Program-made: the position numbers and the translations under genes
Origin: a bacterium
Lineage (GTDB): Bacteria > Hinthialibacterota > Hinthialibacteria > OLB16
Direction of reading: 5' to 3'
DNA length: 64,000 nucleotides
Assembly: GCA_022072055.1 (NCBI GenBank)
Contig: JAJVIK010000002.1
Coordinates: 107,615 to 171,614 of the forward strand
The notes under the pieces: generated by a model
Databases searched by the model: none
What the model was told of the DNA's origin: nothing
The model's input: only the letters and a program-made list of their open reading frames with translations
Shown here: positions 1 through 64,000 of the stretch, piece after piece
Layout of the letters: each line of letters opens with the position of its first letter
How positions within the stretch are numbered: the stretch's first letter is position 1

Positions 1-1
1 C

Positions 2-59
2 ACCGCCCCCTCAAGGTCGCGGCTCGGCTCCAGCGGCGCTCGTCCCCGCTGCCGTATCC
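2..59. repeat. Copy 1 of a dispersed GC-rich repeat
   Basis: This stretch has two blocks. Positions 2-27 match 43222-43247 at 24 of 26 bases. Positions 26-59 match 1671-1704 at 27 of 34 bases, and all the differences are transitions. No gene can be supported here, although on the minus strand the repeat reads as a short open peptide that resembles the DnaE C-terminus. The block carries complementary CCGC and GCGG ends, as REP-like elements often do. It is probably an intergenic repeat family of this genome; the family is not identified. Confidence 0.6.
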
Positions 60-114
60 GCGCTGAACGAGGACACCTCGGGGACGCTTCCTATGGCGCA
101 AGGGCTGCATCTTA

Positions 115-129
115 CCGGGAGATTCCCGG
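115..129. other. Short perfect hairpin upstream of the first gene
   Basis: CCGGGA at 115-120 and TCCCGG at 124-129 form a perfect 6-bp stem with a GAT loop. No T-run follows on either strand, so a classical intrinsic terminator is not supported. It may end transcription of a gene outside the left edge or be incidental. Confidence 0.3.
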
Positions 130-135
130 GATCGC

Positions 136-164
136 TTGTGATTCGGCCGTCTATCCGCTTCAAT
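136..164 (+). promoter_or_regulatory. Candidate sigma70-type promoter for the CNNM/CBS gene
   Basis: TTGTGA at 136-141 and TTCAAT at 159-164 are separated by 17 bases. Each hexamer matches the consensus at four of six positions. The gene starts about 45 bases downstream. The assignment rests on sequence match only. Confidence 0.3.
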
Positions 165-210
165 AGGTCAAGATTCCACGCTCTATCTGAATCAGGAAGA
201 GTGGTTTGAC

Positions 211-1527
211 TTGGCTGAGATCGCCTTCGAGTTGCTCGTCATCTGCCTGCTCGTCCTCCTGAATGGCGTCTTTGCCATGACGGAGATCGCCACCCTTTCG
301 GCCCGGCGCGCCCGCCTGGAAAGAAGGGCATTGGAGGGTGATCGAGGAGCGAAGGCCGCGCTCGATCTCCTGGATGAGCCGGATCGCTTCCTTTCCACAG
401 TCCAGATCGGAATTACCCTGGTTGGAATTCTGGCGGGAGCCTACGGGGGCGCTACTCTAGCAAAGAAACTGGAGGAGGCCCTAGGCGCGGCTTCCTATCT
501 CCTGCCATATGCCCAGGGTCTCTCGATTGGCATCGTCGTCATTCTGGTCACTTACCTGTCGCTGGTCGTGGGTGAATTGGTGCCCAAGCAACTGGCGCTT
601 CGACATGCGGAGTCCATTGCGGCCAACATGGCCAGGCCGATGCAATTGATTTCAAGATTGGCATCGCCCGGAGTTTCACTCTTATCCCGCTCCTCGAATT
701 TGATCTTAAGATTGCTATGCGTGAGGCGCGGTTCCGAACCGACGGTGACGGAGGATGAATTGCACCAGATGATTCGGCAGGCGCGAGCCGCCGGGGTGAT
801 CCAGCCCGCCGAGCAGGAGCTTGTGGAACGAACGATGGTTGTCGCGGACCTTAGGATCACCAGTGTCATGACCCCCCGGACAAGCCTTGTCTACCTCGAT
901 CTTTGCTCCCCGCCGAAGGAGAATTGGCGCAAAGTCATTGACAGCGGGCACTCGTATTTTCCCGTGTGCGAGGACAATATCGACAACGTGGTCGGTGTGG
1001 TTTCCGTGAAGAGCCTGTGGGCGCAGATCGCGGATTACGGCTCGGTAAACCTTAGAGGGGTCATGGAGAAGCCCCTATTTATGCCGGAGGCCATGTCCGT
1101 GTTGAGAGGTCTTGAATCGCTAAAGTCCAGCCTGCAGCCGGTCGCGCTCGTCCTCGATGAATATGGAGGAGTGAGTGGAATGGTCACCCTAAGCGACTTC
1201 ACGAAAATCATCCTCCTTGGCGTTCATCCTCAATCCGAAAGCGAAGATCCCTGGATGGTGCAAAGGGAGGATGGCTCATGGCTTTTGGGGGGAACCATGC
1301 CCATCAAAGATTTCAGGCAGGCCTTTTCTTTGGCGAACATGCCTCAGATCGAAGAGGCCGGTTATCAGACCCTGGGTGGATTTGTGATGCTCCACCTGAA
1401 CAAAGTGCCATCCGAGTCAGACTGTTTCGAATGGGGAGGTCTGCGCTTCGAGGTGGTTGATGTCGACGGCCTCCGGGTTGACAAGGTCCTTGTTTCAAAG
1501 ATTGGAAAAGAGGAAGGCGACTCCTAG
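211..1527 (+). CDS. CNNM/CBS-domain transporter-like protein (HlyC/CorC family)
   Basis: This 438-residue protein has the usual family order. An N-terminal CNNM (DUF21) membrane domain with about three to four hydrophobic segments covers roughly residues 1-190. A CBS pair follows at about 210-340, with the typical SVMTPR entry and LVLDEYGGVSGMVT in the second CBS. A CorC_HlyC domain ends the protein. Family members are inner-membrane proteins linked to magnesium or cobalt handling. The older name hemolysin is not supported by function. The start is TTG at 211, preceded by an AGGAAG ribosome-binding site; I found no better ATG. The gene stands alone and converges on dnaE. The family call is secure and the transported ion is inferred. 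Confidence 0.9.
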   Translation: MAEIAFELLVICLLVLLNGVFAMTEIATLSARRARLERRALEGDRGAKAALDLLDEPDRFLSTVQIGITLVGILAGAYGGATLAKKLEEALGAASYLLPYAQGLSIGIVVILVTYLSLVVGELVPKQLALRHAESIAANMARPMQLISRLASPGVSLLSRSSNLILRLLCVRRGSEPTVTEDELHQMIRQARAAGVIQPAEQELVERTMVVADLRITSVMTPRTSLVYLDLCSPPKENWRKVIDSGHSYFPVCEDNIDNVVGVVSVKSLWAQIADYGSVNLRGVMEKPLFMPEAMSVLRGLESLKSSLQPVALVLDEYGGVSGMVTLSDFTKIILLGVHPQSESEDPWMVQREDGSWLLGGTMPIKDFRQAFSLANMPQIEEAGYQTLGGFVMLHLNKVPSESDCFEWGGLRFEVVDVDGLRVDKVLVSKIGKEEGDS

Positions 1528-1606
1528 CGGCGGACAGGCGAGTGACTGGAAATACGGACGATTCCCCAAGCAGACCCATCGCTTCGGTCCCCTCCAGCAG
1601 GGGGTG

Positions 1607-1704
1607 ACCGCCCCCTCGCAGTCGCGTCGCGGTTCGGTTAACGCGCTCGCTCAGTTCTGCGAAGGGGCGCGGTTCCAACGGCGCTCGTTTCCGTTGCCGT
1701 ACTC
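1607..1704. repeat. Copy 2 of the dispersed GC-rich repeat, overlapping the dnaE 3' end
   Basis: The two blocks seen contiguously at 2-59 occur here as 1607-1637 and 1671-1704, with about 33 unrelated bases between them. The second block lies inside dnaE and encodes its last residues (YGNGNERRWN). The same frame in copy 1 would read YGSGDERRWS. The repeat has apparently been built into the end of the coding region. Confidence 0.6.
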
Positions 1705-4700
1705 ACGCTCCTTGGGGCGATAGGGGGCCACCTCAAAACTGACCACATCCTTATTGATCAGGTCCTCCACCTGATAGACAAAGTCCCGCGATGGCGCGAT
1801 CTGAAACTCCTGCCCCGCCCGGATCACCACCTCGCCATGCCGGGGGGTCTTGAGATGCAGGAACAGATTGGCCTTTCCGCGATGCCTGCGGAAGGTGCGC
1901 TTCAGGGACTCGAGCATTTCGTTTTCCATCCCCTCGGAGAGCAGCTCGACATGCACCGCGCGGACATTCTCCTCCCAGGCGGCCTTGAGCGGCTTGATCG
2001 AGTTGACCGTCACCTCGGGCTTGTCGCGCCCCACCCGCGCCTCTCCCTCCACCACCAGGATGTTGCCCTCGCTCAAGAGCGGCGAGTAATTGGCGAAGTC
2101 CTTGGGGAAAATGACGGTCTGAAACTCCCCGGTCAAATCCTCCAAGGTCACATCCCCCATCACATCCCCGGAGCGGGTCCGACGCTTGCGGACCCCGGTG
2201 ACAATCCCCACCATCCGCACCCGCTCGGATTCCCCCTCTTGGAGCTCGGCGATGTCGGCGGCGGTCTTGGTGGACAGGAGCTTGAACTCCCGCTCGAACT
2301 CCGCGAGCGGATGGCCCGTGACATAGAACCCGAGGAGCTCCTTTTCCCCCTTGAGGATTTCAGCGTCGCCGAGCTCCGGGATGTCCGGGTACACGATCGC
2401 CCCGGTCGATCCGACACCGAATTCGCCGAACAGGCTCACCTGCCCCACCGAACGATCCCGCTGGACCGCGAGCGCCCCCTCCAAGGCGCGCGGATAGGCC
2501 TCCAGGAGCTGCGAGCGCTTCCTGCCGAAGCTGTCCATCGCCCCGCAGCGGATCAGGCACTCCACAATCTTGCTGTTGGCCACGCTGGTGTCGATGCGCT
2601 CGCAAAAGTCACCGAGGTCCTTGAATGGCCCTCCCGCGTCACGCTCCTTGAGGATGGAGCCGACCGCGGCGTCTCCCACCCCCTTGATCCCGGCAAGCCC
2701 GAACCGGATCCCGATCGGGGTCACCGTGAAGTTCTCCATGCTTTGGTTGATGTCGGGCGGCAGAACCGGAATCCCCATCTCGCGGCAATCATTGACATAC
2801 CGCACCACCTTGTCGGTGTTGTTTCGGTCGTTCGTTAGAATCGCCGCCATGAACTCGGCGGGGAAGTTGGCCTTGAGATAGGCGGTTTGATAGGAGATTG
2901 CTCCATAGGCCGCGCTGTGCGACTTGTTGAAGCCGTATCCCGCGAAGTATTCAATCTTGTCGAAGAGCTCCGCGGCCATCTTCTCCTGGTAGCCGTTCTT
3001 GACCGCGCCCTCCACGAACTTCTTCTTCTCGGCGGCCATCAGGTCCGCCTTCTTCTTGCCCATCGCGCGCCGCAGCAGATCCGCCTCACCGAGCGTGTAG
3101 CCGCAGATCCGCTGCGCGATCTGCATCACCTGCTCTTGATAGAGGATGGTGCCGTGGGTCTCCGCGAGGATCGGCTCAAGGTCCGGATGGAGATACGAGG
3201 CTCGCTTCTTTCCATGCTTGACATGATTGAATTCATCCACCATTCCGCTCTGCAAGGGGCCGGGGCGGTAAAGCGCCATGAGCGGGACCACATCCTTGAA
3301 GTTCTCCGGATGCAGCTTCTTGATCAGGTCCTTCATCCCCGCGGATTCGAGCTGGAAGATCCCGTTGGTCCGCCCCTTCTGCAGCAGCTCGTAGGTCTTG
3401 GGATCATCGAGGGGGATGTTTTCGATATGGAAGTCAGTCCCGCGCTCGCGGATGGCCGCCACCGTGTCCTCGATGACCGAAAGGGTCTTAAGACCCAGGA
3501 AGTCCATCTTCACCAAGCCGAGGGTTTCGAGGTGCTTGTGCTCGAACTGGGTGCAAGAGTCCCCGTTGTTGGTTTTCATCAAGGGGCAGTAATGGATCAG
3601 GCTGTCCGGCCCGATGACAATGCCGGCGGCGTGCACCGAGGTCTGACGGATGGTGCCCTCGATCGACAGGGCGATCTCGAACAGGCGCTCATGCTCGGAG
3701 TCCTCGCGGCGAATCGCGGCCAGCTCCGGCGACTTCTCAAGGGCCTCCGAGAGTTTGATGTTGAGCTCATTGGGAATGAAGCTCGCGATGCGATTGCCCT
3801 CGCTCGCGGGCATGCCCATCACCCGCGCCACATCCCGCACCACCTGTTTGGCCCCAAGACGCGAGAAGGTGGCAATCTGTGAAACCGAATCCGCGCCATA
3901 CTTCTCGGCGCAGTAGCGGATCACCTCATCGCGGCGTTTATCGGAGAAATCGGTGTCGATATCGGGCGGGGACTCGCGCTCCGGGTTGAGGAACCGCTCG
4001 AAGATCAGGCTGTGCTCCAGCGGGTCGATGTCGGTGATGCGCAGGGTGTAGGCCACGATGCTGCCCGCCGCGCTCCCGCGCCCTGGCCCGACCGCGATCC
4101 CACGCTCGCGCGCGAAGCGGATGAAATCCCAGACAATCAGGAAGTACTCTACAAACCCCTTGGAATCGAGGATCTCGAGCTCGTAGTCGAGACGGTCCCT
4201 CACCGCCTTGGGGAGACGCTTGGCGACCTGTTGCCAGTCTCCGGGGCAGGGCGGGGGAGTCCCCACTGGGGTGAGCGTCTTGGAGGGAACCCTACCGGGA
4301 ATCCAATCCTCCTCGTCGGCGTGATCGAAATAACGCTCCCAAGCTCCGGCATAAGCCAGCTCGCGGACATATTCGGAATTGGCGCGGCCCTCGGGGGCGC
4401 TGAAGCGAGGCATCACCAACTTGCCGCCTCGGTCGGGGAGTTCCACATTGCAGCGCTGGGCAATCTCGACCGTGTTCTTGAGCGCCTCGGGGTACTCGCC
4501 GAGCTGCTCCCACATCTCCTCCGGGGATTTGAGGTAGAACTCGTCCGAATCGAACTGGAGGGCATCCGGATCGTTCATCAGCGAGCCGGTCTGGATACAG
4601 ACCATGGCGCGGTGAGCCTCCGACTCGGAGCGGTGGAGGTAGTGCGAGTCGTTGGTGGCGACCAAGGGAAGGCCCATCTCGCGGGCGAGCTGAATCACCC

Positions 4701-5301
4701 CCGCATTGGCCTTCTTCTGGTCCGGAAGGCCGTTCGACATGATCTCCAGGTAGAAGTTCCCATCCCCAAAGATGTCAACATAGCATTCGATGGTCTTCTG
4801 CGCGCGCTCGATGTCGTCCTTGAGGAGCGCCTGGGAAACCTCCGCCGCGAGGCAACCGGAAAGCCCGATCAAGCCCGCGGAATGCTCCCTCAGGACCTCA
4901 CGGTCGATCCGCGGGCGGTAGTAAAACCCCTCGGCGTAGGCGATGGTGCAGAGCTTGAGCAGGTTCTGGTACCCAATCTCATCCCTGCAAAGGATGGTGA
5001 GGTGGTTGTAGTGCCCGCCGAAGCCGCCGGACTGCTCCGGGCTGGGGGACTTCTTTCCGCCCTTGTCGAAGCGGCTGCCGGCGGTGATGTACACCTCACA
5101 ACCCAGGATCGGATGGACCCCAGCCTTCTTGGCCTTGGCGTAGAAGTCCATCGCCCCGAACATGTTGCCATGATCGGTGACCGCGACCGCCGACATCTTT
5201 TTCTTCTTGACTTCATCCAGCAGGTGGTCGAGACGGCACATGCCGTCAAGGATGGAGTATTCGCTGTGGAGATGCAGATGAACAAAGGATTGCTGAGACA
5301 T
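1651..5301 (-). CDS. dnaE: DNA polymerase III subunit alpha
   Basis: Replicative polymerase catalytic subunit, 1216 residues, slightly longer than E. coli DnaE. The N-terminus FVHLHLHSEYSILDG opens the PHP domain. The polymerase active-site motif PDIDTDFSD lies near residue 445. The palm and fingers region includes GRGSAAGSIVAY, and RPGPLQSGMVDEF and an OB-fold region follow. The ATG at 5301 gives the expected MSQQSFVHLHLHSEYS start, with a GAGGGG upstream. Two oddities: a roughly 30-residue Pro/Gly-rich insertion around residues 325-355, ahead of LDYELE, and a C-terminal extension (EREYGNGNERRWNRAPSQN) encoded by a dispersed repeat. It is divergently transcribed from the membrane protein at 5439. 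Identity is certain. Confidence 0.98.
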   Translation of the reverse strand: MSQQSFVHLHLHSEYSILDGMCRLDHLLDEVKKKKMSAVAVTDHGNMFGAMDFYAKAKKAGVHPILGCEVYITAGSRFDKGGKKSPSPEQSGGFGGHYNHLTILCRDEIGYQNLLKLCTIAYAEGFYYRPRIDREVLREHSAGLIGLSGCLAAEVSQALLKDDIERAQKTIECYVDIFGDGNFYLEIMSNGLPDQKKANAGVIQLAREMGLPLVATNDSHYLHRSESEAHRAMVCIQTGSLMNDPDALQFDSDEFYLKSPEEMWEQLGEYPEALKNTVEIAQRCNVELPDRGGKLVMPRFSAPEGRANSEYVRELAYAGAWERYFDHADEEDWIPGRVPSKTLTPVGTPPPCPGDWQQVAKRLPKAVRDRLDYELEILDSKGFVEYFLIVWDFIRFARERGIAVGPGRGSAAGSIVAYTLRITDIDPLEHSLIFERFLNPERESPPDIDTDFSDKRRDEVIRYCAEKYGADSVSQIATFSRLGAKQVVRDVARVMGMPASEGNRIASFIPNELNIKLSEALEKSPELAAIRREDSEHERLFEIALSIEGTIRQTSVHAAGIVIGPDSLIHYCPLMKTNNGDSCTQFEHKHLETLGLVKMDFLGLKTLSVIEDTVAAIRERGTDFHIENIPLDDPKTYELLQKGRTNGIFQLESAGMKDLIKKLHPENFKDVVPLMALYRPGPLQSGMVDEFNHVKHGKKRASYLHPDLEPILAETHGTILYQEQVMQIAQRICGYTLGEADLLRRAMGKKKADLMAAEKKKFVEGAVKNGYQEKMAAELFDKIEYFAGYGFNKSHSAAYGAISYQTAYLKANFPAEFMAAILTNDRNNTDKVVRYVNDCREMGIPVLPPDINQSMENFTVTPIGIRFGLAGIKGVGDAAVGSILKERDAGGPFKDLGDFCERIDTSVANSKIVECLIRCGAMDSFGRKRSQLLEAYPRALEGALAVQRDRSVGQVSLFGEFGVGSTGAIVYPDIPELGDAEILKGEKELLGFYVTGHPLAEFEREFKLLSTKTAADIAELQEGESERVRMVGIVTGVRKRRTRSGDVMGDVTLEDLTGEFQTVIFPKDFANYSPLLSEGNILVVEGEARVGRDKPEVTVNSIKPLKAAWEENVRAVHVELLSEGMENEMLESLKRTFRRHRGKANLFLHLKTPRHGEVVIRAGQEFQIAPSRDFVYQVEDLINKDVVSFEVAPYRPKEREYGNGNERRWNRAPSQN

Positions 5302-5438
5302 GACCCCTCACCCCCCCGAGGGATAAGGAACCACCCAACGGCGGAAACGTCAAGGGTCTCTGCCCGGCTTCTCGCCCTTCCCACTGTCCGGTGGATTCCC
5401 TACCATCCCCACTTGTCGTCGAAAAGCCCTCTATTCGC

Positions 5439-6827
5439 ATGCTCGCAACCCGCCCCGACGGTCACGAACACCCCGGCTTGCGCTGGGGGCCCTTCACCCT
5501 GCGGGTCCCATTCTATCATGTCCGGATCGAATGGCCGGAGTTCTGGCAGGGAATCCTGGTCGCCGGGGCCACCGGACTCGGACTCGTTCCCATCCTCATG
5601 CGCGACATGGGCCTCTCCTTCGAGGCCGCGGTGGGCTTCATCGTTCTTCAGTCGATGCTGATTTCCAGCGCCCCGATCCTGTTCGGCGAACCGATGGCCC
5701 CTGGTTGGATCACCCCCGCGCTTCCGCTCGTGCTGCTGCATCTCCTCGATCCCGCGGGACCCTACCAGGAGCCCTCCGAGCGTGTCCGCGCAATGACCGC
5801 GTTTTCCCTCGATTTCGCCGCGCTGGTCCTGTTTCTGGGGGTCACCGGGCTGGGGAGGATTTTTATCGCCTGGCTTCCGGCCGCGCTCAAGGGGGGGATC
5901 ATCCTGGGCGCGGCGATCGCCGCGCTCAAAAGGGTGTTCCTCGATGACTATGCCCGATTCCTCGCCGTTCAGCCGGTGGCGACCACCCTTGCGGTGGCGG
6001 TTTGCCTGGTCCTGACCTTTTCCGCCCCGATCCAGAAATACAAGCTGCAAATCCCCTGGCTGCGGAAACTGGCGGCGCTCGGCCTCCTTCCAGGATTCCT
6101 CCTGGCGGCGCTCATCGGCCCCTTTGTGGGCAACCCACCGGAGATCGTCTACCAGATCGAGTGGAATCCCCCGCTCCTCATCCCCCCTTTCGGAGAGCTT
6201 TTCCGCCAGGTTTCCCCTCTCTCGATTGGCTGGCCCTCGCTCGACATGTTCCTCGCCGGGATTCCCCTCGCGCTCATGGCCTACACCATTCTGTTCGGAG
6301 ACCTGGTGACCGGGATCGAGGTGCTCAAGGCCGCCATGCCCGCTCGCCCCGATGAAAAGGTGGTGATCGACATCAATCGCGCGCACCTCTCCATCGGCAT
6401 CCGTAACGCCCTGATGTCGGTCCTCGCGCCTTTCTTCCCCTCCCAGGGATGCCTGTGGACCGGCGTCCATGTCATCATCTGCCAGCGTTGGGGCGAGGGG
6501 CGCAAAGAGATGGACTCGCTTTATGGCGGCATCTTTTCGTACTACATGTTCGGGATTCCGTTCCTCTACTTCATTCGCCCGCTGGTCACCGGGCTTAAGC
6601 CGCTGATGGGAATCGCGCTCTCGCTGACCCTGGTTCTCACCGGCTATGCTTGCGCGTATGTGGCCATGAGCATTCCAAAGACCCCTAATGAGCGTGGGGT
6701 GGTGCTGCTTTCGGCGGTGGCCCTCGCGGTCTTTTCGCCTTGGGTCGGGATGCTGATCGGCGTCCTCGCAACCCTTGCGCTCGTGGGCTTCCCCAAACGT
6801 CCGGACCGCGAGGGCGATCCGGCATGA
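5439..6827 (+). CDS. Polytopic inner-membrane protein, possibly a permease
   Basis: The protein has 462 residues and at least ten hydrophobic segments, spread over the whole length and separated by short charged loops. Examples are FWQGILVAGATGLGLVPIL, LVLLHLL and LMGIALSLTLVLTGYACAYV. The topology resembles nucleobase or solute permeases (NCS2-like), but I find no diagnostic motif, so the substrate and family remain open. The start is uncertain. ATG 5439 is chosen, and an in-frame GTG at 5391 would add 16 residues; neither has a clear ribosome-binding site. Its stop overlaps the start of the deacetylase-like gene by 4 bases (ATGA), so the two are translationally coupled and the transported molecule may relate to that gene's substrate. 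Confidence 0.6.
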   Translation: MLATRPDGHEHPGLRWGPFTLRVPFYHVRIEWPEFWQGILVAGATGLGLVPILMRDMGLSFEAAVGFIVLQSMLISSAPILFGEPMAPGWITPALPLVLLHLLDPAGPYQEPSERVRAMTAFSLDFAALVLFLGVTGLGRIFIAWLPAALKGGIILGAAIAALKRVFLDDYARFLAVQPVATTLAVAVCLVLTFSAPIQKYKLQIPWLRKLAALGLLPGFLLAALIGPFVGNPPEIVYQIEWNPPLLIPPFGELFRQVSPLSIGWPSLDMFLAGIPLALMAYTILFGDLVTGIEVLKAAMPARPDEKVVIDINRAHLSIGIRNALMSVLAPFFPSQGCLWTGVHVIICQRWGEGRKEMDSLYGGIFSYYMFGIPFLYFIRPLVTGLKPLMGIALSLTLVLTGYACAYVAMSIPKTPNERGVVLLSAVALAVFSPWVGMLIGVLATLALVGFPKRPDREGDPA

Positions 6828-8452
6828 GCCTCCCCGCCCCCCACGGGCGCCTTGCGATCGTGGTATTCTCGGACAATCCCGATCACCGCTATCTCCTCGA
6901 AGTCCTGGACCATGCGGGCTTTGTGTACCAGGAGGTGAAACCCTCCGAAGGCCCGGCGGCCGCGGGCCGCTTCCCGATCTGGATTGCTCTGGTTCATGGA
7001 CGCGCCCCGTTGGACAACGAGTGGGTCTCCGCGCTCAGGTCCCATGTCCAAGAGGGCGGCGGACTTGTCCTGCTCGGCGCGCCACTGGGCCTTGAGGATC
7101 TGCTCCAAGTCCGGTTTTCATCCGGATACCAACAGGCAAGGCCGGATTGGCTCGGTCCTTGTCGCGATCTCGGAGAGGGCTATGCGGACCCCAGCGACCA
7201 CCCCATCGCCCGCTCCGCGCCTCGACCGCTGCACGTGTTTGGAGGTCCGGCCCTGGAGGCGTTTCCCGAGGGTGAAACCCTGGCGAGGTTCCTTGATCCC
7301 TCCGCGCGCCCCACCGCCAATATCGCCGGGGTCTTGAGAGCCAGGTCCGAAAACCGGGGCCCGATGGTCTGCTGGGCGGCCGACCTGGTTCGCTCGGTGG
7401 TCCATATCCAGCAGGGGGTTCCGGTGGTTCGCGATGGAGTTCCCGCCCCGGATGGCGCCGCCCCGTTGGATGACAACATTCTCAAAGCCGAGGATGGACT
7501 GGTCCTCGATTGGCGTCACGATCGCGCTTTCCACGGCGAAGCAGGGTTTGCCTTTTTCGACATCCCGGTGGCCGACCACCTTCGGCAATGGCTCATCTCC
7601 TCGGTTCTCTGGGTGTCGAGGGAGGTCGGAATTCCCCTTCCAAATCTCGGTTACTTCCCCAAGGGGGCGTCCGCCATCGCGCATCTCTCCCTGGACACGG
7701 ATGGGAACGATCCGGAGCTTGCGGGCTTCATGCTCGACCGACTCAAAGAGAATGGGGTCCGGGCGACTTGGTGCAACATCCTTCCCTGCTATCCCCGGGA
7801 CTCCCGGGTCTTTGAGCGGATTCGGGAGGAAGGACATGAGATCGCGTTCCACTACGATTCCGGCTCCGATCCCCGGATCGGGTTTCGGTGGAACCGCGAA
7901 GAGTTCCTGACACAGTATCACCAGGTTTGCCGGGCCGCCGGAGTGGATCGAATCTTGACCAACAAGAACCACTACACGCGCTGGGAGGGGGGGACCGAAT
8001 TCTTCGAGTGGTGCGTGGAGGTCGGCGTGGAGATCGAATCCACTCGCGGGCCGAGCAAGCCGGGGACCATCGGGTTTCCGTTCGGCTCCTGCCATCCCTG
8101 GTTTCCGCTCGATAGGCTCGGGAAACGGATCGGCTGCCTGGAATTCCCCTTCCTTACTCAAGACCCAGTGGTTACCGTTCCGGCTTGTGTGACCGGCGAT
8201 CTCCATCGGGCGGTCCGCTCGGTGGAGGGGATCGCGCATTTCCTCTTCCACCCCGCGCACATCCAGAAACCGGGCGTGGCGGAGGCATTGGCCAAGGTGG
8301 TCGGAGAGGGGAAATCGTTTGGAGCCGAATGGTGGACCGCGGCGGAGATCAGCGCCTGGGAGCGTCACCGCCGCGCCGCGCTCGCGCACGCGAAGAACGG
8401 CGATTGGTCCGCGGCAACTCAGGCGGACACGGATTGGACGGGACTTGAGTAG
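6824..8452 (+). CDS. Polysaccharide deacetylase-like (NodB-fold) protein with an N-terminal Rossmann-like domain
   Basis: The protein has 542 residues. The N-terminal part (about 1-270) looks like a ThuA or glutamine-amidotransferase-like alpha/beta domain (VVFSDNPDHRYLLEVLDHAGF, then GGGLVLLGAP). The C-terminal part resembles the NodB barrel. HLSLDTDGND near residue 288 replaces the usual TFDDG motif, and HEIAFHYDSGSD near residue 338 replaces HxxxH. With two Asp and His residues kept, metal binding is plausible. There is no obvious signal peptide. ATG 6824 overlaps the upstream stop by 4 bases; the longer open frame starting at 6740 is antiparallel to nothing useful and lacks a ribosome-binding site. 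The substrate is unknown. Confidence 0.7.
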   Translation: MSLPAPHGRLAIVVFSDNPDHRYLLEVLDHAGFVYQEVKPSEGPAAAGRFPIWIALVHGRAPLDNEWVSALRSHVQEGGGLVLLGAPLGLEDLLQVRFSSGYQQARPDWLGPCRDLGEGYADPSDHPIARSAPRPLHVFGGPALEAFPEGETLARFLDPSARPTANIAGVLRARSENRGPMVCWAADLVRSVVHIQQGVPVVRDGVPAPDGAAPLDDNILKAEDGLVLDWRHDRAFHGEAGFAFFDIPVADHLRQWLISSVLWVSREVGIPLPNLGYFPKGASAIAHLSLDTDGNDPELAGFMLDRLKENGVRATWCNILPCYPRDSRVFERIREEGHEIAFHYDSGSDPRIGFRWNREEFLTQYHQVCRAAGVDRILTNKNHYTRWEGGTEFFEWCVEVGVEIESTRGPSKPGTIGFPFGSCHPWFPLDRLGKRIGCLEFPFLTQDPVVTVPACVTGDLHRAVRSVEGIAHFLFHPAHIQKPGVAEALAKVVGEGKSFGAEWWTAAEISAWERHRRAALAHAKNGDWSAATQADTDWTGLE

Positions 8453-8466
8453 GGAAGGGGGATTTC

Positions 8467-10617
8467 ATGTCATCCACAATGATCCTCATCACCGGAGCGA
8501 TCCTCATGGCGGCGAACCCTTGGCCGGGTTGGAAGTGGGAAGAGTGGCGGACCCTGACCGGCGCGGAGAAGCCGGATCTGCTCACCCCCCAAGTCGGTAC
8601 AATGGACCTGGTTCCCCTCATGCGGACGGACGATGGGGGCCAAGTCCAAACCATCAAGGATTGGGAAACCAAGCGGGATCGAATTCTGTCCACCCTGGAG
8701 GCCATCCTGGGTGAGCCAACACCGTTCCAAAAGGTCCCGGCTCTCGCCGAAATGCTCGGCGAGGAGGACCTGGGGGACTATGTCCGCCGCCATGTCCGGA
8801 TCGCCACCGAACCGGATGACTGGGTTCCGGCCTTTCTGTTGCTGCCCAAACCCCTGCCCACGGCGCCCACCCCCACCATGCTTGTCATCCACCAGACAGT
8901 TCCGCAGGGCAAAGAGGAGCCTTGTGGGATCAAGGGGAGTCCCGAACTTGCGTTCGCGGTCGAGCTGGTCAAGCGCGGGTGTGTCTGCCTTGCCCCGGAT
9001 ATGATCGGGTTTGGGGAACGCATCCCGGAAGGGGCAAATCCCTATGCGGGGGCGCTCGAATTCTACCGGAAACACCCCAAGTGGTCCTTCTTCGGAAAGA
9101 TGGCCTGGGACATCAGCCGGATCATGGACTGGCTGGAGACTCTTCCGGAGGTGGACCCGCGCCGGATCGGGTCCATCGGCCACTCGCATGGGGCCTACAC
9201 CACCATCATGGCCACCATCCATGAGCCGCGCATTTCGGCTGCCGTGGCCAGCTGCGGTTTCAACACCCTGCGGACCGACCCCTCGCCCAACCGCTGGTGC
9301 CATCTCACCTCGCTGATGCCGCGCGTGGGGTTCTATGTGGAGGACATCCGGGCAGCGCCCCTCGACTGGCACGAGATCGTGGCCTGCATCGCGCCGCGCC
9401 CCTACTTCAACTGGGCCACTCTCGCCGATGGGGTCTTTCCGAACACCGAAAACCTGGAAGGAATCTTCTCGGAACTCAAGCAGGTGTATGGACTCTATGG
9501 AGCCGCCGACAACCTGGAGCCGAACCTGGTCCCGGGCGCACACTCCTTTCCGGCGGATGGAAGAAACAAGGCCTATAATTGGTTGAAGGCCCACCTCCCC
9601 GCAAGGACCGAGGCGCTCCGGTTCGGACAGTCGGTGATCCCACCCGTTGAGGAGGGCGCGCGCGCCTCCCATCGGAAGGAGTGGGAGCGGCGCCGAGGGG
9701 AGATCCGACAGCTCCTTATCCGCGATATCGGTCCGGTGGAGCCTCCCGAGTGGACCCCCTCGCATCAAGTCGTCGAACAGTCGGAGCGAGAAGGGTTCCT
9801 CGAGAAGAAGATCCGCTATGTCATCCCCGGCGGCGAGACAGTCGCCGCATATCTCCTTCGGCCCTCCACTGACGGGACCAGCCTTCCCGGAATGCTCGTG
9901 TTCCATCAGACCGTGCCGGAAGGCAAGGAAGAGCCGGCGGGCCACTCCGGCAGGGCCAGCCTCCAATTCGGGCCGGAGCTCGCCAGGCGCGGCTATTTAG
10001 TGCTGATCCCGGATTCGATCACCGCGGGTGAGCGAGTCTACCCGGAAGGGGCCTTTCACACCGAGGCGTTCTACCGTCTCCACCCGAACCTGTCGGCGCT
10101 GGGAAAGATGATCCGGGATGGAAGGCTGGCGATCACTCTCCTCCAGTCCGTGCCGGGGGTTGATCCCACTCGGATCGGGGCGATGGGGCACTCGTTGGGG
10201 GCCGAGGAGGCGCTGTTTGTGGCCGCCTTCGATGAGCGCGTGAAAGTTTCAGTGGCGAGTTGTGGCTTTGCCCCCTTCGCGACCGAGGCGAACCTGGAGC
10301 GTTGGGCTCGTCCGGAGTGGTTTTCCTACATTCCGTGTCTCCGCGCGGATCTCCGAGCGGGGTGGCTTCCCGCGTGGGATTTCGAGGATGTGATCCGCTT
10401 GGTGGCCCCGCGCGGGTATTTCAACTACCAGACCAGCGGCGATGAGATCTTCCCGGAGGCCGCCGCGATTCACCCGCTAGTGGAGGCCACCTGTCCGATC
10501 TGGAAGCTGTACGGCGCGGAGGGGCGACTCCGGAGCCGCCTCGACCCCGGCAAGCACGACCTGCCGGACTCCGCGCGGGGTGAGATTTACGATTGGCTCG
10601 ATGGTATCCTCAAGTGA
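8467..10617 (+). CDS. Tandem-duplicated alpha/beta-hydrolase (acetyl xylan esterase/dienelactone hydrolase-like)
   Basis: This 716-residue protein contains two homologous hydrolase units. The first unit has HQTVPQGKEEP, a nucleophile elbow GHSHG near residue 238 and GAHSFPADGRNKAYNWL near 357. The second repeats these as HQTVPEGKEEP, GHSLG near 574 and GKHDLPDSARGEIYDWL near 696. Both keep the catalytic Ser and His, and the acid residue is not assigned. Each unit also has the VASCGF segment after the elbow. Such esterases act on acyl esters of carbohydrates or similar substrates. The gene starts 14 bases after the deacetylase-like gene, with a GGAAGGGGG ribosome-binding site, in the same operon. 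There is no convincing signal peptide. Confidence 0.8.
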   Translation: MSSTMILITGAILMAANPWPGWKWEEWRTLTGAEKPDLLTPQVGTMDLVPLMRTDDGGQVQTIKDWETKRDRILSTLEAILGEPTPFQKVPALAEMLGEEDLGDYVRRHVRIATEPDDWVPAFLLLPKPLPTAPTPTMLVIHQTVPQGKEEPCGIKGSPELAFAVELVKRGCVCLAPDMIGFGERIPEGANPYAGALEFYRKHPKWSFFGKMAWDISRIMDWLETLPEVDPRRIGSIGHSHGAYTTIMATIHEPRISAAVASCGFNTLRTDPSPNRWCHLTSLMPRVGFYVEDIRAAPLDWHEIVACIAPRPYFNWATLADGVFPNTENLEGIFSELKQVYGLYGAADNLEPNLVPGAHSFPADGRNKAYNWLKAHLPARTEALRFGQSVIPPVEEGARASHRKEWERRRGEIRQLLIRDIGPVEPPEWTPSHQVVEQSEREGFLEKKIRYVIPGGETVAAYLLRPSTDGTSLPGMLVFHQTVPEGKEEPAGHSGRASLQFGPELARRGYLVLIPDSITAGERVYPEGAFHTEAFYRLHPNLSALGKMIRDGRLAITLLQSVPGVDPTRIGAMGHSLGAEEALFVAAFDERVKVSVASCGFAPFATEANLERWARPEWFSYIPCLRADLRAGWLPAWDFEDVIRLVAPRGYFNYQTSGDEIFPEAAAIHPLVEATCPIWKLYGAEGRLRSRLDPGKHDLPDSARGEIYDWLDGILK

Positions 10618-10632
10618 TCAAGGAGAAACCCA

Positions 10633-11835
10633 ATGATCCGAACCATGTTGCTTCCGGTTGTACTGCTCTTGCTTCCGTTGAGCCTTCCCGCCATTGCGGA
10701 AGAGGCCGCGACCACCGATGAAGACTACATTCGACGCTTCGAGGAGCGTTTCAAGGGCGCGACGCCGGCCGCCGCTGTCCCCGAAATCGCCACGCCGAAA
10801 ATTTTCGATGAGCGTTTCCTGGGAGAAAAGCTGCGAGAGCACGCTTCCAAGTTGAGCAACGATCAAGGCAACATCGCCTGGGGGACTTCCTATTACATGG
10901 CGGCCCTCAATGACATGTTCCTCGCGACCAAGGAGAAGGAATACTTGGAGGCCAACCGGGAACTCATCCGGGCGGTCATGGCCGCTCGCGATGACCGGAT
11001 CGGCAAGCAGCTCTGGACCGGGGAAACCGCCAAGGCCTGGGGTTCGGACAAGTACTCGAAGAAGGGACGTTGCATCTTCACCGTCCACACCGGGGTGATC
11101 CTCACTCCGATCCTCGAGTTCCTTCGCCTTGCCAGGGACAGTTCGGACCTTAAGCCGAGCATGGGGGCGGAATGGGATTCCCTGCTCACGGATTCCCTGG
11201 AGGCCCTGGCCCACCACAACAAGGGGTACCGTGAGGGTCCCGCCAAGGGGGAAGGGCATTATTTTGGAACCGATGGGGAGATCGCCGAGGATGGGAAGCA
11301 CCTTCCGGCCAACTGGCAGAGCGCGATGGGGCAGGCGCACTGGCACGCCTGGAGGCTGACCGGCGATGAGGCTCAGAAGCAGCGCGCCCTCGCGCTCGGA
11401 GCCCATATCAAAAACCGGTTGGTGAAGGCCCCGGATGGGGCCTACTACTGGCAATACTGGATGACCGAACAGCCGGTCACCGAATCCACCCCGCGCGAAG
11501 AGGTTCAGGGCGAGGACAGCTCCCATGCGGCTCTCACCCTTTCGCTTCCGATTCTGCTTGCCGAAGAGGGAGCGCTGTTCACCCCGGAGGACATGGAACG
11601 GTTCGGGAAAACCGTCCTGTTCGGAATGGGGCGGCTGGGGAAAGGGGTGCTGTTCGGGGACATCACCGGCAACCCCAAGTCCAGCCCGGACTATGTCAGC
11701 CTCCCGGCGCGGTGGCTCAATCTGGCGCGGTGGACCCCCGAGGTCAAGACACGGATCGTGGACTTCTACCTCAAGCATGGCTCCTCCCACATGGGGCCCC
11801 AGGACATCGCGCTCCTGGTTCGCTTCGGCGGTTGA
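10633..11835 (+). CDS. Secreted alpha-helical protein, probably an (alpha/alpha)-toroid carbohydrate-active protein
   Basis: The protein has 400 residues. The N-terminus is a clear signal peptide (MIRTMLLPVVLLLLPLSLPA, cleavage after AIA). The mature part is rich in amphipathic helices with aromatic and His pairs (YYMAALNDMFLATKEKEYLEANRELI, shown only in part; ANWQSAMGQAHWHAWRLTG). This pattern is seen in (alpha/alpha)6 barrels such as epimerases, glycosidases and polysaccharide lyases. I do not recognise a specific family. AAGGAG precedes the ATG. It follows the tandem hydrolase by 15 bases, which suggests that the four-gene cluster processes an extracytoplasmic polymer. The function is inferred from fold impression and context only. 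Confidence 0.6.
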   Translation: MIRTMLLPVVLLLLPLSLPAIAEEAATTDEDYIRRFEERFKGATPAAAVPEIATPKIFDERFLGEKLREHASKLSNDQGNIAWGTSYYMAALNDMFLATKEKEYLEANRELIRAVMAARDDRIGKQLWTGETAKAWGSDKYSKKGRCIFTVHTGVILTPILEFLRLARDSSDLKPSMGAEWDSLLTDSLEALAHHNKGYREGPAKGEGHYFGTDGEIAEDGKHLPANWQSAMGQAHWHAWRLTGDEAQKQRALALGAHIKNRLVKAPDGAYYWQYWMTEQPVTESTPREEVQGEDSSHAALTLSLPILLAEEGALFTPEDMERFGKTVLFGMGRLGKGVLFGDITGNPKSSPDYVSLPARWLNLARWTPEVKTRIVDFYLKHGSSHMGPQDIALLVRFGG

Positions 11836-11846
11836 ATGAATCGCGC

Positions 11847-11874
11847 TTGAGTGCGTCTAAGAGGGGCGTACAAT
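11847..11874 (+). promoter_or_regulatory. Candidate sigma70-type promoter for the A2M-pbpC pair
   Basis: TTGAGT at 11847-11852 and TACAAT at 11869-11874 are spaced by 16 bases. The hexamers match the consensus at four and five of six positions. They sit in the 114-base gap between the preceding gene and the A2M start at 11950. Confidence 0.5.
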
Positions 11875-11949
11875 CGGATCACCGACCGGTTCGGTGGTCA
11901 CCACGGGCGTGGGCTGGTTTCCCATGCCTCCTTTCTCGGAGGGGCTCCC

Positions 11950-14900
11950 ATGCGATCTCAAATTGAAGGGTTGCTGATGTTGGCGCTGTTGGGTTCGATC
12001 TGCCTCCCCACGGCGTGGGGCGCGGAAGGTCCGGGCGACCCCCAGGCGGCCGGCGGAGGGTTCACACTGGCGCGGATCGAGGCCACCGCCGAGGCCAAGT
12101 CAGTCCTGCTGGAGTTCACCGAGGACTTTGATATCCACCGGATCGAGGGATACCTCCGCTTCATCCCTGCGGTCGACGTTTACTTTTACGACAGCCGGCC
12201 GGTGGGGCCGCGCGCCGCGCTGGTCCGAGGGAATTTCACCTTGGGAGTGGATTACCTCGTAACGATTTCGGAGGGGTTTAAATCCAAGTCCGGAACAGCC
12301 TACGCCCGGACCTTGAACAGGTTCCGGATGCCCGACCTGAAACCCAAGATGAGTTTCGCCGGTCGCAAGACCGTGATAGAGCGTGACAGCCGACAAATGG
12401 TTCACCTCGACATTGTGAATGTCGAGGAGCCGCTCTTTGAGGGAGTGCATGTGCCCCCCCTGCTTGTCCCGCTGGCCCGCGCGCCTCTCCAGGAGAACAG
12501 TGCGATAACGCCACGCGATCTGGAAACGATCCTATCCAAACAGGTCGAACGCGCCGAGAAAACTCTCGCGGGCGCGGCGGACTTTCAGCCTTTCCTTTCC
12601 AAGGTCCGGTATGAGTCCCACCTGTTCTTCAATCATGGCGGAAAGAACATCACCACCCCCTTTTCGATTCCCCTGACCTTCCGCGAATCAAACGCCGCGG
12701 GAGCGATTGAAGCCATCCGCTTCAGAAGCAACCGAACGGAGTCTCCGGCCTCCACCGAAACTCGGCTTTATCGGATCACCGACCTTTCGATTGCCTCCAA
12801 GTCTTCCCAGGACCGACTGCTGATCTGGGTCACTTCTTTCCGAACCGGCGCGCCGGTCGGCGGGGTGTCGCTGCTCGCCTTCGATCGGGAGATGCGCGCT
12901 TACTCCTTGGGGGAGACGGATGAATCCGGGCTCTTCTCCGCCTCTCGGGACAATTATTCCAGTGTTCACGCGAGCATTTCGAGCGACTCCTTCCGGGTCG
13001 AACGGCGGACCCTGCCGGTCGACCAGGTTGTGCTGCTGGTCGCGGCCTCATCGACGGACTGCTCTTTCCTGGAGCTCACCCCGGCGACTCTCCTTGCCAC
13101 CGACGAGGTGACCCGAACCGAAACCCCCCGCGCCCTGGCCCAAGCCACGAACACTCATCTGTTCACCGAACGGGGGATTTACCGTCCGGGAGAGACCGTG
13201 CACTTCAAGGGGTCACTCCGCGAATTCCGGGATGGAACAATCGGCATCCCGGCGGAACCCACCTGTGAGGTGGTAATCGCGGATTCCAAGGGCGAGGAGT
13301 TTTATCGGGAATCACTCCCAATCTCGGAGTTCGGCACGGTCTCCAGCGAAGCTTCTCTTCCTGCGTACTCACCCCTCGGTTTTTACACCGCCCGCGTGCT
13401 CACCGGCGTGGAGGGACAGGGCGCGACCTGTCACTTCCAGGTTCAGGAGTTTCAGCCGCCGCGGCATCGCGCCGAGATTCGATTCCGGAGGGAGACCCGC
13501 GATGACAAGCGCTATGTGGGTCACGAACGAAAGATGGAGGTCGTGGTCTGCACCCTTGGGGGGCGTTATTACTCGGGCGGTCCGCTCAAACACGGCCAGG
13601 TCCGATGGAAGGTTTTCTCCGCCCCTGTCGAACTGAATCCGTCCGGTTTCTCCGGGTACACCTTCGGGAACCGGACCGTTGAGGATGGGGAGTTCATCGA
13701 GTCCGGCGAATCAATCCTGAACGAATCGGGCGAGGTGGAAGTCGCTCTCCCCCTTGGACGCGAGGTCCTCGCGGGGCGTCATGGCCTGCGCGTCACCGCC
13801 TCGGTGGTGGATTTCGATGGCCGTGTCGCCTCGGAAAGCGCGACCTATGCGCTCGATCTCGAACACCTGGTGGGAATCGAGAAGCTGGAGGGGACTCTCA
13901 AGATCGATGAGCCCGCGGTTTTCCGCGGCGTGGTGATCGACAGGAACGGAGCTAAGGTGAATGCGGGGACACTCGAGGCGGTGATCCTGGAACGCGACTA
14001 CATGTGGACACGGAAGCGCAACGAGGAGGGGAGCGCTTTCTGGACCTGGACCACGGTGTGGCGAAAGCGGCAACCGATTCCAGTCGCGCTTCAGGCCGGC
14101 GAGGCGCGCCTGGAAACGACCTTCGAGGAGGCCGGCTCCTTTCACCTGTTGTTTGTGTATCGATCCCCAGAGGGCCACGAATCCACCAGCAGCGTCTTCG
14201 TGACCGTCGAGGGCCCCTTCGGTTGGTATGAGGAAGAGCCGGAGAATGGCCGCTCCTTTGAAAAGGTGCGTCTCCTGGTGGACAAGCCGGAGTATTCGGT
14301 CGGCGACACCCTGAGGCTTTCGGTCCTGAGCAGGCTGCCGGTCTCCTCCTGTCTTGTGACAGTGGAGCGCGAAGGTGTCCTTGAGGATCGGGTCGTTCAA
14401 GCCGTGAAGGGCGAGATTGAGGTTCCCCTCACCTCCGCGCATCGTCCAAACGTTTACCTCTCGGTGGTGGGGACCGTGGCGCGCGGCGATTTCCCGAGCT
14501 ATCAATCGGAGTTTGATGACCAAGCCCCACGCTTTGTCTTCGGAACGGTCAAGGTTCCCGTGCGCGAGGAGGTTGACCCGCTGCGGATTTCGATTGCGGC
14601 GGACCGGCAAAACCTGCAGGCGCTACCCGGCCAGGAGATGACCCTTGACCTTTCAGTCCGTGATGGGGCGGGGCGCGGGGTGGAGAGCGAACTCGCGGTG
14701 GCCGTGGTGGATGAACAGGTCCTGGCCCTCACCGCCTACAAGACCCCGAATTTGAACGGGCTCCTCGACTTCACCATTCCGCTCTCCGTGTTCACCCGCG
14801 AGCTGCGCTCCGAGATTCAGAACCAGACCGCCTACGGGGAGCTCGCGAGCGACCCACTCACCGGAGGCGGTGGAGGCGGGGAGGGCGAGGCGGTGGGCCT

Positions 14901-16995
14901 GACCATCCGAAGCGACTTCAGTCCGACCGCGTTTTTCAATCCGAGTGTCCGGACCAACTCGGCGGGTTACGCAAGCGTGACCTTCCGTTTCCCCGACACG
15001 ATGACCACTTATCGGGTGTTCGCGGTCGGGACGGACCGGGGGACACGGGTCGGAAGCGCGCAGCGGTCCGCCCTGGTCGTGAAGGAGTTCTATCTGGAGC
15101 CGGGGTTGCCGCGCTTTCTCCTTGTCGGAGATGAGTTTCGTTTCAAGGTCGCCGCGTTCAATAAGACCCCTAAGGAAGGGGTGGTGAGCTTCCAACCCAC
15201 CTCTAGCGGAGAGGTTTCATTGGAAACGCGCTCCGAGGCTCACCCGGTAAAAGCGCATGACCGGACTCTCATTCCGGTGGAGGGGAAGGCGGAGAAATGC
15301 GGTCGCGCCTCCGTGACCCTGAGCGCTCGGATGGGCGACCATGAGGATTCGGTCCTGAGCGCGCTTCCGGTCCGATACGGCTCTCCGATCCATCGGGACA
15401 TGCTGTTCGAGGCCCTGACCGGGACAGGCTCCCTGGCATACACCTTCCCCTTTGATGTGGCCGCGATTCCCAAGGAGGATCTTTCCGAGCAGGAGCTGGC
15501 CTTCACCCTGACCCTCTCCACCTCCCCGTTCATGCGTCTCGCGCCCGGACTTCGCTATCTCCTCGAATACCCGTATGGCTGTGTGGAGCAAACCAGTTCG
15601 GGGGTCTTGCCGCTTGCGGCGCTGCGATCTCTGATCGAGGACCAACTCATCCCAGGGTTCTCGGTCGAGGAAACCGACAAGTTCCTGGCAAAGGGGGTGG
15701 ACCGGCTTTTTTCGATGCAGACCGATTCGGGCGGGTTCTCGTATTGGCCGGGGCAGCGCACCTCGGACTATTGGGGAACTCTCTACGCGCTGAACGCTCT
15801 GCTACACGTCGAGGAAGCCGGATTCCCGGTGTCCGAGGATCGCATGGAGAAAGCCTGGATTTACCTTGAGGAAAACATGAGTGGGCCGGCGGAAAACCAG
15901 CGCCGGAGGGATGGTTCCTCCGCCGCGCTGGCGGCGTTCCTGCTCGCCAAGGCCGAACGGCTGGATTCCATGCAGCTGGAGGCCCTCTGGCGTGGGTTTG
16001 AAGACTTGGGACGGGAGGGGCAGCTCTTTGCCCTGCTCGCCGCGCATTTGGCCACTCCCCCCAAGGGGGTGGACTTGGTGGCCAAGACCAAGGCCACCCT
16101 GGCCGCGCCACCCTCGGACACGGAGGTGGTTTACAGGGCGAAGATGCGCGAGCCCGCGGTCAGCCTGATGGCGAGCGATCTGATTCTGGACACCGAGGTC
16201 ACCGCCAACCGGATCGCCTCGGACCTCCTGGCGGCGATGAAGCCCGAGGGGCGTTGGAGTTCGACCAGCGACACGGGCTGGGCGCTGCTTGCCTTGGGGG
16301 GGCATTTCCGTGAGATGCACTTCTCCGACCAGGAAGTGACTGGCCGGGTCCTTCAGCCCGGTGGAATTGAAGAGCCCTTCAGTCTATCCGGAGCTCACCC
16401 GACCAGCTTCCGCCTGGCCCCGGAGGCCTTTCTAGCGCGTCCCAAGGTGGACCTGGTCTTGGACACCGAGGCCTCCGTCTCGGCGCAGATCGATATGGTC
16501 TATCCCGTGGCCCCCGGCGCCGATCCCACCGCCGACAAGGGTCTTGTCGTTTCCAAGTCAATCGAGAACACGGCGGGGTCGGACACGATCCGAGTGGGGG
16601 ATGTGATCAAGGTCAAGTTATTGGTGGAAGTTCAAGATAAAGTCGCCTCCTTTCTCGTCCTGGATGATCCGCTCCCCGCCGGGCTGCTCGCGATCAACAG
16701 CGCCCTTTCCACCGAGGAGCCGGTTCCGGGTCAAGTTTCCGGCGAGGAGGAGGCTTTCAGATACTGGGACAGCGAGGGCTTTTACCGGTTTCTGCCCAAT
16801 TACCAGGAGCTCCGCGAGGATCGTGTCACCGCTTTCCGGGATCATGTCTGGCAGGGGCAATACCAGTTCACCTACTTCGCTCGCGCGGTCTGCGCAGGTC
16901 GCTTCCGGATTCCCCCGACCCGTGCGCAACTGATGTACCAACCCGACCGGTATGCCTACTCGACCGAATCCGAAATGGTGATTGAGGAGCGCTGA
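11950..16995 (+). CDS. Bacterial alpha-2-macroglobulin family protein with thioester motif
   Basis: The protein has 1681 residues, close to E. coli YfhM (about 1650). The start at ATG 11950 gives a signal peptide (MRSQIEGLLMLALLGS, Ala-Trp-Gly-Ala cleavage region) and has GGAGG eight bases upstream; an upstream in-frame GTG at 11851 is rejected. The MG1-MG2 region includes LFTERGIYRPGETVHFKG, typical of the family. The thioester motif YPYGCVEQ has its Cys at residue 1211. A2M proteins are periplasmic covalent protease traps. The gene overlaps or abuts pbpC, a well-known pairing in which the trap protects the cell wall repair zone. Unlike YfhM, no lipobox is visible, so it may be soluble in the periplasm. 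Confidence 0.93.
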   Translation: MRSQIEGLLMLALLGSICLPTAWGAEGPGDPQAAGGGFTLARIEATAEAKSVLLEFTEDFDIHRIEGYLRFIPAVDVYFYDSRPVGPRAALVRGNFTLGVDYLVTISEGFKSKSGTAYARTLNRFRMPDLKPKMSFAGRKTVIERDSRQMVHLDIVNVEEPLFEGVHVPPLLVPLARAPLQENSAITPRDLETILSKQVERAEKTLAGAADFQPFLSKVRYESHLFFNHGGKNITTPFSIPLTFRESNAAGAIEAIRFRSNRTESPASTETRLYRITDLSIASKSSQDRLLIWVTSFRTGAPVGGVSLLAFDREMRAYSLGETDESGLFSASRDNYSSVHASISSDSFRVERRTLPVDQVVLLVAASSTDCSFLELTPATLLATDEVTRTETPRALAQATNTHLFTERGIYRPGETVHFKGSLREFRDGTIGIPAEPTCEVVIADSKGEEFYRESLPISEFGTVSSEASLPAYSPLGFYTARVLTGVEGQGATCHFQVQEFQPPRHRAEIRFRRETRDDKRYVGHERKMEVVVCTLGGRYYSGGPLKHGQVRWKVFSAPVELNPSGFSGYTFGNRTVEDGEFIESGESILNESGEVEVALPLGREVLAGRHGLRVTASVVDFDGRVASESATYALDLEHLVGIEKLEGTLKIDEPAVFRGVVIDRNGAKVNAGTLEAVILERDYMWTRKRNEEGSAFWTWTTVWRKRQPIPVALQAGEARLETTFEEAGSFHLLFVYRSPEGHESTSSVFVTVEGPFGWYEEEPENGRSFEKVRLLVDKPEYSVGDTLRLSVLSRLPVSSCLVTVEREGVLEDRVVQAVKGEIEVPLTSAHRPNVYLSVVGTVARGDFPSYQSEFDDQAPRFVFGTVKVPVREEVDPLRISIAADRQNLQALPGQEMTLDLSVRDGAGRGVESELAVAVVDEQVLALTAYKTPNLNGLLDFTIPLSVFTRELRSEIQNQTAYGELASDPLTGGGGGGEGEAVGLTIRSDFSPTAFFNPSVRTNSAGYASVTFRFPDTMTTYRVFAVGTDRGTRVGSAQRSALVVKEFYLEPGLPRFLLVGDEFRFKVAAFNKTPKEGVVSFQPTSSGEVSLETRSEAHPVKAHDRTLIPVEGKAEKCGRASVTLSARMGDHEDSVLSALPVRYGSPIHRDMLFEALTGTGSLAYTFPFDVAAIPKEDLSEQELAFTLTLSTSPFMRLAPGLRYLLEYPYGCVEQTSSGVLPLAALRSLIEDQLIPGFSVEETDKFLAKGVDRLFSMQTDSGGFSYWPGQRTSDYWGTLYALNALLHVEEAGFPVSEDRMEKAWIYLEENMSGPAENQRRRDGSSAALAAFLLAKAERLDSMQLEALWRGFEDLGREGQLFALLAAHLATPPKGVDLVAKTKATLAAPPSDTEVVYRAKMREPAVSLMASDLILDTEVTANRIASDLLAAMKPEGRWSSTSDTGWALLALGGHFREMHFSDQEVTGRVLQPGGIEEPFSLSGAHPTSFRLAPEAFLARPKVDLVLDTEASVSAQIDMVYPVAPGADPTADKGLVVSKSIENTAGSDTIRVGDVIKVKLLVEVQDKVASFLVLDDPLPAGLLAINSALSTEEPVPGQVSGEEEAFRYWDSEGFYRFLPNYQELREDRVTAFRDHVWQGQYQFTYFARAVCAGRFRIPPTRAQLMYQPDRYAYSTESEMVIEER

Positions 16996-17026
16996 GGGGA
17001 GGCGTGTCAAGGTGAGGACATCCGCC

Positions 17027-19348
17027 ATGATGAGCCAATCACGGATTTCCCGTTGGCGCCTTCACCGCCGCAAGGCCTTTCTCGCGCTCTTTGTTGTGGG
17101 AATTCCCATGGGGATAGGCTTGCTGCTCCTCGCCTGGGTGGAGTTCGACCCAACCCGCCTTGAATTGCCCAGCAGCGTGGTATTTCTGGACTCGCGCGGC
17201 GAGCCGATTCGGGCGCTGACCGACGATAAGGGGGAGCGTCACCTTTGGGTGGCGCGAGAGGGGATCCCGGAAAGGCTGATTGAGGCCTTTCTGGCCGCCG
17301 AGGACAAGCGGTTCTTCAACCATCCCGGATTTGACCCCTTGGCCATCGCGCGCGCGGCGCTCGCCAACTGGGAGCAGGAGCGGATTGTGTCCGGGGCCTC
17401 CACCCTCACCCAGCAATTGGTCCGAAGCATCTACCCGCGTCCGCGAACCTACCGGGGCAAGCTCACGGAGGTTCTCCGGGCAATCAAAGCGGAAATGCTC
17501 CTGGCCAAGGAGGACATCCTTGAGGGATACCTGAACCATGTTCCCCTCGGCAACGGCATGGTGGGCGTGGGAATCGCCGCCAGGTCCTATTTTGGAAAGG
17601 CTCCCGAGGATCTGACGCTCGCGGAGTGCGCCACCCTGGCGGCCATTCCCAAAGCGCCGGGTAAACTCAGCCCATACCGACAAGATCCGAGTGCTCTCCG
17701 GGAACGTCGGAACTGGGTCTTGCGACGTATGGCGGCGCTTGAACTGATCACCAGCCCCGAGGCCGAGCAGGCCGCTCAGACCCCCATCCGCGTCCGCCCA
17801 AGGCGCTACCCCAACACCGCCCCGCATTATGTCGATCTTCTGGTCGAACGGGGCCACGCCAACAGGGAGAGCGGGTCGCCCTGGACGGCCAAGGACTCCG
17901 AACGAGTGGTTCGCACACTCCTTGACGCTCCCCTGCAAAGGCATGTGGAAGAGACCTTGCGCTCCCATCGGGAACGGCTGGCCGACCTGGGGGCAAGCCA
18001 GGCCTCCGTCTTGGTGATTCGCAATCGGGATATGGCGGTGCTCGCGCTGGCGGGATCGATTGAGTACAGCGCGCGCGCGCTGGGATACAACAATGGCGTG
18101 GTCGCGCTTCGCTCTCCGGGTTCGGCCCTCAAGCCCTTTCTTTACGGCCTCGCTTTTGATTCCGGATTCTCCCCGGCCACGCTCCTTGCGGACACCGAGC
18201 GCCGCTACCGCTCGCCGCGCGGGGAGTATGACCCCAGGAACTTTGATCGCCGCGCCTACGGACCCACCACGGTCCGAAGCGCGCTTGGGAACTCCCTCAA
18301 TCTCGCCGCGGTGAGAACCATACAGTTCCTCGGCTATCCCGCCTTCCATCAGAAACTGACCGCGCTCGGACTTCTCAATGATCCGAGCAAGGGACCGGAC
18401 TACTATGGTCTCGGTCTCGCGATCGGGAACCCGGAGGTCTCGCTCGAACAATTGGTCACGGCCTACGCAGCGGTGGCCAGGGGGGGAGTGCTGCGTCCCT
18501 TGCGCTACCTGGCCGAGGATTCGGCGAGCACGGGCAATCCGGTCATGACTCAGGAGGCCGCATTCCTCGTCGCGGACATCCTTTCCGACCCCAATGCGCG
18601 CTCCCTGACCTTCGGATCCCTTGCATGTCTGGATTTCCCCTACCGGGTGGGTTGGAAGACCGGCACCAGCACACGCTACCGGGATGGCTGGATCGTGGGT
18701 TTCACTCCCGATTACACCCTCGGAGCGTGGGTCGGGAATTTTGATGGCGGTCCGATGAAGGAAACCGGCGGCGCGCATGGCGCGGGCCCGATCTTTTCAG
18801 ACATTCTTCGACATCTCTACGCCGAATCGGCTCCGACCCCCTTTACCCCTCCCGCGACCCTCGAGCAACGGGAGGTCTGCGGCCATTCGGGAATGCGACC
18901 CACCCGTCACTGCCCGAGCAAACGGCTCGAATGGTTCCGACGAGATCAGGTCGAATGCCCCCTCTGCACCTTTCACGGGGAAGAGGGAATCCATCATGAA
19001 CTGGAAGCTCCGTTCGCGGGCTGGCTCTTCGATCGAGAGGCGCGGGGAGTGAACTCTTCGTTTGCGCTCGCATCCGGGACTGAAGACAGACCCGCGCCGT
19101 CGCCGGTGGAGATCCTCTATCCGCTGGATGGGACCCGGTTCATCCTCAACCAAGGGGCCGACACAGTTCGCCTCGAAGCCGGAACCGAGAACTTGGTGGA
19201 GCGGGTCACCTGGTTCGTGGATGGAGTCGAGCTGGGGGCGGTGGGACCGCCTTACCGGCTCGACTGGGAGCTCGCGCCGGGGGCGCACCGAATTGCGGCC
19301 ATTGGTCCTGGTGGGATCGGTGACGAGATCCGGGTCCAGGTGGAATAA
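17027..19348 (+). CDS. pbpC: Penicillin-binding protein 1C (bifunctional glycosyltransferase/transpeptidase)
   Basis: The protein has 773 residues. One transmembrane anchor (FLALFVVGIPMGIGLLLLAW) lies near the N-terminus. The GT51 domain carries AAEDKRFFNHPGFD and GASTLTQQLVR. The transpeptidase domain carries SPGSALKPF (SxxK), GNSLN (SxN) and KTGTS. A C-terminal BiPBP_C domain follows (from about PVEILYPLDGTRF). PBP1C is a periplasmic, membrane-anchored peptidoglycan synthase. ATG 17027 has AGGTGAGG nine bases upstream and lies 31 bases after the A2M stop; an upstream TTG at 16982 is a weaker choice. The pair with A2M is the established gene neighbourhood for this protein. Confidence 0.96.
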   Translation: MMSQSRISRWRLHRRKAFLALFVVGIPMGIGLLLLAWVEFDPTRLELPSSVVFLDSRGEPIRALTDDKGERHLWVAREGIPERLIEAFLAAEDKRFFNHPGFDPLAIARAALANWEQERIVSGASTLTQQLVRSIYPRPRTYRGKLTEVLRAIKAEMLLAKEDILEGYLNHVPLGNGMVGVGIAARSYFGKAPEDLTLAECATLAAIPKAPGKLSPYRQDPSALRERRNWVLRRMAALELITSPEAEQAAQTPIRVRPRRYPNTAPHYVDLLVERGHANRESGSPWTAKDSERVVRTLLDAPLQRHVEETLRSHRERLADLGASQASVLVIRNRDMAVLALAGSIEYSARALGYNNGVVALRSPGSALKPFLYGLAFDSGFSPATLLADTERRYRSPRGEYDPRNFDRRAYGPTTVRSALGNSLNLAAVRTIQFLGYPAFHQKLTALGLLNDPSKGPDYYGLGLAIGNPEVSLEQLVTAYAAVARGGVLRPLRYLAEDSASTGNPVMTQEAAFLVADILSDPNARSLTFGSLACLDFPYRVGWKTGTSTRYRDGWIVGFTPDYTLGAWVGNFDGGPMKETGGAHGAGPIFSDILRHLYAESAPTPFTPPATLEQREVCGHSGMRPTRHCPSKRLEWFRRDQVECPLCTFHGEEGIHHELEAPFAGWLFDREARGVNSSFALASGTEDRPAPSPVEILYPLDGTRFILNQGADTVRLEAGTENLVERVTWFVDGVELGAVGPPYRLDWELAPGAHRIAAIGPGGIGDEIRVQVE

Positions 19349-19367
19349 CCTCTTTCCTTGCTCCACG

Positions 19368-19383
19368 AGATTTCGTGGGGACC
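19368..19383. other. Hairpin downstream of pbpC
   Basis: CCACGA and TCGTGG around 19361-19376 form a perfect 6-bp stem with a four-base loop shortly after the pbpC stop. No U-run follows, so it is only a possible weak terminator or mRNA-end structure. Boundaries are approximate. Confidence 0.3.
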
Positions 19384-19560
19384 ACGACATCTCGGACTGA
19401 ATTGCACGTCCAATCCTTCCCCAACCCCCTGGAGTTCCCCGCGATTCCAAGGGTCGGCGCCACCCGTCCGGACAGCCGCAAGTTGGTATCACGTTTGCTT
19501 TCTCCCATCGCCGGTTGGCCGGTGAAAGGGTCGCGGAATTCCATGAGGAGCGAGACAGAC

Positions 19561-19589
19561 TTCTACAACCGCGGGGAATCCTGTATAGC
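19561..19589 (+). promoter_or_regulatory. Weak candidate promoter for the FMN reductase operon
   Basis: TATAGC at 19584-19589 lies 17 bases after TTCTAC at 19561-19566. The -10 match is moderate and the -35 match poor. The rest of the roughly 290-base gap between pbpC and 19643 contains small G/C hairpins but no gene. Confidence 0.25.
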
Positions 19590-19642
19590 GGGACCATCCC
19601 GTCAGGGATCGCCATTCCACCCCCTCAGAAGGAGGAATTCCG

Positions 19643-20206
19643 ATGATTGAGATCATTGCCGGAACGAATCGCCCCGGCGCCAACGCCCTCAAACTGGCCG
19701 GAATCATCCGGGGATATTACCGGGACCGTGGCCGGGAAGCGAACATCCTGAGCCTCTCGGAGATGCCCCAGGAAATTTTTCTGCCGAGCTCTTACGCCCA
19801 AAAACCCTCTTCCTGGAAAGTGATCAGCGACCGTGTGCTGAACGCGGATGGCTTGCATGTGATTGTGCCCGAGTACAACGGGTCCTTTCCGGGAGTTCTC
19901 AAGTATTTCGTGGACATGCTCAAGTTCCCTGAAAGCTTTGAAAGGCGCTGTGTTTGCTTCACCGGCGAGGCGGCTGGAATCTGGGGAGGATTCCGCGCGG
20001 TCGAGCAGATCCAAATGATCTTCGGCTACCGCAACGCAGTCATGCTTCCGGACCGTGTCTGGATCCCCGGGATCAACCAGAAATGGAACGCCGAAGGGAC
20101 CGGTCTCGCGGAAGAGGCGCTGGTCGCTCGCCTGCGGGATCAGGTCGAGCGATTCATCGACTTTGTGGAGAGGAACAAGGGACTGGCGGCCAAGGCTGCT
20201 CCCTGA
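19643..20206 (+). CDS. NADPH-dependent FMN reductase family protein
   Basis: The protein has 187 residues with a flavodoxin-like fold. The phosphate-binding loop GTNRPGANALK is at residues 7-17 and the flavin loop PEYNGSFPGVLK near residue 75. Proteins of this family transfer electrons from NAD(P)H to FMN or quinones. AGGAGG lies seven bases before the ATG, a strong ribosome-binding site. It is the first gene of a cluster with the SDR dehydrogenase (27-base gap) and the GH63-like protein. The family is clear, the physiological substrate is not. Confidence 0.88.
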   Translation: MIEIIAGTNRPGANALKLAGIIRGYYRDRGREANILSLSEMPQEIFLPSSYAQKPSSWKVISDRVLNADGLHVIVPEYNGSFPGVLKYFVDMLKFPESFERRCVCFTGEAAGIWGGFRAVEQIQMIFGYRNAVMLPDRVWIPGINQKWNAEGTGLAEEALVARLRDQVERFIDFVERNKGLAAKAAP

Positions 20207-20233
20207 GAAAAGTCCTGGAGGTGCGACCCAACC

Positions 20234-21046
20234 ATGCCGAAACTCGAAGGCAAGAATGTCTTGATCACCGGAGCTTCGACCGGAATCGGGCAGGCGATCG
20301 CGATTCGCTTTGCGCGCGAAGGCGCCAATGTCGCGATCAACTACAGCCGCTCCAAGGAAGAGGCCGAAAACACCGAGGTTTTGGTGAACCAGGCTTGCAT
20401 GGCGGTTCGCGAGTCTGGGTGCAAGGACTTGATTGTCCAGGCGGATGTTTCCCAGGAGGACCAGGTGTCCGAGATGTTCGAGCGCGTGATTCGCGAGTTC
20501 GGCCACATCGATATTCTGGTCAATAACGCGGGGGTCCAGCGCCCGGTCGCCAGCCATGAGATGGAGATGGAGGACTTCGATTGGGTGGTCAGGATCAACC
20601 TGCGCGGGGCTTGGCTATGCGCCCGCGCGGCCATTCGGCATTTCCTGCAACGCGGAGCGGGCGGAGTGATTCTCAACAATTCCAGCGTGCACGAAATCAT
20701 TCCCAAGCCCAAGTACTTAAGCTATTCGATCAGCAAGGGGGGCATGGAAAACATGACCAAGACCCTCGCGCTGGAATATGCCGGGCGTGGGATACGAGTC
20801 AACGCGGTGGGGCCCGGCGCGACCATCACCCCGATCAACCGGGCCTGGGCGGAGGATCCCAAGGCCAAGGCCGAGGTTGAGAGTCACATCCCGATGGGAC
20901 GCGCCGCGACATCCGAGGAGATCGCCGCCGCCTTCGCCTTTCTGGCCTCGGATGAGGCCTCCTACATCACCGGGCAGACCCTTTTCGTGGATGGGGGTCT
21001 CACCCTCTATCCGGAGTTCCGGGTGGCTTGGTCTTCGGGGGAATGA
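20234..21046 (+). CDS. SDR-family oxidoreductase, glucose 1-dehydrogenase-like
   Basis: The protein has 270 residues. The NAD(P)-binding motif TGASTGIGQA begins at residue 12, NNAG lies near residue 95, and the catalytic Ser-Tyr-Lys residues appear as NNSS and YSISKGG. The C-terminal GQTLFVDGG is typical of the glucose 1-dehydrogenase and classical SDR group. GGAGG lies about 11 bases upstream. The stop is four bases before the next ATG. Pairing of an SDR of this type with a GH63-like glucosidase is often seen in bacteria and suggests that the dehydrogenase acts on the released sugar, which is an inference. Confidence 0.9.
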   Translation: MPKLEGKNVLITGASTGIGQAIAIRFAREGANVAINYSRSKEEAENTEVLVNQACMAVRESGCKDLIVQADVSQEDQVSEMFERVIREFGHIDILVNNAGVQRPVASHEMEMEDFDWVVRINLRGAWLCARAAIRHFLQRGAGGVILNNSSVHEIIPKPKYLSYSISKGGMENMTKTLALEYAGRGIRVNAVGPGATITPINRAWAEDPKAKAEVESHIPMGRAATSEEIAAAFAFLASDEASYITGQTLFVDGGLTLYPEFRVAWSSGE

Positions 21047-21050
21047 AGCG

Positions 21051-23855
21051 ATGGACGCCGAACGGAAACGTCTCTTGACCGCGCGGGAGCGCGTGGAAAA
21101 CTGGAAGCGCTGGGGTCCTTACCTCTCCGAGCGCCAATGGGGGACAGTCCGCGAGGACTATTCGGAGCATGGGACCTGCTGGAGTTATTTCCCGCATGAA
21201 CACGCGAGAAGTCGCGCCTACCGCTGGGGGGAGGATGGGCTGCTCGGCATTACCGACCGGGAGTGCCGCCTGTGCTTCGCGCTTGCTCTTTGGAATGGGC
21301 GTGACCCGATCCTCAAAGAGCGTCTCTTTGGACTCACCGGGGACGAGGGAAATCATGGCGAAGATGTGAAGGAGTGCTACTATTACCTCGATTCCACTCC
21401 AACGCATTCCTTCATGCGCGCGCTGTACAAGTATCCGCAGGCTGAATTCCCTTACGCGCTGCTGGTCGAGGAGAACCGCCATCGGGGCTTTCACAATCCG
21501 GAGTTCGAGCTGATCGACACCGGCGTGTTTGCGGACAATCGCTATTTCGATGTCTTCGCCGAATATGCCAAGGCCTCGCCCAACGACATCCTGATTCGGA
21601 TTCGAGTGGTGAATCGAGGTCCGGAGCGAGCTCCGATCCACCTTTTGCCGACTCTCTGGTTCCGCAACACCTGGACCTGGGGGTGCCGTCACGAGGGATG
21701 CTGGATCAAACCGAGGATGACGCTGGCCGGGGAGCGCTCGATCCGCGCGACCCATGCCACGCTGGAGCCGTTCCGCCTTGAATTCGCGCCCACCCCGGGC
21801 GGCTCGCCACTCTCAATCCTCTTTACCGACAACGAAACCAACCTGGAGAGACTCTTCGGGGTTCCGAACGAACACCCGCATGTCAAGGACGCCTTCCACG
21901 ACTTTGTCATCCATGGGCGCGGGGAGGCGGTCAACTTAAAGAACCAGGGGACCAAGGCGGCGGGCTGGATCATGACCACCCTGGAGCCGGGCGAGGAGCG
22001 CATCCTGGAGGCGCGTCTGTACGCGGAGCGCGAAGCTCCGACGGAACTGTTCGGCGCCGCCTTTGACAAGGTTTTCTCCGAGCGCGAACGGGAAGCCGAG
22101 GAATTCGCGCGTTCACAGGTCCCGGACGCCCTCGGCGAAGCGGAACTTCGCGTGGTTTCCCAGGCGAACGCCGGACTGCTCTGGTCGAAGCAGTTCTACC
22201 ACTATGTGGTCAGGGATTGGTTGGAGGGGGATCCGGAGCAACCCGCGCCGCCGCCCCTGCGCCACTGGGGAAGGAACTCGGAATGGGGGCACATGTTCTC
22301 CCGCGACATCATCTCCATGCCGGACAAGTGGGAGTACCCCTGGTTCGCCGCCTGGGATCTGGCGTTCCACATGATCCCCTTCGCGCGGCTCGATCCCGAC
22401 TTCGCCAAGGAGCAGCTCGTGCTCCTCCTCCGGGAGTGGTATATGCATCCCAACGGGCAGATTCCGGCCTATGAATTCGCGCTCTCGGATGTGAATCCCC
22501 CGGTTCACGCCTGGGCGGCATGGCGCGTCTACAAGATGACCGGGCCGCGTGGCGCGAGGGACCGGGTCTTCCTGGCTCGCGTCTTCCAGAAGTTGCTCCT
22601 CAACTTCACCTGGTGGGTGAACCGCAAGGATGTGACCGGCAAGCACCTCTTTTCCGGCGGTTTTCTCGGCCTCGACAACATCGGAGTCTTCGATCGCAGC
22701 CAAGCCCTTCCTCAGGGAGGTCACCTTGAACAGGCGGATGGCACCGCGTGGATGGCCTTCTATTGCGCCACGCTCCTCGCCATGGCGCTCGAACTCGCGG
22801 ATGGGGATCCCGCCTACGAGGACATGGCCTCCAAGTTCTTCGAGCACTTTGTCGCCATTGTGGACGCCATGAACACCCTTGGCGGTCAAGGGCTTTGGGA
22901 TGAGGAAGATGGTTTCTACTACGACCGGATCTCGGTTGACGGCCAGAGCTTCCCGCTCAGAATTCGCTCGATGGTCGGGATCATCCCCCTCTACGCGGTG
23001 GAGGTCCTGGAGGAGGACAGGATCGCTCACTTGCCGGGGTTCAGGAAACGCATGCAATGGTTCCTCGAAAACCGGAAAGACTTGGCGCGCCACATCTCCT
23101 ACCTGGAGCGGGATCCGGGCGAGGGCGAACTGCATCACCGCCGTCTCCTCGCGATTCCCTCGCGCGAGCGACTGACCCGCGTGCTGTCCTATGTCCTTGA
23201 TGAACGCGAGTTCCTCTCCCCTCATGGCATCCGCTCGCTTTCAAAGGTCCACGCCGAGCACCCCTACCGGCTCCGCTTGGATGGGCGCGAGTATGGCGTC
23301 GGCTACCTTCCGGGGGAAAGCGATTCGGGGCTGTTCGGCGGTAATTCCAACTGGCGCGGACCGATCTGGTTCCCGGTCAACTTCCTGCTCGTGGAGGCGC
23401 TGGAGCGTTACCACCACTTCTACGGCGACACGCTCCAGGTGGAATGTCCGACCGGCTCCGGTCGGTGGATGAACCTCAAGCAGGTGGCGGATGAACTCTC
23501 GCGCCGGTTGGTCTCCATATTCCTGCCCAACGAACACGGCGCCCGGCCGGCCCATGGTGGTGATCCTCGATACACCTCGGACCCGGCCTGGAAGGACCTG
23601 GTCCTCTTTCATGAGTACTTCCACGGGGAAACAGGTCGCGGGGTCGGGGCCTCCCACCAGACCGGTTGGACCGCGCTGGTCGCCAAGCTGATCGAGGATC
23701 GCGGGAGGGCTACCGTTTCCGGCGATAGTCCAGCATCTCGTGGACAAAGCATCGTTTCGACGCCTCCCAGCGACGGGCGGGTGGGAGAAAGTCAAACGGC
23801 ATCAAAAGGTAAGGGTTCATCAGCTCGTCGAAAGCCTCGAGTTGCTCCAATCTGA
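21051..23855 (+). CDS. GH63-like glucosidase (MGH1-type)
   Basis: The protein has 934 residues and lacks a signal peptide. The conserved barrel carries WDLAFHMIPFARLDPDFAKE, LGLDNIGVFDRS and GGNSNWRGPIWFPVNFLL, which match the bacterial mannosyl-oligosaccharide glucosidase (GH63) group. ATG 21051 lies four bases after the SDR stop; a longer open frame begins at 20778 but overlaps the SDR. The family-conserved part ends near GASHQTGWTALVAKLIE at about 23700. The last ~50 residues (rich in Ser, Arg, Lys) are read from DNA that is also the 3' end of the opposing nucleotidyltransferase gene, a 146-base tail-to-tail overlap. This tail is probably non-conserved. Confidence 0.88.
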   Translation: MDAERKRLLTARERVENWKRWGPYLSERQWGTVREDYSEHGTCWSYFPHEHARSRAYRWGEDGLLGITDRECRLCFALALWNGRDPILKERLFGLTGDEGNHGEDVKECYYYLDSTPTHSFMRALYKYPQAEFPYALLVEENRHRGFHNPEFELIDTGVFADNRYFDVFAEYAKASPNDILIRIRVVNRGPERAPIHLLPTLWFRNTWTWGCRHEGCWIKPRMTLAGERSIRATHATLEPFRLEFAPTPGGSPLSILFTDNETNLERLFGVPNEHPHVKDAFHDFVIHGRGEAVNLKNQGTKAAGWIMTTLEPGEERILEARLYAEREAPTELFGAAFDKVFSEREREAEEFARSQVPDALGEAELRVVSQANAGLLWSKQFYHYVVRDWLEGDPEQPAPPPLRHWGRNSEWGHMFSRDIISMPDKWEYPWFAAWDLAFHMIPFARLDPDFAKEQLVLLLREWYMHPNGQIPAYEFALSDVNPPVHAWAAWRVYKMTGPRGARDRVFLARVFQKLLLNFTWWVNRKDVTGKHLFSGGFLGLDNIGVFDRSQALPQGGHLEQADGTAWMAFYCATLLAMALELADGDPAYEDMASKFFEHFVAIVDAMNTLGGQGLWDEEDGFYYDRISVDGQSFPLRIRSMVGIIPLYAVEVLEEDRIAHLPGFRKRMQWFLENRKDLARHISYLERDPGEGELHHRRLLAIPSRERLTRVLSYVLDEREFLSPHGIRSLSKVHAEHPYRLRLDGREYGVGYLPGESDSGLFGGNSNWRGPIWFPVNFLLVEALERYHHFYGDTLQVECPTGSGRWMNLKQVADELSRRLVSIFLPNEHGARPAHGGDPRYTSDPAWKDLVLFHEYFHGETGRGVGASHQTGWTALVAKLIEDRGRATVSGDSPASRGQSIVSTPPSDGRVGESQTASKGKGSSARRKPRVAPI

Positions 23856-25107
23856 CGCTCCGGTCGGGGGCCAGGCTGAACAGCAGGAGGGTCTGCGCCG
23901 CGGATTGGAACGCCTGGGGCGAGAGGGTCGCGCGACGAAGGTTCTTGAAGGTCCACGAACGCCCCTTCCAAAGAGTGTTCTCGATCAGGCTGTAACAGCG
24001 CGAGGCCTGGGTCGCCAGGAAGCTGCCGAAGGGGAGCCGCTTCCTCTTCCGTCGCAGGAGTTGGAGGGCGTAATCGCGATAGAACAGGCCCGGATAGGCC
24101 CGCGCTTGGCGAGCCGCCAGGGGACGCCAATCCTCCTGGAAGGGGCGAGTGACCGCCACCGACGCCCCCCCGCCGGCGGACCTCCTCAAAGTCTCCCGGA
24201 TCTTCTCAATGGGGAGGTGCCGTGTCAGGAGCACCAAGTTGGCCAGATGCGGCAAGGCGGCGCCGAGGTCCATCACCAATTCAAACCATTCCCCCCAGAT
24301 GCGCGCCCCTGAAAGAGGCTCCAGCCTTGGCTCCCGCTTGAAACGGATCGATTCCTCGATGCGTCCGACGAAGCCGTCGGAGTCCTCAAACCAACCCCGC
24401 CAAAGCCCCTGATCCTCTCGTAGAAAAGCGAGTCGTTCTGAGTATGAGGCGCCATACTTCCCCGCGAGGAATCCAATCATCCCGGCCAGGTCGAGATAGG
24501 TTCGACAGGACGCCAATCGGAAGGCGAGCGCCTCATGGCGGGTCGGCGCGCGCTCCCAAAAGTCCGTGTCGATATGTTTGAGAGCGAGGGTGATTCGGTT
24601 GCCCACGATTCTCCAGGGGCTGAAAGGGGATACCTCATCGATTCCGATGCTCAGCTGCCCTTGGACTAGGTCTTCCCCCCAGAGCAGCACGCGCGAACCC
24701 AGGAAATCCAACAGCGCGAGATCAGGAGCGGCGGAAAGAAACTCATCCGGGGTCTTGAAGCGAAGGTCGAGCACATTGAATCTGTCCGGGTTCTCGGTCA
24801 GCGTGGGGGCGCTTTCGGCGGTGACCGGCTGGAATCGAAGCCGCTGGAACAGGGCTTCCTCGACCGCCTCAATCTCACTGTCCAACAACGGGCGCGGTGC
24901 AATCACGTCAAAATCATAGTCACCGAACGGGAGGGGTTTCCCATCGCAAAGGTAGTGGCCGCTCTCGCCGCGCGCGAAGCCGCCGCTCAGATAGACGGCC
25001 AATGGCCGGGCGTCCGCGGGGAGCAGTTGCAAGCAGGTTTCAACCACCGCCCGGGCGTGTTCGGCGGTTGCGCTTGAGAGCGATTCGCGGGCCATGGGGG
25101 GAGGCAT
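23710..25107 (-). CDS. Nucleotidyltransferase-fold protein of unknown function
   Basis: The protein has 465 residues. Near the N-terminus, YLSGGFARGE followed by FGDYDFDVIA matches the pol-beta-type nucleotidyltransferase motif (GG/GS, then DxD), so metal and nucleotide binding are plausible. The remaining ~380 residues are helical, with many basic residues (LLRRKRKRLPFG), and I do not recognise them. It is the last gene of the minus-strand operon, starting four bases after the kinase stop (ATG 25107; an in-frame ATG at 25095 is possible). Its 3' end overlaps the opposing glycosidase gene by 146 bases. It may be a regulatory or toxin-like nucleotidyltransferase; the evidence does not decide. 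Confidence 0.65.
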   Translation of the reverse strand: MPPPMARESLSSATAEHARAVVETCLQLLPADARPLAVYLSGGFARGESGHYLCDGKPLPFGDYDFDVIAPRPLLDSEIEAVEEALFQRLRFQPVTAESAPTLTENPDRFNVLDLRFKTPDEFLSAAPDLALLDFLGSRVLLWGEDLVQGQLSIGIDEVSPFSPWRIVGNRITLALKHIDTDFWERAPTRHEALAFRLASCRTYLDLAGMIGFLAGKYGASYSERLAFLREDQGLWRGWFEDSDGFVGRIEESIRFKREPRLEPLSGARIWGEWFELVMDLGAALPHLANLVLLTRHLPIEKIRETLRRSAGGGASVAVTRPFQEDWRPLAARQARAYPGLFYRDYALQLLRRKRKRLPFGSFLATQASRCYSLIENTLWKGRSWTFKNLRRATLSPQAFQSAAQTLLLFSLAPDRSVRLEQLEAFDELMNPYLLMPFDFLPPARRWEASKRCFVHEMLDYRRKR

Positions 25108-25110
25108 CGG

Positions 25111-26922
25111 CTAGGCCGGAGCAAGTTCGACTTGCCGCGCCCCGCGCGGGATTCTGAGCGTGAATTCGGTTCCCTGACCTCGCTCGGAGGCGACTGATAT
25201 CTCTCCGCCGAGCCGCTGAACAATCCGTTGGGTGATCGCCAGGCCCAGGCCGGTGCCGGAGGGCTTGGTGGTATAAAACGGGTCATAGATCCGCGCGAGG
25301 GTTTCCTTGCCCATGCCGCACCCGCTGTCTCGGACACGCAGCTCCCAGCCCTCATCTCCCGCGTCGGATAGGAGAACCCTCACCTTCCCCTGCTTGTCGA
25401 TGCTCTGGACCGCGTTCAGCAGCAGATTCACCAAGGCTTGGGTGAGCAGGCTCTCATCGGTGGAGCAAGGAGCGCTATCCAAGGGGGCCTCAATGGACAA
25501 TTCAATCCCTTCCGGGGCCTGGTAGGCCACCAGGTTGACCGCCTTTTCAACCAGCTCGCAAAGGTCGATTTCGCTGATCTGAAGCTGCTCTTGGGAGGCG
25601 AAGGCCAGGAGTTGGCGGAGGATTCGCTCGCAGCGCTCGGCCTCGGAGGCGAGCACTTCCGCCTCCTCACGGAGGTCGGAGTTCGGATCGATCTTCCGTC
25701 CGAGGTAAGTGGCGCAGGACTTGATGATCCCCAATGGGTTGCCGAGCTCATGGGCGAGACCCGCCGCCAGCCTCCCCACCGCCGCGAGTTTCTCGGCGGA
25801 CAGGAGTTGCGCCTCCAAAGACTGGTACTCGGAGATGTCCCGTAGCAAGACCATCCACCCGAACCGAGTCTCGTCACCGTGCCCGATCGCCGCCGCGCTG
25901 GCCACCAGTGAACGTCGGTCTCCGTGACGCTCCTCCAGGGCAATTTGGATCCCATCGATTCGCCCATTGGGACTGAAACGGACCTCCTCCAGAAGTCGCT
26001 CAAGCGGAGTGGCGATCTGGTCCGGAGTGAGGTTGGCCCAAAAGCGAGTATCGGCGTCCTCGTCCAACCATAGGCTCCTTCTGCGTTCGCCAAACGGCCT
26101 TGGGGGTTCAAGCCAGTAGAGCTGCAGCGAGGTCTGGCTGAAAGGCTTCCGATCAACGGGAGGGCGCACTCCCAACAGCTTCGCCAGGAGCTCCTCGGCC
26201 GAGCGGTTGCAGAAACGGAGCTGCTGGCTGGGGTCGAAGAGCATCACCGCGTCGCTCATGCTCGAAAGCACCGAACGATTCTGCTCGCTTTGATAGCGCA
26301 AGCGGTCATTGATCGTGATGATCCGCGCCTGCTGCGAAGTGAGCACTTGAACCAGGAAGGAGCTCATCAAAATGACGCCCCAGATCAGGGTCACGCGGAG
26401 CACAAGCAACGCCAGGGTCTCGTCCGCCTTGGCTTGCGTGGCGGGAATCGCGCACACCAGGTACACCAGCGTCATCAGGATATCGCACCAGAATTTCTGA
26501 AACGGATTCTGAAACAGGGCCGCCGAGCGCAGTATCGGGAGGAAGAACAGATAATAGAATTCGCTGTCGAGTCCCCCGGTGAAAAGGACCAAGACGGAGA
26601 CAAAGAGAACATCGGCCGCCAGCGAGACCAGACTCCAGACGCGAAACTTCGGAACGCTGACCTTCCTGGCCAGGAACAACCACGAAAACAAGGCGTTGGC
26701 CACCGTGTAACCACACAAGACCGCTTGAACCCCGGGAGCCAGAAGCAGGGCGCGATCCTCGATCAAGATCAGGGAGATCGCGAACAACAGGACAAGCCAC
26801 TTGATGGGGAGGACCGAGCGCTGTTCGACCGAGTACAGCCAGTGGAGGGTTTCGAGGGAATCGGACCGAACGCGCGAGGCTCCGGAGGTCCGGGGCGTCC
26901 GGCTACTGATCGAGAAACTCAT
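25111..26922 (-). CDS. Sensor histidine kinase with polytopic membrane sensor and PAS-like domain
   Basis: The protein has 603 residues. Five to six transmembrane segments lie between residues 40 and 190, followed by a PAS-like region (about 215-370) and an NtrB-like kinase core. The core has the H-box GLAHELGNPLGIIKS with His391, the N-box LVNLLLNAVQS, and RDSGCGMGKE and GTGLGLAITQ for ATP binding. The start is uncertain. ATG 26922 overlaps the upstream lipoprotein gene by 20 bases and has no clear ribosome-binding site; an in-frame ATG at 26943 is an alternative. No response regulator is encoded nearby. It sits between the lipoprotein and the nucleotidyltransferase gene. Confidence 0.92.
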   Translation of the reverse strand: MSFSISSRTPRTSGASRVRSDSLETLHWLYSVEQRSVLPIKWLVLLFAISLILIEDRALLLAPGVQAVLCGYTVANALFSWLFLARKVSVPKFRVWSLVSLAADVLFVSVLVLFTGGLDSEFYYLFFLPILRSAALFQNPFQKFWCDILMTLVYLVCAIPATQAKADETLALLVLRVTLIWGVILMSSFLVQVLTSQQARIITINDRLRYQSEQNRSVLSSMSDAVMLFDPSQQLRFCNRSAEELLAKLLGVRPPVDRKPFSQTSLQLYWLEPPRPFGERRRSLWLDEDADTRFWANLTPDQIATPLERLLEEVRFSPNGRIDGIQIALEERHGDRRSLVASAAAIGHGDETRFGWMVLLRDISEYQSLEAQLLSAEKLAAVGRLAAGLAHELGNPLGIIKSCATYLGRKIDPNSDLREEAEVLASEAERCERILRQLLAFASQEQLQISEIDLCELVEKAVNLVAYQAPEGIELSIEAPLDSAPCSTDESLLTQALVNLLLNAVQSIDKQGKVRVLLSDAGDEGWELRVRDSGCGMGKETLARIYDPFYTTKPSGTGLGLAITQRIVQRLGGEISVASERGQGTEFTLRIPRGARQVELAPA

Positions 26923-28888
26923 CGAACTCGTCGAGGTATTCATCATTCCGGTCCGGGAGCGCATCATACGCGCCAGTGCGGAATTCCACCTTGTAGGGGG
27001 TGTTTTCGTAACGAGCTCCATCCCCCTCCGATTTGAGCGAGCGCGGAATCGAGACTCGGTAGCGCCTGTTTTCCACGAGCTGGATCTGCACTTCCACTCG
27101 TTGACCGTAAGGGCGACGCTGCTGGCGCAGGTTGGGCACCTCCCCGGTGTCGGGATAGATTCGGATCTTGCGCGCGAGGTCCTCGAGATCGACCGACTTG
27201 TTGAAGTCAATCACGATCGGCTGATCGGCGGTCATCAGCACATCCCGTGAACCGCTGGGTGGAATGGTTCCAAGGATCCTCGGCCCCCCGGTGGTGAAGG
27301 TCAGGAGAAAGGGCTCCTCAAGACGGTGTCCCTCCGTTGATTCCAGGCCCTGGCCGATGGTGATCGTGTAGGCGGTCTCGAATTCCACCTTGGGCGACTC
27401 GGTTCGAAGCAGTTCAATCGAGATCAGATCGATCTCCGGAGTTCCCACTCGCATGGCCACGGGCGGGGACACTGAAACGCTGGGGCGCGCGGTGCGGGGG
27501 AGTAGTCGCTCGCTGAAGCGGATCTCCACGCGGACCCGATCCGAGACCTCCACCTTTCTCTCTCCGGGTCGTGGCGTGGTCTCAACCACCTCCAGGTAGA
27601 CCCCTTCGGGCTGGAGAGTGATGACTGGGATCGGAATCGGTCCCACCGCCCCAACCTCAACCTCGGTGCTGAACGGTTCATACCCGTCCCGCGTGACATT
27701 GAGCACATAAGTCCCCGGAGGGGTCTGCTGGAAAACGAAGGAGCCATCCCTGCCGGTCGGAACCACCAGGCTCGCCCCCTCCAGAGCCACCAGGATCCCC
27801 GGTTGCGGTCCCTTGTCCGCAAGCAACACCTGTCCATAGACCTGGACAGGCGCCGGTGGAGCCAGCGCGCTTGGATCAAGCGCAAGCTCCATGCGGGGAG
27901 CGGTGACCAGCTCCCCAGGGGCGACCGGAAGATCCACCAGCTCCTCCGCCAGATATCCCTCCGCCTCCGCCCGCAGCGTGCGCGCCCCGGGCGGGACATC
28001 CGATATCAAGTACGCCCCGGTGGAATCGGTCCGGACCTCACGGGGCGGATCGACAATCCGGACGACAATTCCCGAGTGATCCGTCCGATCCGGGAAGAAG
28101 GCGCTCCCTCGGAGGATGCCGGGCGCCTCCGGATCGATTGTCGCTCTGGGTTTGACCACCCGCAGGGTCGCCTCGCGCTTCGGAGCCTGGATCGGCGCCA
28201 GGGGGGGGCTGGCGGACGGGACCATCCCCGCACCCTGAGGCTCCGGCTCCTCCGGCTCCGCTTGAATGGGGCTCAGCGCCTTCAGGTTCAATTTGGCCAA
28301 GGTGACCTTCGATCCCGCCTCGACCGTGACTGTCACGGTCCGATCCGCCACGAATCCAGGGCAGTCCACACGCAAATCGTATCGGCCGGGGGGAACATCC
28401 TTGAACTCGAACTGCCCGTCCCGATTCACCGTGACGATCTTGTCAGCCCCGACCAACTCCACCTCCACCGTGGCTCCCCCGACCGCTTCCAGCGCCACCT
28501 GGCCCGCCACTCCGCCAATCTTGGGGAGTGGCGCTAGAACAATCTCTCCCAGGTCAATGGAATCACCGCCTTCCAGCACAACTCTCCGTTCACGGTACTC
28601 CGCGTATCCCTCCTTGCGCGCCAAAAGCTCATAGGTTCGCGGAGGCAAGTGATCAAAGACAACGCGCCCCTCCTGGCTGGAGTAGCCTCGATAGGAGGTT
28701 CCCGGAAGGATGACCTCGACCCCCTCGTGGTTTTCGGAGCCTTCCAGACGGAAGGTTGCCGTTAGGGTGGCCTCCTGAGGCGGAAGCGGGGCGTTGAGGC
28801 ACCCCTGGAGCACAACGGCGAGGATTGCCTGCGCGGCAAGGAGTGGAGTAAGGCGGGCTCTCATCCGGAGTCGATTGTCCTTCGGCAT
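26903..28888 (-). CDS. Lipoprotein with carboxypeptidase-regulatory-like and Ig-like repeats
   Basis: The protein has 661 residues. The lipobox LQGC follows a hydrophobic signal (LAAQAILAVV), so it is probably anchored in a membrane and faces the periplasm. The mature part has several Ig-fold repeats of the carboxypeptidase regulatory type, recognised by YELLARKEGYAEY, DVPPGRYDLRVDCPGF, DVPPGARTLRAEAEGY and QTPPGTYVLNVTRDGY. Two Big_5-like Ig domains follow (PRPGERKVEVSDRVRVEIRF; TIPPSGSRDVLMTADQPI). These are presentation or binding folds rather than enzymes. It is the fourth gene of the operon and overlaps the kinase by 20 bases. Confidence 0.85.
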   Translation of the reverse strand: MPKDNRLRMRARLTPLLAAQAILAVVLQGCLNAPLPPQEATLTATFRLEGSENHEGVEVILPGTSYRGYSSQEGRVVFDHLPPRTYELLARKEGYAEYRERRVVLEGGDSIDLGEIVLAPLPKIGGVAGQVALEAVGGATVEVELVGADKIVTVNRDGQFEFKDVPPGRYDLRVDCPGFVADRTVTVTVEAGSKVTLAKLNLKALSPIQAEPEEPEPQGAGMVPSASPPLAPIQAPKREATLRVVKPRATIDPEAPGILRGSAFFPDRTDHSGIVVRIVDPPREVRTDSTGAYLISDVPPGARTLRAEAEGYLAEELVDLPVAPGELVTAPRMELALDPSALAPPAPVQVYGQVLLADKGPQPGILVALEGASLVVPTGRDGSFVFQQTPPGTYVLNVTRDGYEPFSTEVEVGAVGPIPIPVITLQPEGVYLEVVETTPRPGERKVEVSDRVRVEIRFSERLLPRTARPSVSVSPPVAMRVGTPEIDLISIELLRTESPKVEFETAYTITIGQGLESTEGHRLEEPFLLTFTTGGPRILGTIPPSGSRDVLMTADQPIVIDFNKSVDLEDLARKIRIYPDTGEVPNLRQQRRPYGQRVEVQIQLVENRRYRVSIPRSLKSEGDGARYENTPYKVEFRTGAYDALPDRNDEYLDEFDEFLDQ

Positions 28889-28926
28889 CGTGGAGATTAT
28901 TCCGCCTCCGAGACTCCCTTGGAACC

Positions 28927-29565
28927 CTACACCTGCCGGCTCTTGAGACGGCGAATGGCCTCGTTCAAGGAGGACCTCTGGAGGCGGTCCAGCGCCTCAA
29001 AAGAGACTCCAAACACACGACCTGAATCCCCCACCTGACGGACCACCTTGGAGCGCGCGAGGACCTTCTGTCCCGTGAGAGTTCCCCCCACTTGCACCAG
29101 CGGGGACAGGTCGAGCAGGATATCTTCCCCGATTAGGAGCTGCTTCTCGGTGGTGACCAGCGCTCCCATCGTGTTGATGTTCACCACATGAAGCGGGTCG
29201 ATCTCAAAATCCCTCGCGTCGGGACTCTTCTTCCAGCGAACATGGACATCGACCTCGTAGCGGGCCTCCCGGCGGCGCTGAATGCGGCGAATGCTTTCAA
29301 GAGTCGGAAACTTGAGGAGCCATAGAGCCTGGGGCTGGCTCTTTACCTCCTCGACCAGGGTTTCGATGAACAGGAGCCCGGTCGAGGAGACCTCAATCAA
29401 TGTGACCTTCGTGCCGGAGGCCACTCCGACTTTCTTCCCGTTCACCGTGGGCGCCGCGAGCTCAATGGCCCTCGGGTCACAGCTCCGGACCACCGTATGG
29501 AAGATCGGTTTTGGATCGCCGATATCGACCTCCACTTTGACCCTGCTCCCCGGTTTGACCAGCAT
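28927..29565 (-). CDS. PilZ-domain (cyclic di-GMP-binding-like) protein with YcgR-like N-terminal domain
   Basis: The protein has 212 residues starting at ATG 29565 (an upstream in-frame ATG at 29652 would add 29 residues). The N-terminal ~90 residues form a beta-rich YcgR-type domain, and the PilZ domain follows. RRREARY at 97-103 supplies the RxxxR motif. NINTMG at 129-134 stands in for the usual [D/N]xSxxG; Asn replaces the Ser, so c-di-GMP binding is likely but not certain. Such proteins couple c-di-GMP to motility, adhesion or envelope functions. The gap to the preceding VWA gene is 126 bases and holds a candidate promoter (-10 TATACT at 29654-29659). Confidence 0.85.
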   Translation of the reverse strand: MLVKPGSRVKVEVDIGDPKPIFHTVVRSCDPRAIELAAPTVNGKKVGVASGTKVTLIEVSSTGLLFIETLVEEVKSQPQALWLLKFPTLESIRRIQRRREARYEVDVHVRWKKSPDARDFEIDPLHVVNINTMGALVTTEKQLLIGEDILLDLSPLVQVGGTLTGQKVLARSKVVRQVGDSGRVFGVSFEALDRLQRSSLNEAIRRLKSRQV

Positions 29566-29653
29566 TGCGCTCTTACGCTCCAAACAGGCTCCGCGGTTGC
29601 CGCGATGTTCGCGGCGGTACCCTACCCCAGGGGAGATTCGCCCGCCACCCAAA

Positions 29654-29659
29654 AGTATA
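29654..29659 (-). promoter_or_regulatory. Candidate -10 element ahead of the PilZ gene
   Basis: TATACT on the minus strand lies about 90 bases upstream of the PilZ start, in the only sizeable gap in this operon. There is no convincing -35 hexamer. An internal promoter would let PilZ and the downstream lipoprotein and kinase be made without the VWA protein. Confidence 0.3.
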
Positions 29660-29691
29660 GCGCGAGAGGGGAGCGGGCCACCATTCCAGTT

Positions 29692-31944
29692 TCAGGGAAG
29701 GTCGTGGGTTCGCCGCAGGAACCATTCGATTCCGAACAGAAGGACCAGGATCAGCAGGAACCAGGGGGCGGACATGAGAGGTTCGGTCAGCACTCTATAG
29801 GTAACGCGAGGCTCGAATATCGGCTCAAGTTGTTTCAGGCCGTCCAAATCGGCGATTCGGTCCGCGTCCACCCAGGCCCCCTTTGTGTTCGCGGCCAGAG
29901 TTTTCAAAAGATCCTCGTTGGCCCCGGAAATGGCCGTTTCGATGGAGAACGGTTCAACCGAGATTTCGGCCTCGTCGGTCGCCCCGGGTATGGAAGGATC
30001 CTGAACCGAGAAAAGATACTGCCCTGCATCCGATGGGGTGTACTCGGCCGTGAAGAAGCCGCCCGGCTGAGAATGCACGAAGAGCGGGGTTGTGATCCGG
30101 TTTGGGTCGGTGACCGTGAGGTGGATCGAAGCGGTGGCGGAATCCGTCGCGCCCGCGTATTGAACCCCGATGTCCACGGATTTCCCGAGAGGGACACGGC
30201 TCTGCGAGAGGATCAGAACCGGCTTCCCCTTTTCTTCCTCCTCCCCCGCCACGAGCCATCGAATCAAGTTGTCGGCCAGAGCGTTAAAGGCCTCATACAA
30301 GCGGCGGCTCTCCTCGCCGGGCTGGAACTGCCATCGCCACAGGTCGGAGCCTCCTACGAACGCGCTCCGGTTCAGCCCCGCGGTCCTCGCCACCAGACAC
30401 GGCTCCCCCCCCAGGAACCGGATCAGGACCTCCGAGTCCGGCGCCGGTTGAATCCCTCCAAAGCTCTGCAGGGTGACCGGGAGGCTCTTGGCCGCGGCGA
30501 TCAGAGTTTGGGATTTCGTGGCGCGATGCTTGGCGGCGGCCTCGGTCAGGCTGACTTCCCGAGCCGCCGGGGAAAGGAACGCGTTCGAGAAATCGGCGGC
30601 AAAGACCGAGGATAGCCCCATCGCCTCCAGCACCGAAGGCTGAGGCGGCTCTTCCTCTCCCGCGACGAGCAGAACCGCGGCCCCCTTTTCGACCCGTTCC
30701 TTGATCATCCCGGCCGGGAGGAGCTGGTACTGAGCCGGAGAAAGGCCGGAGAAGATATAGAGGTCCGCCTCGGAGGCCACCCCTTCAAGGGAAAGCAAGT
30801 GGGTTTGCTCCAGCTTCCGGTCCTCTTCTCCCAACCCGGCCGCCAGGAACACCCAGGATCCCCCCCGCGTCGAAATCGCGGCTTGGAGCGAGTACCGCGG
30901 AACATAGGCGATTCGACGGGTGAGCGACCCGGCCCGCCATCCCGCCACGCCCGCGAAAAGCGCCACCTTCCACCTTCCCGGCTCCACCTCCACCTCATGC
31001 ACCACGCTGGCCGATTCGACCCCGGGAGCGCTAGCCTCCAGCTGGATCCGGTAACGTCCACCCCTTGGAAATTGAGTCCCGAAACTCGCCAAGTTGGTGG
31101 ACCCCAGCAAAGTGAACGGCTTGGAAGCCTCGCCGTTTTCCATCGGCTCCCAAACATCCCCCTCGGAGTTGTACTCGATCTTCATCTTGGTTTCGCCTTC
31201 CTGGTTCTCAGCTCCGGAGGCCGCGACCTGGAAACGAATCTCCACCGGCTCGCGCGCGAAGGTCGGGCTGGGGAGGGTGACTTGGTGGATGGCCAAACTC
31301 TTGCGCAGCTCTCCAAAGGAGGGGGTGCTCACGGCGATTAGCGGAATCGGAGTGTCTTCCTCGGTCCTGAAGATATCCGAGGTGGGCTCCGGGCCCCAAT
31401 TGTGATTCCCATCGGTGAGCATCAGGATTGCCGCGGGCGGGTTGGCCCCCTGTTGCGAAATCGCCTCCATGACCGGTCCCCGGAGATCCGAGGCGGCCCC
31501 GACCACATTGGTCATTTCACGCAGCCGCTCGACATCGGTGGACACCAGCTGCGAGGAGAAACTGTAGAAGCGGAACTGGAAACGGTCCTGCCACAGTGGG
31601 TAGAGCCTTCGCAGGAAGGCATCGCGCAATTTAACAAACGCGGTGGGCTGATCGGGCCCCTCCGCGCTGTTCATGCTTTCCGAAACATCAAAAAGCACCA
31701 CCATCCTCGGGGGGCGCTCTTGCTTGGCCTCGCGCGTCCATTGCGGTCCGGCGAGTAAGATGGTGAAGACCAAGAAGATCGCCACCTTAACCCCGAACAG
31801 GGCCTTCATGATCAGCGCCTTGACCCCGTAGACCTCGCGTCGAAGGTACTGGAACCAGGCGATTCCGGCGCCAAATCCCAGCACCGCCAACAGCACCCAA
31901 GGCGGGGCCACCGGCTCGAAGGTCCATTGTCCGAGGAGTCCCAC
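29692..31944 (-). CDS. VWA-domain membrane protein with N- and C-terminal transmembrane segments
   Basis: The protein has 750 residues. Transmembrane segments lie at about 15-33 and 45-66, then a VWA domain with MIDAS DVSES (Asp86, Ser88, Ser90) and the later LTDGNHNWG. A long beta-rich extracytoplasmic part follows, and a last transmembrane segment (APWFLLILVLLFGIEWF) ends the protein. GTG 31944 is preferred because GGAAGG lies seven bases upstream; the longer frame from ATG 31989 would overlap the DA1-like gene by 44 bases. VWA proteins of this layout (BatA-like) act in periplasmic complexes. It directly follows the DA1-like gene. Confidence 0.85.
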   Translation of the reverse strand: MGLLGQWTFEPVAPPWVLLAVLGFGAGIAWFQYLRREVYGVKALIMKALFGVKVAIFLVFTILLAGPQWTREAKQERPPRMVVLFDVSESMNSAEGPDQPTAFVKLRDAFLRRLYPLWQDRFQFRFYSFSSQLVSTDVERLREMTNVVGAASDLRGPVMEAISQQGANPPAAILMLTDGNHNWGPEPTSDIFRTEEDTPIPLIAVSTPSFGELRKSLAIHQVTLPSPTFAREPVEIRFQVAASGAENQEGETKMKIEYNSEGDVWEPMENGEASKPFTLLGSTNLASFGTQFPRGGRYRIQLEASAPGVESASVVHEVEVEPGRWKVALFAGVAGWRAGSLTRRIAYVPRYSLQAAISTRGGSWVFLAAGLGEEDRKLEQTHLLSLEGVASEADLYIFSGLSPAQYQLLPAGMIKERVEKGAAVLLVAGEEEPPQPSVLEAMGLSSVFAADFSNAFLSPAAREVSLTEAAAKHRATKSQTLIAAAKSLPVTLQSFGGIQPAPDSEVLIRFLGGEPCLVARTAGLNRSAFVGGSDLWRWQFQPGEESRRLYEAFNALADNLIRWLVAGEEEEKGKPVLILSQSRVPLGKSVDIGVQYAGATDSATASIHLTVTDPNRITTPLFVHSQPGGFFTAEYTPSDAGQYLFSVQDPSIPGATDEAEISVEPFSIETAISGANEDLLKTLAANTKGAWVDADRIADLDGLKQLEPIFEPRVTYRVLTEPLMSAPWFLLILVLLFGIEWFLRRTHDLP

Positions 31945-31945
31945 G

Positions 31946-32707
31946 CTAACGTCCTTCCCGAACCGCGCTGAAGACTCCCTCGCGGCCATGCTTGGATTCC
32001 AGTTCTCGAATCATCCGATACCCCTTGCCGTACAAATCCTGGCGATGCTCAAGGATTGCGAGCGCTTCCTCACAATTGAATCCATCAAGCGCTTTGGCCG
32101 CCACCCACTGCGCGAAACCCTCTTTCCAGAGGAGAGTCGATTTCGGGGGGCAGTTCTCAGCCTGCCAGGCGTGGGCGAGCTCATGAGCGAGAGTCTCAAT
32201 CAGTAAGTCGCGCGGAAGCGCTTCCAGCAAAACGATGGTCCCCGTCTCCCCCTCGCGCAGGAAAGCCCCCAGCTCTCGGAAACCGGATTTGCCCTCGATC
32301 CCCACCGCTTCAGGCAGGTCACTTGTCAAACGAAGGGAGATTGTCCAGGACCACGCAAGGTTCAAATCCCCCTCGAGCCAATCGCGAACTTGATGGTAGA
32401 GCTGCCGGGCCTCCTCGGGGGATGTGACCGCCTTGGCGCGACATCTCGCACAGACCTTCTCCGGAGCCTGCGCTCCAGACATTGGGCGACCACAAAACAA
32501 ACATTTCGGCGCGGCCTGATGGCACGTTTCGCAGTAGAACTCGGAAAGGCCGGGGATCTTGTAGTAATGCTTCTTGATAATCTGCTTGCAGAGCTCACAC
32601 CGTAACGGATTCGCCTGCGAGGCTTCGGCTTCTTGGGCCACGCTGGGGCCAGATGCCGCCGCCAAGACCAAGCCGAACAACGTTAGAGGAATCCTTGCAA
32701 TCTGCAT
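31946..32707 (-). CDS. DA1-like LIM/peptidase protein (secreted)
   Basis: The protein has 253 residues. A signal peptide (MQIARIPLTLFGLVLAAASG) precedes four CxxC pairs at C37/C40, C59/C62, C69/C72 and C86/C89, which are LIM- or zinc-ribbon-like. A metallopeptidase region follows with HELAH at 175-179 and a further Glu at 196 (WKEGFAQW), as in gluzincins. This layout matches the DA1 family (LIM plus DA1-like peptidase, PF12315). The start at ATG 32707 gives the signal peptide; a longer frame from 32836 adds an unlikely basic leader. It is the first gene of the six-gene operon and abuts the VWA gene. A periplasmic protease role is inferred. Confidence 0.8.
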   Translation of the reverse strand: MQIARIPLTLFGLVLAAASGPSVAQEAEASQANPLRCELCKQIIKKHYYKIPGLSEFYCETCHQAAPKCLFCGRPMSGAQAPEKVCARCRAKAVTSPEEARQLYHQVRDWLEGDLNLAWSWTISLRLTSDLPEAVGIEGKSGFRELGAFLREGETGTIVLLEALPRDLLIETLAHELAHAWQAENCPPKSTLLWKEGFAQWVAAKALDGFNCEEALAILEHRQDLYGKGYRMIRELESKHGREGVFSAVREGR

Positions 32708-32890
32708 GGCTCTTCCAAGGTAGGGAAGACCGGCCCCGGAGTCAATTCGATTGGATTTCCGCTTGCCTCCGGACCGGCGGACCCTATGATGGACTCGCTG
32801 GCGCAAGCTGCGAGGCTGTCTCGGCCTTTTTCCCAACCGAGAAAAGCATCAGGATTCAAGACCTTGAGAAAGTGTGGAGGATGCGTTGGG

Positions 32891-34525
32891 ATGACTGCGA
32901 TTATTCTTGGAGGATTGCGCCGGGGAATCTGGTCGGCAATCTTTCTCTTTCACTGCGCCTCTCCGGGGGCGGATCTCACCGCTCCGCTTGCGCCGCGCGG
33001 GGAACCCTACCAGCTGAACGGATCCCGGATCGTCTTCACCAATTGGACCTTTGTCCGCGCGGGAGGAGTGGGTTGGCTCGATAGGGAAGGGAAACCGGCC
33101 TGGGCGACAACCGACTACAAGCTCGACAGGGAGGAGGGAACTTGGAATCCGGAACCCTACAACCCCTGGGGGATTCGAATCCGCGCGCATGCCCCTTCTG
33201 AGCTCCGCAAGATGGAGATTGAACCGGAGTTCCCTTGGGAAAGCCGCCAACTGGCCATCGACTCCATTGTTGAGGATGGAGGAATCTACAAGGCGTGGGG
33301 GAGCTGTGGCGCCCCCTGTTATCTGGAATCGAAAGATGGACTTTCCTGGGAGCGACCCAAGCTCGGGCTCGTGGAGCACGCCGGGTCGAAGGAAAACAAC
33401 CTCATTCCGAGCGGACCGCATGGCCAGGTCTTCATCGACCCGACCTCGGATTCGGAGCGCTACAAGTGTGTTTATGAGGGCAGCATCAGCGCGGAGGAGT
33501 TTGAGAAATACCGCGCTCGTCGCCCCGACGCTTGGAGCTCCGTGGCCCAGCGGATCATCAACGACGAAACCAGATACTGGTGCCTGAAGGGAAGCGTTTC
33601 CCCCGATGGCTTTCATTGGGATGAACTCCCCGATCCGCTTGTGGTGGAACACTGCGACACCCTGAATGTCGGTTGGTATGACCCTCGCCGGGCCTGCTAC
33701 ACCGCGTATGTCCGAACCTGGAATCCGCTCCCGCGCGCGCCCAGCATACGCTCCTCTCGCTGGGATTCGTGGCTGGGTCACGCCCGCCGATCCATCGGGA
33801 TAACACGGAGCCGGGATTTCCGCAATTTCCCGCTTCCCCGGACTCTCCTGGAAACCGGGCCGGAGCTCCCGCCAACCATTGGACTCTACACCAACTGCTT
33901 CACTTGGATTCCAAAGGCTCCCGAATGCCTCCTCATGTTCCCAGCCTTGTATGACCTGAATGACGACACCACTTCCATCCGTCTCGCTTCCAGCAGCGAT
34001 GGGGAGGTCTGGAATTGGATCGGGGATGAACCGCTTATGCGAACTGCCCCTTTCGGTCAATGGGATGGGGGCTGCATCTTCGCCAGTCCGCCCCTGCTCG
34101 AATTGGGTGATGGGAGTTTCGCTCTGCGCTACTTCGGGTCCGATGTTCCCCACAAGTATCCACGCGGGCTGATGAAGACCGGCTGGGGCTATGCGATCTG
34201 GCCCAAGGGACGGCTGATCGGACTGGAAGCTGAAGAACGTGGGGAGTTCGCCACGGTCGCGGTGATTCCCAAGGGGAATCGTCTCCACTTGAACGTCAAC
34301 ACAAAACGCGCTGGGAAGGTTCTGGTAGCCGCTCAAACCGGACGACACCGGGGTCCGATTCTAGAAGGGCGCTCCTTCGAGGACTGTGTTCCTATCGTGG
34401 GCGATCATGTCCGAGTTCCGGTAAGATGGAAGGACCACGAGGACCTCGGCCTTGCTCCCGGCGAGCCGGTGATTCTGTTGTTCAAGATGGAGCGGGCCGA
34501 ACTCTTCGCGTTGGAATTTGAGTGA
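32891..34525 (+). CDS. Secreted five-bladed beta-propeller protein (GH43/GH32-like)
   Basis: The protein has 544 residues from ATG 32891. A signal-like hydrophobic region (RRGIWSAIFLFHCASPG) precedes a long all-beta protein with blade motifs (YKAWGSCGAPCYLESKDGLSWERP, GSVSPDGFHWDELPDP and SSSDGEVWNWIGDEP, each quoted in part or whole). This is the propeller type of sialidase, arabinanase and invertase-like proteins common in polysaccharide-rich bacteria. No catalytic acid can be fixed. A second start at 32786 would add 35 residues, but ATG 32891 has a GGAGG upstream and makes a better signal peptide. It is divergent from the DA1-like gene and runs into uvrB. Confidence 0.7.
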   Translation: MTAIILGGLRRGIWSAIFLFHCASPGADLTAPLAPRGEPYQLNGSRIVFTNWTFVRAGGVGWLDREGKPAWATTDYKLDREEGTWNPEPYNPWGIRIRAHAPSELRKMEIEPEFPWESRQLAIDSIVEDGGIYKAWGSCGAPCYLESKDGLSWERPKLGLVEHAGSKENNLIPSGPHGQVFIDPTSDSERYKCVYEGSISAEEFEKYRARRPDAWSSVAQRIINDETRYWCLKGSVSPDGFHWDELPDPLVVEHCDTLNVGWYDPRRACYTAYVRTWNPLPRAPSIRSSRWDSWLGHARRSIGITRSRDFRNFPLPRTLLETGPELPPTIGLYTNCFTWIPKAPECLLMFPALYDLNDDTTSIRLASSSDGEVWNWIGDEPLMRTAPFGQWDGGCIFASPPLLELGDGSFALRYFGSDVPHKYPRGLMKTGWGYAIWPKGRLIGLEAEERGEFATVAVIPKGNRLHLNVNTKRAGKVLVAAQTGRHRGPILEGRSFEDCVPIVGDHVRVPVRWKDHEDLGLAPGEPVILLFKMERAELFALEFE

Positions 34526-34548
34526 ATCCGGATACGAATAGGGATCCC

Positions 34549-36600
34549 ATGTCGGTTGAGATTCTATCCGTTCGGCCCCGCGCGTCCGCCTTTACCCCGC
34601 GCGAGGGGCGCTTTGAGCTGGTCTCGAAGTTTGCACCGCAAGGGGATCAGCCCAAGGCCATCGAGCAGTTGGTCGAGGGTTTGGAGGCCGGCCTGCGCTT
34701 TCAGACCCTGGTTGGCGTGACCGGCAGCGGAAAAACCTTCACGATGGCCAATGTCATCGAGCGGGTCAACCTTCCGACCCTGATCATTTCCCACAATAAG
34801 GTTCTCGCGGCTCAACTCTATTCCGAGTTCAGACAGTTCTTTCCCAAGAATGCCGTTGAATATTTCGTCAGCTACTACGACTACTATCAGCCCGAGGCGT
34901 ATGTCCCCTCGACCGACACATACATCGAGAAGGAAACGGATGTCAACGACGAGATCGAGCGGCTTCGTCTCTCCGCGACCACGAGCCTGATCGAGCGCCG
35001 TGACACCATCGTGGTCGCCTCGGTGTCCAGCATCTACGGTCTCGGCGCGCCGACCGAATATCTCGAGACTTATCTCCCCATCACGCTTGGCGGGTTTTCA
35101 GACCGAGGCGCCATCCTGCGCAAGCTCGTGAGCCTTCAGTACACGCGAAAGGAGATCGACTTCCATCGCGGGACTTTCCGGGTGAAGGGGGATGTGATCG
35201 ACATCTTTCCAGGGTACGGCTTGCTCCCGATTCGCGTGGAGCTCTTCGGGGATGAGGTGGAACGAATCTCCGAATTCGACCCCTTGACCGGAAAGGTCTT
35301 CCGGGAGCTGGAGAGCGTGACCATCTGGCCCGCCAAACACTATGTCACCGGGCTATCGCGTCTGCGCGCCGCCATCGCCTCGATCCGGGAGGAGCTCGAT
35401 GACCGCGTCGCGGAATTGACCGCCGCGAACAAATTGATCGAGGCGCAACGGATTCAGATGCGGACCCGCTTTGACCTGGAAATGCTGCGGGAAACCGGAG
35501 TTTGCCAGGGGATTGAGAACTATTCTCGTCACCTGGATGGACGCGCCCCGGGGGAGCGCCCCTTCTGTCTCCTGGATTATTTCCCGAACGATTACCTGGT
35601 GATCGTGGATGAATCCCACATCATGCTTCCCCAAATCCACGGCATGTATGGGGGCGACCGCTCGCGCAAGGAGACCCTTGTGGAGTATGGGTTCCGGCTC
35701 CCTTCCGCGCTGGACAATCGCCCGCTCCGTTTCGAGGAGTTCATCGAGTTGGTGGAGCGCGCGATCTTCGTGTCCGCGACTCCCGCCGAGTGGGAGCGCG
35801 CCCAGAGCGGACAGGTGGTTGAGCAGATCATCCGTCCGACCGGACTTGTGGATCCCGAAGTGGAGGTTCGGCCCGCGCGCGGGCAGGTGGACGACCTGAT
35901 CGCGCGCGTTCGGGAAGCGGTTGAGGCGGGAGGCCGGGTGCTCGCCACAACTCTCACCCGCAAGATGGCCGAGGATCTGGCCACCTTCCTCCAACGCCTC
36001 CAAATCAAAGCCCATTACCTTCACTTCCAGATCGACACGGTCGAGCGGGTGGACATCCTCGAAAGGCTCCGGCGCGGTGAGATCGATGTGGTCGTGGGAG
36101 TCAATCTCCTGCGAGAGGGGTTGGACCTCCCGGAGGTCAAGCTGGTGGCGGTCCTGGACTCCGACAAGGAGGGGTTTTTGCGCTCCGAAACCTCCCTGAT
36201 TCAAATCTGCGGCAGGGCGGCGCGGAATGTCGAGGGGCGAGTCATCCTCTACGCGGATGAGATCACCGGCTCGATGGAACGCGCCCTGGCCGAGATGAAA
36301 CGTCGCCGGGAACTCCAGCAACATCACAATCGCGAGCATGGAATCCAACCCAAGACGGTCGAAAAGGCGCTCATCAACATGCTCGAGGATGTGCGCCGGA
36401 AGAAGACCGACGCTCGCGAGATGGTTTATCGGGTCTTCGACGAATTCGAGAACAAGCGCGTGCCCCTCAAGGACCAAATCGCCCGCCTCAAGGCCCGCAT
36501 GGTGGCGGCCGCGAAGGAATTGGATTTCGAGGAGGCGGCCCTCTATCGAGATCGGATCAAGGAGCTGGAGAAGCAGCTCCACGCTCGGAAGGGGAGCTAG
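34549..36600 (+). CDS. uvrB: Excinuclease ABC subunit B
   Basis: The protein has 683 residues, the usual size. The Walker A loop [14 protein letters not shown] and the beta-hairpin region [12 protein letters not shown] lie in the first 120 residues. DESHIMLPQ supplies Walker B. The helicase C part has [18 protein letters not shown]. The UVR motif ([18 protein letters not shown]) ends the protein. UvrB loads on damaged DNA with UvrA and recruits UvrC. ATG 34549 has AGGGA upstream; a GTG at 34522 overlapping the previous stop would add nine residues. Identity is certain. Confidence 0.97.
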
Positions 36601-36608
36601 GGAACGCC

Positions 36609-38204
36609 ATGGAGAATTCGCGGATGGAGGGCGTGGCCCGGCGGACCTTGCTCCTGGTGGCGATTCTCCCGCTTGGATCGCAATTGTTGGGGAGCGCCTT
36701 CAATATCTGGTACAACCTCAGTCATATCCGCCCTCTGCTCACCGAGGCGCAGTTTGAGCGCTTCATTCACACTGTCAGCATTTACAATCTCTTGATCTAT
36801 CCGGCCGCGACCCTGCTGTGGCTTTGGGTTGTGTGGTCGATGAAGGATTCCGTTCGGGGGGCTTTGGCGGGGGAGTCCGCGCCGCGTGAAAAGCTCCTCC
36901 AGGCGCAAAGGCGGGCGATCAACCTCCCTTGGTGGGCCACGGTGATCGCGGGGACAGCGTGGCTGTCGTGCATCCCGGTGTTCATGGTCGCCGTGTTGAG
37001 CGCCAGCGAGCCAAAGAACCCGATTGTCTACGCGCACCTGCCGATCTCGGTGGGGATTGGAGCCTCCATCGCGGTCGGGCATGGCTTCTTCGCGGTGGAA
37101 CTGCTCAGCCAGCAGCTCCTGTTCCCGATCCTGTTTCGAGGGACACGCCCCTCGGAAGTCGGCGGCGCGCGCCCGGTGACCCTCCGGACTCGAGGCATTT
37201 TTTGGGCGATATCGGCGGGGGTGGCGCCGATTGTCTCGCTGGTGCTCCTGATCCTCGCGCCCCCGCCGGAAGGGGTTCATGGGCAGTGGTTCGCGCTTTC
37301 GGTCGGCGCGGTGGCGGTGGTCTTCGGCCTCCTGACCGCGTGGATGTTCGGCCGGTTGCTGGTGGGTCCGGTACTCCTGCTTCGGCGCGCCGCGCGACGG
37401 GTCGCGGCGGGGAACCTGGACAAAACCATCGAACTGATCCGCGCCGATGAGTTCGGCTCGCTCGTCGATGACTTCAATCGAATGATCTCCGAGCTTCGGG
37501 AAAAGCGCCGTCTGCGGGAAACCTTCGGGTGCCATGTGGGCCGCGAGGCCGCGCGCCAGATTCTCGCCCGGGACCCCGGTCTGGGAGGGGCCGAACAGGA
37601 GCTCACCGTCCTGTTCGTCGATGTCCGCGATTTCACCGCGCGCAGCGAGCGCTCCACTCCCCAGCAGATCGTTGAGGTGTTGAACCGGTTCTTTCACGAG
37701 ACCGTCGAGGTCGTGGAGGAGGCCCACGGCGGAATGATCAACAAGTTCCTCGGAGATGGGTTTATCGCCCTGTTCGGGGCCGGGGACCCCTCCCCGGACC
37801 ATGCCCTCCACGCGGTCCTCTCGGGATGTGAGATACTGGAGCGGGTCAAGGTCTTGAACCAGCGGCTGAGCGAGGAGGGGATTCACCCGCTTTCCATCGG
37901 CATCGGCATCCACACCGGGCGAGCGGTGGTCGGAAGCATCGGATCCCCAAGAAGGATGGAATACACGGCCATTGGAGACACGGTCAATGTGTCGGCGCGG
38001 GTGGAGGGGTTGACCAAGAGCGCTGGAACGCCGCTACTGCTGACCGAGGCCACCCGTGAGCGGCTCCCCCGAGACTTTCCGTTGCGCGAAATCGGTCCCC
38101 GCGAGATTCGCGGCAAGTCGGAGCCGGTTCGCCTCTACACCCAAGATGGCGTCTCAACCCCGCGAGCCGCCCCCTCTCGACCCGCCCCCTCCCTTGGCCG
38201 ATAA
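36609..38204 (+). CDS. Class III adenylate cyclase with membrane N-terminus and HAMP domain
   Basis: The protein has 531 residues. Six or so transmembrane segments lie in the first ~260 residues, followed by a HAMP linker (GRLLVGPVLLLRRAARRVAAGNL) and a class III cyclase domain. The metal aspartates are in VLFVDVRDFT and FLGDGFIALFG. The Lys of NKFLGDG and the Asp of YTAIGDTVN fit adenine specificity, and NVSARVE supplies the transition-state Asn and Arg. It would produce cAMP at the inner membrane in response to an unknown signal. It follows uvrB by 8 bases, so co-transcription is likely. Confidence 0.93.
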   Translation: MENSRMEGVARRTLLLVAILPLGSQLLGSAFNIWYNLSHIRPLLTEAQFERFIHTVSIYNLLIYPAATLLWLWVVWSMKDSVRGALAGESAPREKLLQAQRRAINLPWWATVIAGTAWLSCIPVFMVAVLSASEPKNPIVYAHLPISVGIGASIAVGHGFFAVELLSQQLLFPILFRGTRPSEVGGARPVTLRTRGIFWAISAGVAPIVSLVLLILAPPPEGVHGQWFALSVGAVAVVFGLLTAWMFGRLLVGPVLLLRRAARRVAAGNLDKTIELIRADEFGSLVDDFNRMISELREKRRLRETFGCHVGREAARQILARDPGLGGAEQELTVLFVDVRDFTARSERSTPQQIVEVLNRFFHETVEVVEEAHGGMINKFLGDGFIALFGAGDPSPDHALHAVLSGCEILERVKVLNQRLSEEGIHPLSIGIGIHTGRAVVGSIGSPRRMEYTAIGDTVNVSARVEGLTKSAGTPLLLTEATRERLPRDFPLREIGPREIRGKSEPVRLYTQDGVSTPRAAPSRPAPSLGR

Positions 38205-38243
38205 TGGTTTCGCGCTCCGCCCCTTCGCGGAATCTTCCCAGCC

Positions 38244-39620
38244 ATGCTCCCGCAGAAATTCTCGATTTCCCACCAAATCGTTCTGAGCTTCGTGGCCGTC
38301 ATCCTCCTCGGCACGGTCCTGCTTCACCTTCCCTCATCCTCCGGGGAGCCGGAGAAGGTCAAGCTGCGTGACTGCCTTTTCACCGCCACTTCCGCCGTGT
38401 GCGTGACAGGGCTTACAGTCAAGGACACCGGGACGGAGTTTTCCTTTGCTGGGCAAGCGATCATTCTCGGGTTGATCCAGATCGGCGGACTCGGAATCCT
38501 GACCTTCTCGAACTGGCTCCTGATTTCCTTTCAAGGTCGCCGGACCGATTTTGAGACTCGACTGCTCCTGAGCGAGAGTCACGGCAGCCTGCCGCATGTG
38601 GAACCGGTCCGACTCCTCAAACAGATCGTTTTCTACACGCTGCTGTGCGAGGCTGTTGGCGCGCTGCTTCTGTACCTCAGTTTCTCGCGCGATCACCCGT
38701 CCGCCCATGCCGCCTGGCTCGCCGTTTTTCACTCCGTGGCCGCTTTCTGCAATGCCGGTTTCAGTTTGTTCCCCGATAGTCTGATCGGATATCGCGGGGA
38801 CCTCACGGTGAATCTGACCATCGACATTCTGATCATCCTCGGAGGTCTCGGTTTCCTGGTCTTCTCCGACATCACCGAGTATTTCACCCGCCGCCGTCCG
38901 GATGGTCGCCGGCGGAGGCTTTCCTTCCATTCGCGAGTCGTGCTCTGGACCACGGTTACGTTGATTTCGGTTTTCACCGGAGTGTTCCTGATCTTGGAGT
39001 GGAACAACACCATGGCCGGGCTGCCCATGAAGGACCGTCTCCTCGCCTCCCTGATGCTGTCGATCACTCCCCGCACGGCGGGATTCAACTCGGTGGACAC
39101 TGGGGCGCTGACCAACATCACGCTCTGTGTCCTGATTTTCCTAATGGGCATCGGCGCCTCTCCCGGCTCCACAGGGGGTGGCATCAAGACCACCACCTTC
39201 GCGGTGCTGGTGGCGCTCATGTGGTCGCGGGTCCGCTCCACGCTGCGGATCGAGCTCTTGGGACGCGCGATTCCGCTCAATGTTCTCGCCAAGACCGTGG
39301 CCGTGGGGGCCGCCTATGCCCTGGTCACCATCATCTCCGTGATGATCATGGAGGTCCTCGAGTCTCCCCCGGGGGGAGTGGTCTACACCGACGCGGTGCG
39401 AGGAAACTTCCTGAATCACCTCTTCGAGGTCGTTTCCGCGCTGGGGACGGTGGGGCTTTCGACCGGGATCACGCCCGACCTGCAGGGATCGAGTCATATC
39501 CTCTTGGTTTTCGTCATGCTGATCGGGAGACTGGGGCCGCTTCTGCTTGCGGACGCCCTGGTCGGCGGGCGAAGGCAGAAGCGGTATAGTCTTCCCGAGG
39601 ACTATGTCCTCGTGGGTTGA
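38244..39620 (+). CDS. ktrB: Ktr/Trk-type potassium uptake channel subunit
   Basis: The protein has 458 residues, nearer KtrB than TrkH in size. The four pore loops are visible with their selectivity glycines: TSAVCVTGLT, CNAGFSLFPD, ITPRTAGFNSVD and SALGTVGLSTG. It forms the dimeric inner-membrane ion channel of a K+ or Na+-coupled K+ uptake system. The next gene encodes the matching RCK regulator, and the stop of this gene lies 15 bases before its GTG start. The ribosome-binding site and ATG 38244 are conventional. Confidence 0.93.
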   Translation: MLPQKFSISHQIVLSFVAVILLGTVLLHLPSSSGEPEKVKLRDCLFTATSAVCVTGLTVKDTGTEFSFAGQAIILGLIQIGGLGILTFSNWLLISFQGRRTDFETRLLLSESHGSLPHVEPVRLLKQIVFYTLLCEAVGALLLYLSFSRDHPSAHAAWLAVFHSVAAFCNAGFSLFPDSLIGYRGDLTVNLTIDILIILGGLGFLVFSDITEYFTRRRPDGRRRRLSFHSRVVLWTTVTLISVFTGVFLILEWNNTMAGLPMKDRLLASLMLSITPRTAGFNSVDTGALTNITLCVLIFLMGIGASPGSTGGGIKTTTFAVLVALMWSRVRSTLRIELLGRAIPLNVLAKTVAVGAAYALVTIISVMIMEVLESPPGGVVYTDAVRGNFLNHLFEVVSALGTVGLSTGITPDLQGSSHILLVFVMLIGRLGPLLLADALVGGRRQKRYSLPEDYVLVG

Positions 39621-39634
39621 GAAAGGAGTTCTCG

Positions 39635-40345
39635 GTGCCTGATTTTGTCGCCGTGCTCGGCTTGAGCACCTTCTGTCAACGGGTCGCCCTGGGACTTGAG
39701 TCGGCCGGGTTCAAGGTCCTGGCCGTGGATGTCAGCGAATCCCGCGTCCACGCGATCCGCGATGAAGTCACCAAGGCGTTTTGCGGAGATCTTCGAGACC
39801 GGGAAATGCTGGATGAAATCGGAGTCTCCGAATGCTCCACCGCCGTTCTCGGACTCCCCGACCATTTCGACATCGGAGTCCTGGTGGTTCACTATTTGAG
39901 CACCCACAACGTGCGCGAGATCATCGTCCAGGTCAACACCGAGGATCAGGCGGCGGCGATTGAAAAGGTCGGCGCCACCAAGACCGTGTTCCCCGAACGG
40001 GTCGCGGCCGAGCAACAGGTCCGTTCGATGACCCTTCCGGGCCTCCTGGACCGGATCGATGTGAGCGAGGATGCCGCCATCATCGAGGTGGATTGCCCCG
40101 ACAACTTCATTGGGCAATCGCTGAAGGGCCTTGATCTGCGCAAGAAGTACAATGTTCACGTGGTGGGGTTGATTCGAAAACCGGAGAAGCAGGGGGAGAA
40201 GTCTCGGACCATCCTGGCCCCGCCGGCCGAGGAGCCGCTTCGGGATGGGGATGTCCTGATGGTCCTTGGAACCACCGGGCGGCTCCGGAATTTTACCATC
40301 CAGATGGAAAAAACCCGTCAAGCCGAAGGAGGACGCGCCGAATGA
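39635..40345 (+). CDS. ktrA: KtrA-type RCK regulator of the potassium channel
   Basis: The protein has 236 residues with RCK_N and RCK_C domains. The start at GTG 39635 has AAAGGAG seven bases upstream; an upstream in-frame TTG at 39617 is unlikely. The N-terminal Rossmann motif reads LGLSTFCQRVA rather than the usual GxGxxG, so the second and third glycines are Ser and Cys. The acidic nucleotide-binding end LAVDVSESRV is kept. The partner of KtrB gates uptake by nucleotide binding. It overlaps the next gene by four bases (ATGA). Confidence 0.9.
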   Translation: MPDFVAVLGLSTFCQRVALGLESAGFKVLAVDVSESRVHAIRDEVTKAFCGDLRDREMLDEIGVSECSTAVLGLPDHFDIGVLVVHYLSTHNVREIIVQVNTEDQAAAIEKVGATKTVFPERVAAEQQVRSMTLPGLLDRIDVSEDAAIIEVDCPDNFIGQSLKGLDLRKKYNVHVVGLIRKPEKQGEKSRTILAPPAEEPLRDGDVLMVLGTTGRLRNFTIQMEKTRQAEGGRAE

Positions 40346-40650
40346 TTGTCACTTGTGTCCATGTCCGGGTGAAACCGGAGCACGTGCAGGATTTTATCCG
40401 CGCCAGCTCGCGCAACCACGAAAGCTCCATCCATGAGCCGGGGAACCTTCGTTTCGATATCCTGCAGAGTTCCACGGATTCCACCCGGTTCCTTCTCTAT
40501 GAGGCTTACGAGTCGGAGGAAGCCGCCGCGGCCCACAAGAACACAGAACATTACAGGGTGTGGCGGGAGACCGTTGCGGATTGGATGGCCGCGCCCCGCG
40601 AAGGGGTTCCCTACAATGTGGTGAGGCCGCTCGAAAGGGACCTGTGGTGA
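40342..40650 (+). CDS. Antibiotic biosynthesis monooxygenase (LsrG-like) domain protein
   Basis: The protein has 102 residues with an alpha/beta-barrel dimeric fold. Family features are VTCVHVRVKPEHVQDF at the N-terminus, HEPGNLRFDILQ, and FLLYEAYESEEAAAAHKNTEHY. The group includes quinol monooxygenases and LsrG, which processes phospho-AI-2; the exact substrate cannot be told. Its start overlaps ktrA by four bases and its end overlaps the Fe-ADH start by four bases, so it is cotranslated with them. Confidence 0.85.
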   Translation: MIVTCVHVRVKPEHVQDFIRASSRNHESSIHEPGNLRFDILQSSTDSTRFLLYEAYESEEAAAAHKNTEHYRVWRETVADWMAAPREGVPYNVVRPLERDLW

Positions 40651-41828
40651 TTTCCTCGTTCTCTCTCTCGGGTCTCCCGAGGATTGTCTTTGGGGCTGGG
40701 CGAATCTCCGAGCTCCCGCGAGAGACAAGTCGATTCGGCGCCCGAATGCTCCTGGCGACCGGGAGCGGCTCACTTGAACGCTCCCCTCGGTGGGAGCGCC
40801 TTCAGAACGCCATCGCCTCGGAAGGGCTCCAGGTTTCTCACTTGAGGGTCTCGGGGGAACCCACGCCCGAATTCATTGATCAGGCCCGGGACCAGTTCGC
40901 CAAGTCCCGGATCGAGGTGGTGGTGGCCATCGGGGGGGGAAGCGTTCTCGATGCCGGCAAGGCCCTCTCGGCCATGCTTCCCAAGCGGGGTTCGGTCGCG
41001 GATTACCTCGAAGGGGTGGGCGCCGAGGTCCACGATGGAACCAAGGTCCCATTCATCGCGGTTCCGACCACTGCGGGCACCGGAAGCGAGGCGACCAAGA
41101 ATGCGGTCCTCGGGAGAGTCGGTCCTCAGGGATTCAAGAAGTCCTTGAGGCATGACCGTTTTATCCCGGATGTGGCCCTCGTGGATCCGGAATTGACCCT
41201 TTCATGCCCCCTGGAGGTGACCGCGGCGTGCGGCATGGATGCGCTTGTTCAGCTTCTCGAAGCGTTCGTCTCACCAGCGGCCTCTCCGCTCAGCGATGTG
41301 CTTGCCCGCAAAGGGTTGGAACTGGTGGCCGAGTGTCTCCCGCGAGCCTTCCGGGATCCCGGCGACCTTGAGGCGCGGACCGGGATGGCGTGCGCCGCCT
41401 TGCTGTCCGGCGTGTGCCTCGCGAATGCCGGACTGGGGATCGTGCATGGCCTGGCCTCCCCCTTGGGGGGCTTCTTCAAAGCCCCGCATGGAGCCATTTG
41501 CGGGAGCCTCCTGCTGCCCGCCACTCGAGTGAACCTCCGCCGAATCGCCACAATCGAGGGCGCGGATGGCCCGATCGCGCGGAAATACGCGGAAGCCGGG
41601 TGCCTCTTGAGCGGCACTCCATCGGCATCAACGGCTCAGGGGTGCGGCATTCTGCTGGGTCGGCTTGAATCCTGGACTCGAAATCTCGGCATGCCGCTCC
41701 TTTCCGAGTTCGGGATGATCCGGGAAGACATCCCGCGGGTGGTAAAGCAGGCGGGGTGCAAGAACAACCCGGTCCCCCTGAGTCCCGAAGAGATCGCTGA
41801 AATCCTGGAGAGTCGGCTCGCGCCTTGA
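40647..41828 (+). CDS. Iron-containing (group III) alcohol dehydrogenase family protein
   Basis: The protein has 393 residues. The nucleotide site appears as AIGGGSVLDAGKALS and the family marker as PTTAGTGSEATKNAV. Putative metal ligands are the Asp of GMDALVQ and the two His of IVHGLASPLGG and APHGAICG. The fourth typical His (GMDALTH) is Gln here, which is also known in part of the family. The start at GTG 40647 overlaps the preceding stop; an upstream frame from 40560 is an out-of-context extension. Alcohol or aldehyde substrate is not predictable. It lies between the monooxygenase and waaA. Confidence 0.9.
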   Translation: MISSFSLSGLPRIVFGAGRISELPRETSRFGARMLLATGSGSLERSPRWERLQNAIASEGLQVSHLRVSGEPTPEFIDQARDQFAKSRIEVVVAIGGGSVLDAGKALSAMLPKRGSVADYLEGVGAEVHDGTKVPFIAVPTTAGTGSEATKNAVLGRVGPQGFKKSLRHDRFIPDVALVDPELTLSCPLEVTAACGMDALVQLLEAFVSPAASPLSDVLARKGLELVAECLPRAFRDPGDLEARTGMACAALLSGVCLANAGLGIVHGLASPLGGFFKAPHGAICGSLLLPATRVNLRRIATIEGADGPIARKYAEAGCLLSGTPSASTAQGCGILLGRLESWTRNLGMPLLSEFGMIREDIPRVVKQAGCKNNPVPLSPEEIAEILESRLAP

Positions 41829-43156
41829 GCCACGGATTCGCCTCCATGTGGCTTCCCCTCTATTCGGTTGTCTTTTCCATCGGGTTTTTCATCCTGCTTC
41901 CGTGGGTGCTGTGGACCGGTTGGAGGAAGGGAAAGATGCGTGGGGGCCTATCGGAGCGCTTTGGCGCTTTGCGTCGTCCCTGGGTCAGAACCTTGGAGGG
42001 GCGACGACCGATCTGGGTCCACGCCGTGTCGGTCGGTGAGGCGCAAATGCTGCCCCCTCTCCTCCAGCGGATTCGTGAAGCCTTCCCCGATATTCCGGTC
42101 GTGGTGTCCACAAACACGGTTACCGGTCAGGCCATCGCCCAAGGACTCGCGCATGTCCATGGCGTGTTCTATTCCCCGCTCGATTTCGGGTGGGCGGTCC
42201 GGAAGGTTCTGGGGACACTCAACCCACGCCTCCTGGTGATTCTCGAAACTGAAATCTGGCCGAACCTCGTGGTTCAAACCACTCGCTCGGGGGTTCCCGT
42301 TATGTTCCTGAACGGGCGCATTGGGGATCGCTCCTTTCGGCGATATCTCCGCCTTCGAGCCTTTTTCACCTGGCTGCTTCGCCATCCCGCGGCCTTTGGG
42401 ATGCGCAGCGATAGGGACGCGGAACGTATCATCCGGATGGGCGCGCCTCCGGAGCGGGTCCATGTCCTGGGAAACCTCAAGTATGAAAGCGCGGTCCAAC
42501 TCCTAGAGGATCCTTGTCCCATCCGCCGCGAGGAGTTCGGGCTTGCCCAGGAAGACCTGGTTCTTGTGGGCGGAAGCACTTTTCCCGGCGAGGAGGACCT
42601 GCTGATCCGGGTGTACACCCGCCTCCGGCAGAGTCATCCCAATCTGCGGCTGATGGTCGCCCCAAGGCACCCGGAGCGCTTCGAGGAGGCCGCCCGCGCG
42701 ATTCGAGCCTCGGGGCATCCGCTTGCGAAACGGAGTTCAGGACCTCTTCAACGCGACAGTCAGGGGCCAGCGCCCATTGTGCTCCTCGATGTCATGGGCG
42801 AGCTCAAACGGATCTATCGCGTGGTGGATGTTGTCTTCATTGGGAAGTCGATGGGCGTGTCGCCGGCCGGATGTGGCGGACAGAACCCACTCGAGGCGGC
42901 CGCTTGGTCGAAACCCGTCCTTTGCGGACCGCGCATGGAGAACTTCGAGGAGGCCACTCAGCTCCTGATCGAGGCCGGGGGCGTGGATGTCGTTCGATCC
43001 GAGGAGGAACTCTCCTCCAAGCTGGAGTTCCTCCTCATAAACCCCGACCGTCGCAAGCTAATGGGCGCGGCGGCCTTCTCCACGATCCGGACCTCGCTGG
43101 GGTCCGCCGACCGTGGGCTCGAATTGATCCGGAAAGTCCTCATGCGGGAGTCATGA
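41825..43156 (+). CDS. waaA: 3-deoxy-D-manno-octulosonic acid (Kdo) transferase
   Basis: The protein has 443 residues. The N-terminal membrane anchor (YSVVFSIGFFILLPWVLW) precedes two Rossmann domains of the GT-B type. Motifs include WVHAVSVGEA, ILETEIWPNL, FLNGRIGDRS, GNLKYES and the C-terminal CGGQNPLEAAAWSKPVLCGP. WaaA adds Kdo to lipid A at the inner membrane and shows that the organism builds a Kdo-lipid A core. The start is either TTG 41825, overlapping the Fe-ADH stop, or ATG 41846. It ends the operon that begins with ktrB. Confidence 0.95.
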   Translation: MSHGFASMWLPLYSVVFSIGFFILLPWVLWTGWRKGKMRGGLSERFGALRRPWVRTLEGRRPIWVHAVSVGEAQMLPPLLQRIREAFPDIPVVVSTNTVTGQAIAQGLAHVHGVFYSPLDFGWAVRKVLGTLNPRLLVILETEIWPNLVVQTTRSGVPVMFLNGRIGDRSFRRYLRLRAFFTWLLRHPAAFGMRSDRDAERIIRMGAPPERVHVLGNLKYESAVQLLEDPCPIRREEFGLAQEDLVLVGGSTFPGEEDLLIRVYTRLRQSHPNLRLMVAPRHPERFEEAARAIRASGHPLAKRSSGPLQRDSQGPAPIVLLDVMGELKRIYRVVDVVFIGKSMGVSPAGCGGQNPLEAAAWSKPVLCGPRMENFEEATQLLIEAGGVDVVRSEEELSSKLEFLLINPDRRKLMGAAAFSTIRTSLGSADRGLELIRKVLMRES

Positions 43157-43221
43157 ATCCGGCGCGAGGGTTCCAACCCCGGCGCATCCCCGCAAAGTCG
43201 TACTCTGAATTTCCGGGGCCA

Positions 43222-43247
43222 ACCGCTCCCTCACGGTCGCGGCTCGG
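43222..43247. repeat. Copy 3 of the dispersed GC-rich repeat (partial)
   Basis: These 26 bases match positions 2-27 at 24 of 26 positions. Only the first block is present. It lies at the 3' end of the small membrane protein gene and supplies its stop codon and last residues (SEPRP). Confidence 0.6.
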
Positions 43248-43464
43248 AATCCCCCTCGCGCTTGTGCCCGGAATAGGCGATCCCCAGCCCGAAACCGATC
43301 AGCGCGAATAGCGGTCCGACCACAAAGGCTCCGGTCATGGCGGCCTCCACGCTCCGGTCGTGCGTGTTCGTCGATAAAGTCGAAACAAGCCAGATTCCCG
43401 CGCCAAGCCCCAAGAGGTATCCGATCAGGCCAACGAGACACCCGACCATGATGCGTTTCAACAT
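43231..43464 (-). CDS. Small two-helix membrane protein
   Basis: The protein has 77 residues with two hydrophobic segments (VGCLVGLIGYLLGLGAGIWLV and FVVGPLFALIGFGLGIAYS, each quoted nearly whole) joined by a short polar turn. ATG 43464 overlaps the end of the methyltransferase gene by seven bases. The C-terminus SEPRP is supplied by the dispersed repeat. I do not recognise a family; it may be a small anchor or accessory protein of the neighbour. Real translation is likely from the overlap and hydrophobicity but not proven. Confidence 0.5.
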   Translation of the reverse strand: MLKRIMVGCLVGLIGYLLGLGAGIWLVSTLSTNTHDRSVEAAMTGAFVVGPLFALIGFGLGIAYSGHKREGDSEPRP

Positions 43465-44201
43465 GGGAGGGTATTGGAGGGGGACTTCGGCTTCCTGGCA
43501 AGGAGGGCGTATCCGAACGCGGTCCGATGCGCCTCCGGATGTCGGATCAACCAGCGGTCGAGAAACTTGAGCGGAAAGAACAAGCGGCAGAACACATAAT
43601 GGAACCCGATCTTGTACAGCCAGGGCGATCCGAACGAGAACAGAGTAGCGAGGAAAGATGTTCCGATGTAGCAGAATGCCGAGGCGGGTCCGGAGCAGGG
43701 GCGCGACCACTCGACCTCATAGTCCCGGAAAAGGCGCTTAAGACCCTCAAGGGTGAAACGCTGGTAGTCCCCCGGATCGGAATGGAAGCCCTGGAGGAAC
43801 GGGATTTCGACATAAACCCAACCTCCAGGCTTGAGGACTCGATGGATTTCCCGGACAGTGGCCACGGGGTCGGGAACATGCTCGAGGGCCGCCTCGCACC
43901 AAACCAGTCCGAATGAGGAGTCCCGGAAGGGCAGGGAACAGGCATCCCCGATCACATCCACCTCCGGATCGGGCTGAAGGTCCAGATTGACGAAGTCCGG
44001 CGAGAGTCGGCGATGGCCGCTGGCCACTTCAAGGAATGGGACGCCGGGGGCTCGGCGCGCCCTTTCAATCAGGTCGGTCCGGAACGGCTCGATGGGAGTG
44101 CGCCAAACCAGGAACCTCCCGGGGCGCGCGAGGCGTCGCAGAGAGCGAACAAGGGTGACCGCGACGCGGGACCGCTTGGCGTGTTCGGCCAGATTGTTCA
44201 T
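43458..44201 (-). CDS. SAM-dependent class I methyltransferase
   Basis: The protein has 247 residues. The SAM-binding region is LEVASGHRRLSPDFVNLDL, with DACSLPFRDSSFGLVWCEAALEHVPDP as the following acidic and motif II part (quoted in parts). The Methyltransf_11-like fold is clear. A hydrophobic stretch near residues 175-205 may associate with the membrane. Targets could be lipids, quinones or surface sugars; nothing in the sequence decides. It is divergent from the ABC permease gene and overlaps the small membrane protein gene by seven bases. Confidence 0.85.
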   Translation of the reverse strand: MNNLAEHAKRSRVAVTLVRSLRRLARPGRFLVWRTPIEPFRTDLIERARRAPGVPFLEVASGHRRLSPDFVNLDLQPDPEVDVIGDACSLPFRDSSFGLVWCEAALEHVPDPVATVREIHRVLKPGGWVYVEIPFLQGFHSDPGDYQRFTLEGLKRLFRDYEVEWSRPCSGPASAFCYIGTSFLATLFSFGSPWLYKIGFHYVFCRLFFPLKFLDRWLIRHPEAHRTAFGYALLARKPKSPSNTLPC

Positions 44202-44256
44202 TGACCTCGATCATAGGGCATGCGGTTGGCAAGTTCATGTACCCTGGCGGATGGTC

Positions 44257-44262
44257 TATAGT
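44257..44262 (+). promoter_or_regulatory. Candidate -10 element ahead of the ABC permease pair
   Basis: TATAGT at 44257-44262 lies 22 bases before the GTG at 44285. A -35 of TTCATG would sit 17 bases upstream, matching the consensus weakly. The assignment is tentative. Confidence 0.3.
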
Positions 44263-44284
44263 CCGCGTCATCTTGATCGCCTTC

Positions 44285-45205
44285 GTGGTTCGTCGCCTGA
44301 TCCTCGCGGTCTTTGTCCTTTGGGGGGTGCTCACGCTCTCGTACGCCTTGACTTGCATGGCGCCCGGGGATGTGGCCGAGACCCTGGTGGGCCAGCGCGC
44401 GGACCCCGAGGCCCTTGCCGAGATTCGCGCGAAACTCGGCCTCGACCGGGACCCGCTCACGCGCTACGTCCTCTATCTGAAAAGCCTTCTCTCCGGGGAC
44501 TGGGGCGTTTCGAGCCGTTACCGCGAGCCGGTCTGGGAGCTGATCCTGGAGCGCTTCCCCCGGACCGCGCTGCTGGCCTTCGCCGCGCTGCTGTTCGCGG
44601 CGGCGGTTGGGGTGCTTTTCGGGATGCTGTCGGGGATCCACGCGGGAACTCGGCTCGACCGCGCCCTCAGCCTCCTCTCTCTGGCTGGGATCTCCGCGCC
44701 GGTGTTCTGGATCGGCATGCTGTTGATCTGGATTCTGTCGCTGCAACTGCGCCTGCTACCCCCATCAGGGTATGAGAGCGGGGATTTGCGATACCTGATT
44801 CTGCCGGCTCTGGCCCTGGGGCTGCGCTCCATCGCGCTCATCACCCGAATCACGCGCGTGGCCTTGATCGAGGTCTCTCACGCGGATTTCCTACGGACCG
44901 CCCGGGCCAAAGGGATTTCGCCATGGGCAATCCATGGGAAACACGCGCTCCGGAACGCCGCGCTCCCAGTGGTCACCGTGATCGGCCTGGATTTGGGAAG
45001 CTATCTCTCCGGCTCCGTGCTGACCGAAAAGGTCTTCTCCTGGCCCGGCATCGGGCGGTTGATGGTGGATGCGATCCTGGCGCGGGACTTGGCGCTCATC
45101 AACGCCTGTGTGGTGTTCATGGCGGGTCTTTTCATCCTGGTGAATCTGATGGTGGACCTGTGCTATGGGCTCATCGACCCCCGCATTCGACGGAGCCAGG
45201 CATGA
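44285..45205 (+). CDS. ABC transporter permease, OppB/DppB type
   Basis: The protein has 306 residues starting at GTG 44285 (a TTG at 44201 would add 28). Six hydrophobic segments and the family N-terminus RRLILAVFVLWGVLTLSYAL are present. The EAA loop region reads RTARAKGISPWAIHGKHALRNAALPVV, in part. It pairs with the DppC-type permease, with which it shares a four-base stop/start overlap. Together they form the membrane channel of a peptide- or nickel-type importer. Its substrate-binding protein and ATPases are not in the window. Confidence 0.93.
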   Translation: MVRRLILAVFVLWGVLTLSYALTCMAPGDVAETLVGQRADPEALAEIRAKLGLDRDPLTRYVLYLKSLLSGDWGVSSRYREPVWELILERFPRTALLAFAALLFAAAVGVLFGMLSGIHAGTRLDRALSLLSLAGISAPVFWIGMLLIWILSLQLRLLPPSGYESGDLRYLILPALALGLRSIALITRITRVALIEVSHADFLRTARAKGISPWAIHGKHALRNAALPVVTVIGLDLGSYLSGSVLTEKVFSWPGIGRLMVDAILARDLALINACVVFMAGLFILVNLMVDLCYGLIDPRIRRSQA

Positions 45206-46026
45206 GCGGAACGGATTCGACAAGGGGGCGTTACCGGATCCGTGTCGGGATGGTTCTGCTATCGGTCTGGATTCTGGCGGCTTTGGTGGTTCCTGAAGTC
45301 TGGCCCGACCGGTATGACTCGGTAAATTACTCCGTTTCGCTGTCGTCACCCTCCCTTCGGCACCCGTTGGGAACCGATGCTTTGGGGCGCGATCTGTTTG
45401 TCCGCGTGATGGTTGGCGCGCGGGTTTCGCTTGCGGTGGCCGCGCTGTCGCGCGTGGTCGCCTTGTTCATCGGAGTGCTTCTGGGGGGGTGGGCCGGATT
45501 TCAGGGCCGCTGGGTGGATCTCGCGGTGATGCGCGTGGTCGATGTGATGCTCGCCTTTCCCACCCTGCTCCTCGCGGTGGCCTTGGTGGCAATCTGGGGC
45601 GCGAACCTGGTGGTCCTCTTCGTGGCGATCGGACTCGCGAGCTGGGCGGAAATCGCCCGGCTGATGCGCGCGCAGGTTCTGGTGGTCAAGGAGCTTGAAT
45701 ACTCTCAGGCGGCGCTGGTCCTCGGAGTCGGGCGGGCGATGCTCTTCTTCCGCCATATCCTCCCCAACTGCCTGACCCCCGTGTTGGTGTGGACCACCAC
45801 CGGGATGGCGGGAGCGATTCTAGCGGAATCGGGGCTTTCCTTCCTGGGGCTGGGGGTTGAACCGCCGCTGCCTTCCTGGGGAGCGCTGATCGCCCAGGGT
45901 TGGGATGAGGTCCGGCGAGCGCCGTGGCTTGCCTTCTTTCCCGGCCTTGCGCTGGCATGGACCGTGATCCTCTTCAATCTGGTCGGGGACCGATTGCGGG
46001 AGGACCTGGACCCACGCACGCGCTGA
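45202..46026 (+). CDS. ABC transporter permease, OppC/DppC type
   Basis: The protein has 274 residues. The N-terminus is short before a first hydrophobic segment (VGMVLLSVWILAALVVP), then HPLGTDALGRDLFVRVMVGAR, the family signature. Five further segments and an EAA-type loop (ELEYSQAALVLGVGRAMLFFRHILPN, quoted in part) follow. ATG 45202 overlaps the OppB-type stop by four bases. It ends just before the tRNA-Leu promoter. Substrate specificity is unknown. Confidence 0.93.
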   Translation: MSGTDSTRGRYRIRVGMVLLSVWILAALVVPEVWPDRYDSVNYSVSLSSPSLRHPLGTDALGRDLFVRVMVGARVSLAVAALSRVVALFIGVLLGGWAGFQGRWVDLAVMRVVDVMLAFPTLLLAVALVAIWGANLVVLFVAIGLASWAEIARLMRAQVLVVKELEYSQAALVLGVGRAMLFFRHILPNCLTPVLVWTTTGMAGAILAESGLSFLGLGVEPPLPSWGALIAQGWDEVRRAPWLAFFPGLALAWTVILFNLVGDRLREDLDPRTR

Positions 46027-46038
46027 AGGGGGTCGGGA

Positions 46039-46067
46039 TTGATTTCAGGCCGGGGAGCGGATAGGCT
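46039..46067 (+). promoter_or_regulatory. Promoter of tRNA-Leu
   Basis: TTGATT at 46039-46044 and TAGGCT at 46062-46067 are 17 bases apart. Initiation near 46074 would place the mature tRNA about 9 bases downstream, a short 5' leader as usual for tRNA genes. Confidence 0.5.
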
Positions 46068-46082
46068 TTAAGAACCCTTCAA

Positions 46083-46167
<85 letters not shown>

Positions 46168-46168
46168 A

Positions 46169-47062
46169 TCAATCTTCCTCATCGGACCCTTCTTTGGCCA
46201 CGCTCCCCGAGGGGGCGCGCCAGCGACGGTGCATCCACATCCAGCAATCCGGGGTTTCGCGGACAAACCGCTCAATCACATCCACATAGCGCTGGGTGTT
46301 TAATTGAATATCCGCCTCCGGGTCGCCTGTCCGGATGGTTTCCAAGACCTCCGAGCAGTGAACCGCGATTCCGCCCTCGGGACCGCGGACCCCCGCGGCC
46401 ACCAAAACGTTGCAGCCGGTTCTGAGCGCGAGCAACGCCGGCGAGGCCACTGTCATGGCGGTATGACCGAAGAACCTGGTCTCAATCGCCTCTCGACGCG
46501 CGTGTTGGTCGATCAGCATGCAGACCACCTCGCCCCGCCGAAGCGCGGTCATGACCTTCCGAAGCGCCTCGCGCTTGTCGATCTCTCCGATGCCGTTCTG
46601 TCGGCGAATATCCGCCACGATCCGAGTGACCCAAGCCTGCCTCTGTCTGCGGCTGACCGCGTGCGCGGGGACCCCAGCCCATGCGAAAAAGCGCGCGATC
46701 AGTTCCCAGTTCCCCATGTGCGGGATGATCGCGATGGTCCCCTTGCCCGGATTGTAGGCGCTCCAGAAGTTCTCGATTTCTTGCAGGCCACAGTAATCGG
46801 AGAAATCAGGCCCGAGCGCGGGTGAATAGATGAATTCCAGTCCCGTTGTGACCAAGTTCTCAAAGGATGCCCTGGCGATCCGGACTTTTTCCTCTCGGGT
46901 GAGCGAATCGCCATAGGCGAGATCCAGGTTGGCGAGCGCGACTCTTCTTCGGTCCCGCGCCAGCCTGAAGGCCAGCCGACCCAGTCGCCGGCCCCAGCGC
47001 CGGAGTGTCTCAAGCCGGGCGCGACGCAGCAGGGAAATCAGGACTTGGGCCAGACTCTCCAT
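46169..47062 (-). CDS. Lipid A acyltransferase-like protein (LpxL family), second of a tandem pair
   Basis: The protein has 297 residues. The acyltransferase motif [15 protein letters not shown] supplies the HxxxxE dyad. Other conserved blocks are [15 protein letters not shown] and FFGHTAMT. It acylates lipid A or a related lipid at the inner membrane. It starts three bases after its paralogue, with which it shares FENL/FVNL, HMGNWE and GHxxxxxxSPA-type blocks, so it is likely a tandem duplicate. Its stop is one base from the end of the opposing tRNA-Leu gene. The exact position acylated is unknown. Confidence 0.9.
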
Positions 47063-47065
47063 CGA

Positions 47066-48007
47066 TCAGGAGACTCGAGCCGCGGAGGGTTTTTCGTGGT
47101 TCCTCCACATACGGTACATCCACATCCATTCCTCGGGGCGCCGCCGAATGAAGTCCTCCAGGATTCGCATGTACCGTTCCGTGTTGACCACCAGATCCCG
47201 GTCGCGGTCATCCGTCACGGTGGTTTCGATGGGGGGGGAGATCGTTCCCCCGAGTTTTCCATCCGCAAGCCGGAAACAGGCCCCCGTGAGGACCGTGGCC
47301 CCTGTCCGCGCGGCAAGCAGCGCCGCCGAGGCGGTGATCTTCACCTCATGACCGAAGAAATGCACGTCCACGGAGCCGTTGCGCATGTACTGGTCGATCA
47401 TCATGATCACCATTTCTCCTCTCCGCAACGCGGAAAGGGCGGGGCGCAGCGCGTTGCGATTGTCGATCTCCACCACGCCGTTACCGGCGCGGATCTCCTG
47501 AACCAGATTCCCCAGCCACTCGGGTCTTTGACGGCGTGTGATGGCGTGGACCACGGGGATCCGTTCGGTGAGGTAACGCGCCGAAACCTCCCAGTTCCCC
47601 ATATGTGGGATCAGGAAGAGGATCCCCTTTCCTTTGCTGTGGGCCTCCAGCAGATGCTCGGTCCCGCTCACTTCGATATGATTGGACATGGGACGCTCAA
47701 AGCGGGGAGCGTAACAAGCTTCCACCGCGGTGAGCGCGAGGTTCACGAAACTGGCCTTGGCGATGCGACTCCGCTCATGCCGAGCAAGGGAGTCCCCAAA
47801 GGCGACCCGCAAGTTGCGCAGGGCGGTTCGGCGGGGCGAGCGAGCCACCACATACCCGATCCCTCCCGCCAACCTCGCCCAGTGGCGAAGGGTCTCCAGG
47901 CGACGTTCGCGGAGAAACCGGACGAGCGACCTGCAAAGGGTCTGGCCGAAACTTCCCCCCTGCTCCAGGGCGAAAGGATCGAAGCGCGTCTCTTCCTGAG
48001 AAGACAT
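47066..48007 (-). CDS. Lipid A acyltransferase-like protein (LpxL family), first of a tandem pair
   Basis: The protein has 313 residues. HMGNWEVSARYL holds the HxxxxE dyad, and DQYMRNGSVDVHFFGHE is the downstream conserved block. An N-terminal extension of ~25 residues before the helical start distinguishes it from the second copy. Two family members back to back fit successive secondary acylations, or two substrates, but this is inference. It follows the membrane-anchored protein gene by 18 bases in the same direction. Confidence 0.9.
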   Translation of the reverse strand: MSSQEETRFDPFALEQGGSFGQTLCRSLVRFLRERRLETLRHWARLAGGIGYVVARSPRRTALRNLRVAFGDSLARHERSRIAKASFVNLALTAVEACYAPRFERPMSNHIEVSGTEHLLEAHSKGKGILFLIPHMGNWEVSARYLTERIPVVHAITRRQRPEWLGNLVQEIRAGNGVVEIDNRNALRPALSALRRGEMVIMMIDQYMRNGSVDVHFFGHEVKITASAALLAARTGATVLTGACFRLADGKLGGTISPPIETTVTDDRDRDLVVNTERYMRILEDFIRRRPEEWMWMYRMWRNHEKPSAARVS

Positions 48008-48025
48008 GGCGTCGGGCTTGTCTGA

Positions 48026-48676
48026 TTATTTTCCTTCTTCCGCGCCGGCGCCCTTGGGAGACGCCTCTCCCGGCATTGGGAGCTCCTCATACCCGAAGAT
48101 ATTCCGGAAATCATTGATTCTCGCGCGAACGAACGGAACCTCCGAGATCATGGTTGGAATCGGGGAGAACCAGACGCCCGCCGCCGCCCCGAGGATGAGG
48201 ATCAGCTTGAGAACCGCGAAAAGCTCTCGATTCGCCTTGATCCTTTCGATCTTTTCCTTCCGCGCCCGAGCCGCCAGTTCCTTTTTGTGCTCCGACTCCG
48301 AGACCTTGCTGAGCTCATGTTTCTTGAATTCGAGGGACCCCAGGGTTTCGTAGAGGAGGATGTTGGCCTCGTGCCATTCGATCAGGGTCTTATCGATGGC
48401 CACCGGGCTGGACTTCTCGAAATCAAAAATTGAAATCGTGCGCTTGACCATCTGGAGGATGTTCTGCGCCACATAGTGGTCCTTGGTGATCACCTTGGAG
48501 AAGTGATCGTGACGTTGCGCCACCACGGTTTTGACTTTTTGGAACTGGGCGTCGGCGTCCGGCGGAAGGGCCTTCTCCTTATCGAAGGCCGCCAGCAGCA
48601 GTTTGAAATAGGATTGCCAGATGCCGATCAGTTCCTTGACTTGGTCGATGTCGGCCTCCAACTTGGGATCTTCCAC
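48026..48676 (-). CDS. Helical protein with one C-terminal transmembrane segment, unknown function
   Basis: The protein has 216 residues. It is mostly predicted helical and charged, with a coiled-coil-prone stretch (KKELAARARKEKIERIKANRE, quoted in part) before a single hydrophobic segment near residues 155-177 (LFAVLKLILILGAAAGVW). The C-terminus is Pro/Gly/Glu rich. The start is GTG 48676 with a strong GGAGG upstream, which supports it. It heads the acyltransferase operon. I do not recognise a family. It may scaffold the acyltransferases at the membrane, which is only a guess from position. Confidence 0.7.
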   Translation of the reverse strand: MEDPKLEADIDQVKELIGIWQSYFKLLLAAFDKEKALPPDADAQFQKVKTVVAQRHDHFSKVITKDHYVAQNILQMVKRTISIFDFEKSSPVAIDKTLIEWHEANILLYETLGSLEFKKHELSKVSESEHKKELAARARKEKIERIKANRELFAVLKLILILGAAAGVWFSPIPTMISEVPFVRARINDFRNIFGYEELPMPGEASPKGAGAEEGK

Positions 48677-48915
48677 CGAACCGTCCTCCCACTCACAAAT
48701 GAGCGCCGCCCTCGACGCCTCAACGGGGCATTCTTACCACAACCCGAAATGAGCGGAAACCCTGTTTGCACGACCCGCGCCCGGCCAGGGGCGGAGGTGT
48801 GGGGGGCGATTTTCTTGTTGACGGGATCCGAATTGGCGTGTGAACATCGACAATCTGTCGCCTCGGAGACAAGAGTCAGGACCCACGCAGCCTTTCGAAC
48901 TGAAGGAGGGAAGTC

Positions 48916-49650
48916 ATGGCCAGGAAGGGGTTTACCCTGATCGAGCTCCTGATTGTGATCGCCATCGTGCTCATCCTCGTGGCGATCGCGCTCCCGAATT
49001 TCCTGGAGGCCCAGATCCGGGCGCGGGTGACCCGCGCCAAGTCTGAAATACGTTCCTTGGCCATCGCCATGGAGTCGTACTACATCGATTGGAAATTCTA
49101 TCCCGCTTACTCCTTTCCGAACTACACGAAAAGGACCCGCTTCACCGCCGGGCTGACCTGGCTGACCAGCCCGATTGTCTATATCAAGAGCCTCCCCGAG
49201 GACCCATTTCCGGGGACTCTCGACCAAGAGGGGGTGGGGCTCGATCTCTCGGGCGGCCCGCTCAGCTATGTCCTGGATGGGTATGAACACGGGGCGCAGG
49301 AACTCCCCCAGTTCTCTCACCCGCATGACCACTTCTTCGGCGGCAACCTGGTCGCGTGGTGCATCTACAGCGTGGGACCGGATACGCCCAAACCCGAGAC
49401 CAAAGCGAGCGATAACGACACTCCATTGCTCAATGATGGAGGCGCCACGCCGATTTCCTCGTACTCCCCGACCAACGGCACCAAGAGCCAAGGGGACATC
49501 CTGCGCTACGGCGGAGACTCGCGCTGGATGGGGGTGGCCGCGCCCAATATCGTGGCGCGCCGCAGGGATTTCCCAAGCCTCCCCAAGCCCGGACAGGTGG
49601 TGGATGGGGAACGTTACACCAGTCGTTTCCCGCCCCACCTCCAGAATTGA
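48916..49650 (+). CDS. Type II secretion/type IV pilin-like prepilin (GspG-like)
   Basis: The protein has 244 residues. The N-terminus MARKGFTLIELLIVIAIV is the classic prepilin peptidase site (cleavage after Gly, methylated Phe, Glu at +5) and a hydrophobic helix. The rest is a mixed beta-rich globular head with KSEIRSLAIAMESYYIDW as the start of the variable part. There is a very good ribosome-binding site (AAGGAGGG). No secretion ATPase or peptidase gene is near, so it is a solitary pseudopilin, a situation often seen in planctomycete-like genomes. Its role in assembly is inferred from the family. Confidence 0.9.
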   Translation: MARKGFTLIELLIVIAIVLILVAIALPNFLEAQIRARVTRAKSEIRSLAIAMESYYIDWKFYPAYSFPNYTKRTRFTAGLTWLTSPIVYIKSLPEDPFPGTLDQEGVGLDLSGGPLSYVLDGYEHGAQELPQFSHPHDHFFGGNLVAWCIYSVGPDTPKPETKASDNDTPLLNDGGATPISSYSPTNGTKSQGDILRYGGDSRWMGVAAPNIVARRRDFPSLPKPGQVVDGERYTSRFPPHLQN

Positions 49651-49704
49651 GGAGGCCCGCGGCATGAGACACTGTGCCCATGCCGCGACCCACGCCAAGA
49701 GGTT

Positions 49705-50496
49705 CTAAGCCGCCCGGAGCGAACGGTCGATATCCATCAAGTCCGCGATGGACTCCACCACCACATCCGGCCTGTAGGCGTAGCGGGACAGGTCTTCCTT
49801 GCGGGTCCCGCCGCTGAGAACCAGGATTGTCCGGTAGCCCATCTGGACCCCGCCCAGGATGTCGGTTTCCATCGTGTCCCCGATCATGGTGGTCTCATCG
49901 GCCGACAGGCCGATTTCCTTGCGCGCCTCACGCATCATGACCGGGCTGGGTTTTCCGACCGAGAAGGACTTGATGCCGGTGGCGGTCTCGATCATCGCCA
50001 CAATCGCTCCGCAACCGGGTCGCATCCCCTTCGGAGTGGGGCAATTGGGGTCGGGATTGGTGGCCACCAGCTTCGCGCCGTTCAGCACCATTTGGACCGC
50101 GTTTTCAATCATCTCGCAGTTGAAGAGCCGACCCTCTCCGACCACCACATAATCCGGGTCATGGTCCACAATCGAGTACCCCACGGCGTGCAGGGCGTTC
50201 AGCAGGCCCCCCTCGCCGATCACATACGCGGTTCCATTGGGCTTTTGCTTGGCGAGGAAGCGCGCCGTGGCGGTCGCGCAGGTGAAGATGTGCTCCTCCT
50301 CCACCTTGAAACCCATCCGCTCCAGGCGGGTCGCCACATCCCTTCGAGTTCTCTGACTGTTGTTGGTCAGGAACAAGAAAGGGATGCGCCGCTGTCGCAA
50401 ACGGTCGATGAACTCGATGGCTCCGGGGATGACTTCCGGACCTCGGTAAATCACCCCATCCATGTCGATCAGGTATCCGTGTTTCATGATTCTCAT
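49705..50496 (-). CDS. HAD-IIA hydrolase, NagD-like
   Basis: The protein has 263 residues. The HAD motifs are visible: YLIDMDGVIYRG (nucleophile DxD), FLTNNSQ (motif II Thr), VGKPSP (motif III Lys) and MIGDTMETDILGG (motif IV). The fold and length fit the HAD-IIA class with a C2-type cap, as in phosphatases acting on sugar or nucleotide monophosphates. The substrate is not known. ATG 50496 is used; another ATG three codons downstream is possible. It is a single gene pointing away from the HDOD gene. Confidence 0.9.
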   Translation of the reverse strand: MRIMKHGYLIDMDGVIYRGPEVIPGAIEFIDRLRQRRIPFLFLTNNSQRTRRDVATRLERMGFKVEEEHIFTCATATARFLAKQKPNGTAYVIGEGGLLNALHAVGYSIVDHDPDYVVVGEGRLFNCEMIENAVQMVLNGAKLVATNPDPNCPTPKGMRPGCGAIVAMIETATGIKSFSVGKPSPVMMREARKEIGLSADETTMIGDTMETDILGGVQMGYRTILVLSGGTRKEDLSRYAYRPDVVVESIADLMDIDRSLRAA

Positions 50497-50855
50497 TCTC
50501 CCGCTTCCATCCCGTGAGTCGTTGTTGTCCGGACGCCTCGTCTTGAGGTCCCCGTGTTCATTAGGGCAAATACCGTGCCCGGCTGCATTTCATGAATTCT
50601 TGAGAAACAGACGGATTGCTTCCGATTGGACCACCCGAACCGCGTCCGCGCCCCACCGGCGTCGCCAACCGACCGAGGATGCAAATAAACCCTCGTCCGG
50701 AGGGCGTGGGAGAATTGGACCACTCGCTTATTCGGATTGAATGGGAAGTCTGTGAGGATTTGGCGAGGAGCGAAGGGAGACCCCCGGCCGGCCTCCACCG
50801 CGCAAGCGAGCTCAATTCTGCGCGAGTTGCCCAATTCTGGGCGCGCAAGCCGAGT
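50497..50855. other. Gene-free region between the HAD and HDOD genes
   Basis: I find no convincing gene in these 359 bases. The region holds the HAD upstream sequence, with an inverted repeat GGGCA/TGCCC separated by about seven bases near 50564-50580. Near 50829-50842 there is a stem-loop GCCCA/TGGGC with loop ATTC, just beyond the HDOD stop on the minus strand, that may end that transcript. Short near-identical pieces (AATTCTG, CGCGCAAG) recur around 50801-50850. Confidence 0.5.
50829..50842 (-). terminator. Stem-loop after the HDOD gene
   Basis: GCCCA and TGGGC form a perfect 5-bp stem with a four-base loop, 14 bases beyond the HDOD stop codon in the direction of transcription. There is no clear U-run, so termination strength is uncertain. 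Confidence 0.35.
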
Positions 50856-51707
50856 CTACCCCTTGAGCTTCTCCGCGACCAACTGAAGGTGTTGAGGGGT
50901 AAGGTTCAAGCTGGGAAGGATTCCCCCGACCGGCTGGACAATCGAGTTCCCGGAGTCTCCGACCTTGACTACCTTGAGCAAGCTGTTGGCCACGGCCACA
51001 AAACCCACGAGAGGACCGTTCGGGTGATCCGCGACCTGGTCCGGCGCGTGATGCCAGCGCGCGGCTTCCTGGACAGTCGCGGGCAGTCCCCAATGCTCCG
51101 CGAACCAACCTCCCAGCATCGAGTGCGACCAACCGAAGATCTCCAGTTCCACATCGTTCAAGTCGCGCTTGTGCTCATTTGCCTCGGCGATGGCCTGACC
51201 ATAGGCCTCGCCCTCAAATGTGAGCATCAGGAACTTGCCGATGTCATGGAGCAGCGCGGCGGCGTACACATCCTCCGCCTCGATTCCCTTTGCATGCTTG
51301 GAGAGGTCTTGCGCGACCTCCGCGCAAACCAGGGAGTGGAGCTCGAAGCCTTCCAGGTTGAAGCGGGACTTGGCGGCCAGCGGCTTGAGGGTCGCCCAGA
51401 CGCTGTTCCCGAGGCAGATCTGGCGGACCTGCGTTCGCCCCAGGAGGGTCACCGCCCGCTGGATCGATGTCACCTGAGTCCGGAGCCCCATCCAACTGGA
51501 ATTGGCGAGCTTGAGCAGACGAGCCGCTAGACCGGCATCCTGGCCGATCAGCGTGGCGATCTGGTCCGTGTTGGAGGCTTCATCCCCCAGGCAGTGGAGC
51601 AGGTCGATTAACACCGTGGGGACCGAGGGTAGGCTTTCAACCTCCTCGAGTCCGCGCTTGAAATCCTCGATATCCTTGAGCGCTGGGGGCATCCGAGAGC
51701 GGGTCAA
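50856..51707 (-). CDS. HDOD-domain signal protein
   Basis: The protein has 283 residues. The N-terminal motif ESLPSVPTVLIDLLHCL and the following residues LIGQDAGLAARLLKLANSSW match the HDOD domain, and LLHDIGKFLML shows a retained His-Asp pair. HDOD proteins act in signalling linked to c-di-GMP and stress but their chemistry is not settled. The C-terminal ~50 residues are variable. Start and stop are conventional. It is the only obvious gene between the HAD and ppdK genes. Confidence 0.88.
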   Translation of the reverse strand: MTRSRMPPALKDIEDFKRGLEEVESLPSVPTVLIDLLHCLGDEASNTDQIATLIGQDAGLAARLLKLANSSWMGLRTQVTSIQRAVTLLGRTQVRQICLGNSVWATLKPLAAKSRFNLEGFELHSLVCAEVAQDLSKHAKGIEAEDVYAAALLHDIGKFLMLTFEGEAYGQAIAEANEHKRDLNDVELEIFGWSHSMLGGWFAEHWGLPATVQEAARWHHAPDQVADHPNGPLVGFVAVANSLLKVVKVGDSGNSIVQPVGGILPSLNLTPQHLQLVAEKLKG

Positions 51708-51832
51708 ATCAACAATTTCGTCGTGTCACCGGTTCGGCGCGGCGCGCCCACGGCGAACACGATCTTAGCACGCGTTCGGGATTCCACCACCGGGGAAACG
51801 CCGCCTGGTCCGCGCCAAGGCAAGGACCGCTC

Positions 51833-51874
51833 CCCCAGGCTCGCGCGAGGGAAATCTCCCACGCGAGCCTGGGG
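51833..51874. terminator. Perfect 13-bp stem-loop between ppdK and the HDOD gene
   Basis: CCCCAGGCTCGCG at 51833-51845 is the exact reverse complement of CGCGAGCCTGGGG at 51862-51874. The 16-base loop contains a GGGA/TCCC mini-hairpin. It lies 19 bases beyond the ppdK stop. There is no U-run on either side, so it is a probable transcript-end or processing structure rather than a textbook terminator. Confidence 0.55.
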
Positions 51875-51893
51875 AGGTCATCGAGACTTGAAA

Positions 51894-54842
51894 TCAGCGC
51901 CGCTTGGCAGTCTTCTTGGTCGCCTTCTTGGCGCTCGCGCGCTTGGGGGCCTTCTTGAGAACGGCCTTCCGCTTCGGCGCGACCTTTTTGGCGGCCTTGG
52001 CTCGTGGCGCGGCGACTCTCTTGGCGGCCTTCTTCACCGGCGCGGGCTTGGCCGTCCGCTTGGCTTTGACCGCCGCCTTCTTGGGCGCGGCCTTCCTCGG
52101 CGCGGGCTTTGCCTGAGTCTTCGGAGTGGAGGTGATCGCCGCCTGCGCCGCCGCGAAACGCGCAATCGGCACTCGGAAAGGCGAGCAGCTTACATAGTTC
52201 AACCCGGCCTCGTGGCAGAACCGAACCGAGGCCGGATCGCCGCCGTGCTCCCCGCAGATGCCGACCTTGAGGTCCGGACGGGTCGCGCGCCCGCGTTCAA
52301 TGCTGATCTTGATCAGCTCCCCGACCGCCTCAATGTCAATCGAGGCGAAGGGATCCTCGGGCAGGAGTTTCTTCTCCAGGTAATCCCCCAGGAACCCGCC
52401 AATGTCATCCCGGGAGAACCCGAACGACATCTGAGTCAGGTCGTTCGTCCCAAAGGAGAAGAACTCGGCCACCTCGGCCATTCGGTTCGAGGTCAACGCG
52501 GCGCGCGGAATCTCGATCATGGTGCCATAGAGGTAGGGGATCTTCGAAAGGCCGAGTTTGGCGCAGGCCTCGGAGTGGACACGCTCCACGATGGCCTTCT
52601 GGTGGTCGAGCTCCTTGGAGGTGCAGGTGACCGGAATCATGATTTCGGGCAGGGCCTTGACCCCCACTTTGAGGAGCTCGCCCGCGGCCTCCAAGATCGC
52701 GCGAACCTGCATCGCGGTCACCTCGGGGTAAGTGACGCCGAGGCGCACTCCGCGGTGCCCCATCATCGGGTTGTTCTCGTGCAGACCCTCGGCGCGACGC
52801 TCCAGCGCGGCCAAATCGATATGGAGAGAGGCGGCCAGCTCCTCCAAACGCTCCCTCGATTTCGGCACAAACTCGTGCAAGGGCGGATCAAGCAACCGGA
52901 TGGTGACCGGATAGCCGCCCATCACCGCGAGGGTCTTCTTGATGTCATCCTTCATGTGCGGGAAGAGCTCATCAAGCGCCTCGGTCCGCTCCGCCAGCGT
53001 GGCGGACATGATCATCTTCCGCAGCAGGAACAGGGCGTCATCCGACCCCTCGCCATAGAACATGTGCTCGATGCGGAAAAGCCCGATCCCTTGGGCGCCG
53101 AACTTGAGCGCGCGCGCGGCATCCTCAGGCGTGTCGGCGTTGGTGCGGATGCCGATCTTGCGGAAGCTGTCCGACCACTCCATCAGTTTCATGTAGTGCT
53201 CGTTGTGTTCCAGGTCCGGCTCCACCAGAGCGATGTCGTGGTCAAAGACCCGCCCGGAGGTTCCGTTCAAGGAGAAGACATCCCCTTGGCGGTAGGTCTT
53301 GTCCCCGATGGTGAGAGTCCTCGACCCCATGTCAATGCGCAGCGCGGAGCAGCCGACAATGCAGCACTTCCCCCAACCACGCGCGACCAGGGCGGCGTGC
53401 GAGGTCATTCCGCCCTTGGAGGTCAGAATCCCCTGGGCGACATGCATGCCGTGGACATCCTCCGGCGAGGTCTCGTTGCGAACCAGGAGCACCTTGCGTC
53501 CGGATTTCGCGAGCTCGGCGGCCTCATCCGCCGTGAACACAATCTCTCCCACCGCTCCCCCGGGGCCCGCCGGCAGTCCCTTGGCCACCGGATGGGTGGC
53601 GCGCTCCACCTTCGGATCGAGCATCGGCAGGAGCAATTCGAGCAGCTGCTCGGGCTTAACCCGCATCAGCGCGATCTTGCGGTCGATCAGTCCTTCCTGG
53701 GCCATTTCCACCGCCATGCGAGCGGCCGCCGCGCCGGTGCGCTTTCCGGTGCGGGTCTGGAGCATCCACAGCGTTCCACGCTCCACCGTGAACTCAATGT
53801 CCTGCATGTCCTTGTAGTGTTTCTCGAGCTTGAGACGGATCGAATTGAGCTGCTCATAGGCGCTGGGGGTGACCTCGGCCAGAGTCTTCTGAGTGCTGTT
53901 GGCGTCATTCTTGGATTCATCGTTGATCGGCGAGGGGGTCCGCGTCCCCGCCACCACATCCTCGCCCTGCGCGTTGGTCAGGAACTCGCCGTAGAAATGG
54001 TTCTCGCCGGTGGCCGGATTGCGGGTGAAGGCCACCCCCGTGCAGCAGTCCTCTCCCATGTTCCCGAAGACCATCGCCTGCACATTGACCGCGGTTCCCC
54101 ATTCCTCCGGGATCTTCTCGATGCGGCGATACTCCACCGCGCGGCGGCCCATCCAGGAGGCGAACACCGCGCCGATTCCGCCCCAGAGTTGCTCCATCGG
54201 ATCATCCGGGAAAGGCTTCCCGAGAACTTCCAGCACGGTCTCCTTGAACCTCGCGGCCAGCTCCCTCCAATCCTCGGCGGACAAATCCGTGTCGAGGGTC
54301 ACTCCCTTGGCGTGTTTGCGCTCATCAATCAAATGCTCCAGGCGGGGGCGAATGCCGTGGCCATCCTTCGGCTCCACGCCAGCCGCCTTTTCCATGACCA
54401 CATCCGAATACATCATGATCAAACGGCGGTACGAGTCGTACACAAAGCGGGCATCCCCGGACTCTTCGATCAGGCCGGGAAGGGTGGTTTCCGTCAGGCC
54501 CACGTTGAGCACGGTTTCCATCATGCCGGGCATCGAAAGGCGCGCTCCGGAGCGGACCGAAACAAGTAGAGGACGGCGCGGGTCGCCGAACTTCCGGCCC
54601 ATGATCTTCTCGACCCGCTCCAGCGCGGAGCGGACCTGGCCCTCCAGCTCCTTGGGATAGCGCCGCCCGTGCTTGTAGTAGTGTGTGCACACCTCGGTGG
54701 TGACCGTGAATCCCGGCGGCACCGGAATCCCGATCCCGCTCATCTCCGCCAGGTTGGCGCCCTTGCCTCCCAAGAGGTTCTTCATGCTTTCATCGCCGTC
54801 GGCCTTTCCGCCGCCGAAACTGTAGACATACTTCGCGGGCAT
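51894..54842 (-). CDS. ppdK: Pyruvate phosphate dikinase with a histone-H1-like C-terminal tail
   Basis: The protein has 982 residues; PPDK usually ends near 880-910. The N-terminal ATP-grasp domain has GGKGANLAEMSGIG and RSGARLSMPGMMETVLN. The phosphohistidine motif GGMTSHAALVARG lies near residue 480. The C-terminal PEP-binding domain has FFSFGTNDLTQM and GICGEHGGDP. From about residue 900 to the end the chain is Lys/Ala/Pro/Arg-rich with KKAA- and RAKAAK-type units. ATG 54842 is chosen for AGGAGG six bases upstream; longer frames from 54980 are implausible. The enzyme interconverts pyruvate and PEP. The tail is unusual and is treated in the findings. Confidence 0.96.
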   Translation of the reverse strand: MPAKYVYSFGGGKADGDESMKNLLGGKGANLAEMSGIGIPVPPGFTVTTEVCTHYYKHGRRYPKELEGQVRSALERVEKIMGRKFGDPRRPLLVSVRSGARLSMPGMMETVLNVGLTETTLPGLIEESGDARFVYDSYRRLIMMYSDVVMEKAAGVEPKDGHGIRPRLEHLIDERKHAKGVTLDTDLSAEDWRELAARFKETVLEVLGKPFPDDPMEQLWGGIGAVFASWMGRRAVEYRRIEKIPEEWGTAVNVQAMVFGNMGEDCCTGVAFTRNPATGENHFYGEFLTNAQGEDVVAGTRTPSPINDESKNDANSTQKTLAEVTPSAYEQLNSIRLKLEKHYKDMQDIEFTVERGTLWMLQTRTGKRTGAAAARMAVEMAQEGLIDRKIALMRVKPEQLLELLLPMLDPKVERATHPVAKGLPAGPGGAVGEIVFTADEAAELAKSGRKVLLVRNETSPEDVHGMHVAQGILTSKGGMTSHAALVARGWGKCCIVGCSALRIDMGSRTLTIGDKTYRQGDVFSLNGTSGRVFDHDIALVEPDLEHNEHYMKLMEWSDSFRKIGIRTNADTPEDAARALKFGAQGIGLFRIEHMFYGEGSDDALFLLRKMIMSATLAERTEALDELFPHMKDDIKKTLAVMGGYPVTIRLLDPPLHEFVPKSRERLEELAASLHIDLAALERRAEGLHENNPMMGHRGVRLGVTYPEVTAMQVRAILEAAGELLKVGVKALPEIMIPVTCTSKELDHQKAIVERVHSEACAKLGLSKIPYLYGTMIEIPRAALTSNRMAEVAEFFSFGTNDLTQMSFGFSRDDIGGFLGDYLEKKLLPEDPFASIDIEAVGELIKISIERGRATRPDLKVGICGEHGGDPASVRFCHEAGLNYVSCSPFRVPIARFAAAQAAITSTPKTQAKPAPRKAAPKKAAVKAKRTAKPAPVKKAAKRVAAPRAKAAKKVAPKRKAVLKKAPKRASAKKATKKTAKRR

Positions 54843-54951
54843 CAGTTTCCTCCTCATCGCTTGCGTGATGGTCCGAAGAAAGAAGGGAAGGGGCGTGCGC
54901 GAGGCGGCGCGATCCTCCCTCAAGAAGTCCCAAACGCGCAGTGAAGGGGTG

Positions 54952-54980
54952 ATTCTACCGGACACAAGGGTTCCAAACAA
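54952..54980 (-). promoter_or_regulatory. Candidate ppdK promoter
   Basis: On the minus strand, TTGTTT (54980-54975) and TAGAAT (54957-54952) are 17 bases apart. The -10 matches the consensus at five of six positions. A transcript would start about 100 bases before the ppdK ATG. Confidence 0.45.
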
Positions 54981-54998
54981 GAATCCGAACGCATGTAT

Positions 54999-55041
54999 AG
55001 CCGGGCTGGGAAAACACCGTCTCGGGATGACATGCCCGGCT
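54999..55041. other. Inverted repeat in the ppdK/yezD intergenic region
   Basis: AGCCGGGC at 54999-55006 pairs exactly with GCCCGGCT at 55034-55041, leaving a loop of 27 bases. It lies in the divergent region between ppdK and yezD, upstream of both assigned promoters. It could be a regulator-binding region or a small RNA structure. I found no further support. Confidence 0.35.
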
Positions 55042-55137
55042 CACCATGTGGGGATTCCCTCGGATTGTGAACAGGTTGAGAATGCTTGGGTTAGGGTTGG
55101 TTTCCACGGTTTGCTGTGAATTGGGGGCATTCACCGC

Positions 55138-55167
55138 TTGACAATCGCGGATCGGGTCCGGTATATT
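55138..55167 (+). promoter_or_regulatory. Promoter of the sulfate operon
   Basis: TTGACA at 55138-55143 (six of six) and TATATT at 55162-55167 (five of six), spaced by 18 bases. This is the best promoter in the window. The start near 55174 leaves a 5' leader of roughly 138 bases before yezD. The first copy of a direct repeat overlaps the -10. Confidence 0.7.
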
Positions 55168-55189
55168 CCCTATACAATTGATGGATTAA
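55166..55189. promoter_or_regulatory. Direct repeat copy 1, candidate operator
   Basis: TTCCCTATACAATTGATGGA and the following TTAA match 55278-55301 at 21 of 24 bases. This copy overlaps the -10 and the presumed transcription start. Its CCCTAT also pairs with ATAGGG at 55189-55194. A repressor site is the simplest reading; the regulator is unknown. Confidence 0.5.
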
Positions 55190-55195
55190 TAGGGG

Positions 55196-55249
55196 ATTGA
55201 CGGGAACAGAAAACACGGTGGCATCTTGGACCACAGAAGGTGTGTCAAT
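55196..55249 (+). ncRNA. Candidate structured leader RNA (riboswitch-like, unassigned)
   Basis: Three nested perfect pairings occur in the leader. P1 is ATTGAC 55196-55201 with GTCAAT 55244-55249. P2 is ACAC 55213-55216 with GTGT 55240-55243. P3 is GTGG 55218-55221 with CCAC 55231-55234. The 3' strands of P1 and P2 are contiguous and an 11-base purine-rich internal loop separates their 5' strands. It does not match a riboswitch class that I can recall. The pairings are visible; a ligand-binding role is inference, and short stems arise by chance. Confidence 0.35.
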
Positions 55250-55277
55250 GATGGAGTGGGAGTTTCGTTCCGCGCAT

Positions 55278-55301
55278 TTCCCTATTCAAACGATGGATTA
55301 A
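55278..55301. promoter_or_regulatory. Direct repeat copy 2, candidate operator
   Basis: TTCCCTATTCAAACGATGGA followed by TTAA, 112 bases downstream of copy 1 and ending 10 bases before the yezD ATG. Bound protein here could act as a roadblock or compete with ribosome access. No promoter of its own is evident. Confidence 0.45.
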
Positions 55302-55311
55302 AGAGAGTGAT

Positions 55312-55503
55312 ATGTCTGAGGATCAGCGCCGCCGAGGATTACTTGCGGATTCGGGTCCCAGCCGCACGGAGAAGGAGATCCTGAATTCGCTCAGGGGAAT
55401 CCGCTTCGGTTCGGTCGAAGTTGTCATCCACGATTCGCGCGTGGTTCAGATCGAGCGGAAGGAGAAGTTCCGGTTCGACACAGCGCCCGAAAGGCACAAG
55501 TGA
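55312..55503 (+). CDS. yezD: YezD-like small protein (DUF2292)
   Basis: The protein has 63 residues. The central part ILNSLRGIRFGSVEVVIHDS with VVQIERKEKFRF is the DUF2292 signature. Members are often found with sulfate and cysteine assimilation genes, which agrees with the downstream porin, sbp and cysTWA. The biochemical role is not established. ATG 55312 follows the direct repeat; the ribosome-binding region is AAAGAGAG. It is the first gene of the operon. Confidence 0.9.
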   Translation: MSEDQRRRGLLADSGPSRTEKEILNSLRGIRFGSVEVVIHDSRVVQIERKEKFRFDTAPERHK

Positions 55504-55568
55504 AAATGTGAAACCTGGGCCGACCAGACCGCTGGAGGCTCTTATTGAACCCATTGGGAGGAATGGCA

Positions 55569-57110
55569 ATGAGAGTCATCCGGTTGTTGGCCTTCATCAT
55601 GGTCGTGGGGAACGGTTGGGTCCAAGCCGAACAGGGCGTTGGACCGGCTTGGCCCCTGGAAGCGAAGGAGAGCGAGTTGTCACCAGTCGTCGCGAAAGAT
55701 CCGGTTTCGCTGCCCGAGCCGGCGCCACCTGTCTCCCCTAAACAGGAAGTGGAGTTTGCCTGCGAGGGGCCGAATTTCGGAGGAGAAGGCAAGTCGGGAA
55801 AGAGGGCAGAGGCGAAGAAGAAGGACGAAAAGAAGCAGGAAGACAGCCCGGTCGACTTCTCCGGCCACTATCGCCTGCGCTGGGAAAGCCAACAGAACTT
55901 CGACCTGGTGTACAGTCGAGATCACCTCGCTCCCCAGGGACAGGACAACGATGACAACTTCCTTCTGAGTCAACTTCGCCTCAACCTGGATCTCAAACCG
56001 ACCAAGCATTTCCATGCGCATTTCACGTTTCAGGACGCACGGGAGACCGGCTCGCATCAGATTGACCATGACGCTCTGGACCGTGCGTTTCAAAACTCGA
56101 TTCAGAACAAGGCAGACCTCTATGAGGCGTGGATCAAGCTTCGCCTTTACGACGCCCCGGTCTGGCTCCAAGTCGGACGCCAGGAGCTCATCTATGGGGA
56201 TAGAAGGCTGCTCGGGAACAGCCGTTTTCGGAACACGGGGAGAAACTTCGACGCCCTCCGACTGATCTTTGAACAGGATGATGTCAAGCTGGATCTCTTC
56301 GCGGCCAACCGCGTGCGAGTGGATTCCAACGCATGGGATCGGGCGGATCACAATGACAATTTCCTGGGGGCCTACGCCACGGTCAAGAACCTCCCGCATG
56401 GCGTTCAGGACCTGTACCTCTTGTATCGGGATAATGATCAAACCCACCGTGAGGAGTACTCCCTGGGAACGCGTATCGTGGGCGATGAAGGCCCCTGGGA
56501 TTGGAATCTCGAAGGGGTCTATCAATGGGGAAGCTCCGTGGACACGGTAAGACCGTTCGTCAGCAGCACAGAAATACTGGACCACCAAGCTTGGGCCGTG
56601 CATGCCGAGCTGGGTTACATCTGCAAGGACCATCCGCTGATGCCGCGCCTGGCTCTTGAGTATGACTTCGCCTCGGGGGACAAAGACCCGTTCGACGGCG
56701 AGAACAATACATTTGACCAGCTCTATCCGAATAACCACACCCCTTTCGGGATCATGGATTTCGTGGGGTGGAAGAACATCCAGATCCTCGCACCCAAGCT
56801 TGCCTGGCAACAGTCCAAGAAGTTGAGAATGGGGGCTGACTGGTTCCTCTTCTGGCAGCCGGAGGAGAGTAATGACGCATGGTATGACTCCGGCGGACAT
56901 CAGTTCCGCAACGCCCGAGGCGCTTCAGCGGAGCACTTCTTGGGACACGAATTGAACATCTATGGGGTCTATGAGGTGAACGATGACTTCGAGGTCGAAG
57001 CGGGATACGGCCACTTTTTCGCGGGCGGCTTGGCCGCCGACACCGCTCCCCTTGGAGGAGGCGCGGATGATGCGGATTTCGCTTATATCCAAACGACCTG
57101 GAAGTTCTAG
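55569..57110 (+). CDS. Outer-membrane porin of the alginate-export (AlgE-like) family
   Basis: The protein has 513 residues. A signal peptide (MRVIRLLAFIMVVGNGWVQA) is followed by a Lys/Glu-rich linker of ~80 residues and a beta-rich barrel. DFSGHYRLRWESQ opens the barrel and VGRQELIYGDRRLLGNSRF and NTGRNFDALRL match the alginate-export domain. The last residue is Phe in TTWKF, as expected for BAM recognition. ATG 55569 has GGGAGGA seven bases upstream; the frame from 55545 uses a TTG. In this operon it most likely carries sulfate or a sulfur compound across the outer membrane, an inference from position. Confidence 0.9.
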   Translation: MRVIRLLAFIMVVGNGWVQAEQGVGPAWPLEAKESELSPVVAKDPVSLPEPAPPVSPKQEVEFACEGPNFGGEGKSGKRAEAKKKDEKKQEDSPVDFSGHYRLRWESQQNFDLVYSRDHLAPQGQDNDDNFLLSQLRLNLDLKPTKHFHAHFTFQDARETGSHQIDHDALDRAFQNSIQNKADLYEAWIKLRLYDAPVWLQVGRQELIYGDRRLLGNSRFRNTGRNFDALRLIFEQDDVKLDLFAANRVRVDSNAWDRADHNDNFLGAYATVKNLPHGVQDLYLLYRDNDQTHREEYSLGTRIVGDEGPWDWNLEGVYQWGSSVDTVRPFVSSTEILDHQAWAVHAELGYICKDHPLMPRLALEYDFASGDKDPFDGENNTFDQLYPNNHTPFGIMDFVGWKNIQILAPKLAWQQSKKLRMGADWFLFWQPEESNDAWYDSGGHQFRNARGASAEHFLGHELNIYGVYEVNDDFEVEAGYGHFFAGGLAADTAPLGGGADDADFAYIQTTWKF

Positions 57111-57175
57111 CGCCTTCCCAAGGAGCCCGGTTCCGCATGACCGATGTAGAGCCGACATGAGTGGATCGCACGCTT

Positions 57176-57246
57176 GCGCGGGGGGCCGCCCCCGCGCGGA
57201 ACCTGGCCGCGGAGTTGCGCTCCGCATGGGTGAGAGTGTCTCACCC
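57176..57246 (+). other. Three consecutive perfect hairpins between porin and sbp
   Basis: Hairpin 1 is GCGCGGGGG 57176-57184 with CCCCCGCGC 57189-57197 and a GCCG loop. Hairpin 2 is GCGGAG 57209-57214 with CTCCGC 57220-57225. Hairpin 3 is GGGTGAGA 57228-57235 with TCTCACCC 57239-57246 and a GTG loop. They fill most of the 161-base gap ahead of the sbp ribosome-binding site. They may stabilise or process the mRNA so that sbp is made in larger amounts than the porin. Confidence 0.6.
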
Positions 57247-57271
57247 CGATGAGAGTGAAGGAGAAACCAAA

Positions 57272-58294
57272 ATGAAAACCAACTTGATCAAGAACATACT
57301 AGCAGTCGCCGTCGCGGCGAGCCTATCGATTTCCGGGCTTGCCAAGGAGATCAAGCTCCTAAACGCGTCCTACGACCCCACGCGCGAGTTCTACAAGGAC
57401 TTCAATGCCGCCTTCGCCAAGTTCTGGAAGGACAAGACCGGCGATGAGGTCAGCGTGGAGCAGTCCCATGGCGGCTCCGGAAAGCAGGCTCGCGCGGTGA
57501 TCGATGGGCTGGAGGCCGATGTGGTCACCCTGGCGCTGGCTTATGACATCGATGAGATCCACGAGCGCGGCGGATTGCTCCCGGCGGACTGGCAGTCGCG
57601 GCTCCCCGACAACAGCGCGCCCTACACCTCGACCATCGTGTTCCTGGTGCGCAAGGGCAATCCCAAGGGAATCAAGGATTGGGATGACCTGGTTAAGCCG
57701 GGGATTCAAGTCATCACCCCCAACCCGAAAACCTCGGGCGGAGCGCGCTGGAATTATCTGGCCGCGTGGGGCTTCGCTCTCAGGAAGCATGGCAACGATG
57801 AGGCCAAAGCCCGGGAGTTTGTCGGTCAACTCTTCGGCAACGTTCCGGTCCTGGACTCCGGGGCGCGCGGCTCCACGACCACCTTTGTCCAGCGGGGCAT
57901 CGGCGATGTGCTGCTGGCCTGGGAGAACGAAGCCTTCCTCGCGCTTCAGGAACTCGGTCCGGGCAAGGTCGAGATCGTCGCCCCCTCGGTCAGCATCTTG
58001 GCCGAGCCAACCGTGGCCGTTGTGGATTCGGTGGTGGACAAACGCGGCACTCGCGAGGTGGCGGAGGCCTATCTCAGGCGCCTGTATTCCGAGGAGGGAC
58101 AGGAGCTTGCCGCCAAGCACTTCTACCGCCCGCGCCTTGAATCGCTCGCCAAGACGGTCGTGGATCGTTTCCCCACCATCGATCTGTTCACCCTGGACCA
58201 GGTCTTCGGGAGCTGGAAACAGGCTCAAGAGGCGCATTTCAAGGATGGGGGCCTTTTCGACCAGATCTATGAAAAGAAGACCGTCAAGAAGTGA
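57272..58294 (+). CDS. sbp: Sulfate-binding periplasmic protein
   Basis: The protein has 340 residues from ATG 57272, with GAAGGAG upstream. A signal peptide ([19 protein letters not shown]) ends near GLAKE. The mature protein starts with [19 protein letters not shown], the classic family sequence. [20 protein letters not shown] and ALAYDID follow, and [17 protein letters not shown] carries ligand-contact residues. It delivers sulfate (or thiosulfate) to CysTWA. The following gene begins 16 bases later. Confidence 0.96.
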
Positions 58295-58310
58295 GAGATA
58301 AGGAAACCTG

Positions 58311-59141
58311 ATGGCCGTCAAGAAGCATACTGTCCTCCCCGGATTCGGTCTCGCGCTGGGATGCACCGTGCTCTACCTGAGCCTCTTGGTGCTGATCCCG
58401 ATTGCGGGTCTGTTGCTCCGCGCCACCTCGCTGTCGTGGATGGAGTTCTGGGAGGTTGTGACCTCGGATCGGGTCTTGGCCTCTTTCCGGATCAGCTTTC
58501 TTGCCTCGCTGGCCGCCGCCGGGCTCAACGGAGTGTTGGGCCTGGTGGTGGCCTGGGTGTTGGTGCGCTATTCGTTCCCGCTCAAAGGGCTGGTGGATGG
58601 GCTGGTGGACTTGCCCTTCGCCTTGCCGACCGCCGTGGCGGGAATTTCACTGACCAATCTGTATTCGAACTCCGGTTGGATCGGCTCGCGCCTGGAGCCG
58701 CTCGGGATCCAGGTGGCCTACACCCCGCTCGGTATTGTGGTGGCGCTGACCTTCATCGGTTTGCCGTTTGTGGTCCGGACACTTCAGCCCGTGCTTGAGG
58801 ACCTGGACCCGGAGGTGGAGGAGGCGGCGGCCAGCCTGGGAGCGAATCGGTTTCAAGCGCTGCGCAGAGTGGTGATTCCGAGCATCCTCCCGGCGTTGCT
58901 CACCGGGGTGGCGCTGGCCTTCGCGCGCGCGTTCGGGGAGTACGGTTCCGTGGTGTTTATCTCGGGCAACCTCCCGATGCGGACCGAGATCGCGCCGCTA
59001 CTGATCATGACCAAACTGGAGCAGTATGACTACGCCGGGGCGACCGCCATCGCGGTGGTGATGCTCCTGGTTTCGTTCAGCGTCCTGCTGTTCATCAATC
59101 TTCTGACCTGGTGGGTGCGCCGCGGCGCGGCGCGGGCTTAG
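58311..59141 (+). CDS. cysT: Sulfate ABC transporter permease CysT
   Basis: The protein has 276 residues. Six hydrophobic segments and the EAA loop region (EEAAASLGANRFQALRRVVI) are present. FAFGEYGSVVFISGN-like residues (FARAFGEYGSVVFISGNLP) near the C-terminus are typical of CysT. It pairs with CysW in the inner membrane. AAGGAAA precedes the ATG, and cysW begins 18 bases later. Confidence 0.95.
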   Translation: MAVKKHTVLPGFGLALGCTVLYLSLLVLIPIAGLLLRATSLSWMEFWEVVTSDRVLASFRISFLASLAAAGLNGVLGLVVAWVLVRYSFPLKGLVDGLVDLPFALPTAVAGISLTNLYSNSGWIGSRLEPLGIQVAYTPLGIVVALTFIGLPFVVRTLQPVLEDLDPEVEEAAASLGANRFQALRRVVIPSILPALLTGVALAFARAFGEYGSVVFISGNLPMRTEIAPLLIMTKLEQYDYAGATAIAVVMLLVSFSVLLFINLLTWWVRRGAARA

Positions 59142-59159
59142 CAAGGGGGACTTGACCAA

Positions 59160-60053
59160 ATGGCGGGCGCCACCACCCTTTCCGTGCATTCCAGGCGACG
59201 GGCCAAGCCGCGGGTGATCACCGAGCCGGCCTGGCTTCGGCGGACATTGATACTGATCGCCTTGGCTTTCCTCGGACTTTTCCTGGTGCTCCCGCTCGTG
59301 GCGGTCTTCTCGCAGGCGCTTGAGAAGGGAATCGGCGTTTATTTCGCGGCGATCCGCGAGCCGGATGCCTTGGCCGCGATTCGCCTCACCCTCCTGATCG
59401 CGGCGATCGCGGTTCCGCTCAATGTGGCCTTCGGTCTCGCGGCCGCTTGGGCCATCGCGAAGTTCTCGTTCCCCGGCAAAAACCTGCTGATCACCCTGAT
59501 CGACCTCCCCTTTTCGGTCTCTCCGGTCATCTCGGGTCTGATCTTTGTGCTCCTGTTCGGTCTTCAGGGCTGGCTTGGGCCGTTTCTGCGGGAGCATGAC
59601 ATCAAGATCATCTTCGCGCTCCCGGGCATGGTCCTCGCCACCCTCTTCGTTACCTTCCCCTTTGTCGCGCGGGAACTGATCCCCTTGATGCAGGAGCAAG
59701 GAAGCGAGGAGGAAGAGGCCGCGCTGGTCTTGGGCTCCAGCGGGCTTCAGACCTTTTGGCGGGTGACCCTCCCCAACATCAAGTGGGGGCTGCTCTATGG
59801 CGTGATCCTCTGCAACGCCCGCGCGATGGGGGAATTCGGCGCGGTCTCGGTGGTCTCCGGGCACATTCGCGGGCGCACCAACACCATGCCGCTGCATGTG
59901 GAGATTCTATACAACGAATACAACTTCGCCGCCGCGTTCGCGGTGGCCTCGCTGCTGGCCCTGCTCGCGCTCGCCACCTTGGCGCTGAAGAAGATCGCCG
60001 AGGGGCGAGTGCACGGGGAACTGGCTGGCGACACGGATTCGACCGCCGCGTAA
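59160..60053 (+). CDS. cysW: Sulfate ABC transporter permease CysW
   Basis: The protein has 297 residues. The N-terminal ~25 residues are charged ([15 protein letters not shown]) before the first hydrophobic segment. The EAA-type loop reads [20 protein letters not shown]. The downstream [17 protein letters not shown] and [17 protein letters not shown] segments are the typical CysW C-terminal signature. It forms the heterodimeric membrane channel with CysT. cysA follows by 12 bases. Confidence 0.95.
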
Positions 60054-60065
60054 CGGAGATTCCCC

Positions 60066-61133
60066 ATGAGCATCCAAGTCCGCGATATCACCAAGACTTT
60101 CGGGGCCTTCACCGCCCTGCGCGATGTGACCCTGGAGGTTCCCCCCGGTGACCTGCTCGCCTTGCTGGGTCCCTCCGGGTCCGGGAAGACCACCCTGCTG
60201 CGGATCATTTCGGGCCTCGAGGTTCCGGACTCCGGCCAGGTTCTGGTTCATGGCGAGGATGTCACCGACCAACCCCTTCGAGACCGCCGCGTGGGTTTTG
60301 TGTTCCAGCATTACGCCCTCTTCCGTCACATGACTGTTTTCGAGAATGTCGCCTTCGGGCTGCGTGTGAGGCCCCGCGCCGAACGCCCTTCCAAGGCGGA
60401 AATCCGCGAGCGGGTGATGCGCCTGCTTCAGCTGGTGCAGCTGGAGCAGCTCACTCATCGGTATCCCTCGCAGCTCTCCGGCGGGCAACGTCAGCGAGTG
60501 GCCCTCGCGCGCGCCCTCGCGGTCGAACCGAAGATCCTCCTGCTTGATGAACCCTTCGGCGCCCTGGACGCCAAGGTGCGGAAAGAGCTGCGGACCTGGC
60601 TCCGCCGTCTCCATGATGAGATCCATGTCACCAGCGTGTTCGTGACCCACGATCAGGAGGAGGCGCTGGAGGTGGCCGACCGGGTGGTCATCATGAACGA
60701 GGGGCGCATTGAGCAGGTCGGCTCGCCGGAGGAGGTTTACCACCATCCCAAGACCCCCTTTGTTTACAACTTCCTGGGGAATGTGAACCTGTTCCACAGC
60801 CGTGTGGAGAACGGCAAGGCCTACCTGGGAAACACTCTGATCGAGGTTCCGAAGACCGGGATCCACGACAGCCGCGAGGCCAAGGTGTTCATCCGCCCTC
60901 ACCTGCTCAACATCGAGCGCTCCCAGAACGGTCGCACCGCGTTCGGGGCCCGGATTCTTCACCTCAACCCGGCAGGTCCGATGGTCAAGGTGGAGCTTGA
61001 GACCGAATGGGGCGACAACATCCTGGTCGAGCTCTCACAAGACCGTTACCGGACCCTGGGGCTTCGCAAGGAGGAGTATGTGTATGTCAGCCCGAAGGAG
61101 TTCCAAGTTTACGCCGAGGATTATTCCATCTAA
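60066..61133 (+). CDS. cysA: Sulfate ABC transporter ATP-binding protein
   Basis: The protein has 355 residues. Walker A is [11 protein letters not shown], the signature is [15 protein letters not shown] and Walker B is [22 protein letters not shown] supplies the switch His. The C-terminal ~120 residues form a TOBE-type regulatory domain. It energises the CysT/CysW channel in the cytoplasm. The start has GGAG upstream. It is followed after nine bases by the DegT aminotransferase. Confidence 0.96.
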
Positions 61134-61142
61134 GGTTCGCGC

Positions 61143-62309
61143 ATGGTTGATTCCGGTCACCTGGAGCGTTCGGAGGATTTCATTCCCATCGGCGAACCGG
61201 ACCTCTCCCCACTCGAGCGGGAGATGGTCCTCGAAGTCCTTGCCGGGGGTTGGCTCACCCGTGGAGCGGAGTGCGCGGCCTTCGAGGAAGAGTTTTGTCG
61301 GGCGGTCGGGGCCTCTCATGCCCTGGCCCTGAATTCGTGCACCGCGGCCCTGCACCTCGCGCTCCTGGTCCATCGGATCGGTCCGGGGGATGAGGTCATT
61401 CTCCCCTCACTGACCTTCACCGCCACCGGACATGTGGTGGTCCATGTGGGGGCCACCCCGGTTTTCGCGGAAATCGACCCCGAGACCTATTGTCTCGACC
61501 CGCGTCATGTCGAGACGCTCCTGTCCCCCCGGACCAAGGCGATCCTGCCCGTGCATTTTGGCGGGCATCCGGCGGAGCTCGATTCGCTTCGCGAGCTCGC
61601 CGAGCGGCATGGGCTGGTCCTTGTTGAAGACGCCGCGCACGCGCTCGGCGCCTCGTATCGAGGCGCCCCCATCGGGGCGGGGAAGAGCTGCGCCTGTTTC
61701 AGCTTCTACTCGAACAAGAACATTACCACAGCGGAGGGCGGCATGCTCACCCTTCCCAGCGAAGAGCTCTTGGATCACGCCGCGCGCTTGAGCCTGCATG
61801 GGATGAGCAAGGATTCCTGGAAGCGCTTTGGGAGCGAGGGAGATTGGCGCTACCAGGTCACTGAGTTCGGTTTCAAGTACAACGCCAACGATCTCCTGGC
61901 CGCCTTGGGCCGGGCGCAGATTTCGCGCTTGCCCGAGATGCAGGAGCGCCGCGCGCGCGCCTGGGGCTTCTACCAAGAGATGTTCGAGGGAGACCCCAGG
62001 CTGATCCTCCCAAGCGAACAGCCGGGTGTGGCGCATGCCCGCCATCTGTATGTCTTGCGGCTCAGCGTGGAGTCGCGAGCCGAGAGAGATGAGCTGGTGA
62101 ACGCCCTTCGGGAGAAGGGGATCGGGGCGACTGTTCACTATGATCCCCTGCATCTCCACCCGGCCTATCGCGAACGATTCGGCTTCCAATCGGGTATGCT
62201 GCCGGTGACCGAGCGGATCGCCTCCCGGATATTTTCCTTGCCGATGCACTCGCGCCTGAACGATCAGCAGCTCAACCGAGTTTCGACCGAAGTCCTCAGA
62301 TTAGCCTGA
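61143..62309 (+). CDS. DegT/DnrJ/EryC1/StrS-type aminotransferase
   Basis: The protein has 388 residues. PLP-dependent sugar-aminotransferase features include LNSCTAALHLALL, LPSLTFTATGHVVVHVGATP and EDAAHALGASY. The Lys of FYSNKNITTAEGGML forms the Schiff base. The family makes amino sugars on nucleotide carriers for surface polysaccharides. It begins nine bases after cysA and may be co-transcribed with it; a functional link with sulfur is not established. It converges on the GH99-like gene. Confidence 0.93.
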   Translation: MVDSGHLERSEDFIPIGEPDLSPLEREMVLEVLAGGWLTRGAECAAFEEEFCRAVGASHALALNSCTAALHLALLVHRIGPGDEVILPSLTFTATGHVVVHVGATPVFAEIDPETYCLDPRHVETLLSPRTKAILPVHFGGHPAELDSLRELAERHGLVLVEDAAHALGASYRGAPIGAGKSCACFSFYSNKNITTAEGGMLTLPSEELLDHAARLSLHGMSKDSWKRFGSEGDWRYQVTEFGFKYNANDLLAALGRAQISRLPEMQERRARAWGFYQEMFEGDPRLILPSEQPGVAHARHLYVLRLSVESRAERDELVNALREKGIGATVHYDPLHLHPAYRERFGFQSGMLPVTERIASRIFSLPMHSRLNDQQLNRVSTEVLRLA

Positions 62310-62313
62310 CCGG

Positions 62314-64000
62314 TTACTCAAAGCGGAATTCATCGATCCACGCTTCGATCCCCTCGCGCGAGCAAGGGTCCAGCCGGAAGGTCGGAATCCGTCCCTTCCA
62401 GCGTGGGTGGCCGGAGAGCTCGAAGACATAGTCATGGAACTCGGTGTCCGCGAGCAGCGGAAGCGAGACGCAGGTGGACTCGCTGGCCGGAGCGCCCGCG
62501 AGAGACCAGAAGAGTTGCGCGTGATTCCCTCCCTGGGGAGGATTGGCGAGACTCATCCGCAGCACCGCGCGGCTGAACCTGGAGGCCTTGAACTCCGGCA
62601 TCGACACCAGCAGGGCCGGGTCCGGCGAGGTGGTTCGGAATTTCAAAACCCCCCCTTCCGCGCGGAGGTCGGAGATGTTCATCATCGCCTTCCAACCCTC
62701 AGGCCCGCCCTCGAAGGTCCACTGGCTCACGGTCTGGACCGGGGGGAAATCGTAAGGTCCGAGTCCCACATCCCGCGGACCGAGGTTGATCGGCCAAGAG
62801 GAGGGATCCCCCTTGGCGAACACTCGCCGAATGCCCTCGTACATTTGAAATCCGAACTCGGTGCACGGCTCGATGTAACTCCCCTCGCCCCATTCGTTGA
62901 CCGGTCCGAGCACCACCAACGGAAGATCACGGTCCTCGCAATACTGTTTGGCCTGCCGCAGGAGGTCCTCAAAGAGCTCCGGGGTTCGACCTCCGATGAC
63001 CAGGGACTTCTCGCCATGCCAGGGGCGGGCATCCCAACCGGTGTCCACAATGGGGTAGTAGGTCAACTTGCCGCACACCCTTTCCTGGTTGGCCCAGGCT
63101 CTGGAGGCGCTTTCGACCACCTCGCGAAACCGTGCTCGCGCGCCGCCGAGGGAGGTGGGAGCGACGCTCCCCCACTCATGGTAGTTGGTGGCCCCCTCGT
63201 ACCCCTCCTCAAGCAAGGTCCGCGCCTGCCCCGATCCGGCATGGTCCGACATCGCCACGAAACGGATGCCTGGAAACCCGGCGTCGCGAGCCAACCCCTG
63301 GGACAGGGTGAGCGCCCTCCTGACCTGCTCGGACCCGCCCAAATCCTCCCGAACCAGGCTCGGATCCCATAGAAACAGAGCCGGCTTACCGTCGATCCGA
63401 TAGTAGCTTGGAAGGGAAAAGTAGTTCTCGATCCATTCCTCGCTCACCGCTTCCCAGTCGGCCAGGGAATGGCTCCCCTTGGGGTTGTGATTGGCCCACA
63501 TCAGAGCCACTTTCAGGTGGTCTCGAAAGCGGCACTTCCGGTAAGCCTCAAACCAGTGGGTCAGGTGCTGATTCCCGCGAATCCAATACCAATCGACCAA
63601 GAAACAGGTGATCCCGTTCTCCACCGCCCACTTGATTTGCCAGTCCACACACTCCGGATTTCCCTCATCATAGTACCCCAGCAACGGTTGGCGGTTCGGC
63701 GCCCAACGTCGAATGCAATCCCACTTGGAAGCGGAGTCCCATCCGGGGAAGTAGTACGCGCACACATCCGGCTCGGTCTCCACCGGGTTTGGAGGTGGGA
63801 TACTCCCCGCTGGCGGCAAGGGTGGGGTTGGATCAAAACGCAGCTCGGTCCGAGCAAGGACCCCCGACTCAGTCCCCCCGGCGCCGAGCGACAAGGTCGC
63901 CACTTGGACCGGATCCGCGCCGGGGGGGAGCTCCCAGAACAAGTCGGCCTGGTCTCCAGGTTCAAGCGGCGGTAAGACCTGTTCCTCCGGCGCGAGGTTC
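62314..64000 (-). CDS. GH99-like/WbsX-type glycoside hydrolase domain protein (5' end outside window)
   Basis: At least 561 residues are encoded; the frame is open through the right edge, so the true start lies outside the window. The first visible residues are a Pro-rich beta region. The TIM-barrel part begins with CAYYFPGW and includes FLVDWYWIRGN, MWANHNP and GPVNEWGEGSYIEP, the last being the hallmark of the WbsX/GH99-like group. A C-terminal beta-sandwich of ~150 residues (from QWTFEGGPEGW) may bind carbohydrate. The stop is four bases from that of the aminotransferase gene. The substrate is unknown. Confidence 0.85.
   Translation of the reverse strand, partial: NLAPEEQVLPPLEPGDQADLFWELPPGADPVQVATLSLGAGGTESGVLARTELRFDPTPPLPPAGSIPPPNPVETEPDVCAYYFPGWDSASKWDCIRRWAPNRQPLLGYYDEGNPECVDWQIKWAVENGITCFLVDWYWIRGNQHLTHWFEAYRKCRFRDHLKVALMWANHNPKGSHSLADWEAVSEEWIENYFSLPSYYRIDGKPALFLWDPSLVREDLGGSEQVRRALTLSQGLARDAGFPGIRFVAMSDHAGSGQARTLLEEGYEGATNYHEWGSVAPTSLGGARARFREVVESASRAWANQERVCGKLTYYPIVDTGWDARPWHGEKSLVIGGRTPELFEDLLRQAKQYCEDRDLPLVVLGPVNEWGEGSYIEPCTEFGFQMYEGIRRVFAKGDPSSWPINLGPRDVGLGPYDFPPVQTVSQWTFEGGPEGWKAMMNISDLRAEGGVLKFRTTSPDPALLVSMPEFKASRFSRAVLRMSLANPPQGGNHAQLFWSLAGAPASESTCVSLPLLADTEFHDYVFELSGHPRWKGRIPTFRLDPCSREGIEAWIDEFRFE

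Follow-up and report, generated by a model that had tools for sequence, protein, structure and literature searches.

Duplicated putative operators ahead of a sulfate-uptake operon point to a CymR-like Rrf2 repressor encoded in trans

CymR of Bacillus subtilis (PDB 2Y75) is an Rrf2-family protein and the master repressor of cysteine metabolism, and IscR, of the same family, has a three-cysteine spacing unlike C-X8-C-X2-C-X5-C. In the presence of cysteine and at low O-acetylserine, CymR of B. subtilis acts as a repressor jointly with CysK (PMC3828012); a model has its C-terminus anchored within CysK (PMC11487621), and in CysE-CysK complexes the C-terminal Ile supplies most of the binding energy, a similar tail being noted for CymR (PMC12895370). 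CymR is also described as binding no Fe-S cluster (PMC9338935). Here we analysed a sulfate-uptake operon within a stretch of 64 kb (the window), and propose from sequence comparison that two copies of a motif at its 5' end, W1 and W2, are probably a pair of operators for a CymR-like repressor of the Rrf2 family, encoded in trans by the gene L084.

The operon lies on the forward strand and starts with yezD (DUF2292; 55312-55503), which encodes an OscA-like small protein (PF10055, 62.8 bits; 57.3 bits on the OscA model NF033785, under its cut-off of 85). It continues with the gene of an outer-membrane porin of the Alginate_exp family (55566-57110; PF13372, 221.9 bits), sbp for the sulfate-binding protein (57263-58294), the sulfate permease genes cysT (58311-59141; TIGR02139) and cysW (59160-60053; TIGR02140) and the sulfate ABC ATPase gene cysA (60066-61133; TIGR00968), the last three scoring above the cut-offs of their models. 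Upstream of yezD, a sigma-70-type promoter on the forward strand (55138-55167), composed of TTGACA (55138-55143), an 18-base spacer and TATATT (55162-55167), matches 11 of the 12 consensus letters, and is the only promoter-like site in 54950-55600, where shuffled sequence gives a mean of 0.4. The putative operator W1 (TTCCCTATACAATTGATGGATTAA, 55166-55189, forward strand) starts at the penultimate base of the -10 hexamer and extends over the expected start site. Its second copy, the putative operator W2 (TTCCCTATTCAAACGATGGATTAA, 55278-55301, forward strand), lies in the leader just 5' of the yezD ribosome-binding region, with 10 bases between its end and the yezD ATG. The two 24-base copies are identical at 21 positions and are offset by 112 bases from start to start, that is, 10.7 helical turns with no obvious phase; DNA looping that joins them is possible. 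When the window was searched with the strict W1/W2 pattern, allowing up to three mismatches, W1 and W2 were the only matches, and two or more matches occurred in none of 100 shuffles. The preliminary description had reported a near-consensus promoter overlapped by one copy of a duplicated 24-base motif, the first copy at the -10 box and start site and the second just ahead of yezD, in front of a complete sulfate-uptake operon, and each of these elements was borne out by the coordinates, the shuffles and the gene content given above.

The operon is patchy in its lineage, since a search of 61 genomes selected for relatedness found yezD only in the window's own genome, and sbp was found in 5 of 14 genomes analysed from the phylum. 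Across 80 sulfate loci of named genomes, DUF2292/yezD is present in 35; it precedes sbp in 24 and follows it in 11, and these 11 are all Paenibacillus according to the record titles. Divergent to the operon, a long open reading frame on the reverse strand (51894-54980), which we take to encode pyruvate, phosphate dikinase, ends in a Lys/Ala-rich C-terminal tail of about 70 residues with a histone-H1-type likeness.

Six Rrf2 genes above the Pfam cut-off are present in the window's genome. One of them, L084 (G000:C15:112423-112881, 153 aa), lies on a contig other than that of the window and has a clear Rrf2 domain (PF02082, 124.6 bits against a cut-off of 30). Its product is 60% identical to the Rrf2 protein beside a verrucomicrobial sulfate operon (L013) and 55% identical to that of an Omnitrophota locus (L059). 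The gene that follows L084 encodes a DUF2061 protein, a domain that we presume to be linked to sulfate genes. Among the 80 sulfate loci of named genomes, an Rrf2 gene is found at or beside the operon in 12, from Verrucomicrobia, Bacillota, Omnitrophota, Acidobacteria and one alphaproteobacterium. We then searched a wider sample of 386 genomes for L084-type Rrf2 proteins (E 1e-32 or better), which were found in 23 genomes and yielded 17 new loci. The next gene downstream is a sulfur-assimilation gene in 9 of these 17: sbp (2), called from sequence and Pfam SBP_bac_11, a cysK-like PALP gene (4), called from PALP and sequence, a PAPS reductase gene (1) or NIR_SIR (2). The others are followed by PBP_like_2 (3), pyruvate kinase (1), a class-V aminotransferase (1), DUF3034 (1) or no gene that could be identified (2); the binding-protein gene PBP_like_2 stands behind an L084-clade Rrf2 in L167, L169 and L173, from three genomes. 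Elsewhere, then, relatives of L084 head genes for sulfate uptake, cysteine synthase, sulfite reductase or PAPS reductase. The preliminary description had read the copies as operator-like, W1 being placed as a repressor site would be, and had listed Rrf2 among the candidate regulators; the comparison favours this family and, within it, the single gene L084.

L084 resembles CymR in family and in linkage to sulfur genes, and matches the CymR chain at E 1.4e-22, CymR being its best NCBIfam equivalog relative, behind the superfamily model only. On the other hand, L084 scores 88.9 bits on the CymR model NF047409, well below the cut-off of 195, and the motif, in its best alignment with the cysK operator published for B. 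subtilis, gives no significant match (p 0.08-0.24), so that identity of the motif with the CymR operator is unsupported. By its sequence L084 is hence CymR-like but not CymR. It ends in MYYI, of the Tyr-Ile type seen in CysK-docking tails and resembling the CymR tail that was modelled to dock in CysK (PMC11487621). L084 differs from CymR in having four clustered cysteines (CVSQMAYRPCEECRDELTC) spaced C-X8-C-X2-C-X5-C, CymR being described as binding no such Fe-S cluster (PMC9338935), although binding of a cluster by L084 would be a prediction from its cysteines. IscR shares with L084 the Rrf2 family and conserved cysteines in the same region; L084 nevertheless scores only 67.6 bits on TIGR02010 (cut-off 207.55), its cysteine spacing is different, and the neighbours of its clade are sulfur-assimilation genes. 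The solved sequence nearest to L084, the Rrf2-family regulator PDB 4CIC (E 1.1e-24), also ends in MYYI, but the segment aligned to the four cysteines of L084 has none.

We considered the C-terminal Ile as a hallmark of the L084 clade and rejected it. It is present in 25 of the 35 clade members, some of which end in GDGI or DFSI, and also in 10 of 13 Rrf2 hits from the phylum that lie outside the clade (L124, L126, L129, L130, L132, L133, L134, L135, L136 and L137), mostly as -MYYI or -MYHI, and in L088, another Rrf2 protein of this genome; it is thus a trait of several Rrf2 groups, and a potential CysK tail is possibly common among the Rrf2 proteins of this phylum. The GDGI and DFSI ends presumably resemble particular CysE ends. 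The distinguishing mark of the clade is the cysteine cluster, with four cysteines in 21 members, three in 12 and neither arrangement in 2. The window's genome encodes PAPS_reduct-family genes and a CysK (TIGR01136, 449.6 bits); its best CysE match, L184, is far under the cut-off and ends in KIL.

Recurrence of the motif near sulfur genes, on which the preliminary description had made its reading depend, was found in part. The strict motif, with up to three mismatches, has no match in the whole 5.86-Mb genome beyond W1 and W2, so the strict test yields no regulon, and in 80 related sulfate loci its best match has five mismatches, no improvement on the reversed control; only a profile approach worked there. 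In a relaxed form, the motif does occur before the rrf2 gene L084 and also in front of sulfate operons in related genomes. Indeed, 2 bases 5' of the L084 start codon lies TTCTCCATCGGAAAGATAGAGTAA, a palindrome of the form CTCYATC-N5-GATRGAG. Compared with the window motif, it has 6 differences over 21 fixed positions. A relaxed pattern built from three sites gave 29 matches in the own genome, and the reversed control 13. The three sites account for four of the 29, and 23 of the remainder fall within open reading frames and 2 are intergenic, one before a gene that we take from its sequence to be RNase Y-like and one before an unnamed open reading frame; given this distribution, we claim no further target.

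Motif models came from a Gibbs sampler whose training sets consisted of the 5' regions of relatives of the regulator (some sets also included the sbp regions of G001 and G007), always leaving out the window. Since the window has a GC content of 62% and the training regions are AT-rich, ranks within the window are biased; indeed, 20 models trained on shuffled regions also ranked W1 and W2 fairly high in it (5 and 8 in the best case). P-values were for this reason taken from dinucleotide shuffles of 55100-55311 (212 bases). The first comparison sets had been picked after the initial sites were seen, and rule-based or held-out sets were therefore used for the tests. With own-phylum regions from which the window's genome was excluded, W2 and W1 were the top two matches at width 20 (p 0/500 and 0/500) and at width 22 (p 0/500 and 0.028), while one of eight models in the shuffled-region control also hit W1 and W2 (p 0.016 and 0.024). 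Held-out runs, on 34 regions or the 14 closest with six settings each and without the window and its genome, placed W1 and W2 as the top two matches in 55100-55311 in all 12 cases. The best hit had p 0-0.16, the second hit p 0.0575 in one run and at most 0.0025 in the other 11, and the model consensus was A.TCTAT..A.T..ATAGA.T. As W1 resembles W2, the two successes are not independent. The twelve distant sulfate-linked rrf2 regions alone did not recover W1 and W2 (p 0.35-0.55). Apart from this distant 12-gene set by itself, the models show a motif that W1/W2 share with regions 5' of the regulator's relatives. As to the composition of the sets, the 34-region set and the 29-region set used below omit L017, L037 and L064, which the sets of the earlier tests included; for L173, whose start codon is unclear, the region was delimited manually around an already-seen site, and from L131, whose gene is interrupted by a stop codon, the 5' region alone was used.

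A further model, run at widths 19, 21 and 23, was built from 29 regulator 5' regions, with every genome under test kept out of the set. W1 was its best hit (p 0.1, 0.017 and 0.007, respectively), and a site was also found before the own L084 gene (p 0.023, 0.01 and 0); the own cysK 5' region had no significant site with this model. In G001, a genome of the same family as the window's, whose Rrf2 is 71% identical to L084, the sulfate operon lies on a contig other than that of rrf2 and has CCCTATTAAATCCATAGAG 23 bases 5' of sbp, a site found by the 29-region model with 0/300 shuffles at every width; no site was recognised in the 5' region of its rrf2. In G010, whose Rrf2 is 64% identical, rrf2 heads a cluster with a Porin_O_P gene, sbp, cysT, cysW and cysA, and is preceded by TCCTACTAAATCAATGGAT (fuller stretch, TATAATCCTACTAAATCAATGGAT), which begins at the -10 box much like W1 (p 0.007, 0 and 0 at the three widths). 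At the Omnitrophota locus L059, ACTCTACCAAATCCATAGAG overlaps the likely -10 region. The same 29-region model gave no significant site in the sbp and rrf2 5' regions of G007, which has the regulator, or before sbp of G004. DNA of G004, a genome of the same class (L151, G004:C430), is identical over 6 kb to L061, from a record titled Candidatus Omnitrophota bacterium, which hints either at the lineage of the window or at a wrong label on that record.

These results lend good support to W1 and W2 as Rrf2, CymR-like operators, and make L084 the likely regulator rather than L088, the other CymR-like Rrf2 of this genome. L088 (G000:C14, about 97,000-98,800) has its own claim on the sites, as it ends in MYHI and lies directly ahead of the APS-kinase gene cysC, just past which there is a PAPS_reduct-family match. 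We consider this assignment improbable: the two proteins are only 33% identical, the L088 5' region holds no significant site of the W1/W2 type (p 0.057-0.36), and in a model from the 5' regions of 12 Rrf2 genes of the phylum that are not orthologous, W1 and W2 come only 1034th and 565th in the window. About equally improbable is that the sites belong to another family of regulators, for instance of the LysR/CysB type, and that their likeness to Rrf2 sites is accidental. The beta-proteobacterial relatives of the operon indeed have no adjoining Rrf2 gene and carry AT-rich 5' regions of a different kind, which we take to be CysB sites, and the compositional bias of the motif test is real; against this explanation stand the held-out models and the sites that match in G001 and G010.

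The repeat could also be read at the RNA level, W2 pairing with the bases right after W1 so that the repetition provides an alternative pairing in a regulatory leader instead of a protein site. The arms 55188-55207 and 55267-55286 are 75% complementary and paired in the predicted fold; yet the z-score of the fold is only -1.36, with 18 of 200 shuffles equally stable, and the 5' half of W1 sits upstream of the expected start site. Rfam gave no family at gathering score, and with the threshold relaxed to E 10 there was still no plausible one. A riboswitch or structured leader was rejected on the unremarkable fold and the missing Rfam match, and we regard the RNA reading as very unlikely. Least credible of all is a chance repeat or a recent duplication without function: the absence of the strict motif elsewhere in the genome would fit it, but the shuffles never produced two such copies, models from other genomes recover both, and a related site precedes the own rrf2 gene.

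For the L084 repressor we infer binding, repression, a signal, a role for W2 and separate roles for the two sites, as follows. When reduced sulfur is plentiful, an L084 dimer would sit on W1, over the -10 hexamer and start site, and block initiation; a dimer would also occupy W2, 112 bases downstream, and perhaps block elongation. When sulfur is scarce, L084 would leave the sites and the sulfate operon would be expressed. The likeness of the MYYI end to the modelled docking tail of CymR suggests that L084 probably monitors the supply of cysteine by way of CysK and O-acetylserine; a further input, redox or Fe-S, may come from its four cysteines, and it probably represses its own gene through the same type of site.

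The control would be of a known kind, with a combination of sensors that is possibly new. More speculatively, and with doubt prevailing, L084 could represent a phylum-crossing Rrf2 clade that joins a CysK-docking Ile tail to a C-X8-C(-X1-2-C)-X5-C redox or Fe-S cluster and acts at TCTAT...ATAGA palindromes on sulfate and cysteine genes, here through two operators across 112 bases. A search of the open-access literature, judged at the level of search results, found no publication on such a clade outside Bacillota. The sulfate operon of an uncharacterised lineage now has a candidate for its regulator, an operator open to testing and a likely signal, and our results suggest that CymR-like control of sulfur uptake, possibly CysK-coupled and with an added cysteine cluster, may extend well beyond Bacillota.
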